36,229 bases of DNA from IMG/VR virus record IMGVR_UViG_3300047470_000523, positions 1 through 36,229 of that record. One strand, written 5' to 3'. Below, in pieces: positions 1-36,229 of this stretch. The number at the start of each line of letters is the position of its first letter. Positions within the stretch are counted from its first letter, which is position 1. This DNA is from a virus. The translations under genes and the position numbers were made by a program. The notes under the pieces are model-generated. The model saw nothing but the letters and a program-made list of their open reading frames with translations, was not told the DNA's origin and searched no databases.

Positions 1-402
1 TCAGGACGTGGAATTCCATGTCGGCGCCTGCTCGGGTTCCGGATCCCAGTGGCCGGCGCCGCCCAGCCTGACCCCGGCCCACATAAGCTGCCGGCGCCAC
101 CAGGGCACGCCGGTGGCCGCCGAGGCCTCGAGCAGTACCGCGTCCGCTGTGGCTCGGTCGACCTCGTGCGTGCTGTACAGGTAGTCGTGCACGACAGCGG
201 CCTCGCGCGCGCAATCCCCCGCCAGCAGGAACACCAGCGGCAGCCGCGGCACGCTGGCCAGGTCGGTCTGGAAGCCGGCCGGGACGGTGATCAGACACTT
301 CGCGACGTCCGACACGTACAGCAGGTCCTGCACCAGGATCCACTTGCCGTCGTCCTGGTCGTCGGCGATCTGCAGGACGCACTTGCTCAGGAAGCCGCTC
401 AC
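1..402 (-). CDS. DUF1353 family phage protein
   Basis: This 133-residue protein resembles the DUF1353 family, found in the lysis or end region of many phages, with no established function. The typical core is visible: a segment with FQTDLASVPR near residue 45-55, followed by an aliphatic stretch (LPLVFLLAG) and a His-Asp-Tyr motif (VVHDYLY) near residue 72-78. I chose the GTG at 402 because it overlaps the stop codon of the upstream lipoprotein gene as GTGA, the overlap style used elsewhere in this phage; no clear Shine-Dalgarno sequence precedes it, so translation is probably coupled. It is the last gene of the leftward late operon and ends at the window edge. Confidence 0.8.
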   Translation of the reverse strand: MSGFLSKCVLQIADDQDDGKWILVQDLLYVSDVAKCLITVPAGFQTDLASVPRLPLVFLLAGDCAREAAVVHDYLYSTHEVDRATADAVLLEASAATGVPWWRRQLMWAGVRLGGAGHWDPEPEQAPTWNSTS

Positions 403-662
403 GACTTTGGCGCTGGCAAGGTGGCAGGCGTAGCCAGCAGCGGGCCGCACAGGGTCTGCACTGCCGGTTGAATCTCCGGATGACGCTGCAGGGCAGAGTA
501 GGGCAGGGCGCAGAACGAGACCTTCTGCGCCTCGATGACGGTGTCGTTTGCCGCGCGCGCGCCGGTCACGGCTACGGAGCCGTAGGCCTGGACGGCCTGC
601 TGCACGCCGGCGCAGCCAGTGAGGGCCAGGGCCAGCGCGAGGATGATGACGGTCTTTTTCAC
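399..662 (-). CDS. Small phage lipoprotein, lysis region
   Basis: The product is 87 residues and begins with a classic lipoprotein signal: basic VKK start, hydrophobic IILALALALTG, then a lipobox LTGC with the acylated cysteine at residue 17. It should be anchored in a membrane facing the periplasm. The GTG start at 662 has AAGGAG six bases upstream. Its place after endolysin suggests a lysis accessory role; an outer-membrane spanin (Rz1-like) is conceivable, but no Rz partner gene is present and the protein lacks the C-terminal membrane segment of a unimolecular spanin. Function is therefore left open. It overlaps the DUF1353 gene by four bases. Confidence 0.75.
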   Translation of the reverse strand: MKKTVIILALALALTGCAGVQQAVQAYGSVAVTGARAANDTVIEAQKVSFCALPYSALQRHPEIQPAVQTLCGPLLATPATLPAPKS

Positions 663-673
663 TTCGTTCTCCT

Positions 674-1105
674 TCAGGTGGTGGGCAAAGCCTGGGCTTC
701 GTCGGGCGCGAACACGAAGTCCGCGCGCGCATTGCGCTGCATGATCCAGATGGGGTAGGGCAGCATGTGGATGCCGTGGTCCTTGCCGGTGTGGTGCTTC
801 TTGCAGAGGACCAGCATGTTGTATTCCGAGTCGATGAAGTCCTCGGGCTTCGTGAATGTCGACCACGGGAACGCCGGGTGCAGCGTGCGCATGCGGTCCC
901 AGTCGATGCCGTCGGCGTCGGCCCACTCGGCGTGGAAGTGATGGACCTCGCGGCTCTCCTTGCAGCCGCAGATCCAGCACGGCGTGTCAAGCACCGCCAC
1001 CAGGTGATGCTTCGTGCGCGCGAACAGCGCAGACTCGGTGCGCGGTTCGTGGTCCGGGTAGAAGATGTCGACGGACAGGGTCAGCTTCTGCTCGTGCTCT
1101 TTCAT
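674..1105 (-). CDS. HNH-like zinc-binding phage protein
   Basis: The 143-residue protein has a zinc-ribbon and histidine arrangement typical of HNH folds: CWICGC near residue 44-49, a VHHFHAEW histidine cluster shortly after, and LCKKHHTG near residue 100. This pattern fits a beta-beta-alpha metal nuclease or a structural zinc site; catalytic activity is not certain. The start at 1105 was chosen because its ATG overlaps the endolysin stop as ATGA, and the longer open frame upstream of it is only the endolysin gene read in another frame. Lying inside the lysis block, it is not next to the terminase as packaging HNH proteins usually are, so a packaging role is less obvious. Confidence 0.7.
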   Translation of the reverse strand: MKEHEQKLTLSVDIFYPDHEPRTESALFARTKHHLVAVLDTPCWICGCKESREVHHFHAEWADADGIDWDRMRTLHPAFPWSTFTKPEDFIDSEYNMLVLCKKHHTGKDHGIHMLPYPIWIMQRNARADFVFAPDEAQALPTT

Positions 1106-1566
1106 GCCGCCCCCGTGCCGAGGAACATGGCCCGCTCGAGCGCGCGGCGCTTGACCAGGCCGGGCAGCACGACGTCCTTGCCGTCTACTTTGGCGTGCAC
1201 CCACAGCCGGAATTGATCGGCGGCCGCGTCGACACGGCCCTTATTGAGCAGGATCAGCAGCGTCGATTCCGCGAGCCGGCGCTGCCCGAGGTTGAACACG
1301 AACGACGCCAGCGCGTCGAACTGGCCCTGCGTCAGCGGGGCGGTGGCCAGCGAGGCGACGGACGCGGCGGCGTCCTCCAGGTCCTGCGTCAGCCAGATGT
1401 CCGCCTGCTGTACGGAGCAGGTGTCGCCCAGCTTCACGCCGCGGGTGTGGCCGACGCCGATTGTTGGGACACCAGCTGGGCACAGGTAGGCTTGCAGGCG
1501 GCAGGTCTCGAACTCGCGCACCAGCGCGCGACAAGCGCCAGAGGGGCGCATTTCAGCCAGCGGCAT
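1102..1566 (-). CDS. Endolysin, GH24 lysozyme (muramidase)
   Basis: The 154-residue protein has the size and signature of T4/P22-type GH24 lysozymes, which cut the MurNAc-GlcNAc bond of peptidoglycan. The catalytic segment spans residues 16-41, with Glu20, Cys29 and Thr35 at the spacing of the E-D-T triad (T4 E11, D20, T26). Cysteine replaces aspartate, as in many CPAG-type phage lysozymes. The TIGVGHT motif (35-41) follows, and the C-terminal helical part contains FVFNLG. There is no N-terminal signal-anchor helix, so release should depend on the holin encoded just upstream, with which it overlaps by 14 bases. Confidence 0.93.
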   Translation of the reverse strand: MPLAEMRPSGACRALVREFETCRLQAYLCPAGVPTIGVGHTRGVKLGDTCSVQQADIWLTQDLEDAAASVASLATAPLTQGQFDALASFVFNLGQRRLAESTLLILLNKGRVDAAADQFRLWVHAKVDGKDVVLPGLVKRRALERAMFLGTGAA

Positions 1567-1927
1567 GGTCGGTCTCCTTCACCGGCGCCTGCACATCCAT
1601 CGGCAGGTTGAACTTGCTGTTGGCCAGCGATTCCAGCTTCAGTAGGCCGCGGCTGCCCATGTGGGCCACGATGCCGACCAGCGCGTATTTCAGCGATGCC
1701 GGCGCATTGATCGAGTCAGCCAGGTTCGCGGTGATGATGCCGGCCAGGCCAGAGGTAGCGATCTCGCCGACCAGCTCAGTGAAGTTCCAGGCGCGCGCAT
1801 GGCCGGTCTTGATCTTTTGCCAGAACGAGACGATGCCGCCGAGTGTGGACAGGCCGATGATCCAAACCCAGGTGAGGATCGCGGTCAGGTCGTACCCGCC
1901 GTCCGGCGGAGGAGTTGAGGGATTCAT
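1553..1927 (-). CDS. Phage holin, LydA/holin_3-like
   Basis: The 124-residue protein has three hydrophobic stretches: residues about 14-36 (ILTWVWIIGLSTLGGIVSF), 50-66 (LVGEIATSGLAGIITAN) and 78-95 (YALVGIVAHMGSRGL). The charged segment QKIKTGHARAWN lies between the first two. This matches the LydA-type holin family of phages, which forms inner-membrane holes that let the endolysin reach the wall. It is the first gene of the lysis block, sits directly upstream of the GH24 gene, and follows a terminator-like hairpin (1950-1971), so it may have its own promoter or depend on read-through from the tail genes. Confidence 0.85.
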   Translation of the reverse strand: MNPSTPPPDGGYDLTAILTWVWIIGLSTLGGIVSFWQKIKTGHARAWNFTELVGEIATSGLAGIITANLADSINAPASLKYALVGIVAHMGSRGLLKLESLANSKFNLPMDVQAPVKETDHAAG

Positions 1928-1949
1928 GGTGCCCTTTCAGGAAAACGAA

Positions 1950-1971
1950 AGGCCACCTCGCGGGTGGCCTA
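1950..1971 (-). terminator. Terminator-like hairpin before the lysis block
   Basis: An inverted repeat of AGGCCACC and GGTGGCCT closes on a short loop, and on the minus strand it is followed by a T-rich run (TTTTCGTTTTCC). It lies after the last ejection-protein gene and before the holin, so it would separate or attenuate virion and lysis transcription. On the plus strand the same hairpin runs straight into TATAAT. Confidence 0.55.
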
Positions 1972-2019
1972 TAATTGTTGAAAAATAAATGCCCGGACTT
2001 GCCGGGCGCAGGAGAAACC

Positions 2020-2193
2020 GTGGACTACACCGACTACTTATTCTGGAAGCTGATCGTGCTAGTCGCCTTGGCGGGCGCCTACAACTTCTGGAAAGGCTTC
2101 ACTGATCAGCGGCCACCGGGCCAGTCCGGACAAGAGACTGCTGAACGCCCGGCAGCTGGAGCAAGCGCTCCAGAGCAGTTGGGCCGGAAATAG
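2020..2193 (+). CDS. Small single-span membrane protein, antisense to ejection gene end
   Basis: The GTG at 2020 is preceded by AGGAG five bases upstream and encodes 57 residues. The protein starts with acidic and aromatic residues (VDYTDYLFWK), has one hydrophobic span at about residues 9-21 (FWKLIVLVALAGA), then a basic patch and a polar, proline- and alanine-rich tail. A TATAAT box at 1970-1975 could be its -10, without a convincing -35. It is convergent with, and overlaps by 95 bases, the end of the 664-residue ejection gene. Small membrane proteins of this look occur in other beta-proteobacterial phages; function is unknown. Toxin-like, holin-accessory or superinfection roles are only guesses. 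Confidence 0.55.
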   Translation: MDYTDYLFWKLIVLVALAGAYNFWKGFTDQRPPGQSGQETAERPAAGASAPEQLGRK

Positions 2194-4093
2194 CCTGCTG
2201 GCGTGCCAGCACCGACTGCAACAGTTCCGGCGTCAGCATCATGTCCGTCAAGCGGTTCCGGATCGCTTCATTCGAACCGCTGTAGGCCAGCTTGCCAGCC
2301 TGGCCGATCAGGCCGCCAGCCTTACCTTTCACAGCCTCACCCAGCGACCCAGGAAGCAGGGACGTCAGGATGTTGTCCGTTGCGATGTTCTGGAACGTAT
2401 TCGAACCCATCGAGCGCCCCTTGTTTAGCAGATCTTGGCGCAGCAGATCGGCCTGGATGGCACGCAGGGCGTCCATCTGCTCGGGCGCGATCGACTTCGC
2501 AGTGCTCACGCCCGGCGCTGTCTGCAGCCGCTCCAGCCCCTCGATTCCGTTCTTGACCTTCGCCAGCGTCATGTTGCCGCGTGCGTCCGTCAGGCGTAGG
2601 CCCTGCAGGGCTTCCATCGCGTTGATCGGCTGGCTCATCCCGGCGAAAGTCTGCCGCGCGGTGCCGTAAAGGGGCGACACTTGCGCCAGTTCGCCCGCCA
2701 ATTTGTCGCGCATGTCCATCACGGCCGCACTGGCGTTGCGGCCCATGGCCGATTTGGCCGCCGGGTTCAGTGCATCGTCCAGAGCCAGCTTGATGTAGTG
2801 GAGGCCCTCCAACGACTGGAGCGGATCGTCCAGCTTCACCCCCTTGTTTGCTGCGAGCCGCTTTGCATCCTCCATCGCGCTCTGGAACATCGGCCGGCTG
2901 GCCAGTTCGCGCAGGCCCGGCGTCGCCAAATCATCGGCCGCGCCAGACAGACCCACGCCCGAGAACGGCGCGCGCGTTGCCTGCGCCTCTTGGGCCAAGC
3001 CTCGGCGCATACCGTCGGCGGCGAACGCGCGTCCGTAAAGAGCGTCGGCCGCATTGCCGCGCGCAGCCGCAGCAGCATCGATTGCAGCCGTGTCGCCCGC
3101 AAGCTGATCGAACGCTGACGTGCGCGCCGCCGCGTTCCCGGCCTCGCGCTCGGCGAAAGCGTTCGGGCGCAGGTCGCGCACACCGCGCTGCAGCGTCGCG
3201 ATGCCGGCGTTCCCAGTGGCCTCGGCCAGCGTGGGCAGCGATCCCGGTACCAGCTCGGCGGCGTCGACCGCCATCGGGCCGCCGGAGCCGAACTTCTGGA
3301 TGATCCGTGCTGCGATGGCGTCCTGGCCGGTTTCGGTGAATGGCTGCACCACCGATTGCGCAACCTTGCCGCCATACCGCATGAACTTTGCGGTTGCGAT
3401 CAGGCCTGGCGGCAGCAGGGCGCCCAGCACCGCGCCGCGCTCGACGTGATCGGGCGCCGCCAGCGCCGCCGAGGTAGCGCCGGTAAGGGCGCCGCCGGCG
3501 GACCGGGTGGCAAGGTCAGCAGCACGCGCCGCGAGGGTGGCGTCGGCCGCCAGCGGCGCGCCGGTTTTGAGCCCGCTCGTTTCAGCTGCCTTCGCAAGCT
3601 TCGCGAGTTGCGGCGCCGCCCTAGCCAGCTGGGGTAGCTCGGAGAGGGATGTGATGCCTTTACCCAGGATGCCGCCGACCGGCCAGGTCGCTGCGATGCC
3701 GCCGCCGACGTCACCAGCACCAGCTGCGATCGGGTGAGCTTTCTCGTACGGCGCCAGCTCGGCTGTCAGCTTGTCTTTGCCAGCCACCGCATCGTCGATC
3801 AGCCACTGGCCGGCCTTGCCCACGAACGAGCGGTCCGGGCCCTTGCCGGTGATCAGGCTCGAGAGGGTTGGCTGGCGGCTGCCGACCAAGTCATCGGCGC
3901 CGGCGAGCGCCTTGCCCAGGTACTGCTGCAGCGTCAGGACCGTCGAGCCGAAGCCGCGGCCGAGGCCGGCGCCGAACGAGGCGACGCCACCCGGCGCGTC
4001 GTCCGCTGCCTTCGCTTTTGCAGGAACGTCCGGCAGCAACGTGTACCGGCCCTTGGGGGGCTGGTCATTCTCATCCAGAAGGGTGTATCCCAT
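2099..4093 (-). CDS. Large virion protein, probable DNA-ejection protein
   Basis: The 664-residue protein is rich in Ala, Gly and Leu, mostly helical, and has no recognisable enzyme motif. An N-terminal segment with GRYTLLPDVP precedes a long region with glycine-rich hydrophobic stretches around residues 120-250 (PIAAGAGDVGGGIAATWPVG) and a helical C-terminal half. Such proteins encoded after the tail genes of podoviruses are typically packaged inside the capsid and injected with DNA (compare P22 gp16/gp20 or T7 gp16). That role rests on position and composition, not sequence identity. The start at 4093 has AAGGAG eight bases upstream, and the gene directly follows another candidate ejection gene. 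Confidence 0.7.
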   Translation of the reverse strand: MGYTLLDENDQPPKGRYTLLPDVPAKAKAADDAPGGVASFGAGLGRGFGSTVLTLQQYLGKALAGADDLVGSRQPTLSSLITGKGPDRSFVGKAGQWLIDDAVAGKDKLTAELAPYEKAHPIAAGAGDVGGGIAATWPVGGILGKGITSLSELPQLARAAPQLAKLAKAAETSGLKTGAPLAADATLAARAADLATRSAGGALTGATSAALAAPDHVERGAVLGALLPPGLIATAKFMRYGGKVAQSVVQPFTETGQDAIAARIIQKFGSGGPMAVDAAELVPGSLPTLAEATGNAGIATLQRGVRDLRPNAFAEREAGNAAARTSAFDQLAGDTAAIDAAAAARGNAADALYGRAFAADGMRRGLAQEAQATRAPFSGVGLSGAADDLATPGLRELASRPMFQSAMEDAKRLAANKGVKLDDPLQSLEGLHYIKLALDDALNPAAKSAMGRNASAAVMDMRDKLAGELAQVSPLYGTARQTFAGMSQPINAMEALQGLRLTDARGNMTLAKVKNGIEGLERLQTAPGVSTAKSIAPEQMDALRAIQADLLRQDLLNKGRSMGSNTFQNIATDNILTSLLPGSLGEAVKGKAGGLIGQAGKLAYSGSNEAIRNRLTDMMLTPELLQSVLARQQAISGPTALERLLQLPGVQQSLVRTGPVAADQ

Positions 4094-4096
4094 CGA

Positions 4097-5662
4097 TTAC
4101 TCCTTAATCCACTTCGTGCCGTCGGAACGGTAGACGGTGCCGTTGTCGGCGCGCATGCGTTTGCCGGGGAACTGCGCGGCGGCCGGCAGCATGTCGAACT
4201 TCTGGGACGCTGCGGGAGGCGCGTGTTCCGTGCCGCGCCCGGTGACGCCACTCGAAAGCTCCGCGCGCACCGCTTTAGGGGCAGCCTGTGCAGCCTTGAT
4301 CTCCTGCTGTAACTGCGAGACCGCAGCGGCGTAGGACGGCTGATCCATTGCCGTGCCCAGCAGGTCCTTGGCATGCTCTTTGTCGGCCACGCTCGCGACG
4401 CCGCCGCGCGCCATCGCCTGGCCGTAGGCGTTGGCCAAGGCCGTGTTCGCCATCGCGAACTGGCGGAGGTTCGGGTCGTTGGTGTTGGCATCGAACATGA
4501 CCTGCGCTTTGCCGAACGGGAGGAGGCTGCTGCGCGCGACCTTCGAGGATGCATCCAGCGCGAGCGGCGCCAGCTGCGCCACCTCGTTGGCCGCGATCTC
4601 GATACCAGCACTGCGCGTCGCTGCCGTGCGCTGGCCCGCCTTCGTGCCGCCGAATTCGGCCATCTTGGCGGCGATGTCGGCGCCATTCAGTCCTGCCGCG
4701 TTCGCCTGTTTCGCGATCTCAAGCCGGACGGCGTTGAGGTTCGCCGCCCCCTGCGCGCCGCGGCCGAAGTTCTGCAGTGCCGATGCATCGCCGGCCAGGT
4801 ACTGCTGCGCGGTCATGCGGACGGCGAGCGGGTCCATCACCGCATCCTGGTTGCCGCTGGCCTGCTCCTTGTCGAAGGCCAGGCGGGCAGCCGACTGGCG
4901 ATCGGCGAACGTCATGGTCTTGGCGAAGGTCTGACCTGGGGTCACGCGGTTCTTGTCCACAAACTGCTTCGCGCCACCCAGGTCAACCTCGGTCATTTCC
5001 GGTTTCACGCCCAGACCCGCAATGATCTTCGGGTTGCCGTCCTTGTCCAGCACGTAGTTGACCAGGTTCCCGTTTGTATCGCGCCCGACCTGCGGCGCCT
5101 GCGAGAACTCGGGCTTGAACTTCAGCGCGTGCTCCTCCAGGGCATTCGCCTGCAGGACCAAGGACGGGATGCCGCTCGCACGCATTGCCTGCGCCATGTT
5201 CATCCGCTGCGTGTACGCGTCAGTCACAGCTGGCTGCGCTGCTGAAGGCGGCGCAGACCGACCCCATGCGGAGTCCAGCTTGGCTGCATTGGCAACCGTG
5301 GGTGCCATGTCGTTGCCAAGTACGGCGCGCGCCGGCGCGGTAGCGTCCGGCTGGCTGGGGGTGTTGTGGGCACGGATCCAGTCCTGCGCCGCCAGCGCGT
5401 CCTGGCGGGCCTTGTCCTTGTCGTCCAGCTCCCCCTGCAGCTCGCGCATTTTCAGGCCGTACAGCGCCTGCTGCTGCTGGCGGTCCTGCGCCCCCTGCTG
5501 ACCCTGCTGGTAAGCTCCCAGGCCCTGACCGACAATCTGGCCGAAGCTGGTGGGCATGCGCGACGGGCCGCTGGCCTGCAGGATTTGCGCTGCGGCTGCC
5601 AGCAGCCCCTGCTGTTGGGCGGGGTCGCTGCCGCCGGTGAAGAGGTCGAGTAATCCTGGCAT
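4097..5662 (-). CDS. Virion protein, probable DNA-ejection protein
   Basis: The 521-residue protein begins MPGLLDLFTGG and then has a Gln-rich helical segment around residues 48-66 (AYQQGQQGAQDRQQQQ), the look of phage internal or ejection proteins. The middle is polar and Ala-rich, without a catalytic motif I can name. The C terminus ends YRSDGTKWIKE, closely similar to the end of the 89-residue protein encoded at 7368-7637 (YRHDGTKWNYLG). The ATG at 5662 has AAGGA upstream. It lies between two other large ejection-like genes in one leftward operon; the role is inferred from that position. Confidence 0.7.
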   Translation of the reverse strand: MPGLLDLFTGGSDPAQQQGLLAAAAQILQASGPSRMPTSFGQIVGQGLGAYQQGQQGAQDRQQQQALYGLKMRELQGELDDKDKARQDALAAQDWIRAHNTPSQPDATAPARAVLGNDMAPTVANAAKLDSAWGRSAPPSAAQPAVTDAYTQRMNMAQAMRASGIPSLVLQANALEEHALKFKPEFSQAPQVGRDTNGNLVNYVLDKDGNPKIIAGLGVKPEMTEVDLGGAKQFVDKNRVTPGQTFAKTMTFADRQSAARLAFDKEQASGNQDAVMDPLAVRMTAQQYLAGDASALQNFGRGAQGAANLNAVRLEIAKQANAAGLNGADIAAKMAEFGGTKAGQRTAATRSAGIEIAANEVAQLAPLALDASSKVARSSLLPFGKAQVMFDANTNDPNLRQFAMANTALANAYGQAMARGGVASVADKEHAKDLLGTAMDQPSYAAAVSQLQQEIKAAQAAPKAVRAELSSGVTGRGTEHAPPAASQKFDMLPAAAQFPGKRMRADNGTVYRSDGTKWIKE

Positions 5663-5671
5663 GGTCGATCC

Positions 5672-6853
5672 TTAGAGTGAGAAATTGCCAACCGAGCTCG
5701 GCACGTTGAAGACGTTGCTGTTGCCGATATTCGTCCCGTAGTTGTCGGTGTTTCGGATGGCGTTGAAATTGGTCCCGCCCAGCAGCCCTGCCAGCTGGCC
5801 GCCCATCATTGCGCCGCCAAGCATGTTGCCGCCCGTGTTCTGGTACAGCGGCTGTGTGACGTTGCCAGTCGTCTGGTTGTTGGTCGTCGTCGTCGCGCCT
5901 GCCCCGAGGAACGGCGCAAGGATGCTCGACTGAATACCGAGGCGACTCAAGTCCGAATTGCCATAGCCGTTGGCCGCGCCCAGCAGGCCCTGCTGCAGCT
6001 GGACACCGTTTGCCATCTTCGAAGCGTTCAGCGCGTTCGTGGAGTTCGTCGAGCCCATGTTCGCAATGTCTGCAGCCTGGCGCGCCGCGGCATCCTGCTG
6101 CGCGACGCCGTACTGCTGCGCGCTCAGGCCCTGTGCCGCCGACAGGGCGCGGCTTTGGCCGCTCTCGTAGGCGTTGGCGAGCTGCCCAGAGGTATTCGCG
6201 CTGTTCGCCAGTCCGACCTGCGTAGCCCCGTTGGTGAGTTGCTTCGTGTAGTCGCTGATCGCGTTGCCCTCGGCGATGCCCTGACGGGAGCCGCCGTACT
6301 GGCCGGCGAGCACGCTGTTGCTTCGAATGCCGGGCATGACCGTCTTCAAGAGGCTGTCCGTTACGTTCCCGGTATTTTGCGCGAACTGTGCGTTCGTCAG
6401 CGCATTTCCGTCCTGCAGAGATTTCAGCAACGCCGAAGTGTCGCCGCCGCCCAGCAGATTCTGGAACGTCGGTGTCAGGTCCACGTTGTTCTGCGACGGC
6501 GCGTTGACCTGCGCCGCCTGCATCGTCGGTGCGCCGTACTGGTCGTTTGCCAGCGAGTTTGTCGTCGCATATCCGTTGTTGAGGATCTGGGTCCCGTTGG
6601 CGTTCAGGAAGCTGTTGCCGATGCCGGACAGGTTCGAGCCGCCATTCGCCATGTTGCCGAGGCTGCCCAGGATTCCGCCGCTCCCGCTGGTGCCCAGCAG
6701 CTTCGCGATCGCTGGGTCGAGCGTCGTTGTCTGGGTGCCGTTCTGGGTGCCGCTCTGGTTTGAGCCGGCCTCCGCGGCTTTCGCCATATTTTTGCTGGAC
6801 AGGTAAGCCCCACCAGCACCGATAACTGCACCTCCGATGACAGCCCAAGCCAT
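5672..6853 (-). CDS. Asn/Gly-rich virion protein with hydrophobic N terminus, probable ejection protein
   Basis: The 393-residue protein starts MAWAVIGGAVIGAGGAYLSS, a glycine-zipper-like hydrophobic helix that could insert into a membrane, followed by a low-complexity body very rich in Asn, Gly, Gln, Ser and Thr. Membrane-active N termini of this type are seen in ejection proteins of short-tailed phages, which build a channel through the cell envelope. I started at 6853 because AAGGGA lies about eight bases upstream; a longer open frame would run into the gene before it. It is the first of three consecutive large genes of this kind. Confidence 0.7.
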   Translation of the reverse strand: MAWAVIGGAVIGAGGAYLSSKNMAKAAEAGSNQSGTQNGTQTTTLDPAIAKLLGTSGSGGILGSLGNMANGGSNLSGIGNSFLNANGTQILNNGYATTNSLANDQYGAPTMQAAQVNAPSQNNVDLTPTFQNLLGGGDTSALLKSLQDGNALTNAQFAQNTGNVTDSLLKTVMPGIRSNSVLAGQYGGSRQGIAEGNAISDYTKQLTNGATQVGLANSANTSGQLANAYESGQSRALSAAQGLSAQQYGVAQQDAAARQAADIANMGSTNSTNALNASKMANGVQLQQGLLGAANGYGNSDLSRLGIQSSILAPFLGAGATTTTNNQTTGNVTQPLYQNTGGNMLGGAMMGGQLAGLLGGTNFNAIRNTDNYGTNIGNSNVFNVPSSVGNFSL

Positions 6854-6855
6854 AG

Positions 6856-7359
6856 TTATTTCCCTTTCAATTTGAGTTGATCGCCGCAAAATTCAAGAAA
6901 TTCTTGCTCCGTCTGGGCGACGAATTCGGCTTCGATGTCGTCGACATCAGTCTTGTGTGTGCCGTGTACCGTCAGCCACCGCGTGTCGGTTAGCGCGTAG
7001 GCCGCGCGCTTAGTGCCGGGCGGCGAGACCTCGACGTGGCCGGCCTTGACGTGCTTCACACCCTGGTCGGTCAGCACCAGCAACTCGCCTTCGAGCAGAA
7101 TATTTAGGTTGTCGAGCTTGTGGATTTTCCCGGTGAGGACGGTTCCGGCCGGAATGAACAACTCGCGTCCGTAGACACCATGCGAAAAGTGATGCTGAAC
7201 CGGCATCTCGACCGGGTCGAGGTCGCGCCGGATTGCCTCCTCGAGCGCGAGCACACGATTCCGATCGAGGCAGGTTGCCGGGCGCGACGTGGCGCGAATG
7301 GCGTAGCGCACAGCCGCTGGGCTGATCGCCGAGCGCGGCTTAAAGTTTGACTGTTCCAT
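6856..7359 (-). CDS. Cupin-like phage protein
   Basis: The 167-residue protein has a central beta-rich segment with the rhythm of a cupin barrel: LFIPAGTVLTGKIHK near residue 80-95, LNILLEGELLVLTDQG, and VEVSPPGTKRAAY. There is no full metal-binding histidine set, so it may be a non-enzymatic cupin. An N-terminal helical part containing RDLDPVEMPVQHHFSHGVYGRE precedes it. The ATG at 7359 has TAAGG upstream. It sits among tail and ejection genes, which suggests a virion or assembly role; the biochemical function is unknown. Confidence 0.6.
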   Translation of the reverse strand: MEQSNFKPRSAISPAAVRYAIRATSRPATCLDRNRVLALEEAIRRDLDPVEMPVQHHFSHGVYGRELFIPAGTVLTGKIHKLDNLNILLEGELLVLTDQGVKHVKAGHVEVSPPGTKRAAYALTDTRWLTVHGTHKTDVDDIEAEFVAQTEQEFLEFCGDQLKLKGK

Positions 7360-7367
7360 GTCGTGCC

Positions 7368-7637
7368 TTACCCCAAATAGTTCCACTTCGTGCCGTCATG
7401 GCGGTACAGGCCGGCGCCGCTGCCGGGGTTCCATTGCGTGCCGTCGGCATTGCGAAGCATCCCAGTGCGCGGCTTGGCCGGCGGCGCGTATACGACCGGC
7501 GCAAATCCGTCGGCCACGGCGTCGATCGCAGCCTTCAGCCGTACCAATTCCTCGCGCAGGAAGCGCTGGAGCTGCGCGGGATCGGCCGGCGGGTCGCCGG
7601 GCTGGTAGCTGGCCGTGCTGCTGTTCGTCTGGCGCAT
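7368..7637 (-). CDS. Small conserved tail-region protein
   Basis: The 89-residue protein has a proline-rich start, a helical middle (QLQRFLREELVRLKAAIDAVADG) and a C-terminal segment with two related DGT-W motifs (NADGTQW and RHDGTKW). Its start codon overlaps the stop of the nozzle-like gene as TGATG, so translation is probably coupled. I do not recognise a family function. The DGTKW ending is shared with the 521-residue protein encoded downstream in the same operon, which hints at a common binding partner in the virion. Confidence 0.65.
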   Translation of the reverse strand: MRQTNSSTASYQPGDPPADPAQLQRFLREELVRLKAAIDAVADGFAPVVYAPPAKPRTGMLRNADGTQWNPGSGAGLYRHDGTKWNYLG

Positions 7638-9199
7638 CAGTAGGCCCCCGCGTCTTCGACTTCGAGATCAAAGCTGTCCAGGCGCCAGCTGAAGGCTGTA
7701 CCGGTCTCGAACCTGATGGCCAAGTAGCGCCCGGTGGCGAAGCCGTCGCACCGCAGCGTCGAGCCGATCGTGTACGTCATCGCGTCCAGCCATGCCGGGT
7801 CGTCGCCTGGGTGTTCGGCCCAGCCCAGGCGCACCAGCACCGTGCCGCCGTCGTTGCCGCTGATCCGCGGGAGCACGCCGGCGATCATCTTGATGCGCTC
7901 GGGCGCGTCGAAGTGCATGCCAGTGCGCTCGAGGTAGGCATCCGGCAGCGCGCCGTTGAACGAGGCTGAGGCGTCCAGCAGATACAGCTTGTTGTCGGCA
8001 CTGCCCATCATCACGCGCGAGCGGTCTGGAGTGAAGTCCGGGCCGTTCCATGCCGTCAGGTCGGAATCCCACGGCGCCGAGTCCTGCGACCAGTTGCCCG
8101 ACAGGCTGTTGTCGACCGGGCCGGCGGCCGCGTGCGTGACGTTCGGCAGGCTGCGGAAGCTGACCGTGTCGTCGACATAGTTGTAGACAAGGGCCGTGTC
8201 GCACCAAGTCGCGCCGATACTCGGGTAGGCAATGCAGATCTCGTTCAGGAACGGGTTCTTGAAGCAGAAGGCCAGCCCCTTGTTGGCGACGTCCAGGTTT
8301 TGGAAGAGGAACCGGCGCGCCTTCTTGTCCAGCACCGACTTGGCGGTAAAGCCGTCGTGGATTACGACATCCGAGCCGGTCACGGCAAAGTGCATCGTGC
8401 CAAAGCCGGCTTCGAACTCCGCCGCGCAGCCCATGTTCAGCAGACCGCTCATGCCCGACACCTTGCGGCTCTTCAGGATGAACTGCCCGCCGATGTAGTC
8501 GAGCGCCCAGGTGCTGCTCTCCTTGTAGACGATGAAGCTGTCCTTCAGGCCCAGACCGTCCACGATCGGATCCTGCCCTTCAGCGAGGTCGAACTCGCCG
8601 GCATCCTGGGTGGCGTCGCTCGGATCCCAGGTCGAGGGCAAGGCGCCGGCTACGGCCAGATTCGACCACTTGACCATGAACGGGTAGGGCGTGCCCACCT
8701 TCGTGACGTTCAGGGCGATCATCATGTTCTTGTACTGGCGCAGCACCTTGCACGACGTGTTCGCCGGCCAGGCTGTCAGGTCCACGAACTTCGTGCCGAG
8801 GTTCTGGTTCCAGTACATCGGCGCCTTGCCGTCGCCGGCGTTCAGCACCGGGACGCCGCCGAACACGAAGCCGCTCCAGGCGTTGATGGTACCGGCGCGC
8901 GCTGTGGCGTGGCTGATGTCCGTGTGCGCCGACGCGCCGCTGGCATTGGTTACCGCCACCTGCTTGGCGGACGTCGCGTACAGCCAGTAGCGGGCGCCAG
9001 CGACGTTCGCCTGCAGCACGTACTGCGGCGCCGCCAGCGGCGCGCCGTAGACCTCGCCATGGCCGACGAACTGCAGCGCGGCGCCGTCGAGGAAGCGGGT
9101 ATTCCGCGCACCCGACCACGCGCCCAGCGGCAGCTCGTAGGCCGGACGGTCCTTGATGACGCCGAGGGCACCGGCGTTGGGGATGGAGATCTTAGACAT
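7637..9199 (-). CDS. Tail protein, probable nozzle or beta-propeller tail hub
   Basis: The 520-residue protein has repeating beta-strand segments with Trp and Asp turns (for example VYGAPLAAPQYVLQ, FVFGGVPVLNAGDG, FIVYKESSTWALDYIGG, VMMGSADNKLYLLDAS), suggesting a beta-propeller like the nozzle proteins of short-tailed phages (T7 gp12, P22 gp10). Its length is somewhat short for the T7 protein. It lies between the fibre genes and the ejection genes, the expected region. No enzymatic motif is visible. The start at 9199 overlaps the end of the upstream gene by eight bases. The nozzle role is a structural inference. Confidence 0.7.
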   Translation of the reverse strand: MSKISIPNAGALGVIKDRPAYELPLGAWSGARNTRFLDGAALQFVGHGEVYGAPLAAPQYVLQANVAGARYWLYATSAKQVAVTNASGASAHTDISHATARAGTINAWSGFVFGGVPVLNAGDGKAPMYWNQNLGTKFVDLTAWPANTSCKVLRQYKNMMIALNVTKVGTPYPFMVKWSNLAVAGALPSTWDPSDATQDAGEFDLAEGQDPIVDGLGLKDSFIVYKESSTWALDYIGGQFILKSRKVSGMSGLLNMGCAAEFEAGFGTMHFAVTGSDVVIHDGFTAKSVLDKKARRFLFQNLDVANKGLAFCFKNPFLNEICIAYPSIGATWCDTALVYNYVDDTVSFRSLPNVTHAAAGPVDNSLSGNWSQDSAPWDSDLTAWNGPDFTPDRSRVMMGSADNKLYLLDASASFNGALPDAYLERTGMHFDAPERIKMIAGVLPRISGNDGGTVLVRLGWAEHPGDDPAWLDAMTYTIGSTLRCDGFATGRYLAIRFETGTAFSWRLDSFDLEVEDAGAY

Positions 9200-9554
9200 T
9201 CAGGGCCCCGGCTGCGGTGAACAGCTGGTCGACGTCGGCCTCCGTCTTGCCTAGCGCCGCGGGAATGCCCAGTACCAGAGGATGCTGGCGTTCCATCGTC
9301 AACGCCTGGACGAAGTAGGCGCGCGCCTTGGCGCCGTCAGGCCCGGGCAGGGCGTCAAGGTAGGCTTGCACCCCTTCCATCCACCCGGCGTCGATCAGCA
9401 CCAGGTGCGCGTTGAGCATGGGGACGCGCTCGGGGACGACTGGAGAAGCAGCGGCCGCGCGGCGCGCATCGATCTCAGCCTGCTCCTCCGGAGTGGCGTC
9501 GCGCTCTTTCTGCGACAGCGTCGCGGCGTCCCAGTAGCAAATTTTGTCGATCAT
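9192..9554 (-). CDS. Tail-fibre assembly-like protein (XkdW-like C terminus)
   Basis: The 120-residue protein begins MIDKICYWDAATLSQKERDATPEEQAEIDARR, a segment commonly seen in fibre-assembly or tail-accessory proteins, and continues into a helical C-terminal part resembling the XkdW type (LVLIDAGWMEGVQAYLDALP, then RQHPLVLGI and LFTAAGAL). The ATG at 9554 overlaps the stop of the fibre gene as ATGA, which fits a chaperone made together with the fibre. Family recognition is from memory of the sequence style and is moderately sure. Confidence 0.65.
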   Translation of the reverse strand: MIDKICYWDAATLSQKERDATPEEQAEIDARRAAAASPVVPERVPMLNAHLVLIDAGWMEGVQAYLDALPGPDGAKARAYFVQALTMERQHPLVLGIPAALGKTEADVDQLFTAAGALNV

Positions 9555-10870
9555 GAGTTCACGACTCCGTAGACTTTGATAGTGCCTGCAGCGTTGAAAT
9601 TGGCCCCGTTGCGCCAATACAGGCGGAAACCAGACGCGACGTTAGCGGCCTGGTGCGTGCCCGCTAAACCTTGCGCCGTGGGGGTGCCAGAAGCAAACGA
9701 CAGGGAATTTACTGCTTTGAAGTTCGCGATCGCCGCATTCACTCCTGAGATGCGTACCGTCGCAGAAATCGGGGCGCCCGAGGTGGATGGCGCAGCGATG
9801 ACAATTCCACTGACGTTGCTCTGGCCGACAGACGGGGTATCCAGCGCGCAGTATTGGTAATTCGTACCAGCATCGACCACGCCGGCAATTGCAAATCGCA
9901 ATGCAAGCAAATCAGCGGCCGTCGAAGTGACGCCGTCGATCTGCACCAGGTATTCGTCGTATTTGCTACTGCAGACGTTGAGGAAGTCGATGTTGGCCGC
10001 GACGCCCGGAGTGAGCGGACCGGCCACCAGCAGCATCGCGGGGCGCATCAGGGCGCTACCGTTCGCGCGGCAGTAATCGACAACCCGCGCCACGCCAGCA
10101 CCGTCGCCGCGCACGCGCATGGTGTCGCCGGCTGCGGTCACGATGTTGGCCCCGGTCGGCAGGATCAGGCTCGCGCCGTTGGTCAGCGTCAGCGCGCCAT
10201 CGAACACCACCTCGCGCTCAGCGCCGGACGGGATGGTGATCGCGGTAATCGTGGTGGTGCCGGTCACGTGCAGCAGGTTGCCGGTGGCGGTCGTCAGGTT
10301 GATCGTGGCAGCCGATGCGATATCGGCGCCCTTGACCTCGTTCTGGGCATAACCGGTATGGGTCACAGTGAACCCAGCGACCGCGCCGTCCGACCGCATG
10401 AAGCCGAGGGACTGGGCCGGCAACGCGGTGGCGAATGCCTTCTGGTCGAGGTACTGCTTGGTCACCGACAGCAGACGGAACTCCGCGCCGTTGTAGCACG
10501 CGGCGTAGACGGTGCCGACCGCCAGGTCGCCCAGCACCAGTTCGGCGCCGTCGACCGCGCGCAGCAGCTTCGCGCCCAGGCCGGAGACGTTCAGCGTGCT
10601 CGCGCCAGTGTTCGCCACGGTAGGCGAGAACACCACGTTCATTCGCAGGCCGTATGCCGGCAGGGCGTTCTGCGGCGTGATCGTGTATGCATTCGCGGCG
10701 CCGCCGTCGGTTCCGGTGCAGGCGATCGCGCCCGTGTAGCCGGCGAAGTCGTTCAGCAGCGCCTTCTTCAATTCGCGGATGTGGTCGTCGCCGTCGGATT
10801 TCGCGTCCGCTGGCGCCGGCCACGCCGGGTTCAGGTCATCGATATCGGTGACGGTGGATTCGAGTCCCAT
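9551..10870 (-). CDS. Tail fibre protein
   Basis: The 439-residue protein has the phage fibre N terminus: DIDDLNPAWPAPADAKSDGDDHIRELKKAL at residues 9-38, where the KSxGDDHIRELK motif is very common in virion-attached fibres and spikes. The body consists of beta-rich repeats with NxxTLNVSGLGAK-like elements near residue 90-105, and the C terminus is a compact Gly- and Asn-rich domain that would contact the host receptor. AAGGAAG precedes the ATG at 10870. It is followed by the assembly-like gene at 9192. No reverse transcriptase or variable-repeat pair accompanies it. Confidence 0.85.
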   Translation of the reverse strand: MGLESTVTDIDDLNPAWPAPADAKSDGDDHIRELKKALLNDFAGYTGAIACTGTDGGAANAYTITPQNALPAYGLRMNVVFSPTVANTGASTLNVSGLGAKLLRAVDGAELVLGDLAVGTVYAACYNGAEFRLLSVTKQYLDQKAFATALPAQSLGFMRSDGAVAGFTVTHTGYAQNEVKGADIASAATINLTTATGNLLHVTGTTTITAITIPSGAEREVVFDGALTLTNGASLILPTGANIVTAAGDTMRVRGDGAGVARVVDYCRANGSALMRPAMLLVAGPLTPGVAANIDFLNVCSSKYDEYLVQIDGVTSTAADLLALRFAIAGVVDAGTNYQYCALDTPSVGQSNVSGIVIAAPSTSGAPISATVRISGVNAAIANFKAVNSLSFASGTPTAQGLAGTHQAANVASGFRLYWRNGANFNAAGTIKVYGVVNS

Positions 10871-10879
10871 GTTCTTCCT

Positions 10880-11494
10880 TTACGGTGTCCTGGAATCGGC
10901 GCGCACCGCCAGCGTGCCGCTGCTGTTCCAGTCGTTTTTGTTGAGCGCGTCGAACGCTGCGCGATATTTGCCTTCCCAGACTTGCAGGTTGGCAGTGTCC
11001 CGGAGGGCCGTGAAGCCTTCGGAAAGCGCCGCCGCAAGGTAGACCTCGGGGTGTTCGGTGATCAGCCAGTTCACGCCGCCGACGGCGTCGGCCAGCGGCG
11101 GGATCTCGGCCCGGTACACGCAGCTCATGGCATAGACGGCGTCCGGAATCGGGCCGAGCTTGAGTACGCCGCCTTCGATCGCGTAATTGCGCGGGACGCC
11201 GGTGGTCTGGTCCGTGTAGCGGGCCTCGAGCGCCTCGGGCGTCATGAACGTGACCTTTCCGAAGGCCGGGATCGACAGTGATCGGATGCCATTCAGGTCG
11301 TCCGGCAGCTGTATTGTCGCGAGGCCAGCTGTGGTCGGAAACGTCGCCACCACGTTTTGCAGACGCGCATCGAGATCGCTGCTGATACGCTTCTCGGCAA
11401 ACATGATGAAGTCGGGAATGTCGGCCGCCAGATCGCTGCGCCGGAGCCAGCGCGCCACCTTCGTCTGGAGCCAGGTGTAGTCGCGGCCCGCCAT
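10880..11494 (-). CDS. Head-tail adaptor protein, SU10/P22 gp4-like
   Basis: The 204-residue protein matches the SU10-type adaptor family, a ring that sits under the portal and connects it to the nozzle. Typical features are the YTWLQTKVARWLRRSDLAADIPDFIMFAEKRI helical start (residues 5-36), the LPDDLNGIRSL segment, and the C-terminal helix rich in aromatic residues (YLAAALSEGFTALRD...WEGKYRAAFDALN). I chose the ATG at 11494, which has GGGAGG five bases before it, over the GTG one codon upstream. Genes before and after overlap or nearly touch, as in a structural operon. Confidence 0.8.
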   Translation of the reverse strand: MAGRDYTWLQTKVARWLRRSDLAADIPDFIMFAEKRISSDLDARLQNVVATFPTTAGLATIQLPDDLNGIRSLSIPAFGKVTFMTPEALEARYTDQTTGVPRNYAIEGGVLKLGPIPDAVYAMSCVYRAEIPPLADAVGGVNWLITEHPEVYLAAALSEGFTALRDTANLQVWEGKYRAAFDALNKNDWNSSGTLAVRADSRTP

Positions 11495-11823
11495 CACAGC
11501 CTCCCGGGCCAGATGCGGAACATCTTGTTGTCCGGATCGTTACAGATGCGGCGGAAGTGCTCCGGGTTGCTCATCAGCTCCGCGTAGGTGACGCGGTGCT
11601 CGTTCATGTACTTTTCGAGGATCACATCGGGGATCGTGGCCGCGTGCTTCATGTCGCTGGAGCCGTGCAGGCCGGCGTTGTGCAGGTGCTTGGCCCGCTC
11701 CGCGATCGGCGTGCAATCTTGGCTCTGTCCGACGAAAATCTTCCCGTCGTGCTCGGCGAAGGTGGTCTGCACATGGCCGTGCGCGGCGCGGCGGCCCAGG
11801 CGGGCGGCGAGCACCGGGTTCAT
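11494..11823 (-). CDS. Conserved phage protein between capsid and adaptor genes
   Basis: The 109-residue protein has an N-terminal half with HVQTTFAEHDGKIFVGQSQD and a helical C-terminal half (IPDVILEKYMNEHRVTYAELMSNPEHFRRICNDPD). I do not recognise a functional domain. Position between the capsid gene and the adaptor suggests a head-completion or virion-assembly role. Its start overlaps the preceding stop as TGATG, and its stop overlaps the adaptor start region, so the three genes are probably translationally coupled. Confidence 0.7.
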   Translation of the reverse strand: MNPVLAARLGRRAAHGHVQTTFAEHDGKIFVGQSQDCTPIAERAKHLHNAGLHGSSDMKHAATIPDVILEKYMNEHRVTYAELMSNPEHFRRICNDPDNKMFRIWPGRL

Positions 11824-12116
11824 CAGCAGTCCTCCAGCGGGACGATATTGACGGTGCCGGCGGCGCTGTCCTGGATCGCGGCCACCGTGGTAATCCCGCG
11901 CGGCACGACGACGGTGATGGCGTCGCCCGGCTGGACCATCATGTCGGTGGCAAGGGCGACGGCGCCAGCCACGCCCAGGCGCACGTGAGCAGCGACGGAG
12001 GCGGAAATGCGCACGTAGCGCGGGATTTCGCTTGACGAAGCGGTGGGCAGCGGCGAGTTTGCCGAAGCGGCGGACGTGGCGATGTTGACGCCCGTCTTGA
12101 GGATGGTCGTGTTCAT
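11823..12116 (-). CDS. Small beta-rich protein after major capsid gene, possible decoration protein
   Basis: The 97-residue protein is rich in Ala, Ser, Thr and Val with predicted beta strands (YVRISASVAAHVRLGVAGAVALATD, DAITVVVPRGITTVAAIQD, GTVNIVPLED) and one lone cysteine at the end. Small beta proteins directly after the capsid gene often decorate or stabilise capsids; that is an inference from location and composition. AAGGGC precedes the ATG at 12116, and a hairpin lies just upstream of the gene. Confidence 0.65.
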   Translation of the reverse strand: MNTTILKTGVNIATSAASANSPLPTASSSEIPRYVRISASVAAHVRLGVAGAVALATDMMVQPGDAITVVVPRGITTVAAIQDSAAGTVNIVPLEDC

Positions 12117-12135
12117 AGATGCCCTTGAGGGGAGA

Positions 12136-12155
12136 GCCGGGGATTGCTCCCCGGC
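12136..12155 (-). terminator. Strong hairpin after the major capsid gene, weak terminator or attenuator
   Basis: GCCGGGGA pairs perfectly with TCCCCGGC over a four-base loop. On the minus strand it is followed only by a pyrimidine-rich run (TCTCCCCTC), so full termination is doubtful. It lies directly downstream of the capsid gene, where partial termination or mRNA protection would raise capsid output relative to later genes. Confidence 0.4.
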
Positions 12156-12171
12156 CCGGTGGTTACAACGA

Positions 12172-13098
12172 CTACAGGATGTCGACCACGCCGCCGTTGG
12201 CGGCCGGGTTCTTCGCTTCCAGCGTGTACTCGACCACGATCTGCTTGCGGCTCGAGTCGCCGGTCACGGCCAGGTCTTTCGTGGCGAACGGACGCAGGTA
12301 GGCGACCGACCACATATCCGGCTGCAGGACCGCCACGTCGCGGGTACGCATGCGGCGGTTCGGGACGGCCTTCAGGTCGCCGAAGTCAGACACGTAGACG
12401 TCGGTGGCGGCCACGACCTTCTTGTCCTCGGCCTTGTCCATGCGGGTGCTGCCGCCAGTGAAGGTCGAGAAGGTCTGCTTGGCCAGCGGCGGCAGCATGA
12501 TGACGGACGGGTTGCCGCCGGCGGTATAGACCTTCTGCAGCACGTTTTTCAGGCGCGCTTCGGTGAAAGCTGCTTGGGCGCCGTCGGTCTGCGCCACGTT
12601 GGTGGTGTAGTTCGGGGCCACGTAGCCGGCGCCGGAGTCGACGTTGTCGCCCAGGAAGCCGACCAGGCCGCGCGTCTGGCGGGTGGCGCCGGTCACGGCC
12701 ACGCCGTTCTGGGTCAGGCCGACTTCCATGTCGTTGCGCAGCTCCAGCGACTTCAGCATCATCTGGTAGCCGATTTCCGATTTACGGCCGGCGGAAACGG
12801 TGGCTTCCTGGGTACCCGACACGCCGACGGTCTTGGTGGAGATCTGCGTGTAGTTGTTCAGGCGGACGGTTGGGGTGACGACCGCGTTGGCGGCATCGTC
12901 GCCTTCGGCCGCTGCGTTGTTGCTCGGCACGGCCAGGGCCTGGGTTTGCCATTCGTGCTTCGTCGACGTCGCCTTACCTTTGCCGATCATGGACATGAAC
13001 GGGGTGTCGGTCGGGGTGATGCGGTAGATCATGTCCGTCAGATCTTCGCGGTTGCCGGTGGCGGCCGTCGACGCGTAGGTATTGGTAGGTGCTGCCAT
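12172..13098 (-). CDS. Major capsid protein, SU10 type (DUF5309)
   Basis: The 308-residue protein matches the DUF5309/SU10 major capsid family, which has an HK97-like fold. Recognised segments are the N-terminal GNREDLTDMIYRITPTDTPFMSMIGKG (residues 16-42), the strand KTVGVSGTQEATVSAG (E-loop region), the long alpha helix EIGYQMMLKSLELRNDMEVGL, and the domain with VIMLPPLAKQTFSTF. AGGAG lies eight bases before the ATG at 13098. It follows a scaffold-like gene and precedes small head-completion genes. No protease gene is near, so the shell is probably assembled around the separate scaffold. Confidence 0.88.
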   Translation of the reverse strand: MAAPTNTYASTAATGNREDLTDMIYRITPTDTPFMSMIGKGKATSTKHEWQTQALAVPSNNAAAEGDDAANAVVTPTVRLNNYTQISTKTVGVSGTQEATVSAGRKSEIGYQMMLKSLELRNDMEVGLTQNGVAVTGATRQTRGLVGFLGDNVDSGAGYVAPNYTTNVAQTDGAQAAFTEARLKNVLQKVYTAGGNPSVIMLPPLAKQTFSTFTGGSTRMDKAEDKKVVAATDVYVSDFGDLKAVPNRRMRTRDVAVLQPDMWSVAYLRPFATKDLAVTGDSSRKQIVVEYTLEAKNPAANGGVVDIL

Positions 13099-13140
13099 GG
13101 TGTTCTCCTATCGCCTCACGGCGTATGAAAAGGAAGGGGT

Positions 13141-14184
13141 TTAGCCGTATATCTCGGCAAAGATTGCGGCCGCGGCGTCGCGCGAGCCGGTTGCGGTCAA
13201 CTGGCGCATCGCCGCGGTTCGGCCATCGGTCGGCGCAACCGAGGGCGTGCCGGTGCGCGCAACCCTCGGCGGCGCTTTTGCCACCGTCGACTGCGCGTCC
13301 TTCACGCGCGCCATCAGCGCGTCGTATTGCATGGCCTTGCTGGCCAGCAGGATGCCGCGGTGGTCGGTGAACTGCATTTCCTCGGGCCTGAAGCCTTCGG
13401 CGGCCAGGTAGTTCTTGATCTTCGCCGCCTCGGCTTCGGCCTTCACCGGGTCCTTCCAGTCGGGCAGCTTGTCAAGCAGGGCTTGGTGCTGCGCTTCCAG
13501 GTGGGACTTCAGTGCGGCCGCCTGCTCGTGCTGGCGTTGACCGTGGATCTGCTGCAGCTCCTGCTCGGCCTGCTGAATCGCAGCTTGTCGCGTCTCCGCG
13601 GTGCGTTGAATCTGCAGGAATGCAACAGGATCCGATTGCAGCAGTTCGTCCGTGAGCTGGGCACGGAGCGAGTTCACTTCATGGTTAGCCTGTCCGACGA
13701 GCCCTTCGAGCTTGGCAGCGTACTGGTCACGCTGGGCGCGCGCCTCGGCATGCTGGGTCTCGGCAGCCTTGCGTGTTTCGGCCACTTCGGTGGTTTTCTT
13801 GGTGTAGTCGGCCTGACGCAAGCCGGCCTTGTAGTGCTCGGCCATTTCGGCGGCCGTCAGCTCGACCGGCTTGCCATCCACGTCGATGGTGAACTTCTCG
13901 GGCGCGGGCGCCGCGTTCGGATCGGTCTCGGCCGGCTCGGCCGGATCGGTCTTGCCGTCGCCGGCGGCCGCTGCTGCGGCATCCTCGGCGGCCAGGCGCG
14001 CCACCGCATCTTCCTGCGACTCGGCGGCCGGCGCAGGCGCCTGCTGATCGTCGTCGGCGCCGGAGCTGCCTTCGAAGTGCGCGGCGAACGCATCGACCAT
14101 TGAATCGGTCGAGCCGCCGCCGGCGGAGCCTTCGCTCTCGAACGGAGCCATGACGCGCGGACGCGTCCAGTATTTCGGGTGCAT
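13141..14184 (-). CDS. Capsid scaffold protein
   Basis: The 347-residue protein is acidic and low-complexity at its N terminus (Ala-, Asp-, Glu- and Pro-rich, residues about 15-85), then has a segment FTIDVDGKPVELTAAEMAEHYKAGLRQADYTKKT typical of phage scaffolds, a long charged coiled-coil region rich in Ala, Glu, Gln and Arg (residues about 130-260), and a short basic C-terminal tail. Scaffolds are removed after procapsid assembly. The gene is immediately upstream of the capsid gene, the standard order, and AAAGGC lies five bases before the ATG. Confidence 0.85.
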   Translation of the reverse strand: MHPKYWTRPRVMAPFESEGSAGGGSTDSMVDAFAAHFEGSSGADDDQQAPAPAAESQEDAVARLAAEDAAAAAAGDGKTDPAEPAETDPNAAPAPEKFTIDVDGKPVELTAAEMAEHYKAGLRQADYTKKTTEVAETRKAAETQHAEARAQRDQYAAKLEGLVGQANHEVNSLRAQLTDELLQSDPVAFLQIQRTAETRQAAIQQAEQELQQIHGQRQHEQAAALKSHLEAQHQALLDKLPDWKDPVKAEAEAAKIKNYLAAEGFRPEEMQFTDHRGILLASKAMQYDALMARVKDAQSTVAKAPPRVARTGTPSVAPTDGRTAAMRQLTATGSRDAAAAIFAEIYG

Positions 14185-14220
14185 AGTTGCCTTTCTGGGT
14201 GCCTCGCGGCGTGTCCAGGA

Positions 14221-14571
14221 TTAGAGGTTGATGATGTCGCCGCTGGAGAGCTGGTAGCCGGCGGGGCCGGTCTCGACGTGCGCGTGCACGCCGTTGGCCA
14301 GGTGAAGCAGTTCGCCTTCGGGCGCCGGGTGGAAGACGCGTGTAACGACGCGCTCTTCAGCGCGCGCAGCCGCGATCAGCTCATCCCATCCACAGCCAGG
14401 CCTTGCCGGCGCTCCTGCGCCAGGATCTGCTCCTGATGCTCCAGCTCCACGTTCGCCAGCTTCCCGTCCATCATCGACGCCTCCAGCGTTGCGCGCAGCT
14501 TGTGCAGCAGTTTTACTGTCATCCAGAGGGTTTCCCGGCCCTGCGGGTCCCTTGCGGGGGAGTTTAGCCAT
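14221..14571 (-). CDS. Candidate gene overlapping its neighbour in another frame
   Basis: This 116-residue frame has only one plausible start, ATG at 14571, and its first two thirds lie inside the 101-residue gene (14376-14681) in the -1 frame. The N-terminal part (Gly-, Ala- and Arg-rich) looks like an ordinary shadow frame, but the last 45 residues lie past the end of that gene and look like a real protein (VVTRVFHPAPEGELLHLANGVHAHVETG). AAGGAG lies 11 bases before the ATG, a little far. Either the overlap is real, the C-terminal part is reached by a -1 frameshift (no classic slippery heptamer was found), or it starts at a rare codon such as CTG. Confidence 0.4.
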   Translation of the reverse strand: MAKLPRKGPAGPGNPLDDSKTAAQAARNAGGVDDGREAGERGAGASGADPGAGAPARPGCGWDELIAAARAEERVVTRVFHPAPEGELLHLANGVHAHVETGPAGYQLSSGDIINL

Positions 14572-14681
14572 GCTTCTACATGCTCCTTTTCGATCAAGTT
14601 GAATGCGCGCTCAAATGCGGGGTTGTCGAGGACTTGGCGCGCCTCGTCGCCCTCGCGTGCTCGTTGGTCAAGCGTTGCCAT
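14376..14681 (-). CDS. Small conserved protein next to portal gene
   Basis: The 101-residue protein is helical and charged (MATLDQRAREGDEARQ...), with a conserved-looking SPARDPQGRETLWMTVKLLHKL segment near residue 41-62 and an acidic C-terminal helix (ELEHQEQILAQERRQG). Proteins of this style are found beside the portal gene of other podoviruses with no known function; an assembly role is inferred. It overlaps the end of the portal gene by 14 bases. Confidence 0.75.
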   Translation of the reverse strand: MATLDQRAREGDEARQVLDNPAFERAFNLIEKEHVEAWLNSPARDPQGRETLWMTVKLLHKLRATLEASMMDGKLANVELEHQEQILAQERRQGLAVDGMS

Positions 14682-16968
14682 CGGTAGGCTCCGTTACGGT
14701 TTGCGCTGCCCGATCGGCCGCCAGTTGGGCCGCATCGGTCTTCGCCTGGTTGTTCAGTTGCGCGATGAAGATCGCGGTGTCGGAGGCCAGTTGCGCCTTC
14801 CAGCGCTCCAGCTCGATGCGGGCCGCCTCCTGGGCATGGCGGTTTTGCTCCTGCAGCTCGGCCAGATGGGCGTCGTACTGCACCTTCAGCGCGTGCTGCT
14901 GAGCCTCGGCTTCCTGTCGGTTGCGGTCGACCTGCATTTGCAACTGCGCCTTGATCTGCTCGACCTGCGCCGTGTGCTGGCGGTCCGCCTCGCCCTGGTG
15001 CGCCTTGAACTGGAGCTCAGCCATGTGCGACTGCTGGTCGGCTTCCGCTTTCGCGATGGCCGGATCCTGCTGCGGCGGCTTCGCCGGCATCTGCTTCGGA
15101 TCGGTGAAGAACTCGTCACCGTTCTTGAAGCCCAGCGCGTTGGCCAGCTTGCGGTCAGCGTTGTAGAGGTTCTCCGGCGTCGCGTGACCGGTTTGCAGGG
15201 CCAGCATCTGCTGCTGCTTCAGGGCCATCAGATGCGACACCAGCTGATCCTTGTTGCCGGTGCCGAGGCCGACGTTGATGTTCAGCGAGAAGCCGGTATG
15301 CCATTCGCGAGGGTCGATGTTTACCCATTGGCCGCCCAGCTTCACCATCTCGGCCTTCTTCTGGTAGCGCTGCACCAGCTTGAAGATCATCAGGCCCAGC
15401 TCCGTGAAGCCGGTTTCGGCCATGTAGCGGCTGATCGTCTCGACGCGCGAGTCGGCCCGGTTGGTGATGATGTTGGCCTGCGTCGCGGTCTGCGAGAGCT
15501 GCAGGCCGTTCCCGCCCTGGCTTTGCCGCGTCCAGCCGGTGGCTTCCTCGGCGTCGCGCTCCTCGGCTTCCAACATCTGCATCGTGCCGGCGACGTCGCC
15601 TGTGGCCTGGTCGAGCCGGCCGACCGCGCCCTGGTTCTTGATACGGACGATGCCACCCGGGCGCGAGTTGAGCAGGTCGTCAAGGTTCACTTGGCCCTCG
15701 ACCGCGAAATAGCGGCCGTTCGCCTGCAGGTACTGGTTGTCCAGCGCCGCGCGCTTCAGGCTGGTCTTGATCTTCTGCGGCTCGATCGCCAGGTCGCCCG
15801 GGCAAATGCCGTAGAACACGTGGGGCAGGGGAATCGAACCCAGCGCCACGAAGGGGGCACCATCGAACTCATCATTCGCCAGGGTCACGTTGCCGCACTT
15901 GACCACCTTGCGCCATTCCAGCAGGCCGTCGCCGTCGTAGTCGCACTGCAGGTAGGCTTCGACGACCCACACCGTGCGCTGGGCCGGGTCGATGCTGCTG
16001 TCGTTCGTGTCCTGGGCGTAGGCGTCGTAGTCGACGTAATCCAAGCGCTCGACGCGCTCCATGCTGAACTGCGCGCCTGCGTCGTCGCTGGGCAGCGGGT
16101 CGGGCAGGGTGTAGCCGTCCGCCTTCAGCTCGGCGATGGTCCGCTTGAAGCGGTGCGCGGTGAAGGGCGATTCGGCGATGCTCTTTGCGCGCTTGGAAAT
16201 CAAGAATTCTTCGGGCGGCACGTTCTCGATGCGGATGCGGCCGCCCGACTTGGTGCGCTTGAAGCTGACGTCGTAGAGTTGCGGCGCCGGCTGGGCCTTG
16301 GCCTGCTCGTACTGGGCCTGCGCCGCTTGGAGCGGCTGCGCGGCCTGCGGGTTGGCTTGGGCGGCCTGCGCCATCTGGGCCAGCTGCTGTTCCATCTGCT
16401 GCAACATCGACTGCTGCTGCTTGGCCGCGTCCTCGTCCGGATACGACTCCTGCTCGATGATGTCGAGCTCCTTGTCGTCCATCAGCAGGGCAACCTGCTC
16501 GATGGTCTGGCCGGTGTAATCCTCGCGCGACTCGATGTCGGAAGGATCCCACCACACCTTGACGATACCGCGCTTCTGCAGCAGCGCCTCGCGAATCCAG
16601 GTGGTCGTGATTGTGTAGCCCGGGTTCACGCGGCGGAACACGTGGTTGACGTATTCCGAGATCAGCTTGGCCTTCGGTGCGTCCTCCGGCTTGGTCTCTT
16701 CGAACTCGAAGATGTTGTCCGACCCGTAGAAGGTCTTGAGCAGCGGCCCCTCCATACCGAGGACGGTGTTGCGCACGGTAGTGTCGACGACCTTGGAGCG
16801 GCCTTCGATCGCCGGCGGCGCCAGCTCTTCCTTGGCCTCCGCCAGGAAGAAGTATTCTGCGCGCCGGCGCTGCTGCTCGAGCTTGCCTGAGCCGTAGCCG
16901 TATGACTGGCGCAGCTCGGTGTCGATCAGCACGCGCAGCTGGTCATCGGTAAGTGGGATCTTTGCCAT
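14668..16968 (-). CDS. Portal protein
   Basis: The 766-residue protein is the head-to-tail connector, a dodecameric ring through which DNA is packaged and ejected. It is in the size range of podovirus portals and has the N-terminal RRRAEYFFLAEAKEELAPP and IEGRSKVVDTTVRNTVLGMEGPLLKTFYGSDN segments (residues about 35-85) typical of this portal group, a clip/stem region, and a long Gln/Ala-rich coiled C terminus (residues about 630-760) that could form the barrel inside the head. It is directly downstream of TerL. No clear Shine-Dalgarno precedes the ATG at 16968. Identity rests on length, segments and position. Confidence 0.85.
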   Translation of the reverse strand: MAKIPLTDDQLRVLIDTELRQSYGYGSGKLEQQRRRAEYFFLAEAKEELAPPAIEGRSKVVDTTVRNTVLGMEGPLLKTFYGSDNIFEFEETKPEDAPKAKLISEYVNHVFRRVNPGYTITTTWIREALLQKRGIVKVWWDPSDIESREDYTGQTIEQVALLMDDKELDIIEQESYPDEDAAKQQQSMLQQMEQQLAQMAQAAQANPQAAQPLQAAQAQYEQAKAQPAPQLYDVSFKRTKSGGRIRIENVPPEEFLISKRAKSIAESPFTAHRFKRTIAELKADGYTLPDPLPSDDAGAQFSMERVERLDYVDYDAYAQDTNDSSIDPAQRTVWVVEAYLQCDYDGDGLLEWRKVVKCGNVTLANDEFDGAPFVALGSIPLPHVFYGICPGDLAIEPQKIKTSLKRAALDNQYLQANGRYFAVEGQVNLDDLLNSRPGGIVRIKNQGAVGRLDQATGDVAGTMQMLEAEERDAEEATGWTRQSQGGNGLQLSQTATQANIITNRADSRVETISRYMAETGFTELGLMIFKLVQRYQKKAEMVKLGGQWVNIDPREWHTGFSLNINVGLGTGNKDQLVSHLMALKQQQMLALQTGHATPENLYNADRKLANALGFKNGDEFFTDPKQMPAKPPQQDPAIAKAEADQQSHMAELQFKAHQGEADRQHTAQVEQIKAQLQMQVDRNRQEAEAQQHALKVQYDAHLAELQEQNRHAQEAARIELERWKAQLASDTAIFIAQLNNQAKTDAAQLAADRAAQTVTEPTDGNA

Positions 16969-17016
16969 GTTGGATGGGGGCGTCTCACGACGTTGCCCAT
17001 GTTCTTTCGTTAATCG

Positions 17017-18270
17017 TTATGCGTAGCCCAGGGTCGGATAGGACAGCTTTCCGCCCCAGTCCTCGTTGTTCATCGCTTCCGCATTGATGGCGATGTAGCG
17101 CAGGTTGTCGGCGCCGTGGCTCCACTCGTCGTGCAGCGGCGCGCCGGCCTCCTGCGTCTGCTTGTTGATGTTGCGCCGGTACCGCTTGGCGCACTGCACC
17201 AGGCGCGCGGACTTCGTCTTGTCGAAATAGATGCGCGGGAAGGCCATGCGGGTCAGCCGGATGCCGTCCTCGACGCTCATGTTCGGCGTGATCGCGACCG
17301 TCCAGCCGAGCGCCTGCATGATCTCTTCCGCGCTCTTCCCGGTCTTGAAGTCCTTGTGCCGACCATCGTGCGGCAGGAACAGCGTGCCCCAGTTCAGGTT
17401 CTTCCCCTTCAGCAGGGCCGAGTAGTGGTCGAGCGTCTTGTGGCTGTCCTCGATGTTCTCGATGATGCGCAGCTCGGACGCATGCTTCTGCACCAGGCTG
17501 ATCGACATCGCATCGTTCCAGCCCAGGTCGAAGATGACGTGCACCTTGAGCAGCGGGTCGTACGGCACGTTGCAGATCCGCTTTTCCTCGGTGGCCTTGG
17601 TCACCTCGTCGTAGTAGATCGCGCCAGTGACCGCCGGCTTGCACTTGCCTTCCCAGATGTTCATGTATTCAGCTTCGGGCAGCGTCGCCTTGGCGTGCAA
17701 CCGCTCCTTCTCCAGCACGTCTGGGAACCATGGGTTGTCCATGTAATTCATGTCGACGATGACGGCGTCCTCGGGCTGGTTCGTGATGAACCGGTCGTAG
17801 GTTTCGTCCGTGTCGAGCTCAGGGTTGAAGGTGATCCAGATCTCGGAGCCGGGCTTACGGATCGTCGGGATCAGCACGGCCCAGGACCGCTTGCTCACGG
17901 ATTGGGCTTCCTCGACCCAAACGATGTCGCAGCCCTCGAACGACTTGATCGAGTCGACGGTCTGCTCGGACAGGCCTGAGAAGCTGAACTCCGTGCCGTT
18001 GCGCCCGCGGATCTCGGTTTCCAGCACCTGGTAGAACCGGGTCAGGCCCAGCGCCTCGATCTGGTCCTTCAGCAGCTTGTGCACCGACTGCTTGATCGAC
18101 TTCTGCACCTCGCGAGTGCACAGGATGCGCAGCTTGGTGGTTGAGCCCAGGATCAGCAGCGCCTTGGCGGCGCTCCAAGACTTGCCACTGCCCCGGCCAC
18201 CCTTGGCGCCCTTATAGCGCGCCTTCTTGGTGAGCAGAAACTGGAGCTTTTCGGGAAATTCAACCTTCAT
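17017..18270 (-). CDS. terL: Terminase large subunit, PBSX/Terminase_3 type
   Basis: The 417-residue protein is the packaging ATPase and nuclease. The Walker A motif GGRGSGKS is at residues 24-31, Walker B CDIVWVEEA at 114-122, and the coupling motif WITFNP at 145-150. The RNase H-like nuclease domain shows Asp248 (IFDLGWND), Asp302 and Asp388 (HGADN), matching the three metal-binding acids. The whole protein fits the Terminase_3 and Terminase_3C families. It starts at 18270, 11 bases inside the TerS gene, so translation is coupled. It acts with TerS and the portal to fill the procapsid. Confidence 0.95.
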   Translation of the reverse strand: MKVEFPEKLQFLLTKKARYKGAKGGRGSGKSWSAAKALLILGSTTKLRILCTREVQKSIKQSVHKLLKDQIEALGLTRFYQVLETEIRGRNGTEFSFSGLSEQTVDSIKSFEGCDIVWVEEAQSVSKRSWAVLIPTIRKPGSEIWITFNPELDTDETYDRFITNQPEDAVIVDMNYMDNPWFPDVLEKERLHAKATLPEAEYMNIWEGKCKPAVTGAIYYDEVTKATEEKRICNVPYDPLLKVHVIFDLGWNDAMSISLVQKHASELRIIENIEDSHKTLDHYSALLKGKNLNWGTLFLPHDGRHKDFKTGKSAEEIMQALGWTVAITPNMSVEDGIRLTRMAFPRIYFDKTKSARLVQCAKRYRRNINKQTQEAGAPLHDEWSHGADNLRYIAINAEAMNNEDWGGKLSYPTLGYA

Positions 18271-18661
18271 CTCGGGGCTTCACGAAGTCGATCTGCCAGT
18301 TCATGTCAATCGCGCCGCCGCCGTCGCCGGTCAGCTGCACCTTGCTGCCATACTTCCGCGGCTTCATCTTCTGCACGGCCTCGATGCGCGCGTAGATCCG
18401 TAGCTTGGCCTTGGCCACGGCGTCCTTGTCGACCGCACACTTATCGGCGATTTCGATGATCTCCTCGACGTGCCAGTCTGCGCGGTCGTCGGTGGCCTGC
18501 TCGTAGAGCTTCACGAACTCGGGCTGCTCCCGCAGCCAGCGGAACACGGTTGCCTTGCTGGGCATGCCGGCCTTGGCGCACACGGCGCGCAGGGAACCGC
18601 CTTCCGCGATGGCGGCGCAGAACTTGGCGGCCAGTTCGGGGGTGTAGGTGGTCTGCGACAT
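18260..18661 (-). CDS. terS: Terminase small subunit, Sf6 type
   Basis: The 133-residue protein fits the Sf6-type small terminase: an N-terminal helix-turn-helix (TPELAAKFCAAIAEGGSLRAVCAKAGMPSKATVFRWLRE, residues about 7-45), then a helical oligomerisation part and a basic C-terminal KMKPRKYGSKVQ segment. It binds viral DNA and hands it to TerL. I started at 18661, because a longer frame runs back through the upstream terminator hairpin. The gene begins only ten bases after that hairpin and overlaps TerL by 11 bases. A weak AGG precedes the start. Confidence 0.88.
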   Translation of the reverse strand: MSQTTYTPELAAKFCAAIAEGGSLRAVCAKAGMPSKATVFRWLREQPEFVKLYEQATDDRADWHVEEIIEIADKCAVDKDAVAKAKLRIYARIEAVQKMKPRKYGSKVQLTGDGGGAIDMNWQIDFVKPRDEG

Positions 18662-18670
18662 AGGCCTGGG

Positions 18671-18696
18671 AATAAAAAGGCCCGCGCGAGGCGGGC
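18671..18696 (-). terminator. Rho-independent terminator directly before terS
   Basis: GCCCGC pairs with GCGGGC over a five-base loop, and on the minus strand the hairpin is followed by CTTTTTATT. It lies ten bases before the terS start, so transcription from the early or antiterminator region must be read through to reach the late genes, which fits control by the Q-like protein. Confidence 0.7.
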
Positions 18697-18837
18697 AAAC
18701 CACATCCGCGCAATAGTGAGAACGGATGTGGGGAGACACGGGAATTCGGGGCCGCTTACGTCCGGCCAGTCGGCAGGTGAGGCGCGCTACGGCAAACCAT
18801 TCAAGGGCCGCGGCGCTGCGCACCAGGTGCTCGGTGG

Positions 18838-19113
18838 TTAGCGGTGGTGCCGGCGGTTCCGCGCGACGCAGCGCTTCTTGGCTGCGGTGCGCTGCTGCTG
18901 GGCCATCGTGACGCCGGCGCCCTTGCTGCCGTAGCGGCTGGCCGAAGTCGGCAGCACCAAGTCGTTGAACAGCCCGCGCTTGCCCGGCTTGCTGGCCTTG
19001 GCTGGCGCCTGGACGATCTGCGGCTGGGTGGCCATGGCGGGCGCGCCACAGGAGGCGAGGGCGACGGCGGCAGCGAGCGCGGCTGCGCCCCAGCGGCGAA
19101 TGCGAGTGAACAT
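18838..19113 (-). CDS. Small exported protein, unknown function
   Basis: The 91-residue protein has a basic N terminus (FTRIRRW) and a hydrophobic Ala/Val core (residues 10-22), then LASCGAPAMA. Export could end at signal peptidase I after AMA, or the LASC could serve as a lipobox. The mature part is basic (KPGKRG, RTAAKKRCVARNRRHHR). AGGAG lies eight bases before the ATG at 19113. It sits between two terminator-like hairpins and just before terS, outside any known functional block. No family is recognised. Confidence 0.6.
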   Translation of the reverse strand: MFTRIRRWGAAALAAAVALASCGAPAMATQPQIVQAPAKASKPGKRGLFNDLVLPTSASRYGSKGAGVTMAQQQRTAAKKRCVARNRRHHR

Positions 19114-19137
19114 GGGATTCTCCTGGGAGCGGAAAGC

Positions 19138-19172
19138 AAAAAGCCCCGCGTCATCAATGACCACAGGGCGGC
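19138..19172 (-). terminator. Imperfect terminator-like hairpin upstream of the exported-protein gene
   Basis: The minus strand can fold GCCC...GGGC with an inner GTCAT/ATGAC stem, interrupted by mismatches, and is followed by GCTTTTTGCTTT. It would reduce read-through from the Q-like region into the genes downstream. The stem is imperfect, so confidence is modest. Confidence 0.4.
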
Positions 19173-19267
19173 ATAAAATTGCTGCAAAGACAACAAAAAG
19201 TCAGTATGCTTCAGCTGGCCCCCAACTTTGGGGAGCCATCTGCCAACAAAAATCCGAGGAGACTTCA

Positions 19268-19480
19268 ATGAATGACGTTATTGCCGCCGCGCTATCGTTC
19301 GGAAAGAAGATAGAACTGACTCTCGACGGCGGAAAAGCCGTGACCGGCGAGATTCTGCCAATCCTGCATCCGCTCGGCACTCCCAGCGGGGGCACCCATA
19401 CCGGCTTTTATTCTGTGAAAACGGCGGCGAACCACTACATTGTCGACCCCGCTCAGGTGAAATATATTCGCCTTATGTGA
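19268..19480 (+). CDS. Small protein of unknown function, opposite strand
   Basis: GAGGAG lies six bases before the ATG at 19268. The 70-residue protein has strand-rich segments (KKIELTLDGGKAVTGEILPI, then GFYSVKTAANHYIVDPAQVKYIRLM), an order seen in small SH3- or Sm-like folds, but no specific family can be named. It is transcribed against the surrounding leftward genes and ends in a strong hairpin, so it looks like an independent unit or moron. A weak TTGCTG-N17-CAGTAT pair just upstream could be a promoter. Confidence 0.65.
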   Translation: MNDVIAAALSFGKKIELTLDGGKAVTGEILPILHPLGTPSGGTHTGFYSVKTAANHYIVDPAQVKYIRLM

Positions 19481-19513
19481 ATTGGTTAGGTGGCGTGATC
19501 TCCTGAAACGAGA

Positions 19514-19542
19514 AAGCCCCGCATCATTGCTGAGCGGGGCTT
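19514..19542. terminator. Strong terminator hairpin between genes on opposite strands
   Basis: AAGCCCCGC pairs with GCGGGGCTT over an 11-base loop. Read on the minus strand it is followed by TCTCGTTTC and would end the early leftward operon; on the plus strand it would end the 70-residue gene. It is the first of three terminator-like elements met by polymerase on its way to the late operon. Confidence 0.65.
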
Positions 19543-19655
19543 CGAGATTCGCTCACGCCGCGGGCTGCCTTCAGGCAACCGCGCACGTCATGATCGACGG
19601 AAATAAGTTGTGAACAGGAATTTACCGCCGGGATTTCGTGCTGTCAAGAAATTGT

Positions 19656-19916
19656 TTAACCGCGGGCCTTAAGCAAAGCATCCGCGAGGGCGTAGCAATT
19701 CTGTGCGATTTCGTCATACGAGGCTGGCGATACCTGGACGTTCGAGTCGGCTACAACTCCGCCAACGATATGTGCAGCGAAGTAATCGCGCAGAGTCATT
19801 CCATCAGTAGCTGGAATCCTGTGTTCATAGTTCCCGCCGGCGTTGCTCATCACCGGGCGGAGTTCTGTGCGCGTGTTAGTCGGGAAGGCTGGGCCGCCGC
19901 CGTTAGTGTTGTCCAT
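19656..19916 (-). CDS. Conserved phage protein with MTLRDYFAAH motif
   Basis: The 86-residue protein carries GGPAFP near its N terminus and GMTLRDYFAAHIVGG in the middle, a widespread signature of small phage proteins of unknown function. The C terminus is a helix (YDEIAQNCYALADALLKARG). AGGAG lies seven bases before the ATG at 19916. It is the last gene of the leftward early operon, just after the Q-like gene and before the terminator at 19514. Confidence 0.75.
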   Translation of the reverse strand: MDNTNGGGPAFPTNTRTELRPVMSNAGGNYEHRIPATDGMTLRDYFAAHIVGGVVADSNVQVSPASYDEIAQNCYALADALLKARG

Positions 19917-19947
19917 TGTTTTCTCCTGTTATCGTTGGAATAGCCGC

Positions 19948-20346
19948 TCATTGCGGTAAAGAAATGCTAACACGGCTTCCTTGTTGTTGCTCGACGACAG
20001 TTTCAATTGCACGCTGAGCAGCCCGGAACATATCGATGAAGATGGTCGCCGGCCGGTGCGCGATGCTGCATTTCCTGCAGACGACCTCGGGCATGGCCTG
20101 GCGCACGTAGCACCAGTACAGCAGAAGCCGGTGCTTGGTCTCCAGCTCGCGCATGCCGCGCTCGATGCGATGCGCGTCTTCCTCATCGATCTTCCGGCGC
20201 TCCGGCGACGCCGAGGTATCGCCCAGGGCCTCGCGGCGCAGCTGGTCGCAGTAGGCGGCCGTCGGGCTGATACCCTGGCGCGGCCTGTCCTGGTAGACGC
20301 GCGCCCAGTTCTCCAGGCGCGAGCCGATGTCGCGGCGTTCGGTCAA
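19948..20346 (-). CDS. Probable late antiterminator, Q-like
   Basis: The 132-residue protein resembles phage antitermination proteins of the Q/DUF1133 style: an N-terminal RLENWARVYQDR segment (residues about 9-20), a helical middle rich in charged residues (EEDAHRIERGMRELETKHRLLLYWCYVRQAMP) and a C-terminal segment with a Cys pair (VVCRKCSIAH). I chose the TTG at 20346 because it overlaps the upstream stop as TTGA, with GGAGG nine bases away. Its place at the end of the early operon, before stacked terminators and the late genes, is what a Q protein needs. Other functions cannot be excluded without a family search. Confidence 0.55.
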   Translation of the reverse strand: MTERRDIGSRLENWARVYQDRPRQGISPTAAYCDQLRREALGDTSASPERRKIDEEDAHRIERGMRELETKHRLLLYWCYVRQAMPEVVCRKCSIAHRPATIFIDMFRAAQRAIETVVEQQQGSRVSISLPQ

Positions 20347-20582
20347 GGCGCGAGCCCTCCGACCATGCGTAGCAAGATGATGCACAGGATCAGGGCAATC
20401 ATCATGGCGCCCACCATGACCACCAGCAGGACGGCAAGCCATCGGTCAGCTGCAGGCGTGAAGAATTCGTAGGGCGCCTCAGCCTGCGCAGCGCGGCGGC
20501 CGCAGTAGATGGCGAACCGGTGCAGGCCCCAGCCCCATAGGCCAAGGATGGTGGCGCAGATCAGCGCGGCCAGGGTGATCAT
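20343..20582 (-). CDS. Two-span membrane protein
   Basis: The 79-residue protein has two hydrophobic segments, residues about 3-22 (LAALICATILGLWGWGLHRF) and 46-74 (AVLLVVMVGAMMIALILCIILL), separated by a short polar loop (CGRRAAQAEAPYEFFTPAADR). It should sit in the inner membrane. GGAGG is seven bases upstream of the ATG, which overlaps the RusA stop codon by one base (TGATG). It has no recognised family, and its role in the early operon is unknown. Confidence 0.65.
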   Translation of the reverse strand: MITLAALICATILGLWGWGLHRFAIYCGRRAAQAEAPYEFFTPAADRWLAVLLVVMVGAMMIALILCIILLRMVGGLAP

Positions 20583-21013
20583 CACGCTGCCTCCCCAGCA
20601 ACCTCGATCACGTGCACCACCGCACACGGCACCTCGGCGTAGCGCTTGTCGAGCGTGATGCGCACGACCTGGGCGTCATCGCCCCACACGATGCCGTTGC
20701 AGCCGTCCTTGATCCCCTTGAGCACGTTGTCGGCGTCGGGCTTCTTGGTGGCGCAGATCGATCCGGCGACAGCGGCCGCGCGGCGCTTCTTCGACCAGCT
20801 GGCCGGCACCTGCAGGTTCAGCGTCACCGACAAAGCGACCGGGCGGGCCGTCGGCTGCACGCCGCACATGGCCGTGGTCGCGGCCAGCTTGACCAGGTTC
20901 TCGTAGCTGGCGGTCTTGGCCGGCGTGTAGGCGACCACGTGCGCACCGCGGCGCGCGAACTTGGGGCGGCCCTTGGCTACCGGCTGGCCGGGGATGGTGA
21001 AGGTGGTCATCAT
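20582..21013 (-). CDS. rusA: RusA-family Holliday junction resolvase
   Basis: The 143-residue protein has the RusA pattern: FTIPGQPVAKGRPKFARRG near residues 5-23, and the acidic catalytic region KPDADNVLKGIKDGCNGIVWGDDAQV at residues 91-116, where Asp93, Asp95 and Asp113 match the metal-binding acids of RusA (D70, D72, D91 in E. coli). It resolves Holliday junctions during phage recombination and packaging. I started at 21013, two bases after the upstream stop codon; GGAGGG lies about nine bases upstream, and a longer frame would pass through that gene. Confidence 0.9.
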   Translation of the reverse strand: MMTTFTIPGQPVAKGRPKFARRGAHVVAYTPAKTASYENLVKLAATTAMCGVQPTARPVALSVTLNLQVPASWSKKRRAAAVAGSICATKKPDADNVLKGIKDGCNGIVWGDDAQVVRITLDKRYAEVPCAVVHVIEVAGEAA

Positions 21014-21015
21014 GG

Positions 21016-21213
21016 CTATTGGCCCTCCCAGCGCAGCGCATCCCAGCGGCCGGTGAAGACCATCCATGCGGCACGCAAGCGGCGGCGGAAGCTCAGGCCC
21101 TGCCAGGCCAGCGGGCGAGCAGCGACCCAGCGACCATCAGGCAGGCCCTTGGCCACGCAGCACAACGGTTCGGAGCGGATCTGCTCCGGGGTGTAGACGG
21201 TTGGCGTGTTCAT
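21016..21213 (-). CDS. Small conserved phage protein
   Basis: The 65-residue protein has a GRWVAARPLAWQGLSFRRRLRAAWMVFTGRWDALRWEGQ C-terminal half, rich in Trp and Arg, a style frequently found in small early phage proteins. No function is known. AAGGAG lies ahead of the ATG at 21213, and its stop is followed at once by the RusA gene. A GC-rich perfect stem without a T-run lies just upstream at 21243-21263. Confidence 0.65.
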   Translation of the reverse strand: MNTPTVYTPEQIRSEPLCCVAKGLPDGRWVAARPLAWQGLSFRRRLRAAWMVFTGRWDALRWEGQ

Positions 21214-21271
21214 CTCTCAGGTTCTCCTTGTCGTTGTCGTAGCCGCCCGGGCTGGCCGGGCGGGGTGGTGG

Positions 21272-21979
21272 TCAGGCTGGCGCGAACGCGGCGATGCGCT
21301 GGCCGAGGATGTCGGAATAGGTACGCATGGCGTACGCCTGGTCACCAAGACGGATTTGTTCGTCCGGGCCCAAACCGGCAAAGATCGGCGTGTTGAAGAA
21401 CGGGGTCAGCTTCGCCAGGCGCGCGTCCAGTTCGCACTTCTCGTCGACCACGCGCTGCTGGTGCGGCTGCATGGTGCTGTAACCGGCATGTGCAGCGCCG
21501 AGTGGTGGGCACTGCTCAGCCAACTGGCCAGCGATGTGCGCGTGGTATGCGGTGGCGGCTTTCAGGACGTCGTCGTAGCCGTTCAGACCCGGCGTGCGCA
21601 GCGCCATGTCGAGAATGCCAGCGCGCATGCGGCGGGCGTCTGCCTCGCGGTCAGCAGCAACCGCCAGCTGCTTCGCATCGTGTTCGCGGTCTTCGGCCTT
21701 CTTGGCCTGGCCGATCTGGTACGGCATCCAGGTAGCGTAGAAGCCGCCTTCGGGCGCGGCCTGGCCTTCCTGGAGCAGCAGCACGTTGATGCGCGCGTGC
21801 TGGAAGCCCATGGCATCGAACACGGCCAAATTCACGGAATCTGGCGCCTTCACGGCTGTCACGATTGCTGCGAGGGGCTGCCCTGCGGCCGGCGGCGAGA
21901 AGTCAGCGGTCTGCTGCTCGGTGGCCGTGTAGAACCAGACGACGCGGCCGACGGTGGGTTTGATAGTGGTGGTGCTCAT
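21272..21979 (-). CDS. Phage protein with crAss001_48-like C-terminal region
   Basis: The 235-residue protein begins with a beta-rich domain (KPTVGRVVWFYTA, AAIVTAV, VNLAVFDAMGFQHARINVLLL), typical of small phage proteins of unknown function, and ends with a helical segment (QQRVVDEKCELDARLAKLTPFFNTPIFAGLGPDEQIRLGDQAYAMRTYSDILGQRIAAF) resembling the crAss001_48-related region. The middle is polar and helical. It is in the early leftward operon with replication and recombination genes. The two-part structure suggests a fusion of two phage gene families; its function is unknown. Confidence 0.7.
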   Translation of the reverse strand: MSTTTIKPTVGRVVWFYTATEQQTADFSPPAAGQPLAAIVTAVKAPDSVNLAVFDAMGFQHARINVLLLQEGQAAPEGGFYATWMPYQIGQAKKAEDREHDAKQLAVAADREADARRMRAGILDMALRTPGLNGYDDVLKAATAYHAHIAGQLAEQCPPLGAAHAGYSTMQPHQQRVVDEKCELDARLAKLTPFFNTPIFAGLGPDEQIRLGDQAYAMRTYSDILGQRIAAFAPA

Positions 21980-22029
21980 GTTGCTCCTTAGGTTGGTGCT
22001 GCGGTGGTGCGCTCGCGCGCGAAATGGTC

Positions 22030-22239
22030 TCAGGCGGTGGTCGGCTCACGTCTCGGCCGCTGTCCCGCCGTGCTGGGCATCTGCCCCTTCCTGGTCTCCC
22101 AAGAGCCCTGTTCGGCGAACAGCACGCACGGCCTGTCGTCGGCCTCTGCTGGCCGGTCGAAGCCGGTGCAGTGGCCCGATCCCGTTTTCGCGGGGACGAA
22201 CTTGAAGCAGGCGCTGCAGGGCAGGTGCTCGCGGTTCAT
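22030..22239 (-). CDS. Small cysteine-containing phage protein
   Basis: The 69-residue protein has cysteines at CSAC (residues 8-11), HC and PC, in a pattern (CFKFVPAKTGSGHCTGFDRPAEADDRPCVLF) common in small zinc-binding phage proteins. Its start overlaps the stop of the DUF1376 gene as ATGA. No function is known; metal binding is inferred from the four to five Cys/His residues. Confidence 0.7.
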   Translation of the reverse strand: MNREHLPCSACFKFVPAKTGSGHCTGFDRPAEADDRPCVLFAEQGSWETRKGQMPSTAGQRPRREPTTA

Positions 22240-23123
22240 GCGCCCATGGCCTTCCGCCTTGCGGCTTCGGCAGCGGCGATGCGATCCTGGTACTCGTCGT
22301 AGCTTTCGTCGGTGCCTTTCGGCTCCAGGCCTCGCGGCTTTTGCGGCCGCCTTATGTCGATCGGCGTGCTCGACTGGTGCGGCTGGTACGCCACTGGCGA
22401 AACTGCCTGCGGCGGATTGAGCAGCTTCTCGACGATGGGCACCAGGTAGTTCGGCGGGATCTTCGCGGTCGGGCCCTTCTGCTCGCGTGCCAGGACGACA
22501 GCAGCCTGCAGCACTTCGGGCGGAACCTCGCGCTTCACCCAGTCCAGCACAGCGGGATGCGTGAAGGTGGCGTCGACACCCAGCTTACGCAGGGCGACAG
22601 CCATGGCAATTGGCGGGTCGTTGCTCTCGGGCGGTTCTTCGATCTCGGGCAATGGCGACGACGACGGGGTTGCGTATCCACCGTCCGTAGAGTCGTCGTT
22701 GTCTGTTTTTGTCTGGAGTCTGGAGTCTGGAGTCTGGCTAAGGTTTTTTTCGCTATCCGAATCAAAACCCACTGGGTTATTTTTGGGTTCCGTTTCGGTT
22801 TTCTTTCCCTTCGGCCTTCCGCCCTTTTTGCCATTGCTTCGGTTTGCATCGGCTTGTGCGCTTGCTGCCGCGATCTCTTCCTCGCACCGGTTCTGGATCC
22901 ACATGCCGTCGACCAGGTCGAAGAACTCTTCGAGCACGCTGGCCAGCGCCTGCTGTTCGTCCTTCGATCTGGCGCCGATCAGCCGCGCTGCCTTGTCCTC
23001 AGGGATCCCAGCTTCGCGGGTGTAGTAGACGTCCATCAGGCGCGAGTAGATGCCGTGCTCGAGCAGCGTCAGGTGGCCGGCCTTCTTGATGTAGTCGCCG
23101 ATGTGGCGTTTGTAGAAATTCAT
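22236..23123 (-). CDS. DUF1376 (YdaU-like) replication-associated protein
   Basis: The 295-residue protein starts MNFYKRHIGDYIKKAGHLTLLEHGIYSRLMDVYYTREAGIPEDKAARLI, the DUF1376/YdaU signature, usually found where a phage encodes its replication initiator. The middle (residues about 85-150) is polar and low-complexity, and the C terminus has a helical part (PPEVLQAAVVLAREQKGPTAKIPPNYLVPIVEKLL) typical of replisome-loading proteins. Its start overlaps the Dam stop as ATGA. A 7-base tandem repeat lies within the low-complexity linker. Replication initiation or helicase loading is the likely role, by family and position. Confidence 0.8.
   Translation of the reverse strand: MNFYKRHIGDYIKKAGHLTLLEHGIYSRLMDVYYTREAGIPEDKAARLIGARSKDEQQALASVLEEFFDLVDGMWIQNRCEEEIAAASAQADANRSNGKKGGRPKGKKTETEPKNNPVGFDSDSEKNLSQTPDSRLQTKTDNDDSTDGGYATPSSSPLPEIEEPPESNDPPIAMAVALRKLGVDATFTHPAVLDWVKREVPPEVLQAAVVLAREQKGPTAKIPPNYLVPIVEKLLNPPQAVSPVAYQPHQSSTPIDIRRPQKPRGLEPKGTDESYDEYQDRIAAAEAARRKAMGA
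22711..22737. repeat. Heptanucleotide tandem repeat in the DUF1376 gene
   Basis: The unit GTCTGGA occurs three times in a row plus six bases of a fourth copy. It encodes part of the linker (QTPDSRLQTK). Because the unit is not a multiple of three, a gain or loss of one copy would shift the reading frame. Confidence 0.85.
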
Positions 23124-23980
23124 TCGAACATCCTTCCCTGCGCGGCCTGCTGCTCGAGCGCGGCGGCGCAGGCCGGGTTCAGCCAGATGACTTCCGTCGA
23201 CGCTTTGCCGTGGTCGGCGTTGTGCCGGCGCTCGTATCGGATCCAGTCGGAATACAACTCGTCGTCGTACAGTTCGCTCGGATAACCGGACAGCACGACC
23301 ATGCTCTCGACCTGGTGCAAGGCGGCGGCCAGAGCTCGGTGGGCGGTATCGTCCATCTCGTGGCGGTAGCCGCGGCTCGCTGCCCTGGTGCTGTGGCAGT
23401 ACGGCGGATCCACATAGATCAGGGTGTTGACCGTGTCCATGCGGCGGATGATCTCGACAGCGTCGCAGTTTTCGATAAGTACTCCCTGCAGTCGACGCGT
23501 GAACGAAGGGATGGCGTTCGGCCAGGATGAGTACTCAATCGCCGGCAGCACGCGGCCATCGGTCATCCTCGAGCGGAATCCGGTGCGGTGCGGCCTGGTG
23601 GCGCTGTCGCTACCGAAGCCCAGGAAGGCCTTGGTGACGAGCTTGTGCGCCCGGTCCATGTCGTCGACCGGCGGCTCGTAGGCCCAGTTGAATTCTTCCC
23701 GTGCGAAAGGCGTGAGTGCGACGCGGCGCTGCAGCTCGAGTGCGCGATCGGCGTCACGCATGATGCGGAACAGGTTGACGACTTCGCCGTCCAGGTCGTT
23801 GTAGCACTCGGCGCCAACGCGCGGCTTCTGTAGCAGCACGGACGCGGCGCCGCCGAAGGGCTCGACGTAGACGGTATGGCGAGGGAAGAAGGTCAGGATC
23901 CACGGCGCCAGGCGGAACTTGCCGCCGTGGTATCGCAGCACCGGGCGGGCCGGCGCTTCGATGATGGTGGTGGTCGTCAT
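23120..23980 (-). CDS. DNA adenine methylase (D12 class N6-adenine methyltransferase)
   Basis: The 286-residue protein matches the Dam/D12 class: YHGGK at residues 17-21, the SAM-binding PFGG at 41-44, NDLD at 61-64 and the catalytic DPPY at 191-194. It transfers a methyl group from S-adenosylmethionine to adenine N6 in double-stranded DNA. I chose the ATG at 23980, which overlaps the upstream stop as ATGA; the GTG further upstream sits too close to its GGAGG. There is no partner endonuclease, so it is an orphan, most likely protecting phage DNA from host restriction or marking replication or packaging sites. Target sequence is not known. Confidence 0.92.
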   Translation of the reverse strand: MTTTTIIEAPARPVLRYHGGKFRLAPWILTFFPRHTVYVEPFGGAASVLLQKPRVGAECYNDLDGEVVNLFRIMRDADRALELQRRVALTPFAREEFNWAYEPPVDDMDRAHKLVTKAFLGFGSDSATRPHRTGFRSRMTDGRVLPAIEYSSWPNAIPSFTRRLQGVLIENCDAVEIIRRMDTVNTLIYVDPPYCHSTRAASRGYRHEMDDTAHRALAAALHQVESMVVLSGYPSELYDDELYSDWIRYERRHNADHGKASTEVIWLNPACAAALEQQAAQGRMFE

Positions 23981-24195
23981 GGCGGGCACGCCTCCGCCAG
24001 TTCACGGACGGCCCATGCGCGGTCTTCCTGCACTTCGCGCTCGCGCTCGCGCTGGCGATACCCGAGCTGCCAGTCGACGATAGCGCGCACACCTGGGTTG
24101 AGGTCGTGGTCGTCGATGCCGAGGCCCTGGTCGAACGCTTCGGCGCCGCGGCCTTGCCAGTAGCCGGGGGTGATGAGGTGGATGGAGAGGTCCAT
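23977..24195 (-). CDS. Small early phage protein, unknown function
   Basis: The 72-residue protein has two parts: MDLSIHLITPGYWQGRG-like at the start, and a helical, Arg- and Glu-rich C terminus (QREREREVQEDRAWAVRELAEACPP). GGAGG lies five bases before the ATG, and the previous gene ends directly before it. The stop overlaps the adenine methylase start as ATGA. No family is recognised. Confidence 0.65.
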   Translation of the reverse strand: MDLSIHLITPGYWQGRGAEAFDQGLGIDDHDLNPGVRAIVDWQLGYRQREREREVQEDRAWAVRELAEACPP

Positions 24196-24387
24196 TCAGT
24201 CCTCCGTCTTCTCGCCTTGGCGGTACTGCTCGACAGCCGCGGCCAACTCGTTCCCGCTCTGCTCGTACCGTCCGGCCTCACGTGCCTTCTCGCTGGGCGG
24301 CGCGACCTGCACGGCCCTGCGACGGTCGTACCAGGTGCATGCTTTCGCAATCACCTTCGTCGCCGCGTAATCAGTTGTTGTTGTCAT
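24196..24387 (-). CDS. Small early phage protein, unknown function
   Basis: The 63-residue protein is mostly helical: VIAKACTWYDRRRAV near the N terminus and a charged C terminus (SGNELAAAVEQYRQGEKTED). The ATG at 24387 has AAGGAAG upstream. It directly precedes the next small gene without a gap. I do not recognise a family. Confidence 0.6.
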   Translation of the reverse strand: MTTTTDYAATKVIAKACTWYDRRRAVQVAPPSEKAREAGRYEQSGNELAAAVEQYRQGEKTED

Positions 24388-24462
24388 TCCTGTACTTCCT
24401 TCTCTTGGCCCCGGGCGAACCTGGGCTATTTCGTTACCAGCTCATGGCGCAGCCGGAATCCT

Positions 24463-24714
24463 TTAAAGGTGCCTCCGGCCGTTGCTCACGCCACGCGTCC
24501 GGCCGGCCATCCGACCGGGACCCGGACATCCTCGGGATTCCTTGGCCGGCGGCGGCGCCATACCATGCGTGCGCACGGCGTTGTTGCTCAGGCCGCGCAG
24601 GAAGGTGCTGCGCGCCATCCCGAAGGCCTGGCAGATACGGTCCAGCCCGGACAGCTCGGCTGGGTTGAACAGCACCTCGACGGTTTCGGTGCGGGTTGCG
24701 GGGTTGAGGCTCAT
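24463..24714 (-). CDS. Small protein with ribbon-helix-helix-like N terminus
   Basis: The 83-residue protein has a start (TVEVLFNPAELSGLDRICQAFGMARSTFLRGLSNNAVR) that looks like a beta strand followed by two helices, the layout of a ribbon-helix-helix DNA-binding domain. The C-terminal 30 residues (Pro-, Gly- and Arg-rich) look poorly ordered and may not be conserved. AAGGAG lies seven bases before the ATG. It is the first gene after cro in the leftward operon, a place where small regulators are common. DNA binding is an inference. Confidence 0.55.
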   Translation of the reverse strand: MSLNPATRTETVEVLFNPAELSGLDRICQAFGMARSTFLRGLSNNAVRTHGMAPPPAKESRGCPGPGRMAGRTRGVSNGRRHL

Positions 24715-24810
24715 GGTGTTTCTCCTTGGTGGTGCGGATTACGAGGACGGCCAACTGGCCGGGGTGGCGCTAGTGCAACTGCCTGTGGGCAACTTTTCAG
24801 GCATGGAAAA

Positions 24811-24831
24811 AGCCGCAGGGTTACTGCGGCT
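24811..24831 (-). terminator. Terminator overlapping the end of the cro-like gene
   Basis: AGCCGCAG pairs perfectly with CTGCGGCT over a five-base loop, and on the minus strand it is followed by TTTTTCC. The stop codon of the cro-like gene lies in the loop (24821-24823). This would stop leftward transcripts right after cro, like tR1 of lambda, so early genes further left may need antitermination or read-through. Confidence 0.75.
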
Positions 24832-25066
24832 GGGATTCGGGGTGGGGCGGGGCCAGCTCGGGCCAGATGCGCTGCCAGTCGTCGGGGAACATTTCACGCC
24901 GGGTCACCAAGCCACCAGTCGCGGTCTCGATAGCCGCGCCGTAGATGACCGGGATCGGCCTGGTTCCGTCGGCCCAGCGGCTTACATCTGGGGCATGCGC
25001 GCCGATCGCTTTGGCCAGCGCCGCTTGGCGGCCGCGCTCTTGAGAGAGGTAAGTTTTGATGTCCAT
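24821..25066 (-). CDS. YdaS/Cro-like repressor
   Basis: The 81-residue protein is helical and has a helix-turn-helix typical of the YdaS/Cro group (YLSQERGRQAALAKAIGAHAPDVSRWADGTRPIPVIYGAAIETATGG, residues 6-52). It would bind the operators between itself and cI and shift the switch to lytic growth. The ATG at 25066 lies just nine bases after the leftward -10 box (TATACT). The gene is divergent from cI and ends in a terminator. The name Cro is used for position and fold; antitoxin-type YdaS proteins share the fold, but no toxin is next to it. Confidence 0.8.
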   Translation of the reverse strand: MDIKTYLSQERGRQAALAKAIGAHAPDVSRWADGTRPIPVIYGAAIETATGGLVTRREMFPDDWQRIWPELAPPHPESQPQ

Positions 25067-25074
25067 GAAGACAG

Positions 25075-25102
25075 AGTATAGCGAATCGCTAAACCTCGTC
25101 AA
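25075..25102 (-). promoter_or_regulatory. Leftward early promoter (cro promoter)
   Basis: On the minus strand TTGACG (25097-25102), a 16-base spacer and TATACT (25075-25080) form a strong sigma70-type promoter. The operator 25079-25091 lies in the spacer and touches the -10, so repressor binding should block transcription. The first gene is the cro-like gene at 25066. Confidence 0.8.
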
Positions 25103-25139
25103 TAGCGAATCGCATATTTCAAACTTTAGCGCGATGCTA
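25079..25139. promoter_or_regulatory. Three repressor operators at 24-base spacing
   Basis: Three 13-base elements read TAGCGAATCGCTA (25079-25091, perfect palindrome), TAGCGAATCGCAT (25103-25115) and TAGCGCGATGCTA (25127-25139). Their start points are exactly 24 bases apart, about two helical turns, as for cooperative dimers. They cover the leftward promoter and the probable repressor promoter. Two further copies occur at 27334 and 27368. Confidence 0.85.
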
Positions 25140-25145
25140 TTTAAT
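25117..25145 (+). promoter_or_regulatory. Probable repressor maintenance promoter (PRM-like), leaderless start
   Basis: TTTCAA (25117-25122), a 17-base spacer and TTTAAT (25140-25145) form a weak promoter whose start would fall at about 25151-25153, on the ATG of the repressor gene (25152). This suggests a leaderless message, as for lambda cI. The third operator (25127-25139) lies in the spacer, so high repressor levels would self-repress. Confidence 0.45.
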
Positions 25146-25151
25146 GCTCGT

Positions 25152-25892
25152 ATGCAAACAAATGACGAAGTGCGCCGACAAAACCTCCTGATCGCGATAG
25201 AGCGATCAGGCTCGGCCGCAAAGCTCGCAGAAAAGGCGAAGACGTCGGCCGCCTACCTGAGCCAGATCAAGAACCGTACGCCGGATAGCAAGTCGGGAAC
25301 GCCGAAGACGATGGGCGATGACATGGCGCGTCGCATCGAGGCTGCAATTGGCGAGCAGCCTGGATGGATGGATGTTTCCCGCGAGCCGCAAGAGGCCGCG
25401 GGCGTGAGGGCAGATATTCTCGATTTGGTGCCGGGTGCTAAACGCGTACACGCGGCCGACCAAGACGACCCGAGCATGACGCAGATCCGGAGGGTGAGGA
25501 TCAAGGTGCAGGCCGGCATCACGGGCTTCCAGGTGGAGCCGGAACACTACGATGGCGAAACCCAGGGCGTGCCCACGAAATGGATGCTGAGGGAAGGGTT
25601 GAGCAAAGATGCGCTGGTGTCGACCACCGTTCGCGGTGAGAGCATGGAGCCGGCCTTGTACGACGGTGACGTGATCGTCGTGAACACGCGCGATACGCAG
25701 CTGGTCTCCGGTGCTGTCTATGTCATCAATTACGAGGGCGAGGCGGTTGTCAAGCGAATGCTGCGTGACGCCGGGCAGTGGTGGCTGACTTCCGATAATT
25801 CAGACCAGCGAAAGTATCACCGCCAGTTATGCAAAGGCGCCGAGTGCATCGTTATCGGTAAAGTGGTTCGCAAAGAAAGCACTCATATATAA
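25152..25892 (+). CDS. CI-like repressor, XRE helix-turn-helix plus S24 peptidase
   Basis: The 246-residue protein has an N-terminal helix-turn-helix (residues about 7-45: NLLIAIERSGSAAKLAEKAKTSAAYLSQIKNR) and a C-terminal LexA/CI S24 domain. The S24 serine is Ser164 in RGESMEP and the general base is Lys201 (EAVVKRML). A likely cleavage site is Ala121-Gly122. RecA-stimulated self-cleavage on DNA damage would induce the prophage. The start at 25152 fits the PRM-like promoter, though upstream in-frame ATGs exist. It faces the cro-like gene and is followed after 11 bases by a cargo gene. Confidence 0.93.
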   Translation: MQTNDEVRRQNLLIAIERSGSAAKLAEKAKTSAAYLSQIKNRTPDSKSGTPKTMGDDMARRIEAAIGEQPGWMDVSREPQEAAGVRADILDLVPGAKRVHAADQDDPSMTQIRRVRIKVQAGITGFQVEPEHYDGETQGVPTKWMLREGLSKDALVSTTVRGESMEPALYDGDVIVVNTRDTQLVSGAVYVINYEGEAVVKRMLRDAGQWWLTSDNSDQRKYHRQLCKGAECIVIGKVVRKESTHI

Positions 25893-25903
25893 GGGCAATA
25901 AAT

Positions 25904-26503
25904 ATGAAAAGGCTGCTTTTAGTTATGGTCACACTGGGCGCTTTTGAATGCTCCGCACAGACCTCTTCGGCCACCGTTGAAGACCTCGGCAATTATATTT
26001 CCCAAAATGCTCCGCTGGCGGACAGCGGAAAGCTTCTATGGTCTGACTTCTACAAGCAAATCTTTAGCAAACTGGCTGCGCTGAATGCCTCTGGCGAAAT
26101 GCTCGAGCGAGAGAATAGGTTGATCCGCAATGCTGAGCTTTATGAGGCAGGGAAGATCGACAAGAGCGAATTCGACTATCGGCGTCGGATGGTTCAGGCA
26201 GAGGCGGCGAGCGCCGACCAGGCCGCCAGGAATGCGGAGCAGGCACAGCGAGCCATCGAGCAGCGCGGCACCGAGGCGCGAGAGCAGCAGCGGTCCAATG
26301 CCATCCTGGCCACTGCCGCCCAGTTACTACAGGCGAGCGCCCCCCGAACTTTGGCGCCGGCCCCATCGCCAGTTCCGAATGGCGGCATGACCGGTTTTCT
26401 GCAGAGCCAATCGGTTAATGGATTCTTGCGGTATTGCCGCTACAGCAACGGCGTGGTCAATACGATTAACTCAATCAACCTCTGTCCGCTGAGCATTCAA
26501 TAA
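25904..26503 (+). CDS. Exported protein of unknown function, cI-linked cargo
   Basis: The 199-residue protein has a basic start and hydrophobic core (MKRLLLVMVTLGAFECSA), a signal peptide probably cut after CSA. The mature protein has a helical, charged centre (residues about 60-125: ERENRLIRNAELYEAGKIDKSEFDYRRRMVQAEAASADQAARNAEQAQRAIEQR) and two cysteines near the C terminus (YCRYSNG...NLCPL) that could pair outside the cytoplasm. It lies 11 bases after the repressor gene and so is probably expressed in lysogeny, the position of rexAB in lambda. A cell-envelope or superinfection-exclusion role is a hypothesis. Confidence 0.7.
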   Translation: MKRLLLVMVTLGAFECSAQTSSATVEDLGNYISQNAPLADSGKLLWSDFYKQIFSKLAALNASGEMLERENRLIRNAELYEAGKIDKSEFDYRRRMVQAEAASADQAARNAEQAQRAIEQRGTEAREQQRSNAILATAAQLLQASAPRTLAPAPSPVPNGGMTGFLQSQSVNGFLRYCRYSNGVVNTINSINLCPLSIQ

Positions 26504-26509
26504 AAATAA

Positions 26510-26530
26510 TCCCCGCCAGCTGCGCGGGGA
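26510..26530. terminator. GC hairpin after the first cargo gene
   Basis: TCCCCGC pairs with GCGGGGA over a seven-base loop. The T-run is on the minus-strand side only (A-rich before it on the plus strand), so on the plus strand it is more likely an attenuating or mRNA-stabilising hairpin than a full terminator. Confidence 0.4.
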
Positions 26531-26544
26531 GTGGAGGCTAAAGA

Positions 26545-26763
26545 ATGAAAAGCGAAACGATTGCGAAAATTCAACAAGCATGCGTAGATCAGCAAAGGCT
26601 CAACGTTTCTGCGATGCGCTGTATGATTGAGATTGGAAAGTTATTCCCTGCAGGCGAAAAGCGTGAGCCGTTGGTTCAGGCACTAGAGGACATGTCTAAA
26701 CTCATCGAAAAGCAATTTAGTAGTCTGAGTGAGGCGCTGTCGGCACTGGATGAGGAGGCATAA
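26545..26763 (+). CDS. Small helical protein, cI-linked cargo
   Basis: The 72-residue protein is mostly helical (AKIQQACVDQQRLNVSAMRCMIEIGKLFPAGEKREPLVQALEDMSKLIEKQFSSLSEALSALDEEA) and may form a helical bundle. GGAGG is eight bases before the ATG. It ends directly before the next gene, so the two are probably coupled. Base composition is more AT-rich than the structural genes, as for its neighbours. No family is recognised. Confidence 0.65.
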   Translation: MKSETIAKIQQACVDQQRLNVSAMRCMIEIGKLFPAGEKREPLVQALEDMSKLIEKQFSSLSEALSALDEEA

Positions 26764-27207
26764 ATGCAGCGCGATCCCGAAAACCTGCGTTACTTTAATG
26801 ATGAGATTCGTCGTTTGCGCGATTCCGATCAAACTGGTCGGAGTACGTTTGACGGCGGCGGGGGTGGCGGCTATGATCACCCCATGGAAGAGCGAGTCAA
26901 AAAACTGGAAGAGCTGGCTGGCAAGACCGTCGAGCGCATCGTGAGCATCGAGCGTGACGTGGCTGTCATTCGGTCGAACTATGCGACGAAGGAAGATATC
27001 AAGACTGTCATAGCCGACCTACATAAAGAGATCAACGCTCAGACCTGGAAGGTCGTTGGCACAGCCGCGCTTCTGTGTGGTGCGGTTTTCTGGTTGGCCC
27101 GTAACGTTCAGCCGTTACCGTCAGCATCTACGCCAGCGGCTGTTGTTCCTACCGCGGTGCCAGCGCCCGCCGCCCCAGCCCCACGGCCGCCAACCCCCGC
27201 GCACTAA
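26764..27207 (+). CDS. Coiled-coil protein with one membrane span, cI-linked cargo
   Basis: The 147-residue protein has a charged N terminus, a glycine run (FDGGGGGGYDH, residues about 29-39), a coiled coil (MEERVKKLEELAGKTVERIVSIERDVAVIRSNYATKEDIKTVIADLHKEINAQ, residues about 41-93), one transmembrane segment (VVGTAALLCGAVFWLA, about 97-112) and a Pro/Ala-rich tail. GAGGAGG is seven bases upstream. Coiled coils of this type with one span occur in many prophage proteins of unknown role (XhlA-like appearance). The rigid coil, membrane anchor and cI linkage would suit a sensor or superinfection-exclusion protein, which is hypothetical. Confidence 0.7.
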   Translation: MQRDPENLRYFNDEIRRLRDSDQTGRSTFDGGGGGGYDHPMEERVKKLEELAGKTVERIVSIERDVAVIRSNYATKEDIKTVIADLHKEINAQTWKVVGTAALLCGAVFWLARNVQPLPSASTPAAVVPTAVPAPAAPAPRPPTPAH

Positions 27208-27247
27208 GCCAATCCCGCACTTACGGGAAGAATTCCGTAGCCCCCAT

Positions 27248-27270
27248 GCCCGCACGCGCGGGCTTTTTTT
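27248..27270 (+). terminator. Rho-independent terminator of the repressor-cargo operon
   Basis: GCCCGC pairs with GCGGGC over a four-base loop and is followed by seven Ts on the plus strand. It ends the lysogeny operon cI plus cargo and insulates it from the second early promoter about 90 bases further on. Confidence 0.9.
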
Positions 27271-27321
27271 CGCCCTGACGCCGGCTCGGCGTGCCCGACG
27301 AGTTCGGGCTGTGGAGCAGTG

Positions 27322-27384
27322 TAGCGAAAGATTTAGCGCATCGCTATAAATAATGCTTGACGCAATTTAGCGAAACGCTATACG
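27322..27384 (+). promoter_or_regulatory. Rightward early promoter with repressor operators
   Basis: Two operators match those at cI: TAGCGCATCGCTA (27334-27346) and TAGCGAAACGCTA (27368-27380); a half site (TAGCGAAAG) lies at 27322. The promoter is TTGACG (27357-27362), a 16-base spacer and TATACG (27379-27384), with the second operator in the spacer touching the -10. This is the same design as the leftward promoter at 25075. It drives the genes from 27440 to the integrase. Confidence 0.82.
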
Positions 27385-27439
27385 ATTACTCCATCGCAAC
27401 CGAGCTCAGCACTCGCCGAGCCGCAGATGGAGAGAACCG

Positions 27440-27601
27440 ATGTACGCACACATCTACAACGCACCTGGCAAGAAAGCCCGCCTGTTCCTGACCACTGGTC
27501 CGTCGCTCTCTGAGGGCGTCGTGTCCGAGCAGCTGTTCGACAGCAAGGCTGACGCCAAGAAGGCCGCCAAGGCCGCCGGCGCCAAGGCCTGGAACTTCTG
27601 A
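27440..27601 (+). CDS. Small basic phage protein, first gene of the rightward operon
   Basis: The 53-residue protein has a beta-rich first half (MYAHIYNAPGKKARLFLTTGPSL) and a Lys/Ala-rich helical end (SKADAKKAAKAAGAKAWNF). GGAGAG lies six bases before the ATG. It is the first gene after the second operator-promoter, where lambda has N or other small early genes, but nothing links it to antitermination. No family is recognised. Confidence 0.65.
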   Translation: MYAHIYNAPGKKARLFLTTGPSLSEGVVSEQLFDSKADAKKAAKAAGAKAWNF

Positions 27602-27613
27602 TCGGGCCTGATC

Positions 27614-27727
27614 ATGCGCGCCACTACCCGCAACCAATTCCGCGCCTACGACCGCATCGTCACCGGCCTGATGCTGATCTGCGCCGCCGGCTTCGTGTTC
27701 GGCGCACTCGTCGTCCTGGGGTTCTGA
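27614..27727 (+). CDS. Tiny membrane protein
   Basis: The 37-residue protein has a basic N terminus (MRATTRNQFRAYDR) and one hydrophobic span (IVTGLMLICAAGFVFGALVVLGF). It lies between the first gene and the next one with only short gaps, so it is part of the operon. No good Shine-Dalgarno is visible, and it has no known family. It was kept because phages often encode such short membrane peptides. Confidence 0.45.
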   Translation: MRATTRNQFRAYDRIVTGLMLICAAGFVFGALVVLGF

Positions 27728-27728
27728 C

Positions 27729-28088
27729 ATGGACCGCCACCAGTTCAACGAGGAAGACCGCGAAGACCAGGTCGCCGAGCAGATCGACCTGCACACGAAG
27801 GCCATCCGCTTCGACGTGTTCGCCGGCAACCCGCAGACCATGCGCGCCGTCGCGGAGCGCCTGACCGATCTCGAATGCGGCGCGCTGGAAGCCGAGGCGC
27901 TGGTCCGCGCGGCCGTGGTGGGGCACTCAGCCCTGGTGGGCGTGCGTATCGCCAGCGCGGTGCAGTCGGCCATCTACTTCGAAGCCGAGGCGCGGGCCGA
28001 GCGCAGCGTCGACGCCATGCGGCAGCGCCGCATCGAATCCCGCAACGACAACCGCATCGCGCAGGCCGTGGCCGCGCGCATGCACTGA
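27729..28088 (+). CDS. Early phage protein, unknown function
   Basis: The 119-residue protein is helical and charged throughout (MDRHQFNEEDREDQVAEQIDLHTKAIRFDVF..., then ECGALEAEALVRAAVVGHSALVGVRIASAVQSAIYFEAEARAERSVDAMRQRR). The ATG lies one base after the preceding stop codon, so translation is probably coupled. I recognise no domain. Confidence 0.7.
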   Translation: MDRHQFNEEDREDQVAEQIDLHTKAIRFDVFAGNPQTMRAVAERLTDLECGALEAEALVRAAVVGHSALVGVRIASAVQSAIYFEAEARAERSVDAMRQRRIESRNDNRIAQAVAARMH

Positions 28089-28100
28089 TCGGAGCCGGCC

Positions 28101-28304
28101 ATGTGCACCCACTGCAACGACACCGGCAGCCTGTCCAAGGACCTCGACAGCTTTTTCGACTGCGTGCACTGCGGCATCGCTGAGGAGCGCGCGGCACTTG
28201 AGTCCTGGGCCGATGAGCGGAACGTCGAATGCTACTCGGCCGACCTCTGGCTGATCTACCAGCACGGCAGGGCAGCGGCCGGCGCCACCGGGAGCGCCGC
28301 ATGA
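28101..28304 (+). CDS. Small zinc-binding phage protein
   Basis: The 67-residue protein has CTHC (residues 2-5) and CVHC (residues 21-24) in the order of a zinc ribbon, followed by an acidic helix (EERAALESWADERNVE). The ATG has GGAG six bases upstream and the stop overlaps the next start (ATGA). Function is unknown; zinc binding is inferred. Confidence 0.7.
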   Translation: MCTHCNDTGSLSKDLDSFFDCVHCGIAEERAALESWADERNVECYSADLWLIYQHGRAAAGATGSAA

Positions 28305-28480
28305 CCGTCGCCCGCATTCCCCGCCGCCAGGATCAGGCAGATCCGGCCCCGCGCCGCGACCCAATCGGCTTCCTGCTGTTCTACAAGATGGACTGGTGCG
28401 AGCGTCACCCGGGCGTGATGCTCCTGGCGATCGGCGGCCTGATCCTGCTGGAAGGCGTGTTCGAGCAGGTGTGCTCGTGA
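28301..28480 (+). CDS. Small membrane protein
   Basis: The 59-residue protein has a basic, proline-rich N terminus (IPRRQDQADPAPRRDP) and two hydrophobic stretches, one short (GFLLFYK) and one longer (HPGVMLLAIGGLILLEGVF). Its start overlaps the preceding stop as ATGA and its stop overlaps the next start as GTGA. No family is recognised. Confidence 0.6.
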   Translation: MTVARIPRRQDQADPAPRRDPIGFLLFYKMDWCERHPGVMLLAIGGLILLEGVFEQVCS

Positions 28481-28581
28481 TCCGCTTCATCCGCCACCAA
28501 TACCGGCACGCCTGCCGGGCTGGCTTCGGCCGGCGCAAGGCGATCACCGGCGCCGTATGCACCTACGTTTTCGGCTTTTAA
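28477..28581 (+). CDS. Very short basic phage protein
   Basis: The 34-residue protein (VIRFIRHQYRHACRAGFGRRKAITG...) starts with GTG overlapping the preceding stop as GTGA. It is rich in Arg and His and ends in a short hydrophobic segment (AVCTYVFGF). It continues the run of coupled small genes before recT. It is short, so confidence is limited. Confidence 0.5.
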   Translation: MIRFIRHQYRHACRAGFGRRKAITGAVCTYVFGF

Positions 28582-28599
28582 CCAGAGAGGATCCACCCC

Positions 28600-29589
28600 A
28601 TGAATCAAGTAGTCGCCAGCCCGGCCAAGAGCCTCAGCACGTTCCTGGATAAGTACAAGGGACAGATTGCCAACGCGCTCCCGAAGCACATCAGCCCCGA
28701 CCGCATGGTCCGTCTGACCATGACCGCCTTCAGCCAGAATCAGGCGCTGCAGCGCTGCGACCTGCACAGCATCTTCGGCTCCGTGGTCGTGGCCGCGCAG
28801 CTGGGCCTGGAGATCGGCGTCGGCGGCCAAGGCTATCTGGTCCCTTACGGTAACAAGGCAACCTTCGTCCCGGGCTGGCAGGGCCTCGTCGACCTGGTGT
28901 CGCGCGCCGGCCGCGCCACGGTCTGGACTGGCGCGGTGTATCACGGCGACGACTTCGACTGGGCGCTGGGTGATCGGCCGTACGTGAAACACCGCCCTGG
29001 CGCCGGCGGCGACAGCTACAAGGATATCTCGCACGTTTACGCAATCGGCCGCGTCAACGGAAGCGAATACCCGGTGATCGAGGTTTGGACCATGGACCGC
29101 GTCATCAAGCACCTGAACAAGTTCAACAAGGTCGGCGGCCGCCACTACGCCCTGGAGAAGAACGGCCAGAACATGGAAATGTACGCTCGCAAGGTGGTGC
29201 TGCTCCAGGTGCTCAAGTACATGCCGAAATCGATTGAGGTGCAGCGCGCCGTCGACGTAGCTACGGCGGTGGACGCCGGCAAGCACTTCACGATCGACAG
29301 CGACATGGTCGTAATTGACAACGGTGACGATGATCAGGGCAGCGTCGACCAGGACACCGGCGAGGTGCGCGGCGCTACCACCAGCAGCTCGAGCGCGACC
29401 ACCCAGGGCGGTGCCGGCCTGCCGGTATGCACCGATGAAGAGTTCAAGAAGAACGCCCCCGCGTGGCGCAAGCAAATTCTGGACAAAAAGAAAACCGCAG
29501 CGGAACTGACCGCGTTCATCGAAACCCGCGCCGTGCTGAGCGAAGAGCAGAAGCTCACGATCGACAGCTGGTCGCACGAAGCCGAATAA
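28600..29589 (+). CDS. recT: RecT single-strand annealing recombinase
   Basis: The 329-residue protein matches RecT: LPKHISPDRMVRLTMTAFSQNQALQRCDLHSIFGSVVVAAQLGLEIG near residues 27-73, then GQGYLVPYGNKATFVPGWQGLVDLVSRAG and the typical segment with GRHYALEKNGQNMEMYARKVVLLQVLKYMPKS. It binds single-stranded DNA and anneals homologous strands. The YqaJ exonuclease gene follows 10 bases later, the usual RecE/RecT type pair. The acidic C-terminal tail after residue 230 is less conserved. GAGAGG is about nine bases before the ATG. Confidence 0.93.
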   Translation: MNQVVASPAKSLSTFLDKYKGQIANALPKHISPDRMVRLTMTAFSQNQALQRCDLHSIFGSVVVAAQLGLEIGVGGQGYLVPYGNKATFVPGWQGLVDLVSRAGRATVWTGAVYHGDDFDWALGDRPYVKHRPGAGGDSYKDISHVYAIGRVNGSEYPVIEVWTMDRVIKHLNKFNKVGGRHYALEKNGQNMEMYARKVVLLQVLKYMPKSIEVQRAVDVATAVDAGKHFTIDSDMVVIDNGDDDQGSVDQDTGEVRGATTSSSSATTQGGAGLPVCTDEEFKKNAPAWRKQILDKKKTAAELTAFIETRAVLSEEQKLTIDSWSHEAE

Positions 29590-29599
29590 GGAGACCACC

Positions 29600-31219
29600 A
29601 TGCAAGTGCACACCCTCAAGCAAGGTACGCCGGAATGGCACGCATACCGCGCGGCGCACTTCAACGCCAGCGACGCGCCGGCCATGATGGGCTGCTCGCC
29701 GTACAAGAGCCGCAACGACCTGCTGCACGAGCGGCACACCGGCATGGCGCCGGACGTCGACGCCGGTACCCAGGCGCGCTTCGATGATGGCCATCGTTTC
29801 GAGGCGCTGGCGCGTCCGCGGGCCGAGATCCTGGTCGGCGAGGACCTGTACCCGGTGACCGGCTCGCTGGGCGAGTTCTCGGCATCCTTCGACGGCATCA
29901 CCATGGCCGGCGACGTCGCGTGGGAGCACAAGACCCTGAACGATGAGATCCGTTCCTGCGAGGCCGCCGAGCAGTTGGGCCTGCACTACCGCGTCCAGAT
30001 GGAGCAGCAGCTGCTCGTTTCCGGCGCTGCAAGCTGCCTGTTCCTCGCCACGAAATGGGACAACAACGACAGCCTGGTAGAGGAGCGGCATTTCTGGTAC
30101 GCACCGGACGAATCCTTGCGCGCCCAGATCATCGCTGGCTGGGCCCAGTTCGCCGCCGACTTGGCCGCGTATGAACCGAAGGAATATGCGGCGAAGCCCG
30201 TGGCCGACCCGATCATGCAACTGCCGGCCCTGGTGATCCAGATCCGCGGCGAGGTCGCCATGAGCAACCTGCCAGCCTTCAAGGCCAAGGCGGAGCGCTT
30301 CATCGCAAACATCAAGACCGACCTGGTCACCGACCAGGACTTCGCCGATGCCGAGGCGACCGTCAAATTCTGCGAGACGGCCGAGGGCGACCTGGAGCAG
30401 GCGAAGCGCGCAGCGCTTGAGCAGACCGCCGACATCGCGGAACTGATGCGCACCATCGACCACATCAGCGAGCAGCTGCGCGCCAAGCGCCTGATCCTGC
30501 AGCGTACCGTGAAGGACAAGAAGGAGCTGATCAAGTCCGGCATCCTGGCCAACGTGAGGCAGGCCTTCGCCGATCACGTCGCCGCGCTCGAGAAGGAGAT
30601 CGCGCCACTGCGCCTGGTCTTCCAGGCCCGCGACTTCGCCGGCGCCATGAAAAACAAACGCACGCTGGCCACCCTGCAGGATGCCGTCGATACCGAGCTG
30701 GCCGCCGGCAAGATCGCCGCCGACGCCCTCGCCGCAGCCGTTCGTGGCCGGCTGGCCTGGTACCGCGAGCACGCGGCTGGCCATGAGCTGCTGTTCGCCG
30801 ACCTTCAGACCATCATCCAGAAGCCGGACGAGGATTTCCAGCTGATCGTGCGCACACGCCTCGAGCAGCACAAGCGCGTCGAAGCCGAGAAGGCTGAGCG
30901 CGCACGCCAGGACGCGGTCGCTCCGGCCACCGCGGCAGCAGTCGAACCAGCACCGGCCCCGGCGCCGGCCGCCCAGGTGACGCGCATCGTGCTGGCGCGT
31001 CCGGCGACCGCCAGCAGCACCCCGCCCAGCCTGCGCCTTGGCCAGATCAGCGAGCGCCTCGGCTTCCCGCTTACCGGCGAATTCCTCGGTCGGCTGGGTT
31101 TCACGCCAGCCGCCACCGACAAGTCGGCCCGGCTGTACCACGAGCGCGACTTCGCGGCCATGTGCGCCGCCTTGATCGACCACATTACCGCCGTTTCCCA
31201 GGCCCAGCAGGCCGCTTGA
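29600..31219 (+). CDS. YqaJ-type exonuclease fused to a coiled-coil region and C-terminal domain
   Basis: The first about 200 residues of this 539-residue protein match the YqaJ/lambda-exo family: HTLKQGTPEWHAYRAAHFNASDAPAMMGCSPYKS at the start, then the active-site pattern DG...AWEHKT and YRVQMEQQLLVSGA. It makes single-stranded DNA ends for RecT. Residues about 200-440 are helical and charged, resembling DUF1351. A Pro/Ala-rich linker (APAPAPAAQ) leads to a C-terminal domain (LRLGQISERLGFPLTGEFLGRLGF..., residues about 474-530). In many phages these parts are separate genes; here they are one. GGAG lies eight bases before the ATG. Confidence 0.85.
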   Translation: MQVHTLKQGTPEWHAYRAAHFNASDAPAMMGCSPYKSRNDLLHERHTGMAPDVDAGTQARFDDGHRFEALARPRAEILVGEDLYPVTGSLGEFSASFDGITMAGDVAWEHKTLNDEIRSCEAAEQLGLHYRVQMEQQLLVSGAASCLFLATKWDNNDSLVEERHFWYAPDESLRAQIIAGWAQFAADLAAYEPKEYAAKPVADPIMQLPALVIQIRGEVAMSNLPAFKAKAERFIANIKTDLVTDQDFADAEATVKFCETAEGDLEQAKRAALEQTADIAELMRTIDHISEQLRAKRLILQRTVKDKKELIKSGILANVRQAFADHVAALEKEIAPLRLVFQARDFAGAMKNKRTLATLQDAVDTELAAGKIAADALAAAVRGRLAWYREHAAGHELLFADLQTIIQKPDEDFQLIVRTRLEQHKRVEAEKAERARQDAVAPATAAAVEPAPAPAPAAQVTRIVLARPATASSTPPSLRLGQISERLGFPLTGEFLGRLGFTPAATDKSARLYHERDFAAMCAALIDHITAVSQAQQAA

Positions 31220-31241
31220 CCCTCAACTACGAAAGCGAACC

Positions 31242-31883
31242 ATGAAAAAGATTCTGTTCTACGACACCGAGACCACCGGCCTGCCGCTCTGGAGCCAACC
31301 GAGCGAGCATCCCGACCAGCCGCGCGTCGTTCAGCTGGCGGCGCTTCTGTGCGACGAGGAGACGGGCGAGGACCTGCGGCAAATGAACATGATCGTCCTG
31401 CCGGAAGGCTGGACGATCCCTTCCGAGGTGGCAGCCGTGCACGGCATCACCACCGAGCGCGCGATGGACGAAGGCATTGCCGCGAGCCATGTTCTCGAGC
31501 ACTTCTTCGACCTGTGGACGGGCGCCGACCTTCGAGGTGGCCACAACGAATCTTTCGACATGCGCATGTTGCGCATCGAGATCATGCGAAGCCCCGTCTA
31601 CAGCATGCAGTCGATTGGCGACCCGGCCATGCCCTTCGCCGACTACTGGAAGACGGCTCCGGCCTTCTGCACCCAGACCAACAGCACGAAGATCGTAAAT
31701 CTGCCGCCCACTCCGAAGATGGTGGCCGCGCGCCGCATGGGCCCGAAGTCACCGAACCTCGGCGAGGCGTACGAGTTTTTCACCGGCCAGAAGCTGGAAG
31801 GCGCCCACGACGCGAGGGTCGACGTGCGCGGCGCGAAAGCCGTCTACTACGGCATCAAGAACCACCTGAAGCTGGCCGCGTGA
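31242..31883 (+). CDS. DEDDh 3'-5' exonuclease, DnaQ/RNase T type
   Basis: The 213-residue protein has all DEDDh motifs: DTETTG at residues 8-13 (Asp8, Glu10), HNESFDMRML at 101-110 (Asp106) and HDARVD at 189-194 (His189, Asp194). It should trim single-stranded 3' ends of DNA or RNA. It lies 22 bases after the YqaJ gene and so belongs with the recombination genes. A role in removing 3' tails or in proofreading is possible; substrate is not known. Confidence 0.88.
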   Translation: MKKILFYDTETTGLPLWSQPSEHPDQPRVVQLAALLCDEETGEDLRQMNMIVLPEGWTIPSEVAAVHGITTERAMDEGIAASHVLEHFFDLWTGADLRGGHNESFDMRMLRIEIMRSPVYSMQSIGDPAMPFADYWKTAPAFCTQTNSTKIVNLPPTPKMVAARRMGPKSPNLGEAYEFFTGQKLEGAHDARVDVRGAKAVYYGIKNHLKLAA

Positions 31884-31884
31884 C

Positions 31885-32106
31885 ATGGCTGGCCTGCGCC
31901 CGTGCCTCTGGACGGTCCTGCAATGCCGCGAGCAGGACTTCCAGCGCTTCCTCGGCGTCGACGGCGAAGCGGCCGCAGCGCGGCGCGTGAAGGAAGTCTG
32001 CGAGATCGACTCGCGCGCGCAGCTGGACCACGACCCGACCGCGCAGGCCCGCTGGAACGAGCAGATCCGGCGCGCCTACCTGCGGTATCGGGAGCAGCAA
32101 GTGTGA
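31885..32106 (+). CDS. Small helical early protein, unknown function
   Basis: The 73-residue protein begins MAGLRPCLWTVLQCREQDFQRFLGVDGEAAAARRVKEVCEIDSRAQLDHDPTAQARWNEQIRRAYLRYREQQ-like, mostly helical and charged. It starts one base after the exonuclease stop codon and overlaps the next start as GTGA, so it is coupled. No family is recognised. Confidence 0.7.
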   Translation: MAGLRPCLWTVLQCREQDFQRFLGVDGEAAAARRVKEVCEIDSRAQLDHDPTAQARWNEQIRRAYLRYREQQV

Positions 32107-32336
32107 TCAGCGCGCGCGCGCACGGCGTCTGGTTCTACGCCGAGCCTGCCACCCGCGAGTGCCAGGGCTGCATCTTCGACAACGAACGTAGCAAGGTTTG
32201 CAAGCAGGCGGGCGAGGTGGCCGTATCAGCAGGGATGCCTGACTGCGAAGCGCGCGGGCCTGGCGCCAGCAGCTACATCTACCGACTGGACCTGAGTGGT
32301 GGCCGCCAGATGGACTTATTTGAGGAAATTACATGA
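32103..32336 (+). CDS. Small cysteine-rich phage protein
   Basis: The 77-residue protein contains TRECQGCIFDNERSKVCKQAG (three cysteines) and later PDCEARGP, a set of four Cys suitable for metal binding. The start is GTG, overlapping the preceding stop as GTGA; its end overlaps the next start as ATGA. Zinc-binding phage proteins of this look are common, and the function is unknown. Confidence 0.65.
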   Translation: MISARAHGVWFYAEPATRECQGCIFDNERSKVCKQAGEVAVSAGMPDCEARGPGASSYIYRLDLSGGRQMDLFEEIT

Positions 32337-32701
32337 AGAAATGCGATACCAACCTGTCGAACGCCGAGAAGGTCTCGCGCCGCGACGCCGCCATCGAGCA
32401 CATCACCGAGATGCTGGCCAAGAAGCCGCGCACCGTGATCGACCTGGCTGCCGAGCTGAGCATTCCGTGGAATACGGTCTACGGTTACATGCGGTTTATG
32501 CAGGAGGTGGGCGACGCGCATCAGACTGGCAAGTTTGCCGACCGCCGCGAGTTCTGGGCTGCTGGAGCCGGCGGCCTGGCCGTTGGCTCTGCCGACGACA
32601 GCGTGCGCGGTGCCTGGATCGTTCCGGCGCGCCAGATGGGCATGCCGCGCGATCCGCTGGTGGCTGCGCTGTTCGGGCCGGCGCAGGGAGCCGCGGCGTG
32701 A
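32333..32701 (+). CDS. Probable winged-helix DNA-binding protein
   Basis: The 122-residue protein has a helix-turn-helix-like segment (RDAAIEHITEMLAKKPRTVIDLAAELSIPWNTVYGYMRFMQEVGDAHQTG, residues about 17-66), then a glycine-rich region and a C-terminal part (PARQMGMPRDPLVAALFGPAQGAAA). It could regulate the operon or assist replication. GAGGA lies six bases before the ATG, and its stop overlaps the methylase start as GTGA. Confidence 0.65.
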   Translation: MKKCDTNLSNAEKVSRRDAAIEHITEMLAKKPRTVIDLAAELSIPWNTVYGYMRFMQEVGDAHQTGKFADRREFWAAGAGGLAVGSADDSVRGAWIVPARQMGMPRDPLVAALFGPAQGAAA

Positions 32702-33618
32702 AGGCGATCGACCTGTTCGCCGGCGCCGGCGGGTTCAGCACCGGCGCCAAGATGGCCGGCATCGAAGTCGTGTGGGCGGCGAACCACTGGCCAGCCGCCG
32801 TCGAGATCCACGCGCAGAACCACCCGGGCGCGAAGCATGCGTGCCAGGACCTACAGCAGGCCAACTGGATGGAAGTGCCGCGTCACGACCTGCTGCTGGC
32901 GTCGCCATGCTGCCAAGGACACAGCAAGGCGCGCGGCAAGGCCAACGGCAACCCGCAGCATGACGCCAGCCGGTCGACCGCCTGGGCGGTGGTCTCTGCC
33001 GCCGAATACCACCGACCGGCGTTCGCGGTGATCGAGAACGTGCCCGAGTTCACCCGCTGGGCGCTGTACCCGGCCTGGTGTGCGGCGATGGACGCGCTGG
33101 GCTATGCCCTGACGCCGATGATCGTCGATGCGGCGGACCATGGCGCGCCACAGCACCGCGAGCGGCTGTTTATCGTGGCCGTGCGCGCCAAGCACCCGAT
33201 CATGCTGGACATGAAGAAACGGCCGCATGTCCCCGCCCGCAGCATCATCGACTTCGGCGCAGGCAGCTGGCAGCCGATCGAGAAGCCAGGGCGCGCGGTG
33301 GCCACGCTGCGCCGGGTGGCGGCTGGGCGAAGAGCCTATGGCGAGCGCTTCGTCATGCCGTATTACGGCGGTGGGTCCGGCCTGACGGGCCGCTGCCTGA
33401 GCCGGCCGCTCGGAACGATCACAACGCGCGACCGTTGGGGCGTGGTCGATGGCAGCCGCACGCGCATGCTCACCGCGCAGGAATGCCGCGCCGCGATGGG
33501 CTTCCCGGACGACTATATCCTGCCGGCCGCGCACCGGGACTCCGTGCACATGCTGGGCAATGCCGTTTGCCCGCCGGCGGCGCGGGATGTGATCGCCGCG
33601 ATGCTGGAGGCAGCGTGA
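32698..33618 (+). CDS. DNA cytosine-5 methyltransferase
   Basis: The 306-residue protein has the C5-methylase motifs: I at residues 5-16 (DLFAGAGGFSTG), IV with the catalytic cysteine in SPCCQGHS (69-76), VI ENV (113-115), VIII QHRERLF (152-158) and a C-terminal GNAVCPPAA motif. It methylates cytosine C5 using S-adenosylmethionine. The target recognition part between residues about 180 and 260 is short, and no restriction nuclease is nearby, so it is an orphan methylase, probably anti-restriction. The start is GTG overlapping the previous stop as GTGA. Confidence 0.93.
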   Translation: MKAIDLFAGAGGFSTGAKMAGIEVVWAANHWPAAVEIHAQNHPGAKHACQDLQQANWMEVPRHDLLLASPCCQGHSKARGKANGNPQHDASRSTAWAVVSAAEYHRPAFAVIENVPEFTRWALYPAWCAAMDALGYALTPMIVDAADHGAPQHRERLFIVAVRAKHPIMLDMKKRPHVPARSIIDFGAGSWQPIEKPGRAVATLRRVAAGRRAYGERFVMPYYGGGSGLTGRCLSRPLGTITTRDRWGVVDGSRTRMLTAQECRAAMGFPDDYILPAAHRDSVHMLGNAVCPPAARDVIAAMLEAA

Positions 33619-33653
33619 GCAGGGTCGAAAGCTTCGGTGCTGGCGCGCGGCAC

Positions 33654-34283
33654 TCAGTTCTGGATGGCGTTTTTAACTATTGCTTTGCATTTATTGGTGG
33701 CGAACTGGACGATGTCTCGGCATATGATTAAATCGCCAGCAATTCTTCCAATGCGCTCACCGAATGGCTCATCACCCGAAGTGCGGGGCCATGGCTCGGC
33801 AATCAATCGCAGCTCTTTAACTGCGTTCTGCATGATCGGACGTGCGCCCGCAAGTCGAGTGCATACATGCTCGGAAAGAACGATAAGAGGCAGAATTTCA
33901 TCATCAGTCCAGGCACCAGCGGCTTCGATCAAATCGGCACAGGAACGATAGCCTGCTGCCGTTTTCTGGCTCTCATTAAGAACATTTTCGACCACGCTTT
34001 GCAGCGCATCACCGATGCGTTGGAGCCTGGGGCCCAGTGCGGCGGCCGCTACAACGGCGCGGTCGTTAGCGTACTTTTGTGCTTCACGTTTTGCGGCGGT
34101 GGCGATCCGGATCGTCATCATCAACGCGGCAACGGTACCGATAGAGCCAATCCAGGTCCCCCAATCGCCAGCGCTCATGCTTTTCCAGTGGTGAGCCTGA
34201 AAAAGGGCGTTCACGCCCTCGTGCACGGCAAAAAGCCCTAACGCAGAAATGATCGCGATTGCAATGCGCTTCCAGATATTCAT
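33654..34283 (-). CDS. Membrane protein of unknown function, inverted AT-richer cargo gene
   Basis: The 209-residue protein has a hydrophobic N-terminal span (residues 7-21, AIAIISALGLFAVHE), a second one at about 41-60 (WGTWIGSIGTVAALMMTIRI), then a helical cytoplasmic-looking part with two cysteines, ending basic (NKCKAIVKNAIQN). The GDWGTWIGSIGTV-type segment recurs in bacterial proteins with two short spans. The gene is on the opposite strand to the operon it interrupts, and its base composition is clearly more AT-rich, the marks of a moron. No good Shine-Dalgarno is seen. Defence, exclusion or envelope roles are possible but unproven. Confidence 0.7.
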   Translation of the reverse strand: MNIWKRIAIAIISALGLFAVHEGVNALFQAHHWKSMSAGDWGTWIGSIGTVAALMMTIRIATAAKREAQKYANDRAVVAAAALGPRLQRIGDALQSVVENVLNESQKTAAGYRSCADLIEAAGAWTDDEILPLIVLSEHVCTRLAGARPIMQNAVKELRLIAEPWPRTSGDEPFGERIGRIAGDLIICRDIVQFATNKCKAIVKNAIQN

Positions 34284-34355
34284 ACCGAATTAGTTGTAAA
34301 AAAGAAAAATATTAGCACGCTGCGTGAATGACGCCGGCGAAACCGAAAGGACGAG

Positions 34356-34748
34356 ATGGACAAAAATATCGATATCCTGCACGAAGCAAAGCGCCTGCGT
34401 CTGCTGGCCGCCGCGCTCGAGCTGCAGCACTACACCGACACTGCGGCGAACGTGGTGCCGATCCCGGGCGGCGACCGCTTGATCGCGATCGGCACGCCGG
34501 CGGAGGTGGCGCAGCCGCTCGGATTCACCCGGCAAGCCGTGCCCGAAGCACCGGCCACCGAGCTGCCGGCGATCCTGTTCGACGGCCATGCGGTCTACGC
34601 CGAGGTGATGGCGAACGACCCGCACACGCCTCGCCCGTCTGCCGACAACGTCGCCGATGTGCTGGATGCCCTGGTGCGCCTGCTGCGTCGCGGCGCGAAG
34701 CAGAAGCCGGCCCACCACGACCACAGCGAAGGAGGACAACATGACTAA
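34356..34748 (+). CDS. Small phage protein, unknown function
   Basis: The 130-residue protein is helical at the start (ILHEAKRLRLLAAALELQHYTDTAANVVPIPGGDRLIAIGTPAEVAQPLGF) and has a C-terminal helical part (DNVADVLDALVRLLRRGAKQKPAHHDH). AAGGACGAG precedes the ATG. Its end overlaps the next gene by eight bases. I recognise no domain. It is placed after the cargo gene, where the operon resumes. Confidence 0.65.
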   Translation: MDKNIDILHEAKRLRLLAAALELQHYTDTAANVVPIPGGDRLIAIGTPAEVAQPLGFTRQAVPEAPATELPAILFDGHAVYAEVMANDPHTPRPSADNVADVLDALVRLLRRGAKQKPAHHDHSEGGQHD

Positions 34749-34935
34749 ACGAGGACCAGACCGCCGCTGGAAGAAGGATAGCGCGCGCCTGCTGCCGGAC
34801 CGCCGCGACGGCTTCGACCGGCGAGCGCACCTGGTCGGCGCCGTGCCGGCCGGGCCTGAATCGATTCGGCCAGCGCCAGGCGAGGCGAAGCCCTTCGTCG
34901 AGCGCCGCCGGTATCCGGAATCGGGAATGGAATAG
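34741..34935 (+). CDS. Small basic phage protein
   Basis: The 64-residue protein is rich in Arg, Asp and Pro (TKRGPDRRWKKDSARLLPDRRDGFDRRAHL..., then RRRYPESG) and appears largely unstructured. GGAGG is five to six bases before the ATG, an excellent start. It overlaps the previous gene by eight bases. Its role is unknown; nucleic-acid binding would fit the charge. Confidence 0.6.
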   Translation: MTKRGPDRRWKKDSARLLPDRRDGFDRRAHLVGAVPAGPESIRPAPGEAKPFVERRRYPESGME

Positions 34936-34941
34936 GGGAAA

Positions 34942-35127
34942 ATGATGCAGCAGGCAAAAATTCAATCGCGGTACATCACCCTCAGGGAGTGGGCTGAATG
35001 TATGTTCTCGAAGGTGCCGCATACGAACACGCTGCTGCGCTGGGTGCACGATGGGCACATCCAGCCGCAGCCGAAGAAGGTCGGCAAGGCGTGGCAGGTT
35101 AAGCGCGACGCGCAATACGTGGAGTGA
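34942..35127 (+). CDS. xis: Excisionase (Xis-like)
   Basis: The 61-residue protein has the winged-helix pattern of phage excisionases: RYITLREWAECMF (residues about 10-22), NTLLRWVHDGHIQPQPKKVGKAWQVKRDAQY (residues 29-59). It would bind near the attachment sites and turn the integrase toward excision. It directly precedes the integrase gene with one base between them, the standard Xis-Int order. Two in-frame ATGs (34942 and 34945) are possible starts. Confidence 0.88.
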   Translation: MMQQAKIQSRYITLREWAECMFSKVPHTNTLLRWVHDGHIQPQPKKVGKAWQVKRDAQYVE

Positions 35128-35128
35128 T

Positions 35129-36229
35129 ATGGGAAGGCAGAGACTTACGAAAAACCGGGCTTTGCCGCCCAATCTTTACGTGAACCCGGCAGGTTATTAC
35201 TACTACCGGGACGCCGAGAAAAAAACGCAGAAGGGGCTGGGTAGGGATCGGCCGCAGGCCATCCAGGCGGCGAAGGCGGCGAACGCCGCGCTCGCGACGC
35301 GGGAATCGTCATCGCTGGTCGACTGGGTGCTGGGCCGCAGCGACTACACGCTCGCCACCTGGCTGCCGGTCTACCGGGCGCTGTGGGAGGAAAAGACCGA
35401 GCCAGCGGACAACACCCTGCGCGCTGCGAAAAGCATGCTGCGCCGCCTCGGCGAGAGCGACTTCGCCAAGATGCGCATGAAGCACATCGAAACGGTCCAC
35501 GTGGCGACCTACCTGAAAGGGTTCACGGAGGCCAGCGGCGCCGGCGCAGCGCACAACATGCGTTCGAAGCTCAGCGACATCTTCAGGTGGGCGGAGACGC
35601 AGGGCGTGATCGAGGTCGGCAAGAACCCGGTGGCGGCGACGTTCACGCCCGGCTACAAGGTTAAACGCGAGCGGCTGAGCTTGGAACAGTTCTGGGCGAT
35701 CCACGCGCAGGCATCGGCCTGGGCGAAGAACGCGATGATGCTGGCCCTGGTCACTGCGCAGCGGCGCGAGGACGTCTCCGGAATGAAGTTTGCCGACTAC
35801 AAAGACGGGTTTCTGCGCGTGGCCCAGGGTAAGTCGGGTGGTGAGACGAAGCTGCAGCAGGACGGTGCAATCAGGCTGGCCAAGGTCGGGATCTCGATCG
35901 CGGAGGTGGTCGCCGGCTGCCGCGACCTGATCGTGAGCCGGCACCTGGTGCACCACACGGAGCGGTCCCAGAAGAGCAAGCCAGGGGATGCGGTAAGGGC
36001 GCCGATGATCTCGATGGCTTTTCAGCGCGCGCGCGAGAAGGCTGGAATCAAAGCCGAGGAAGGCCGCACGCCGCCATCGTTCCACGAAATCCGCAGCTTG
36101 TCGGAGCGGCTCTACAGGGAGGAGTTCGGCGCGGATTTCGCGCAGGCGATGCTCGGCCACAAGAGCGCCCAGATGACGTCGAAATACGACGATCTGCGCG
36201 GCGGCTGGAAGACGATCACGGCGAGGTGA
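35129..36229 (+). CDS. int: Tyrosine integrase, lambda Int type
   Basis: The 366-residue protein has an N-terminal arm-type DNA-binding region (residues about 1-60, with LPPNLYVNPAGYYYYRD), a core-binding domain, and the catalytic domain with Arg212 (TAQRREDV), Lys235 (QGKSG), His319-x-x-Arg322 (HEIR), His344 (LGHKSAQMT) and the nucleophile Tyr353 (SKYDD). These match the RKHRHY set of tyrosine recombinases. GGAG lies four bases before the ATG at 35129. The stop codon is the last triplet of the window, so the attachment site beyond it is not seen. Confidence 0.95.
   Translation: MGRQRLTKNRALPPNLYVNPAGYYYYRDAEKKTQKGLGRDRPQAIQAAKAANAALATRESSSLVDWVLGRSDYTLATWLPVYRALWEEKTEPADNTLRAAKSMLRRLGESDFAKMRMKHIETVHVATYLKGFTEASGAGAAHNMRSKLSDIFRWAETQGVIEVGKNPVAATFTPGYKVKRERLSLEQFWAIHAQASAWAKNAMMLALVTAQRREDVSGMKFADYKDGFLRVAQGKSGGETKLQQDGAIRLAKVGISIAEVVAGCRDLIVSRHLVHHTERSQKSKPGDAVRAPMISMAFQRAREKAGIKAEEGRTPPSFHEIRSLSERLYREEFGADFAQAMLGHKSAQMTSKYDDLRGGWKTITAR

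Follow-up and report, generated by a model that had tools for sequence, protein, structure and literature searches.

In phage lambda, PL leads to recombination genes and the OR operators follow one another in steps of about 24 bp; the presence of three operators per side is a lambda trait and is not general to lambdoid regions. The OL and OR clusters lie 2.3 kb apart in lambda, about 700 bp apart in HK022, and about 630 bp apart in phiKO2, and in the latter two phages they flank the repressor gene (HK022 CI and phiKO2 CB), with looping demonstrated in both (PMC8053113). A second source gives three far sites for lambda and describes the rex genes as transcribed from PRM along with cI (PMC11077077). 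Here, we analyzed a 36,229-base viral record (the window; 64% G+C, carrying no completeness estimate), which very probably contains an immunity region of the lambda type, in which a CI-like repressor would act on three near and two far sites and block both flanking operons jointly. A nucleotide search of phage records returned three weak records, and none of the titles in a partial literature listing concerned these phages, their operator classes, or the leader described below.

Operators, promoters, and gene order in the window

The layout of the region (Table 1) resembles lambdoid OL/OR regions in several respects. Divergent early promoters bracket the repressor operon, and one operator motif overlaps both of them. 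The CI-type repressor bears an S24 self-cleavage domain (the domain is assigned by PF00717 at 69.2 bits, and the cleavage is predicted); it also matches phrog_4 and, across residues 1 to 85, phrog_12107. A Cro-type gene stands first in the operon pointing away from the repressor, with its ATG 8 bases past the leftward −10; it scores above the cut-off for YdaS_toxin and below it for P22_Cro (19.4), and it matches phrog_35, a transcriptional repressor family. On the far side, the rightward promoter reads into a small gene and then into the RecT and RecE-like genes. The number of operators departs from the lambda pattern of three per side, with three near and two far sites in the window.

Table 1. 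Features of the immunity region (window coordinates)
Feature	Position	Strand	Details
Cro-like gene, 81 aa	24821..25066	−	Heads leftward operon; Pfam YdaS_toxin 46.2 bits (cut-off 30)
Leftward early promoter (PR-like)	25075..25102	−	TTGACG-16-TATACT; promoter scan 10/12
Near operator 1, TAGCGAATCGCTA	25079..25091	.	0 mismatches; over spacer and −10 of leftward promoter
Near operator 2, TAGCGAATCGCAT	25103..25115	.	2 mismatches; adjoins leftward −35
Near operator 3, TAGCGCGATGCTA	25127..25139	.	1 mismatch; overlaps putative repressor promoter
Putative repressor-promoter −10 (PRM-like), TATTTA	25138..25143	+	Candidate, picked by eye
CI-like repressor, 246 aa	25152..25892	+	S24 peptidase domain, residues 118-239
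Cargo gene 1, 199 aa	25904..26503	+	Signal-like N terminus (by eye); no Pfam, PHROG, or PADLOC match
Cargo gene 2, 72 aa	26545..26763	+	No Pfam, PHROG, or PADLOC match
Cargo gene 3, 147 aa	26764..27207	+	One hydrophobic stretch (by eye); phrog_6324, phrog_3556, phrog_6136
Intrinsic terminator	27248..27270	+	6 GC pairs, loop 4, T7; separates cargo from far promoter
Far operator 2, TAGCGCATCGCTA	27334..27346	.	0 mismatches; 5' of rightward −35
Rightward early promoter (PL-like)	27357..27386	+	TTGACG-16-TATACG or TTGACG-18-TACGAT
Far operator 1, TAGCGAAACGCTA	27368..27380	.	0 mismatches; over spacer and −10 of rightward promoter
Conserved leader, ~45 nt	27386..27434	+	Ends at Shine-Dalgarno of gene 1; 63.8 bits, model R1
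Rightward operon gene 1, 53 aa	27440..27601	+	No assigned function
RecT-like annealing protein	28600..29589	+	PF03837, phrog_148
RecE-like exonuclease	29600..31219	+	PF09588, phrog_7655

The first-pass annotation of this DNA had placed the repressor and cargo genes between two identical promoters, each with a 13-bp palindrome in its spacer sharing its final TA with the −10. Gene order from 25152 to 27207 bears this out, and the palindrome, with the shared TA, is present in both promoters (near operator 1 and far operator 1). The promoters are identical in the −35 and in where the operator sits; the register of the −10 is ambiguous at the rightward promoter, where the promoter scan returned TTGACG-18-TACGAT (9/12) rather than 16-TATACG. 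Three operators had been described at 24-bp steps by the repressor; the spacing (25079, 25103, and 25127) is exact, but only the site at 25079 matches the motif exactly. Two further operators proposed at 27334 and 27368 are both there without mismatch, 34 bp apart as opposed to the 24-bp near steps. A candidate third far operator at 27322 was rejected, being a half-site only and, by eye, not kept among class A relatives (see below).

We then compared these counts with expectation. The exact motif, TAGCGNNNCGCTA, occurs three times in the window (25079, 27334, and 27368; 300 dinucleotide shuffles, mean of 0.017 and maximum of 1), and TTGACG-N16-TATAC occurs once per strand, in each case at an early promoter of Table 1 (2 versus 0 in 100 shuffles). 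With up to two mismatches allowed, the motif was not enriched in the window (17 found versus 20.3 expected). Wide occurrence of the motif elsewhere in phage or host had been named as an observation that would speak against the annotation, and the counts give no such objection: the window has zero exact sites beyond the three, and five bacterial genomes (5.4 to 6.0 Mb), scanned as carriers of the leader (five of the six found) and not as an identified host of this phage, hold 0 to 2 exact sites each, compared to 7 to 15 for the reversed motif.

A repressor transcript starting near 25150, downstream of the putative −10, would be almost leaderless and would place the center of near site 2 at about −41. 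Lambda CI activates PRM from a position close to this.

Near and far operators across relatives

Searching viral contigs with the window repressor yielded 70 loci, in many of which the match was restricted to the C-terminal S24 part while the DNA-reading part differed. Fifty of the 70 were sorted by eye into classes A to H on their upstream palindromes, leaving 20 unsorted. For the window and 40 loci of classes A, B, C, D, E, and G, the 2.2 kb past the repressor was then searched with each of the six class motifs. The motif of a locus's own class recurred there in 40 of 41 loci (8/9, 4/4, 4/4, 5/5, 14/14, and 5/5, respectively), in a sample that includes near-duplicates such as L004/L005, L016/L017, and L044/L045 and with mismatch limits and a widened class B pattern that were fixed only after the first own-motif search. 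Own-motif matches numbered 16, 9, 4, 5, 17, and 9, compared to shuffle expectations of 0.03, 0.07, 0.00, 0.00, 1.83, and 0.00; at 2 mismatches, the class E motif is loose (1.83 expected in 14 loci). Nonmatching combinations of class and motif were empty in 29 of 30 cells, the exception being the class E motif in one of four class C loci, and more distant control stretches held six matches to the class E motif and none to the others.

Among class A relatives, the near sites hold their position and the far pair, 33 to 34 bp apart, stands 1,241 to 2,457 bp from the repressor start with differing cargo. Two loci (L067, +484/+508, and L069, +1144/+1167 from the repressor match start) show the far layout of terminator, site, TTGAC, and site over the −10 without the leader. 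Burkholderia phage BgManors32 (L103, 4232-5278) resembles class A in its sites at either end: the near sites, spaced by 24 to 25 bp, carry 1, 2, and 1 mismatches, and the two far sites, separated by 25 bp, carry 1 mismatch; the 133-aa ORF in its repressor position had no Pfam match, and hence no S24 domain was found. Far sites were not found in two class F loci with more than 2 kb downstream (five of the eight loci of this class end 3 bases past the repressor match) or in two class H loci, and in L100 a class-H-like pair stands before the leader. L033 has near sites and, within its 4.3 kb, no far ones and no leader; this locus (5001-6041) combines class A near sites with a 347-aa repressor that has its S24 domain at residues 219 to 340. 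In L060, L065, L074, and L090, which have class A operators at both ends, the repressor match ends at residue 178 to 203 with 44 to 47% identity; divergence or exchange of the C-terminal part seems to have taken place in these repressors, and those of L060 and L065 retain an S24 domain.

The second route started from the far promoter. A leader pattern free of operator and repressor sequence identified 22 viral stretches and one genome stretch (Massilia sp. HP4), of which 17 were used, the six left out being contigs already in the locus set. For each promoter, the best palindrome was taken and then sought upstream. A cluster of the same palindrome was found 1.4 to 2.5 kb upstream of the far promoter in all 10 loci with at least 2.8 kb of upstream sequence, with a stray single match elsewhere in two loci (L075 and L087); no cluster was found in the remaining seven, which have 66 to 1,531 bases upstream. 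The ten palindromes were also swapped onto the nine other loci, over a zone (−2600 to −1300) chosen after the first result had been seen. Of the 90 pairings, 6 produced a cluster, each of them between two of the class A loci L074, L079, and L090 (the first and last of which are almost identical); the 84 pairings across classes produced none. An ORF at the cluster gave a BLAST match to the window repressor in 7 of the 10 loci (no match in L075, L087, or L088). Classes A and C account for four of the ten, while L082, L084, L087, L088, L093, and L094 bring five or six more motif classes (L093 resembles L084); there are therefore at least 11 motif classes in all. Words shared between the near region and the leader promoter in L011, L019, L024, L029, L036, and L057 had no control and were not counted as classes.

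Two other comparisons were set aside. Exact 9-mers common to the near and downstream regions (window, P = 0.21; P below 0.05 in 22 of 61 loci) proved too blunt for short gapped half-sites, as several loci whose sites are clear came out near P = 0.5. A de novo dyad scan recovered far sites in many loci and missed them in L025, L051, and L063, and its null was weak (score of at least 2 in 29%, and of at least 4 in 4%, of 732 nonmatching pairs). The case therefore rests on the motif classes and the reverse test. Since both routes show it, we conclude that the two ends of the repressor operon share a type of site and change together.

Cargo genes and the conserved leader

Across 37 loci including the window, the distance from repressor to far site changes with the genes between them. 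We counted plus-strand ORFs of at least 60 aa in these loci with a rough, ad hoc signal and lipobox rule, by which signal-like N termini occurred in 26 of 73 cargo ORFs and in 1 of 100 ORFs behind the far promoter, and lipoboxes in 12 of 73 and 0 of 100, respectively. PADLOC gave one match among ten cargo proteins (three from the window), the L009 Bro-N protein, as candidate PDC-S13. The three PHROGs of window cargo gene 3 are all of unknown function, and this protein had no Pfam or PADLOC match. Cargo would be expressed with the repressor in lysogens, and if so, its composition suggests a likely role in superinfection exclusion or surface change. In L036, the leader lies at 5580, 579 bp past the repressor match start at 5001, a minimal form with scarcely any room for cargo.

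The leader behind the far promoter is present as a single copy in the window. A model built from 43 leaders, the window's own among them, matched 43 of 71 sources exactly once at E below 0.01, with no match at that level in the remaining 28; weaker matches had E of 0.089 or more. The accepted matches include ten loci outside the model (L008, L011, L016, L017, L019, L024, L029, L036, L057, and L058), among which two pairs look alike. By inspection, most of 37 loci have a similar leader; L020, L044, and L060 are exceptions, and the leader is longer in L008 and L016. It is common to different operator classes and different first genes (e.g., L009 3125-3174, L049 6145-6193, and L096 6346-6393). 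Within the bacterial family of the Massilia genome, the leader was found in 6 of 294 genomes, Massilia included (E of 1e-4 or better), preceded by an operator-like pair in four of the six; L101 and L102 failed the pattern used. Against Rfam, the window had no match at the gathering score and one chance match within 27200 to 27700.

The consensus fold of the leader comprises three pairs only, one of which shows 17 two-sided changes, splitting into two sequence types. For its outer stem to pair with the gene 1 Shine-Dalgarno, transcription would have to begin before about 27389. The −10 spacing of many relatives suggests a start at A27393, which leaves half of the outer stem outside the RNA and a fold no better than that of shuffles (window z of 0.34 from 27393 versus −3.38 from 27388; later versus earlier start, −0.45 versus −2.78 in L049 and −1.27 versus −3.42 in L046). 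It is possible, though we lean against it, that the leader is a new cis-acting phage element, whether an RNA hairpin masking the Shine-Dalgarno or an antitermination or stability signal, forming a fixed module between interchangeable operators and different first genes in phages that include a Massilia prophage. It may function in translation control, mRNA stability, or antitermination.

Probable joint control of two operons and comparison with known phages

The first-pass annotation had proposed that one repressor silences two opposite early operons, in the manner of lambda OL/OR. The joint change of near and far operators in at least 11 motif classes strongly supports this proposal. In addition, RecT and RecE-like genes lie behind the far promoter, much as recombination genes lie behind PL in lambda. 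The resemblance between near and far sites could in principle be coincidence, as the lack of enrichment at two mismatches might suggest, but three exact sites against 0.017 expected and the class-by-class pattern in both tests of relatives make this the least credible explanation, with a negligible likelihood. Nor do we give much more weight to the far sites being a duplicated copy or remnant of the near region that is not in use: the −35 and operator position are the same at both promoters, yet near sites step by 24 bp and far sites by 34 bp, the two sets diverge in sequence, and 40 of 41 loci retain far sites across changing cargo and motif classes, so that idle duplication appears highly improbable. 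Given the joint change, neither chance nor idle duplication is an explanation, and control by the adjacent repressor is one.

Alternatively, the far sites might serve chiefly the Cro-like protein, with the repressor acting at the near cluster alone. CI-like and Cro-like proteins of lambdoid phages do share operators, and the window has a Cro-like gene. However, the far motif tracks the near motif, which itself lies within the repressor's own upstream region, and a far promoter left free in the lysogen would leave recT and recE on; we consider this division of labor unlikely. Use of the sites by the Cro-like protein alongside the repressor is possible.

Under joint control by the repressor, binding in a lysogen would cover the spacer and −10 of each promoter and shut the leftward operon together with the recT/recE operon on the right. 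The repressor and cargo would be transcribed from a weak promoter beneath near site 3, probably with assistance from repressor on near site 2, and S24 self-cleavage upon damage would release both operons simultaneously. The distance between the clusters, about 2.2 kb, would also permit a repressor loop between them, which is a fair guess. This group of phages offers a natural experiment, with at least 11 operator classes on one scaffold and both clusters changed in step across variable cargo. Operator-repressor coevolution, the need for looping, and what lysogen-expressed envelope proteins do thereby become testable.

The cargo slot resembles, by description, the Ltp-type superinfection exclusion lipoproteins of phage TP-J34, which are described as prophage-encoded lipoproteins and come from a host group other than that of the window phage. 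With HK022 CI and phiKO2 CB, the window shares OL/OR clusters on either side of the repressor, a likeness of layout; the clusters of those phages are about 700 and 630 bp apart, compared to 2.2 kb here. Antitermination at PL by lambda N/nut or HK022 put involves a leader RNA that allows polymerase through terminators; the window has a leader at its far promoter, for which Rfam gave no match. The closest likeness is to lambda OL/OR with cI-rexA-rexB, where divergent lytic promoters flank a repressor and accessory operon and the clusters lie a similar distance apart (2.3 kb in lambda and about 2.2 kb in the window). Unlike lambda, with its three far sites, the window has two conserved far sites, a YdaS-type Cro-like gene, another operator sequence, cargo without a match to any family of known function, and a conserved leader at the far promoter. 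That these phages extend the already known lambda-type OL/OR bracket, here with 3 + 2 sites, is well supported, and the twin-operator design of lambda thus reaches a phage group with one member in a Massilia genome.

Follow-up and report, generated by a model that had tools for sequence, protein, structure and literature searches.

A candidate superinfection-exclusion cassette at the rex position of a lambda-type immunity locus

What do three small genes do when they lie directly behind a phage repressor? The window analyzed here, a 36,229-nt stretch of viral DNA taken as a whole (IMG/VR record IMGVR_UViG_3300047470_000523, positions 1 to 36,229), carries such a set, which we call P1, P2, and P3 (Table 1). 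The preliminary description of this DNA had likened their place to that of rexAB in lambda and had suggested a single envelope-acting system composed of an exported protein, a helical protein, and a membrane-anchored coiled coil. All three have homologues in other phages at 35–52% protein identity, and we therefore treat them as real genes.

Layout of the immunity region

P1, P2, and P3 follow a cI-like repressor in its own direction with gaps of 11 bp (cI–P1), 41 bp (P1–P2), and 0 bp (P2–P3, TAA directly followed by ATG), and the run closes at the strong terminator described earlier, with its GC stem and seven-T tail. The repressor probably starts at 25152 (MQTNDEV...), just past the operators, because its homologues align from there. 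Operators, which the preliminary description had not mentioned, flank the cI-P1-P2-P3 unit on both sides, and its genes are all on the repressor strand. The first OR site overlaps a P_R-like promoter, and the last OL site lies over a P_L-like one directed toward recT (RecT family) and recE (YqaJ/RecE). The whole window contains the operator palindrome, TAGCGNNNCGCTA, in exact form only three times, at 25079, 27334, and 27368, each time at one or the other end of the cI-cargo unit. The order cro-OR-cI-[rex]-OL-recombination is the lambda immunity layout with P1–P3 in the rex position, as had been proposed.

The three genes also differ in composition, as the preliminary description had noticed, with GC contents of 0.56 for P1, 0.47 for P2, and 0.58 for P3 compared to 0.644 for the window, and GC3 values of 0.66, 0.49, and 0.60 compared to 0.84 for recT and 0.87 for recE. 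We found no terminator-like site on the plus strand between cI and P1, from which we infer that P1–P3 are co-transcribed with cI in the lysogen; a promoter-like site is present within P3. Elsewhere in the window, beside the integrase, a membrane protein gene with no Pfam match is a second accessory-gene candidate.

Table 1. Positions of features in the window
Feature	Position	Strand	Description
Lysozyme	1102–1566	-	2e-41; late region
Holin	1553–1927	-	Phage_holin_3_3 3e-18; late region
cro/YdaS-type regulator	24821–25066	-	Pfam YdaS_toxin 6e-12, phrog_35 1e-18; divergent from cI; start inferred at ATG 25066
P_R-like promoter	25102–25075	-	overlapped by OR site at 25079
OR, three TAGCGNNNCGCTA sites	25079–25139		25079 exact, 25103 with 2 mismatches, 25127 with 1 mismatch; 24-bp steps
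cI-like repressor	25152–25892	+	HTH and S24 peptidase; Pfam Peptidase_S24 4e-19, phrog_4 2e-30; first gene of the operon
P1	25904–26503	+	199 aa, ORF list
P1 signal region	25904–25960	+	putative
Intra-operon hairpin	26511–26529	+	CCCCGC-CAGCTGC-GCGGGG, without U-tract; just 3' of P1 stop
P2	26545–26763	+	72 aa, ORF list
P3	26764–27207	+	147 aa, ORF list
Promoter-like site	26849		within P3
P3 beta-layer motif YATKED	26980–26997	+	residues 73–78; position held in 18/18 family rows
P3 single predicted TM	27052–27108	+	residues 97–115; hydropathy maximum, conserved in alignment
Intrinsic terminator of cI-P1-P2-P3	27248–27270	+	GCCCGC-ACGC-GCGGGC-TTTTTTT; 6-bp G+C stem (27248–27263), T7 tail
OL, two exact operators	27334–27380		27334–27346 and 27368–27380, over P_L
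P_L-like promoter	27357		-35 TTGACG at 27357, -10 TACGAT; overlapped by last operator
Candidate accessory membrane protein	33654–34283	-	GC3 0.57

Occupants of the slot in related phages

A scan with cI recovered 70 phage loci with relatives of the repressor (loci are given L numbers). Four of these (L031, L033, L034, and L035) encode a cI 75–91% identical to that of the window and repeat its operators at matching offsets: in them and in the window, the outer two OR sites lie at -813 to -819 and at -765 to -771 from the cI stop, and the OL pair keeps a spacing of 33–34 bp. DNA identity with the window (74–85%) ends at the cI stop, 25892 (25890 in L035), and returns at or just beyond the terminator, at 27241 in L031 and L033 and at 27327 in L035; L034 has no further DNA match to the window after the cI stop. 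The intervening cargo consists of two lipoproteins and a 77-aa ORF in L031, one lipoprotein and a helical 105-aa protein in L033, one exported protein in L034, and one membrane and one exported protein in L035, and the distance from the cI stop to the first OL site ranges from 495 to 1442 bp across the five phages. Cargo is exchanged wholesale among phages that share operators, which is the behavior of accessory cargo, and P1–P3 are best read as an accessory cassette of the rex slot. The window operator was not found as flanking pairs in more distant relatives (cI about 72% identical or less, and L046, whose cI is 75% identical over a partial match), so the operator argument rests on these five phages.

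Hairpins recur in the slots. The CCCCGC-n-GCGGGG type found 3' of P1 occurs in 9 copies in 65 kb of slots compared to 2 in 517 kb elsewhere (about 35-fold, p=1e-7), standing within a few nucleotides 3' of exported or membrane genes in the window, L009, L031, L038, L041, L052, and L053, and a terminator of the GCCCGC-n-GCGGGC-T(5–8) type ends most relatives' slots. These elements may be joints for cassette exchange or 3' elements of the mRNA.

Slot occupants are envelope-biased. Of the 156 cargo ORFs in 59 non-redundant slots, 51 carry a signal peptide or lipobox, compared to 14 of 251 downstream control ORFs (odds ratio 8, p=7e-13), and a lipobox alone is present in 22 of 156 compared to 0 of 251; both counts come from a home-made heuristic and ORF caller and are approximate, the caller having mis-started the P1 of the window and called it cytoplasmic. 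A Pfam scan of 91 cargo proteins, 90 of them encoded on phage contigs and the last being epsilon34 gp45, returned Rap1a immunity (four), surface-adhesin E (two), BRO-N, HNH, a PIN domain, and a PemK-like toxin; among the exported occupants, several have matches to small proteins of chromosomal types (Adhesin_E, DUF4156, DUF2846). The BRO-N protein, 334 aa long and located in L036 (1965–2966), matches PADLOC candidate PDC-S13 at 3e-106.

Several other occupants deserve mention. The toxin-type genes, read by eye from the pooled Pfam scan, are PemK-like in L039 (1729–2133) and PIN-domain in L070 (5728–6962). Rap1a-type periplasmic immunity proteins (PF18602, above cut-off) stand immediately after the repressor in L036 (1727–1927), L037 (5758–6105), L056 (5602–5946), and L095 (5430–5807); in the literature, the Rap1a/Tai4 family comprises T6SS immunity proteins against peptidoglycan-cleaving effectors, and the slot proteins are possible inhibitors of the wall enzymes of incoming phages. 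Small exported proteins of L028 (4442–4717), L095 (5814–6116), and L093 (6241–6648) resemble HNH nucleases by eye (DHxxAL...NLQW), with those of L028 and L095 unscored by Pfam, and could cut DNA in the periplasm. A second phage branch keeps a conserved tandem cytoplasmic pair (about 75–91 aa plus 85 aa, with LVA-x-D motifs and no Pfam match) between cI and a variable exported gene, as in L073 (5450–5719 and 5722–5976), L076, L078–L080, L082, L083, L086, and L088–L090.

What job, then, do P1–P3 have in this slot? The stretch from cI to N is a mosaic hotspot in which rexAB and bstA are found (Owen et al., 2021, PMC8585504), bstA is transcribed from the cI promoter (2020 paper from the same group, PMC7067206), and in P. 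putida a RexAB-type pair encoded behind a cI-like gene provides defense (2026, PMC12894663). Because this literature supports the rex slot as a defense hotspot, we favor superinfection exclusion at the cell envelope, with a probability of about 0.55; the view of P1–P3 as a new defense system draws on their position and on the slot occupants found elsewhere. Like lambda rexAB and the P. putida pair (PMC12894663), they share the strand of cI, lie between OR and OL, and place a soluble-protein gene before a membrane-protein gene. Like BstA of Salmonella prophage BTP1 (PMC8585504), they are accessory genes downstream of a repressor in an immunity region. Unlike BstA, which consists of one protein and acts at the stage of phage DNA replication, P1–P3 match no defense family: we obtained no PADLOC match at E≤1, no above-cut-off match in Pfam or NCBIfam, and no match to a known Rex, structural, or lysis family for any of the three.

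Homology to RexAB itself is rejected. P2 matches no RexA family and has no match to the RexA structure, or to any other entry, in a PDB sequence search. RexB is a multi-pass membrane protein, whereas P3 combines one predicted TM with a coiled coil. RexB is furthermore reported to be an ion channel (PMC8585504).

The main rival, which we consider clearly less probable, is lysogenic conversion without phage defense, with the exported protein and the membrane pair altering the host surface or its fitness under stress. It treats the slot as a general accessory site, in keeping with the chromosomal types among exported occupants, and relatives of P1 are also present on bacterial chromosomes. However, it leaves unexplained both the toxin-type, PADLOC-candidate, and Rap1a-type genes of the slot and the fast turnover of cargo among same-operator phages. 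It is improbable that P2 and/or P3 instead regulate the lysis-lysogeny switch by tuning cI or P_L. The three genes do lie between OR and OL, and a bias of the lambda switch by RexA has been reported (PMC11077077), but P1–P3 have no DNA-binding family match, and L031, L033, L034, and L035 share the operators without having P1–P3, so the switch does not need them.

P1 and the P2–P3 pair

Superinfection exclusion remains the favored reading, and the three proteins can be taken in turn. P1 had been described as exported, and it probably is, as judged from the K/R and hydrophobic residues of its N-terminus and from the clear lipoboxes of its relatives (LAGC, STGC, LSGC, LCGC, or TIGC in 6 of 6); its own lipobox, AFEC, is degenerate, so that P1 does not share the lipobox of a superinfection-exclusion lipoprotein. 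The family consists of small repressor-linked lipoproteins, and lipidation appears to have been lost in the window copy, which is probably either a decayed lipoprotein or soluble in the periplasm. Relatives occupy repressor-linked slots in L009 (42% identity), L010, L073, and L043. The AF2 model contains a helical N-terminal domain (pLDDT >90 for most of residues 30–100) and a low-confidence C-terminal two-cysteine beta module (pLDDT <50), and the family is modular, with L043 having only the cysteine module, in common with L073, behind another N-terminus. Foldseek with this model, in which the C-terminal module is poorly modeled, gave no significant match (best E 1.5 in PDB and 0.03 in BFVD). 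There were likewise no matches by tblastn of P1 and P2 against phages or of P1 against plasmids, by megablast of the window against phages, or in a genome-contig scan with P1. P1-like genes occur in 2 of 399 genomes of the Herbaspirillum order, which adds two relatives to the four in phages, and P3 also in 2 of 399; both are therefore sparse on chromosomes. Since relatives of P1 do occur there, the P1 family is not purely anti-phage.

The closest known parallels to P1 are two small phage proteins that are exported and stop superinfecting phages at the envelope, namely Ltp of S. thermophilus phage TP-J34, a superinfection-exclusion lipoprotein whose gene lies in the lysogeny module (PMC3952083), and T4 Spackle, which is periplasmic and inhibits the lysozyme domain of the tail protein gp5 (PMC7677548). 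By likeness to Spackle, a periplasmic wall-enzyme inhibitor would make sense in a rex slot. P1 itself gave no sequence or fold match and is predicted to be helical with a C-terminal module of its own, in a Gram-negative-type phage.

Members of the P3 family occur at about 20 loci in phages or prophages, in most cases downstream of a repressor. Searching with P3 alone gave 15 viral loci, and in 10 of them a repressor-type gene precedes the P3-type gene in the same orientation (ORFs read by eye). P3 matches phrog_6324 (function unknown; 1.4e-12). Homologues are present in Salmonella phages epsilon34, g341c, and NM-3, as the second gene past the repressor in epsilon34 and NM-3. P3 is built from a Gly-rich linker, a coiled coil, a beta-layer motif, a C-terminal TM, and a Pro/Ala tail, and the coiled coil and membrane segment of the preliminary description hold up well, with AF2 helices at residues 39–72 and 76–114, a hydropathy peak at 97–115, and profile matches to trimeric coiled-coil designs in PDB (5apw, 5apz, and 5apx; E 7e-4 to 3e-3). 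In 18 of 18 aligned members, an ATK-x-(D/E)-type motif follows the coiled coil and precedes the C-terminal helix, with minor substitutions in four. Hartmann et al. (PMC4786415) described [aliphatic]-A-T-K-[polar]-[DE] as the pattern of a beta-layer that forms trimers, which in DUF1640 membrane proteins is placed at the start of the C-terminal stalk. P3 is most likely a trimeric membrane-anchored stalk by these signatures. Like DUF1640/CCDC90-like proteins (PMC4786415), it has the beta-layer open a C-terminal stalk that runs into the TM anchor; unlike them, it reaches no Pfam family, PF07798 included, and only its analogues in L048 and L050 give sub-threshold CCDC90-like Pfam matches.

P2, a helical, soluble protein, is the probable partner of P3. 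By HMM, its homologues are found only in L007 and L017, where both lie directly 5' of P3 and overlap it by 17 bp. More broadly, a small ORF of 57–156 aa overlaps the start of the P3-type gene by 4–35 bp in 18 of 20 cases; the two others are the window, where P2 abuts P3, and L027, with a gap of a few bp. An exported gene upstream of the partner, where present in P3-type slots, is separated from it by about 24–125 bp. Gene overlap is frequent in phage operons, so the overlap only suggests a P2–P3 complex. The partner type changes between phages, with several unrelated-looking types, grouped by eye except for the P2 family (HMM) and the sub-threshold Pfam matches: P2-like helical (window, L007, L017); other helical (L006, L018, L054, L013, L029, L012, L005, L008); CxxC/Zn-ribbon-like (L003, L019, L023, L026, L028); pentapeptide-like (L027, L048, L050; Pfam sub-threshold); and epsilon34 gp45. 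In epsilon34, the P3 homologue gp44 (48% identity over 58 aa) is likewise second after the repressor and overlaps gp45 by 14 bp; unlike in the window, gp45 is unrelated to P2 and no exported gene is present, and the function of this pair is unannotated. In prophage contigs of Chromobacterium type, the P3-family gene has a LuxR-type regulator (by eye) just 3' of it (L003, 6655–7410; L004, 1665–2429; L005, 9113–9877), which is a possible phage-borne quorum-sensing receptor beside the immunity region.

The idea of one envelope-acting system therefore stands only in part. The envelope bias holds across the slot, but P1 and P2–P3 each occur without the other elsewhere, and for this reason the cassette is probably two functional units, P1 alone and P2–P3 coupled. 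A single envelope-spanning complex of all three, to which one probable transcript pairing an exported protein with a membrane-anchored coiled coil might point, is highly improbable and we reject it: P1-type genes lack P3 in L009, L010, and L073; P3 is accompanied by other exported genes or by none in L018, L006, L027, and epsilon34; and only P2 and P3 abut, with a hairpin between P1 and P2. The least credible reading makes these genes structural or lytic, with P1 an outer spanin-like lipoprotein and P3 an inner spanin or holin, a likeness drawn from the pairing of a lipoprotein family with a coiled-coil, single-TM protein and from a very weak match of P3 to a 'hemolysin' PHROG (E 0.15); it is rejected, in line with the earlier view that they have no role in phage assembly, as the lysis genes belong to the late region and face the opposite way (1102–1927), the TM of P3 is C-terminal rather than N-terminal, and P1–P3 sit on the probable repressor transcript with its own terminator and without a structural family match.

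Proposed action and significance

If P1–P3 do act in superinfection exclusion, the cassette would be transcribed together with cI in the lysogen. P1 would be exported to the periplasm and hinder the entry of other phages, either at DNA passage or through their tail-borne wall enzymes. P3 would form a trimeric inner-membrane stalk of coiled coil, ATKxD beta-layer, and TM anchor that holds the coupled soluble P2 at the cytoplasmic face, and the pair would act on incoming phage DNA or on the membrane with a Rex-like division of labor. The steps for P1 and for P2–P3 are drawn solely from the context of the slot, the coupling of the genes, and the layout of the domains. We tentatively suggest, as a possibility well short of an even chance, that P2–P3 is an undescribed two-part membrane exclusion module in which a conserved trimeric alpha/beta coiled-coil stalk, anchored in the inner membrane, is translationally coupled to a swappable soluble partner that sets specificity and is helical, Zn-ribbon-like, or pentapeptide-like depending on the phage, the module being sited with swappable exported proteins in a standard slot bounded by conserved hairpins.

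The rex slot is already known for prophage defense genes such as rexAB and bstA, mostly from enterobacterial phages. Here it is occupied, in a mostly environmental phage group, by strongly envelope-biased and fast-exchanged genes, nearly all of unknown function. The slot is known, whereas the P1–P3 families are undescribed as defense genes, and the design of a stalk with a swappable partner is undescribed as far as our searches show; their function is what we infer. Phages with the same operators and different cargo offer a ready comparison for the role of each cassette, and one membrane-stalk family repeatedly coupled to unrelated small partners represents a concrete, testable design.
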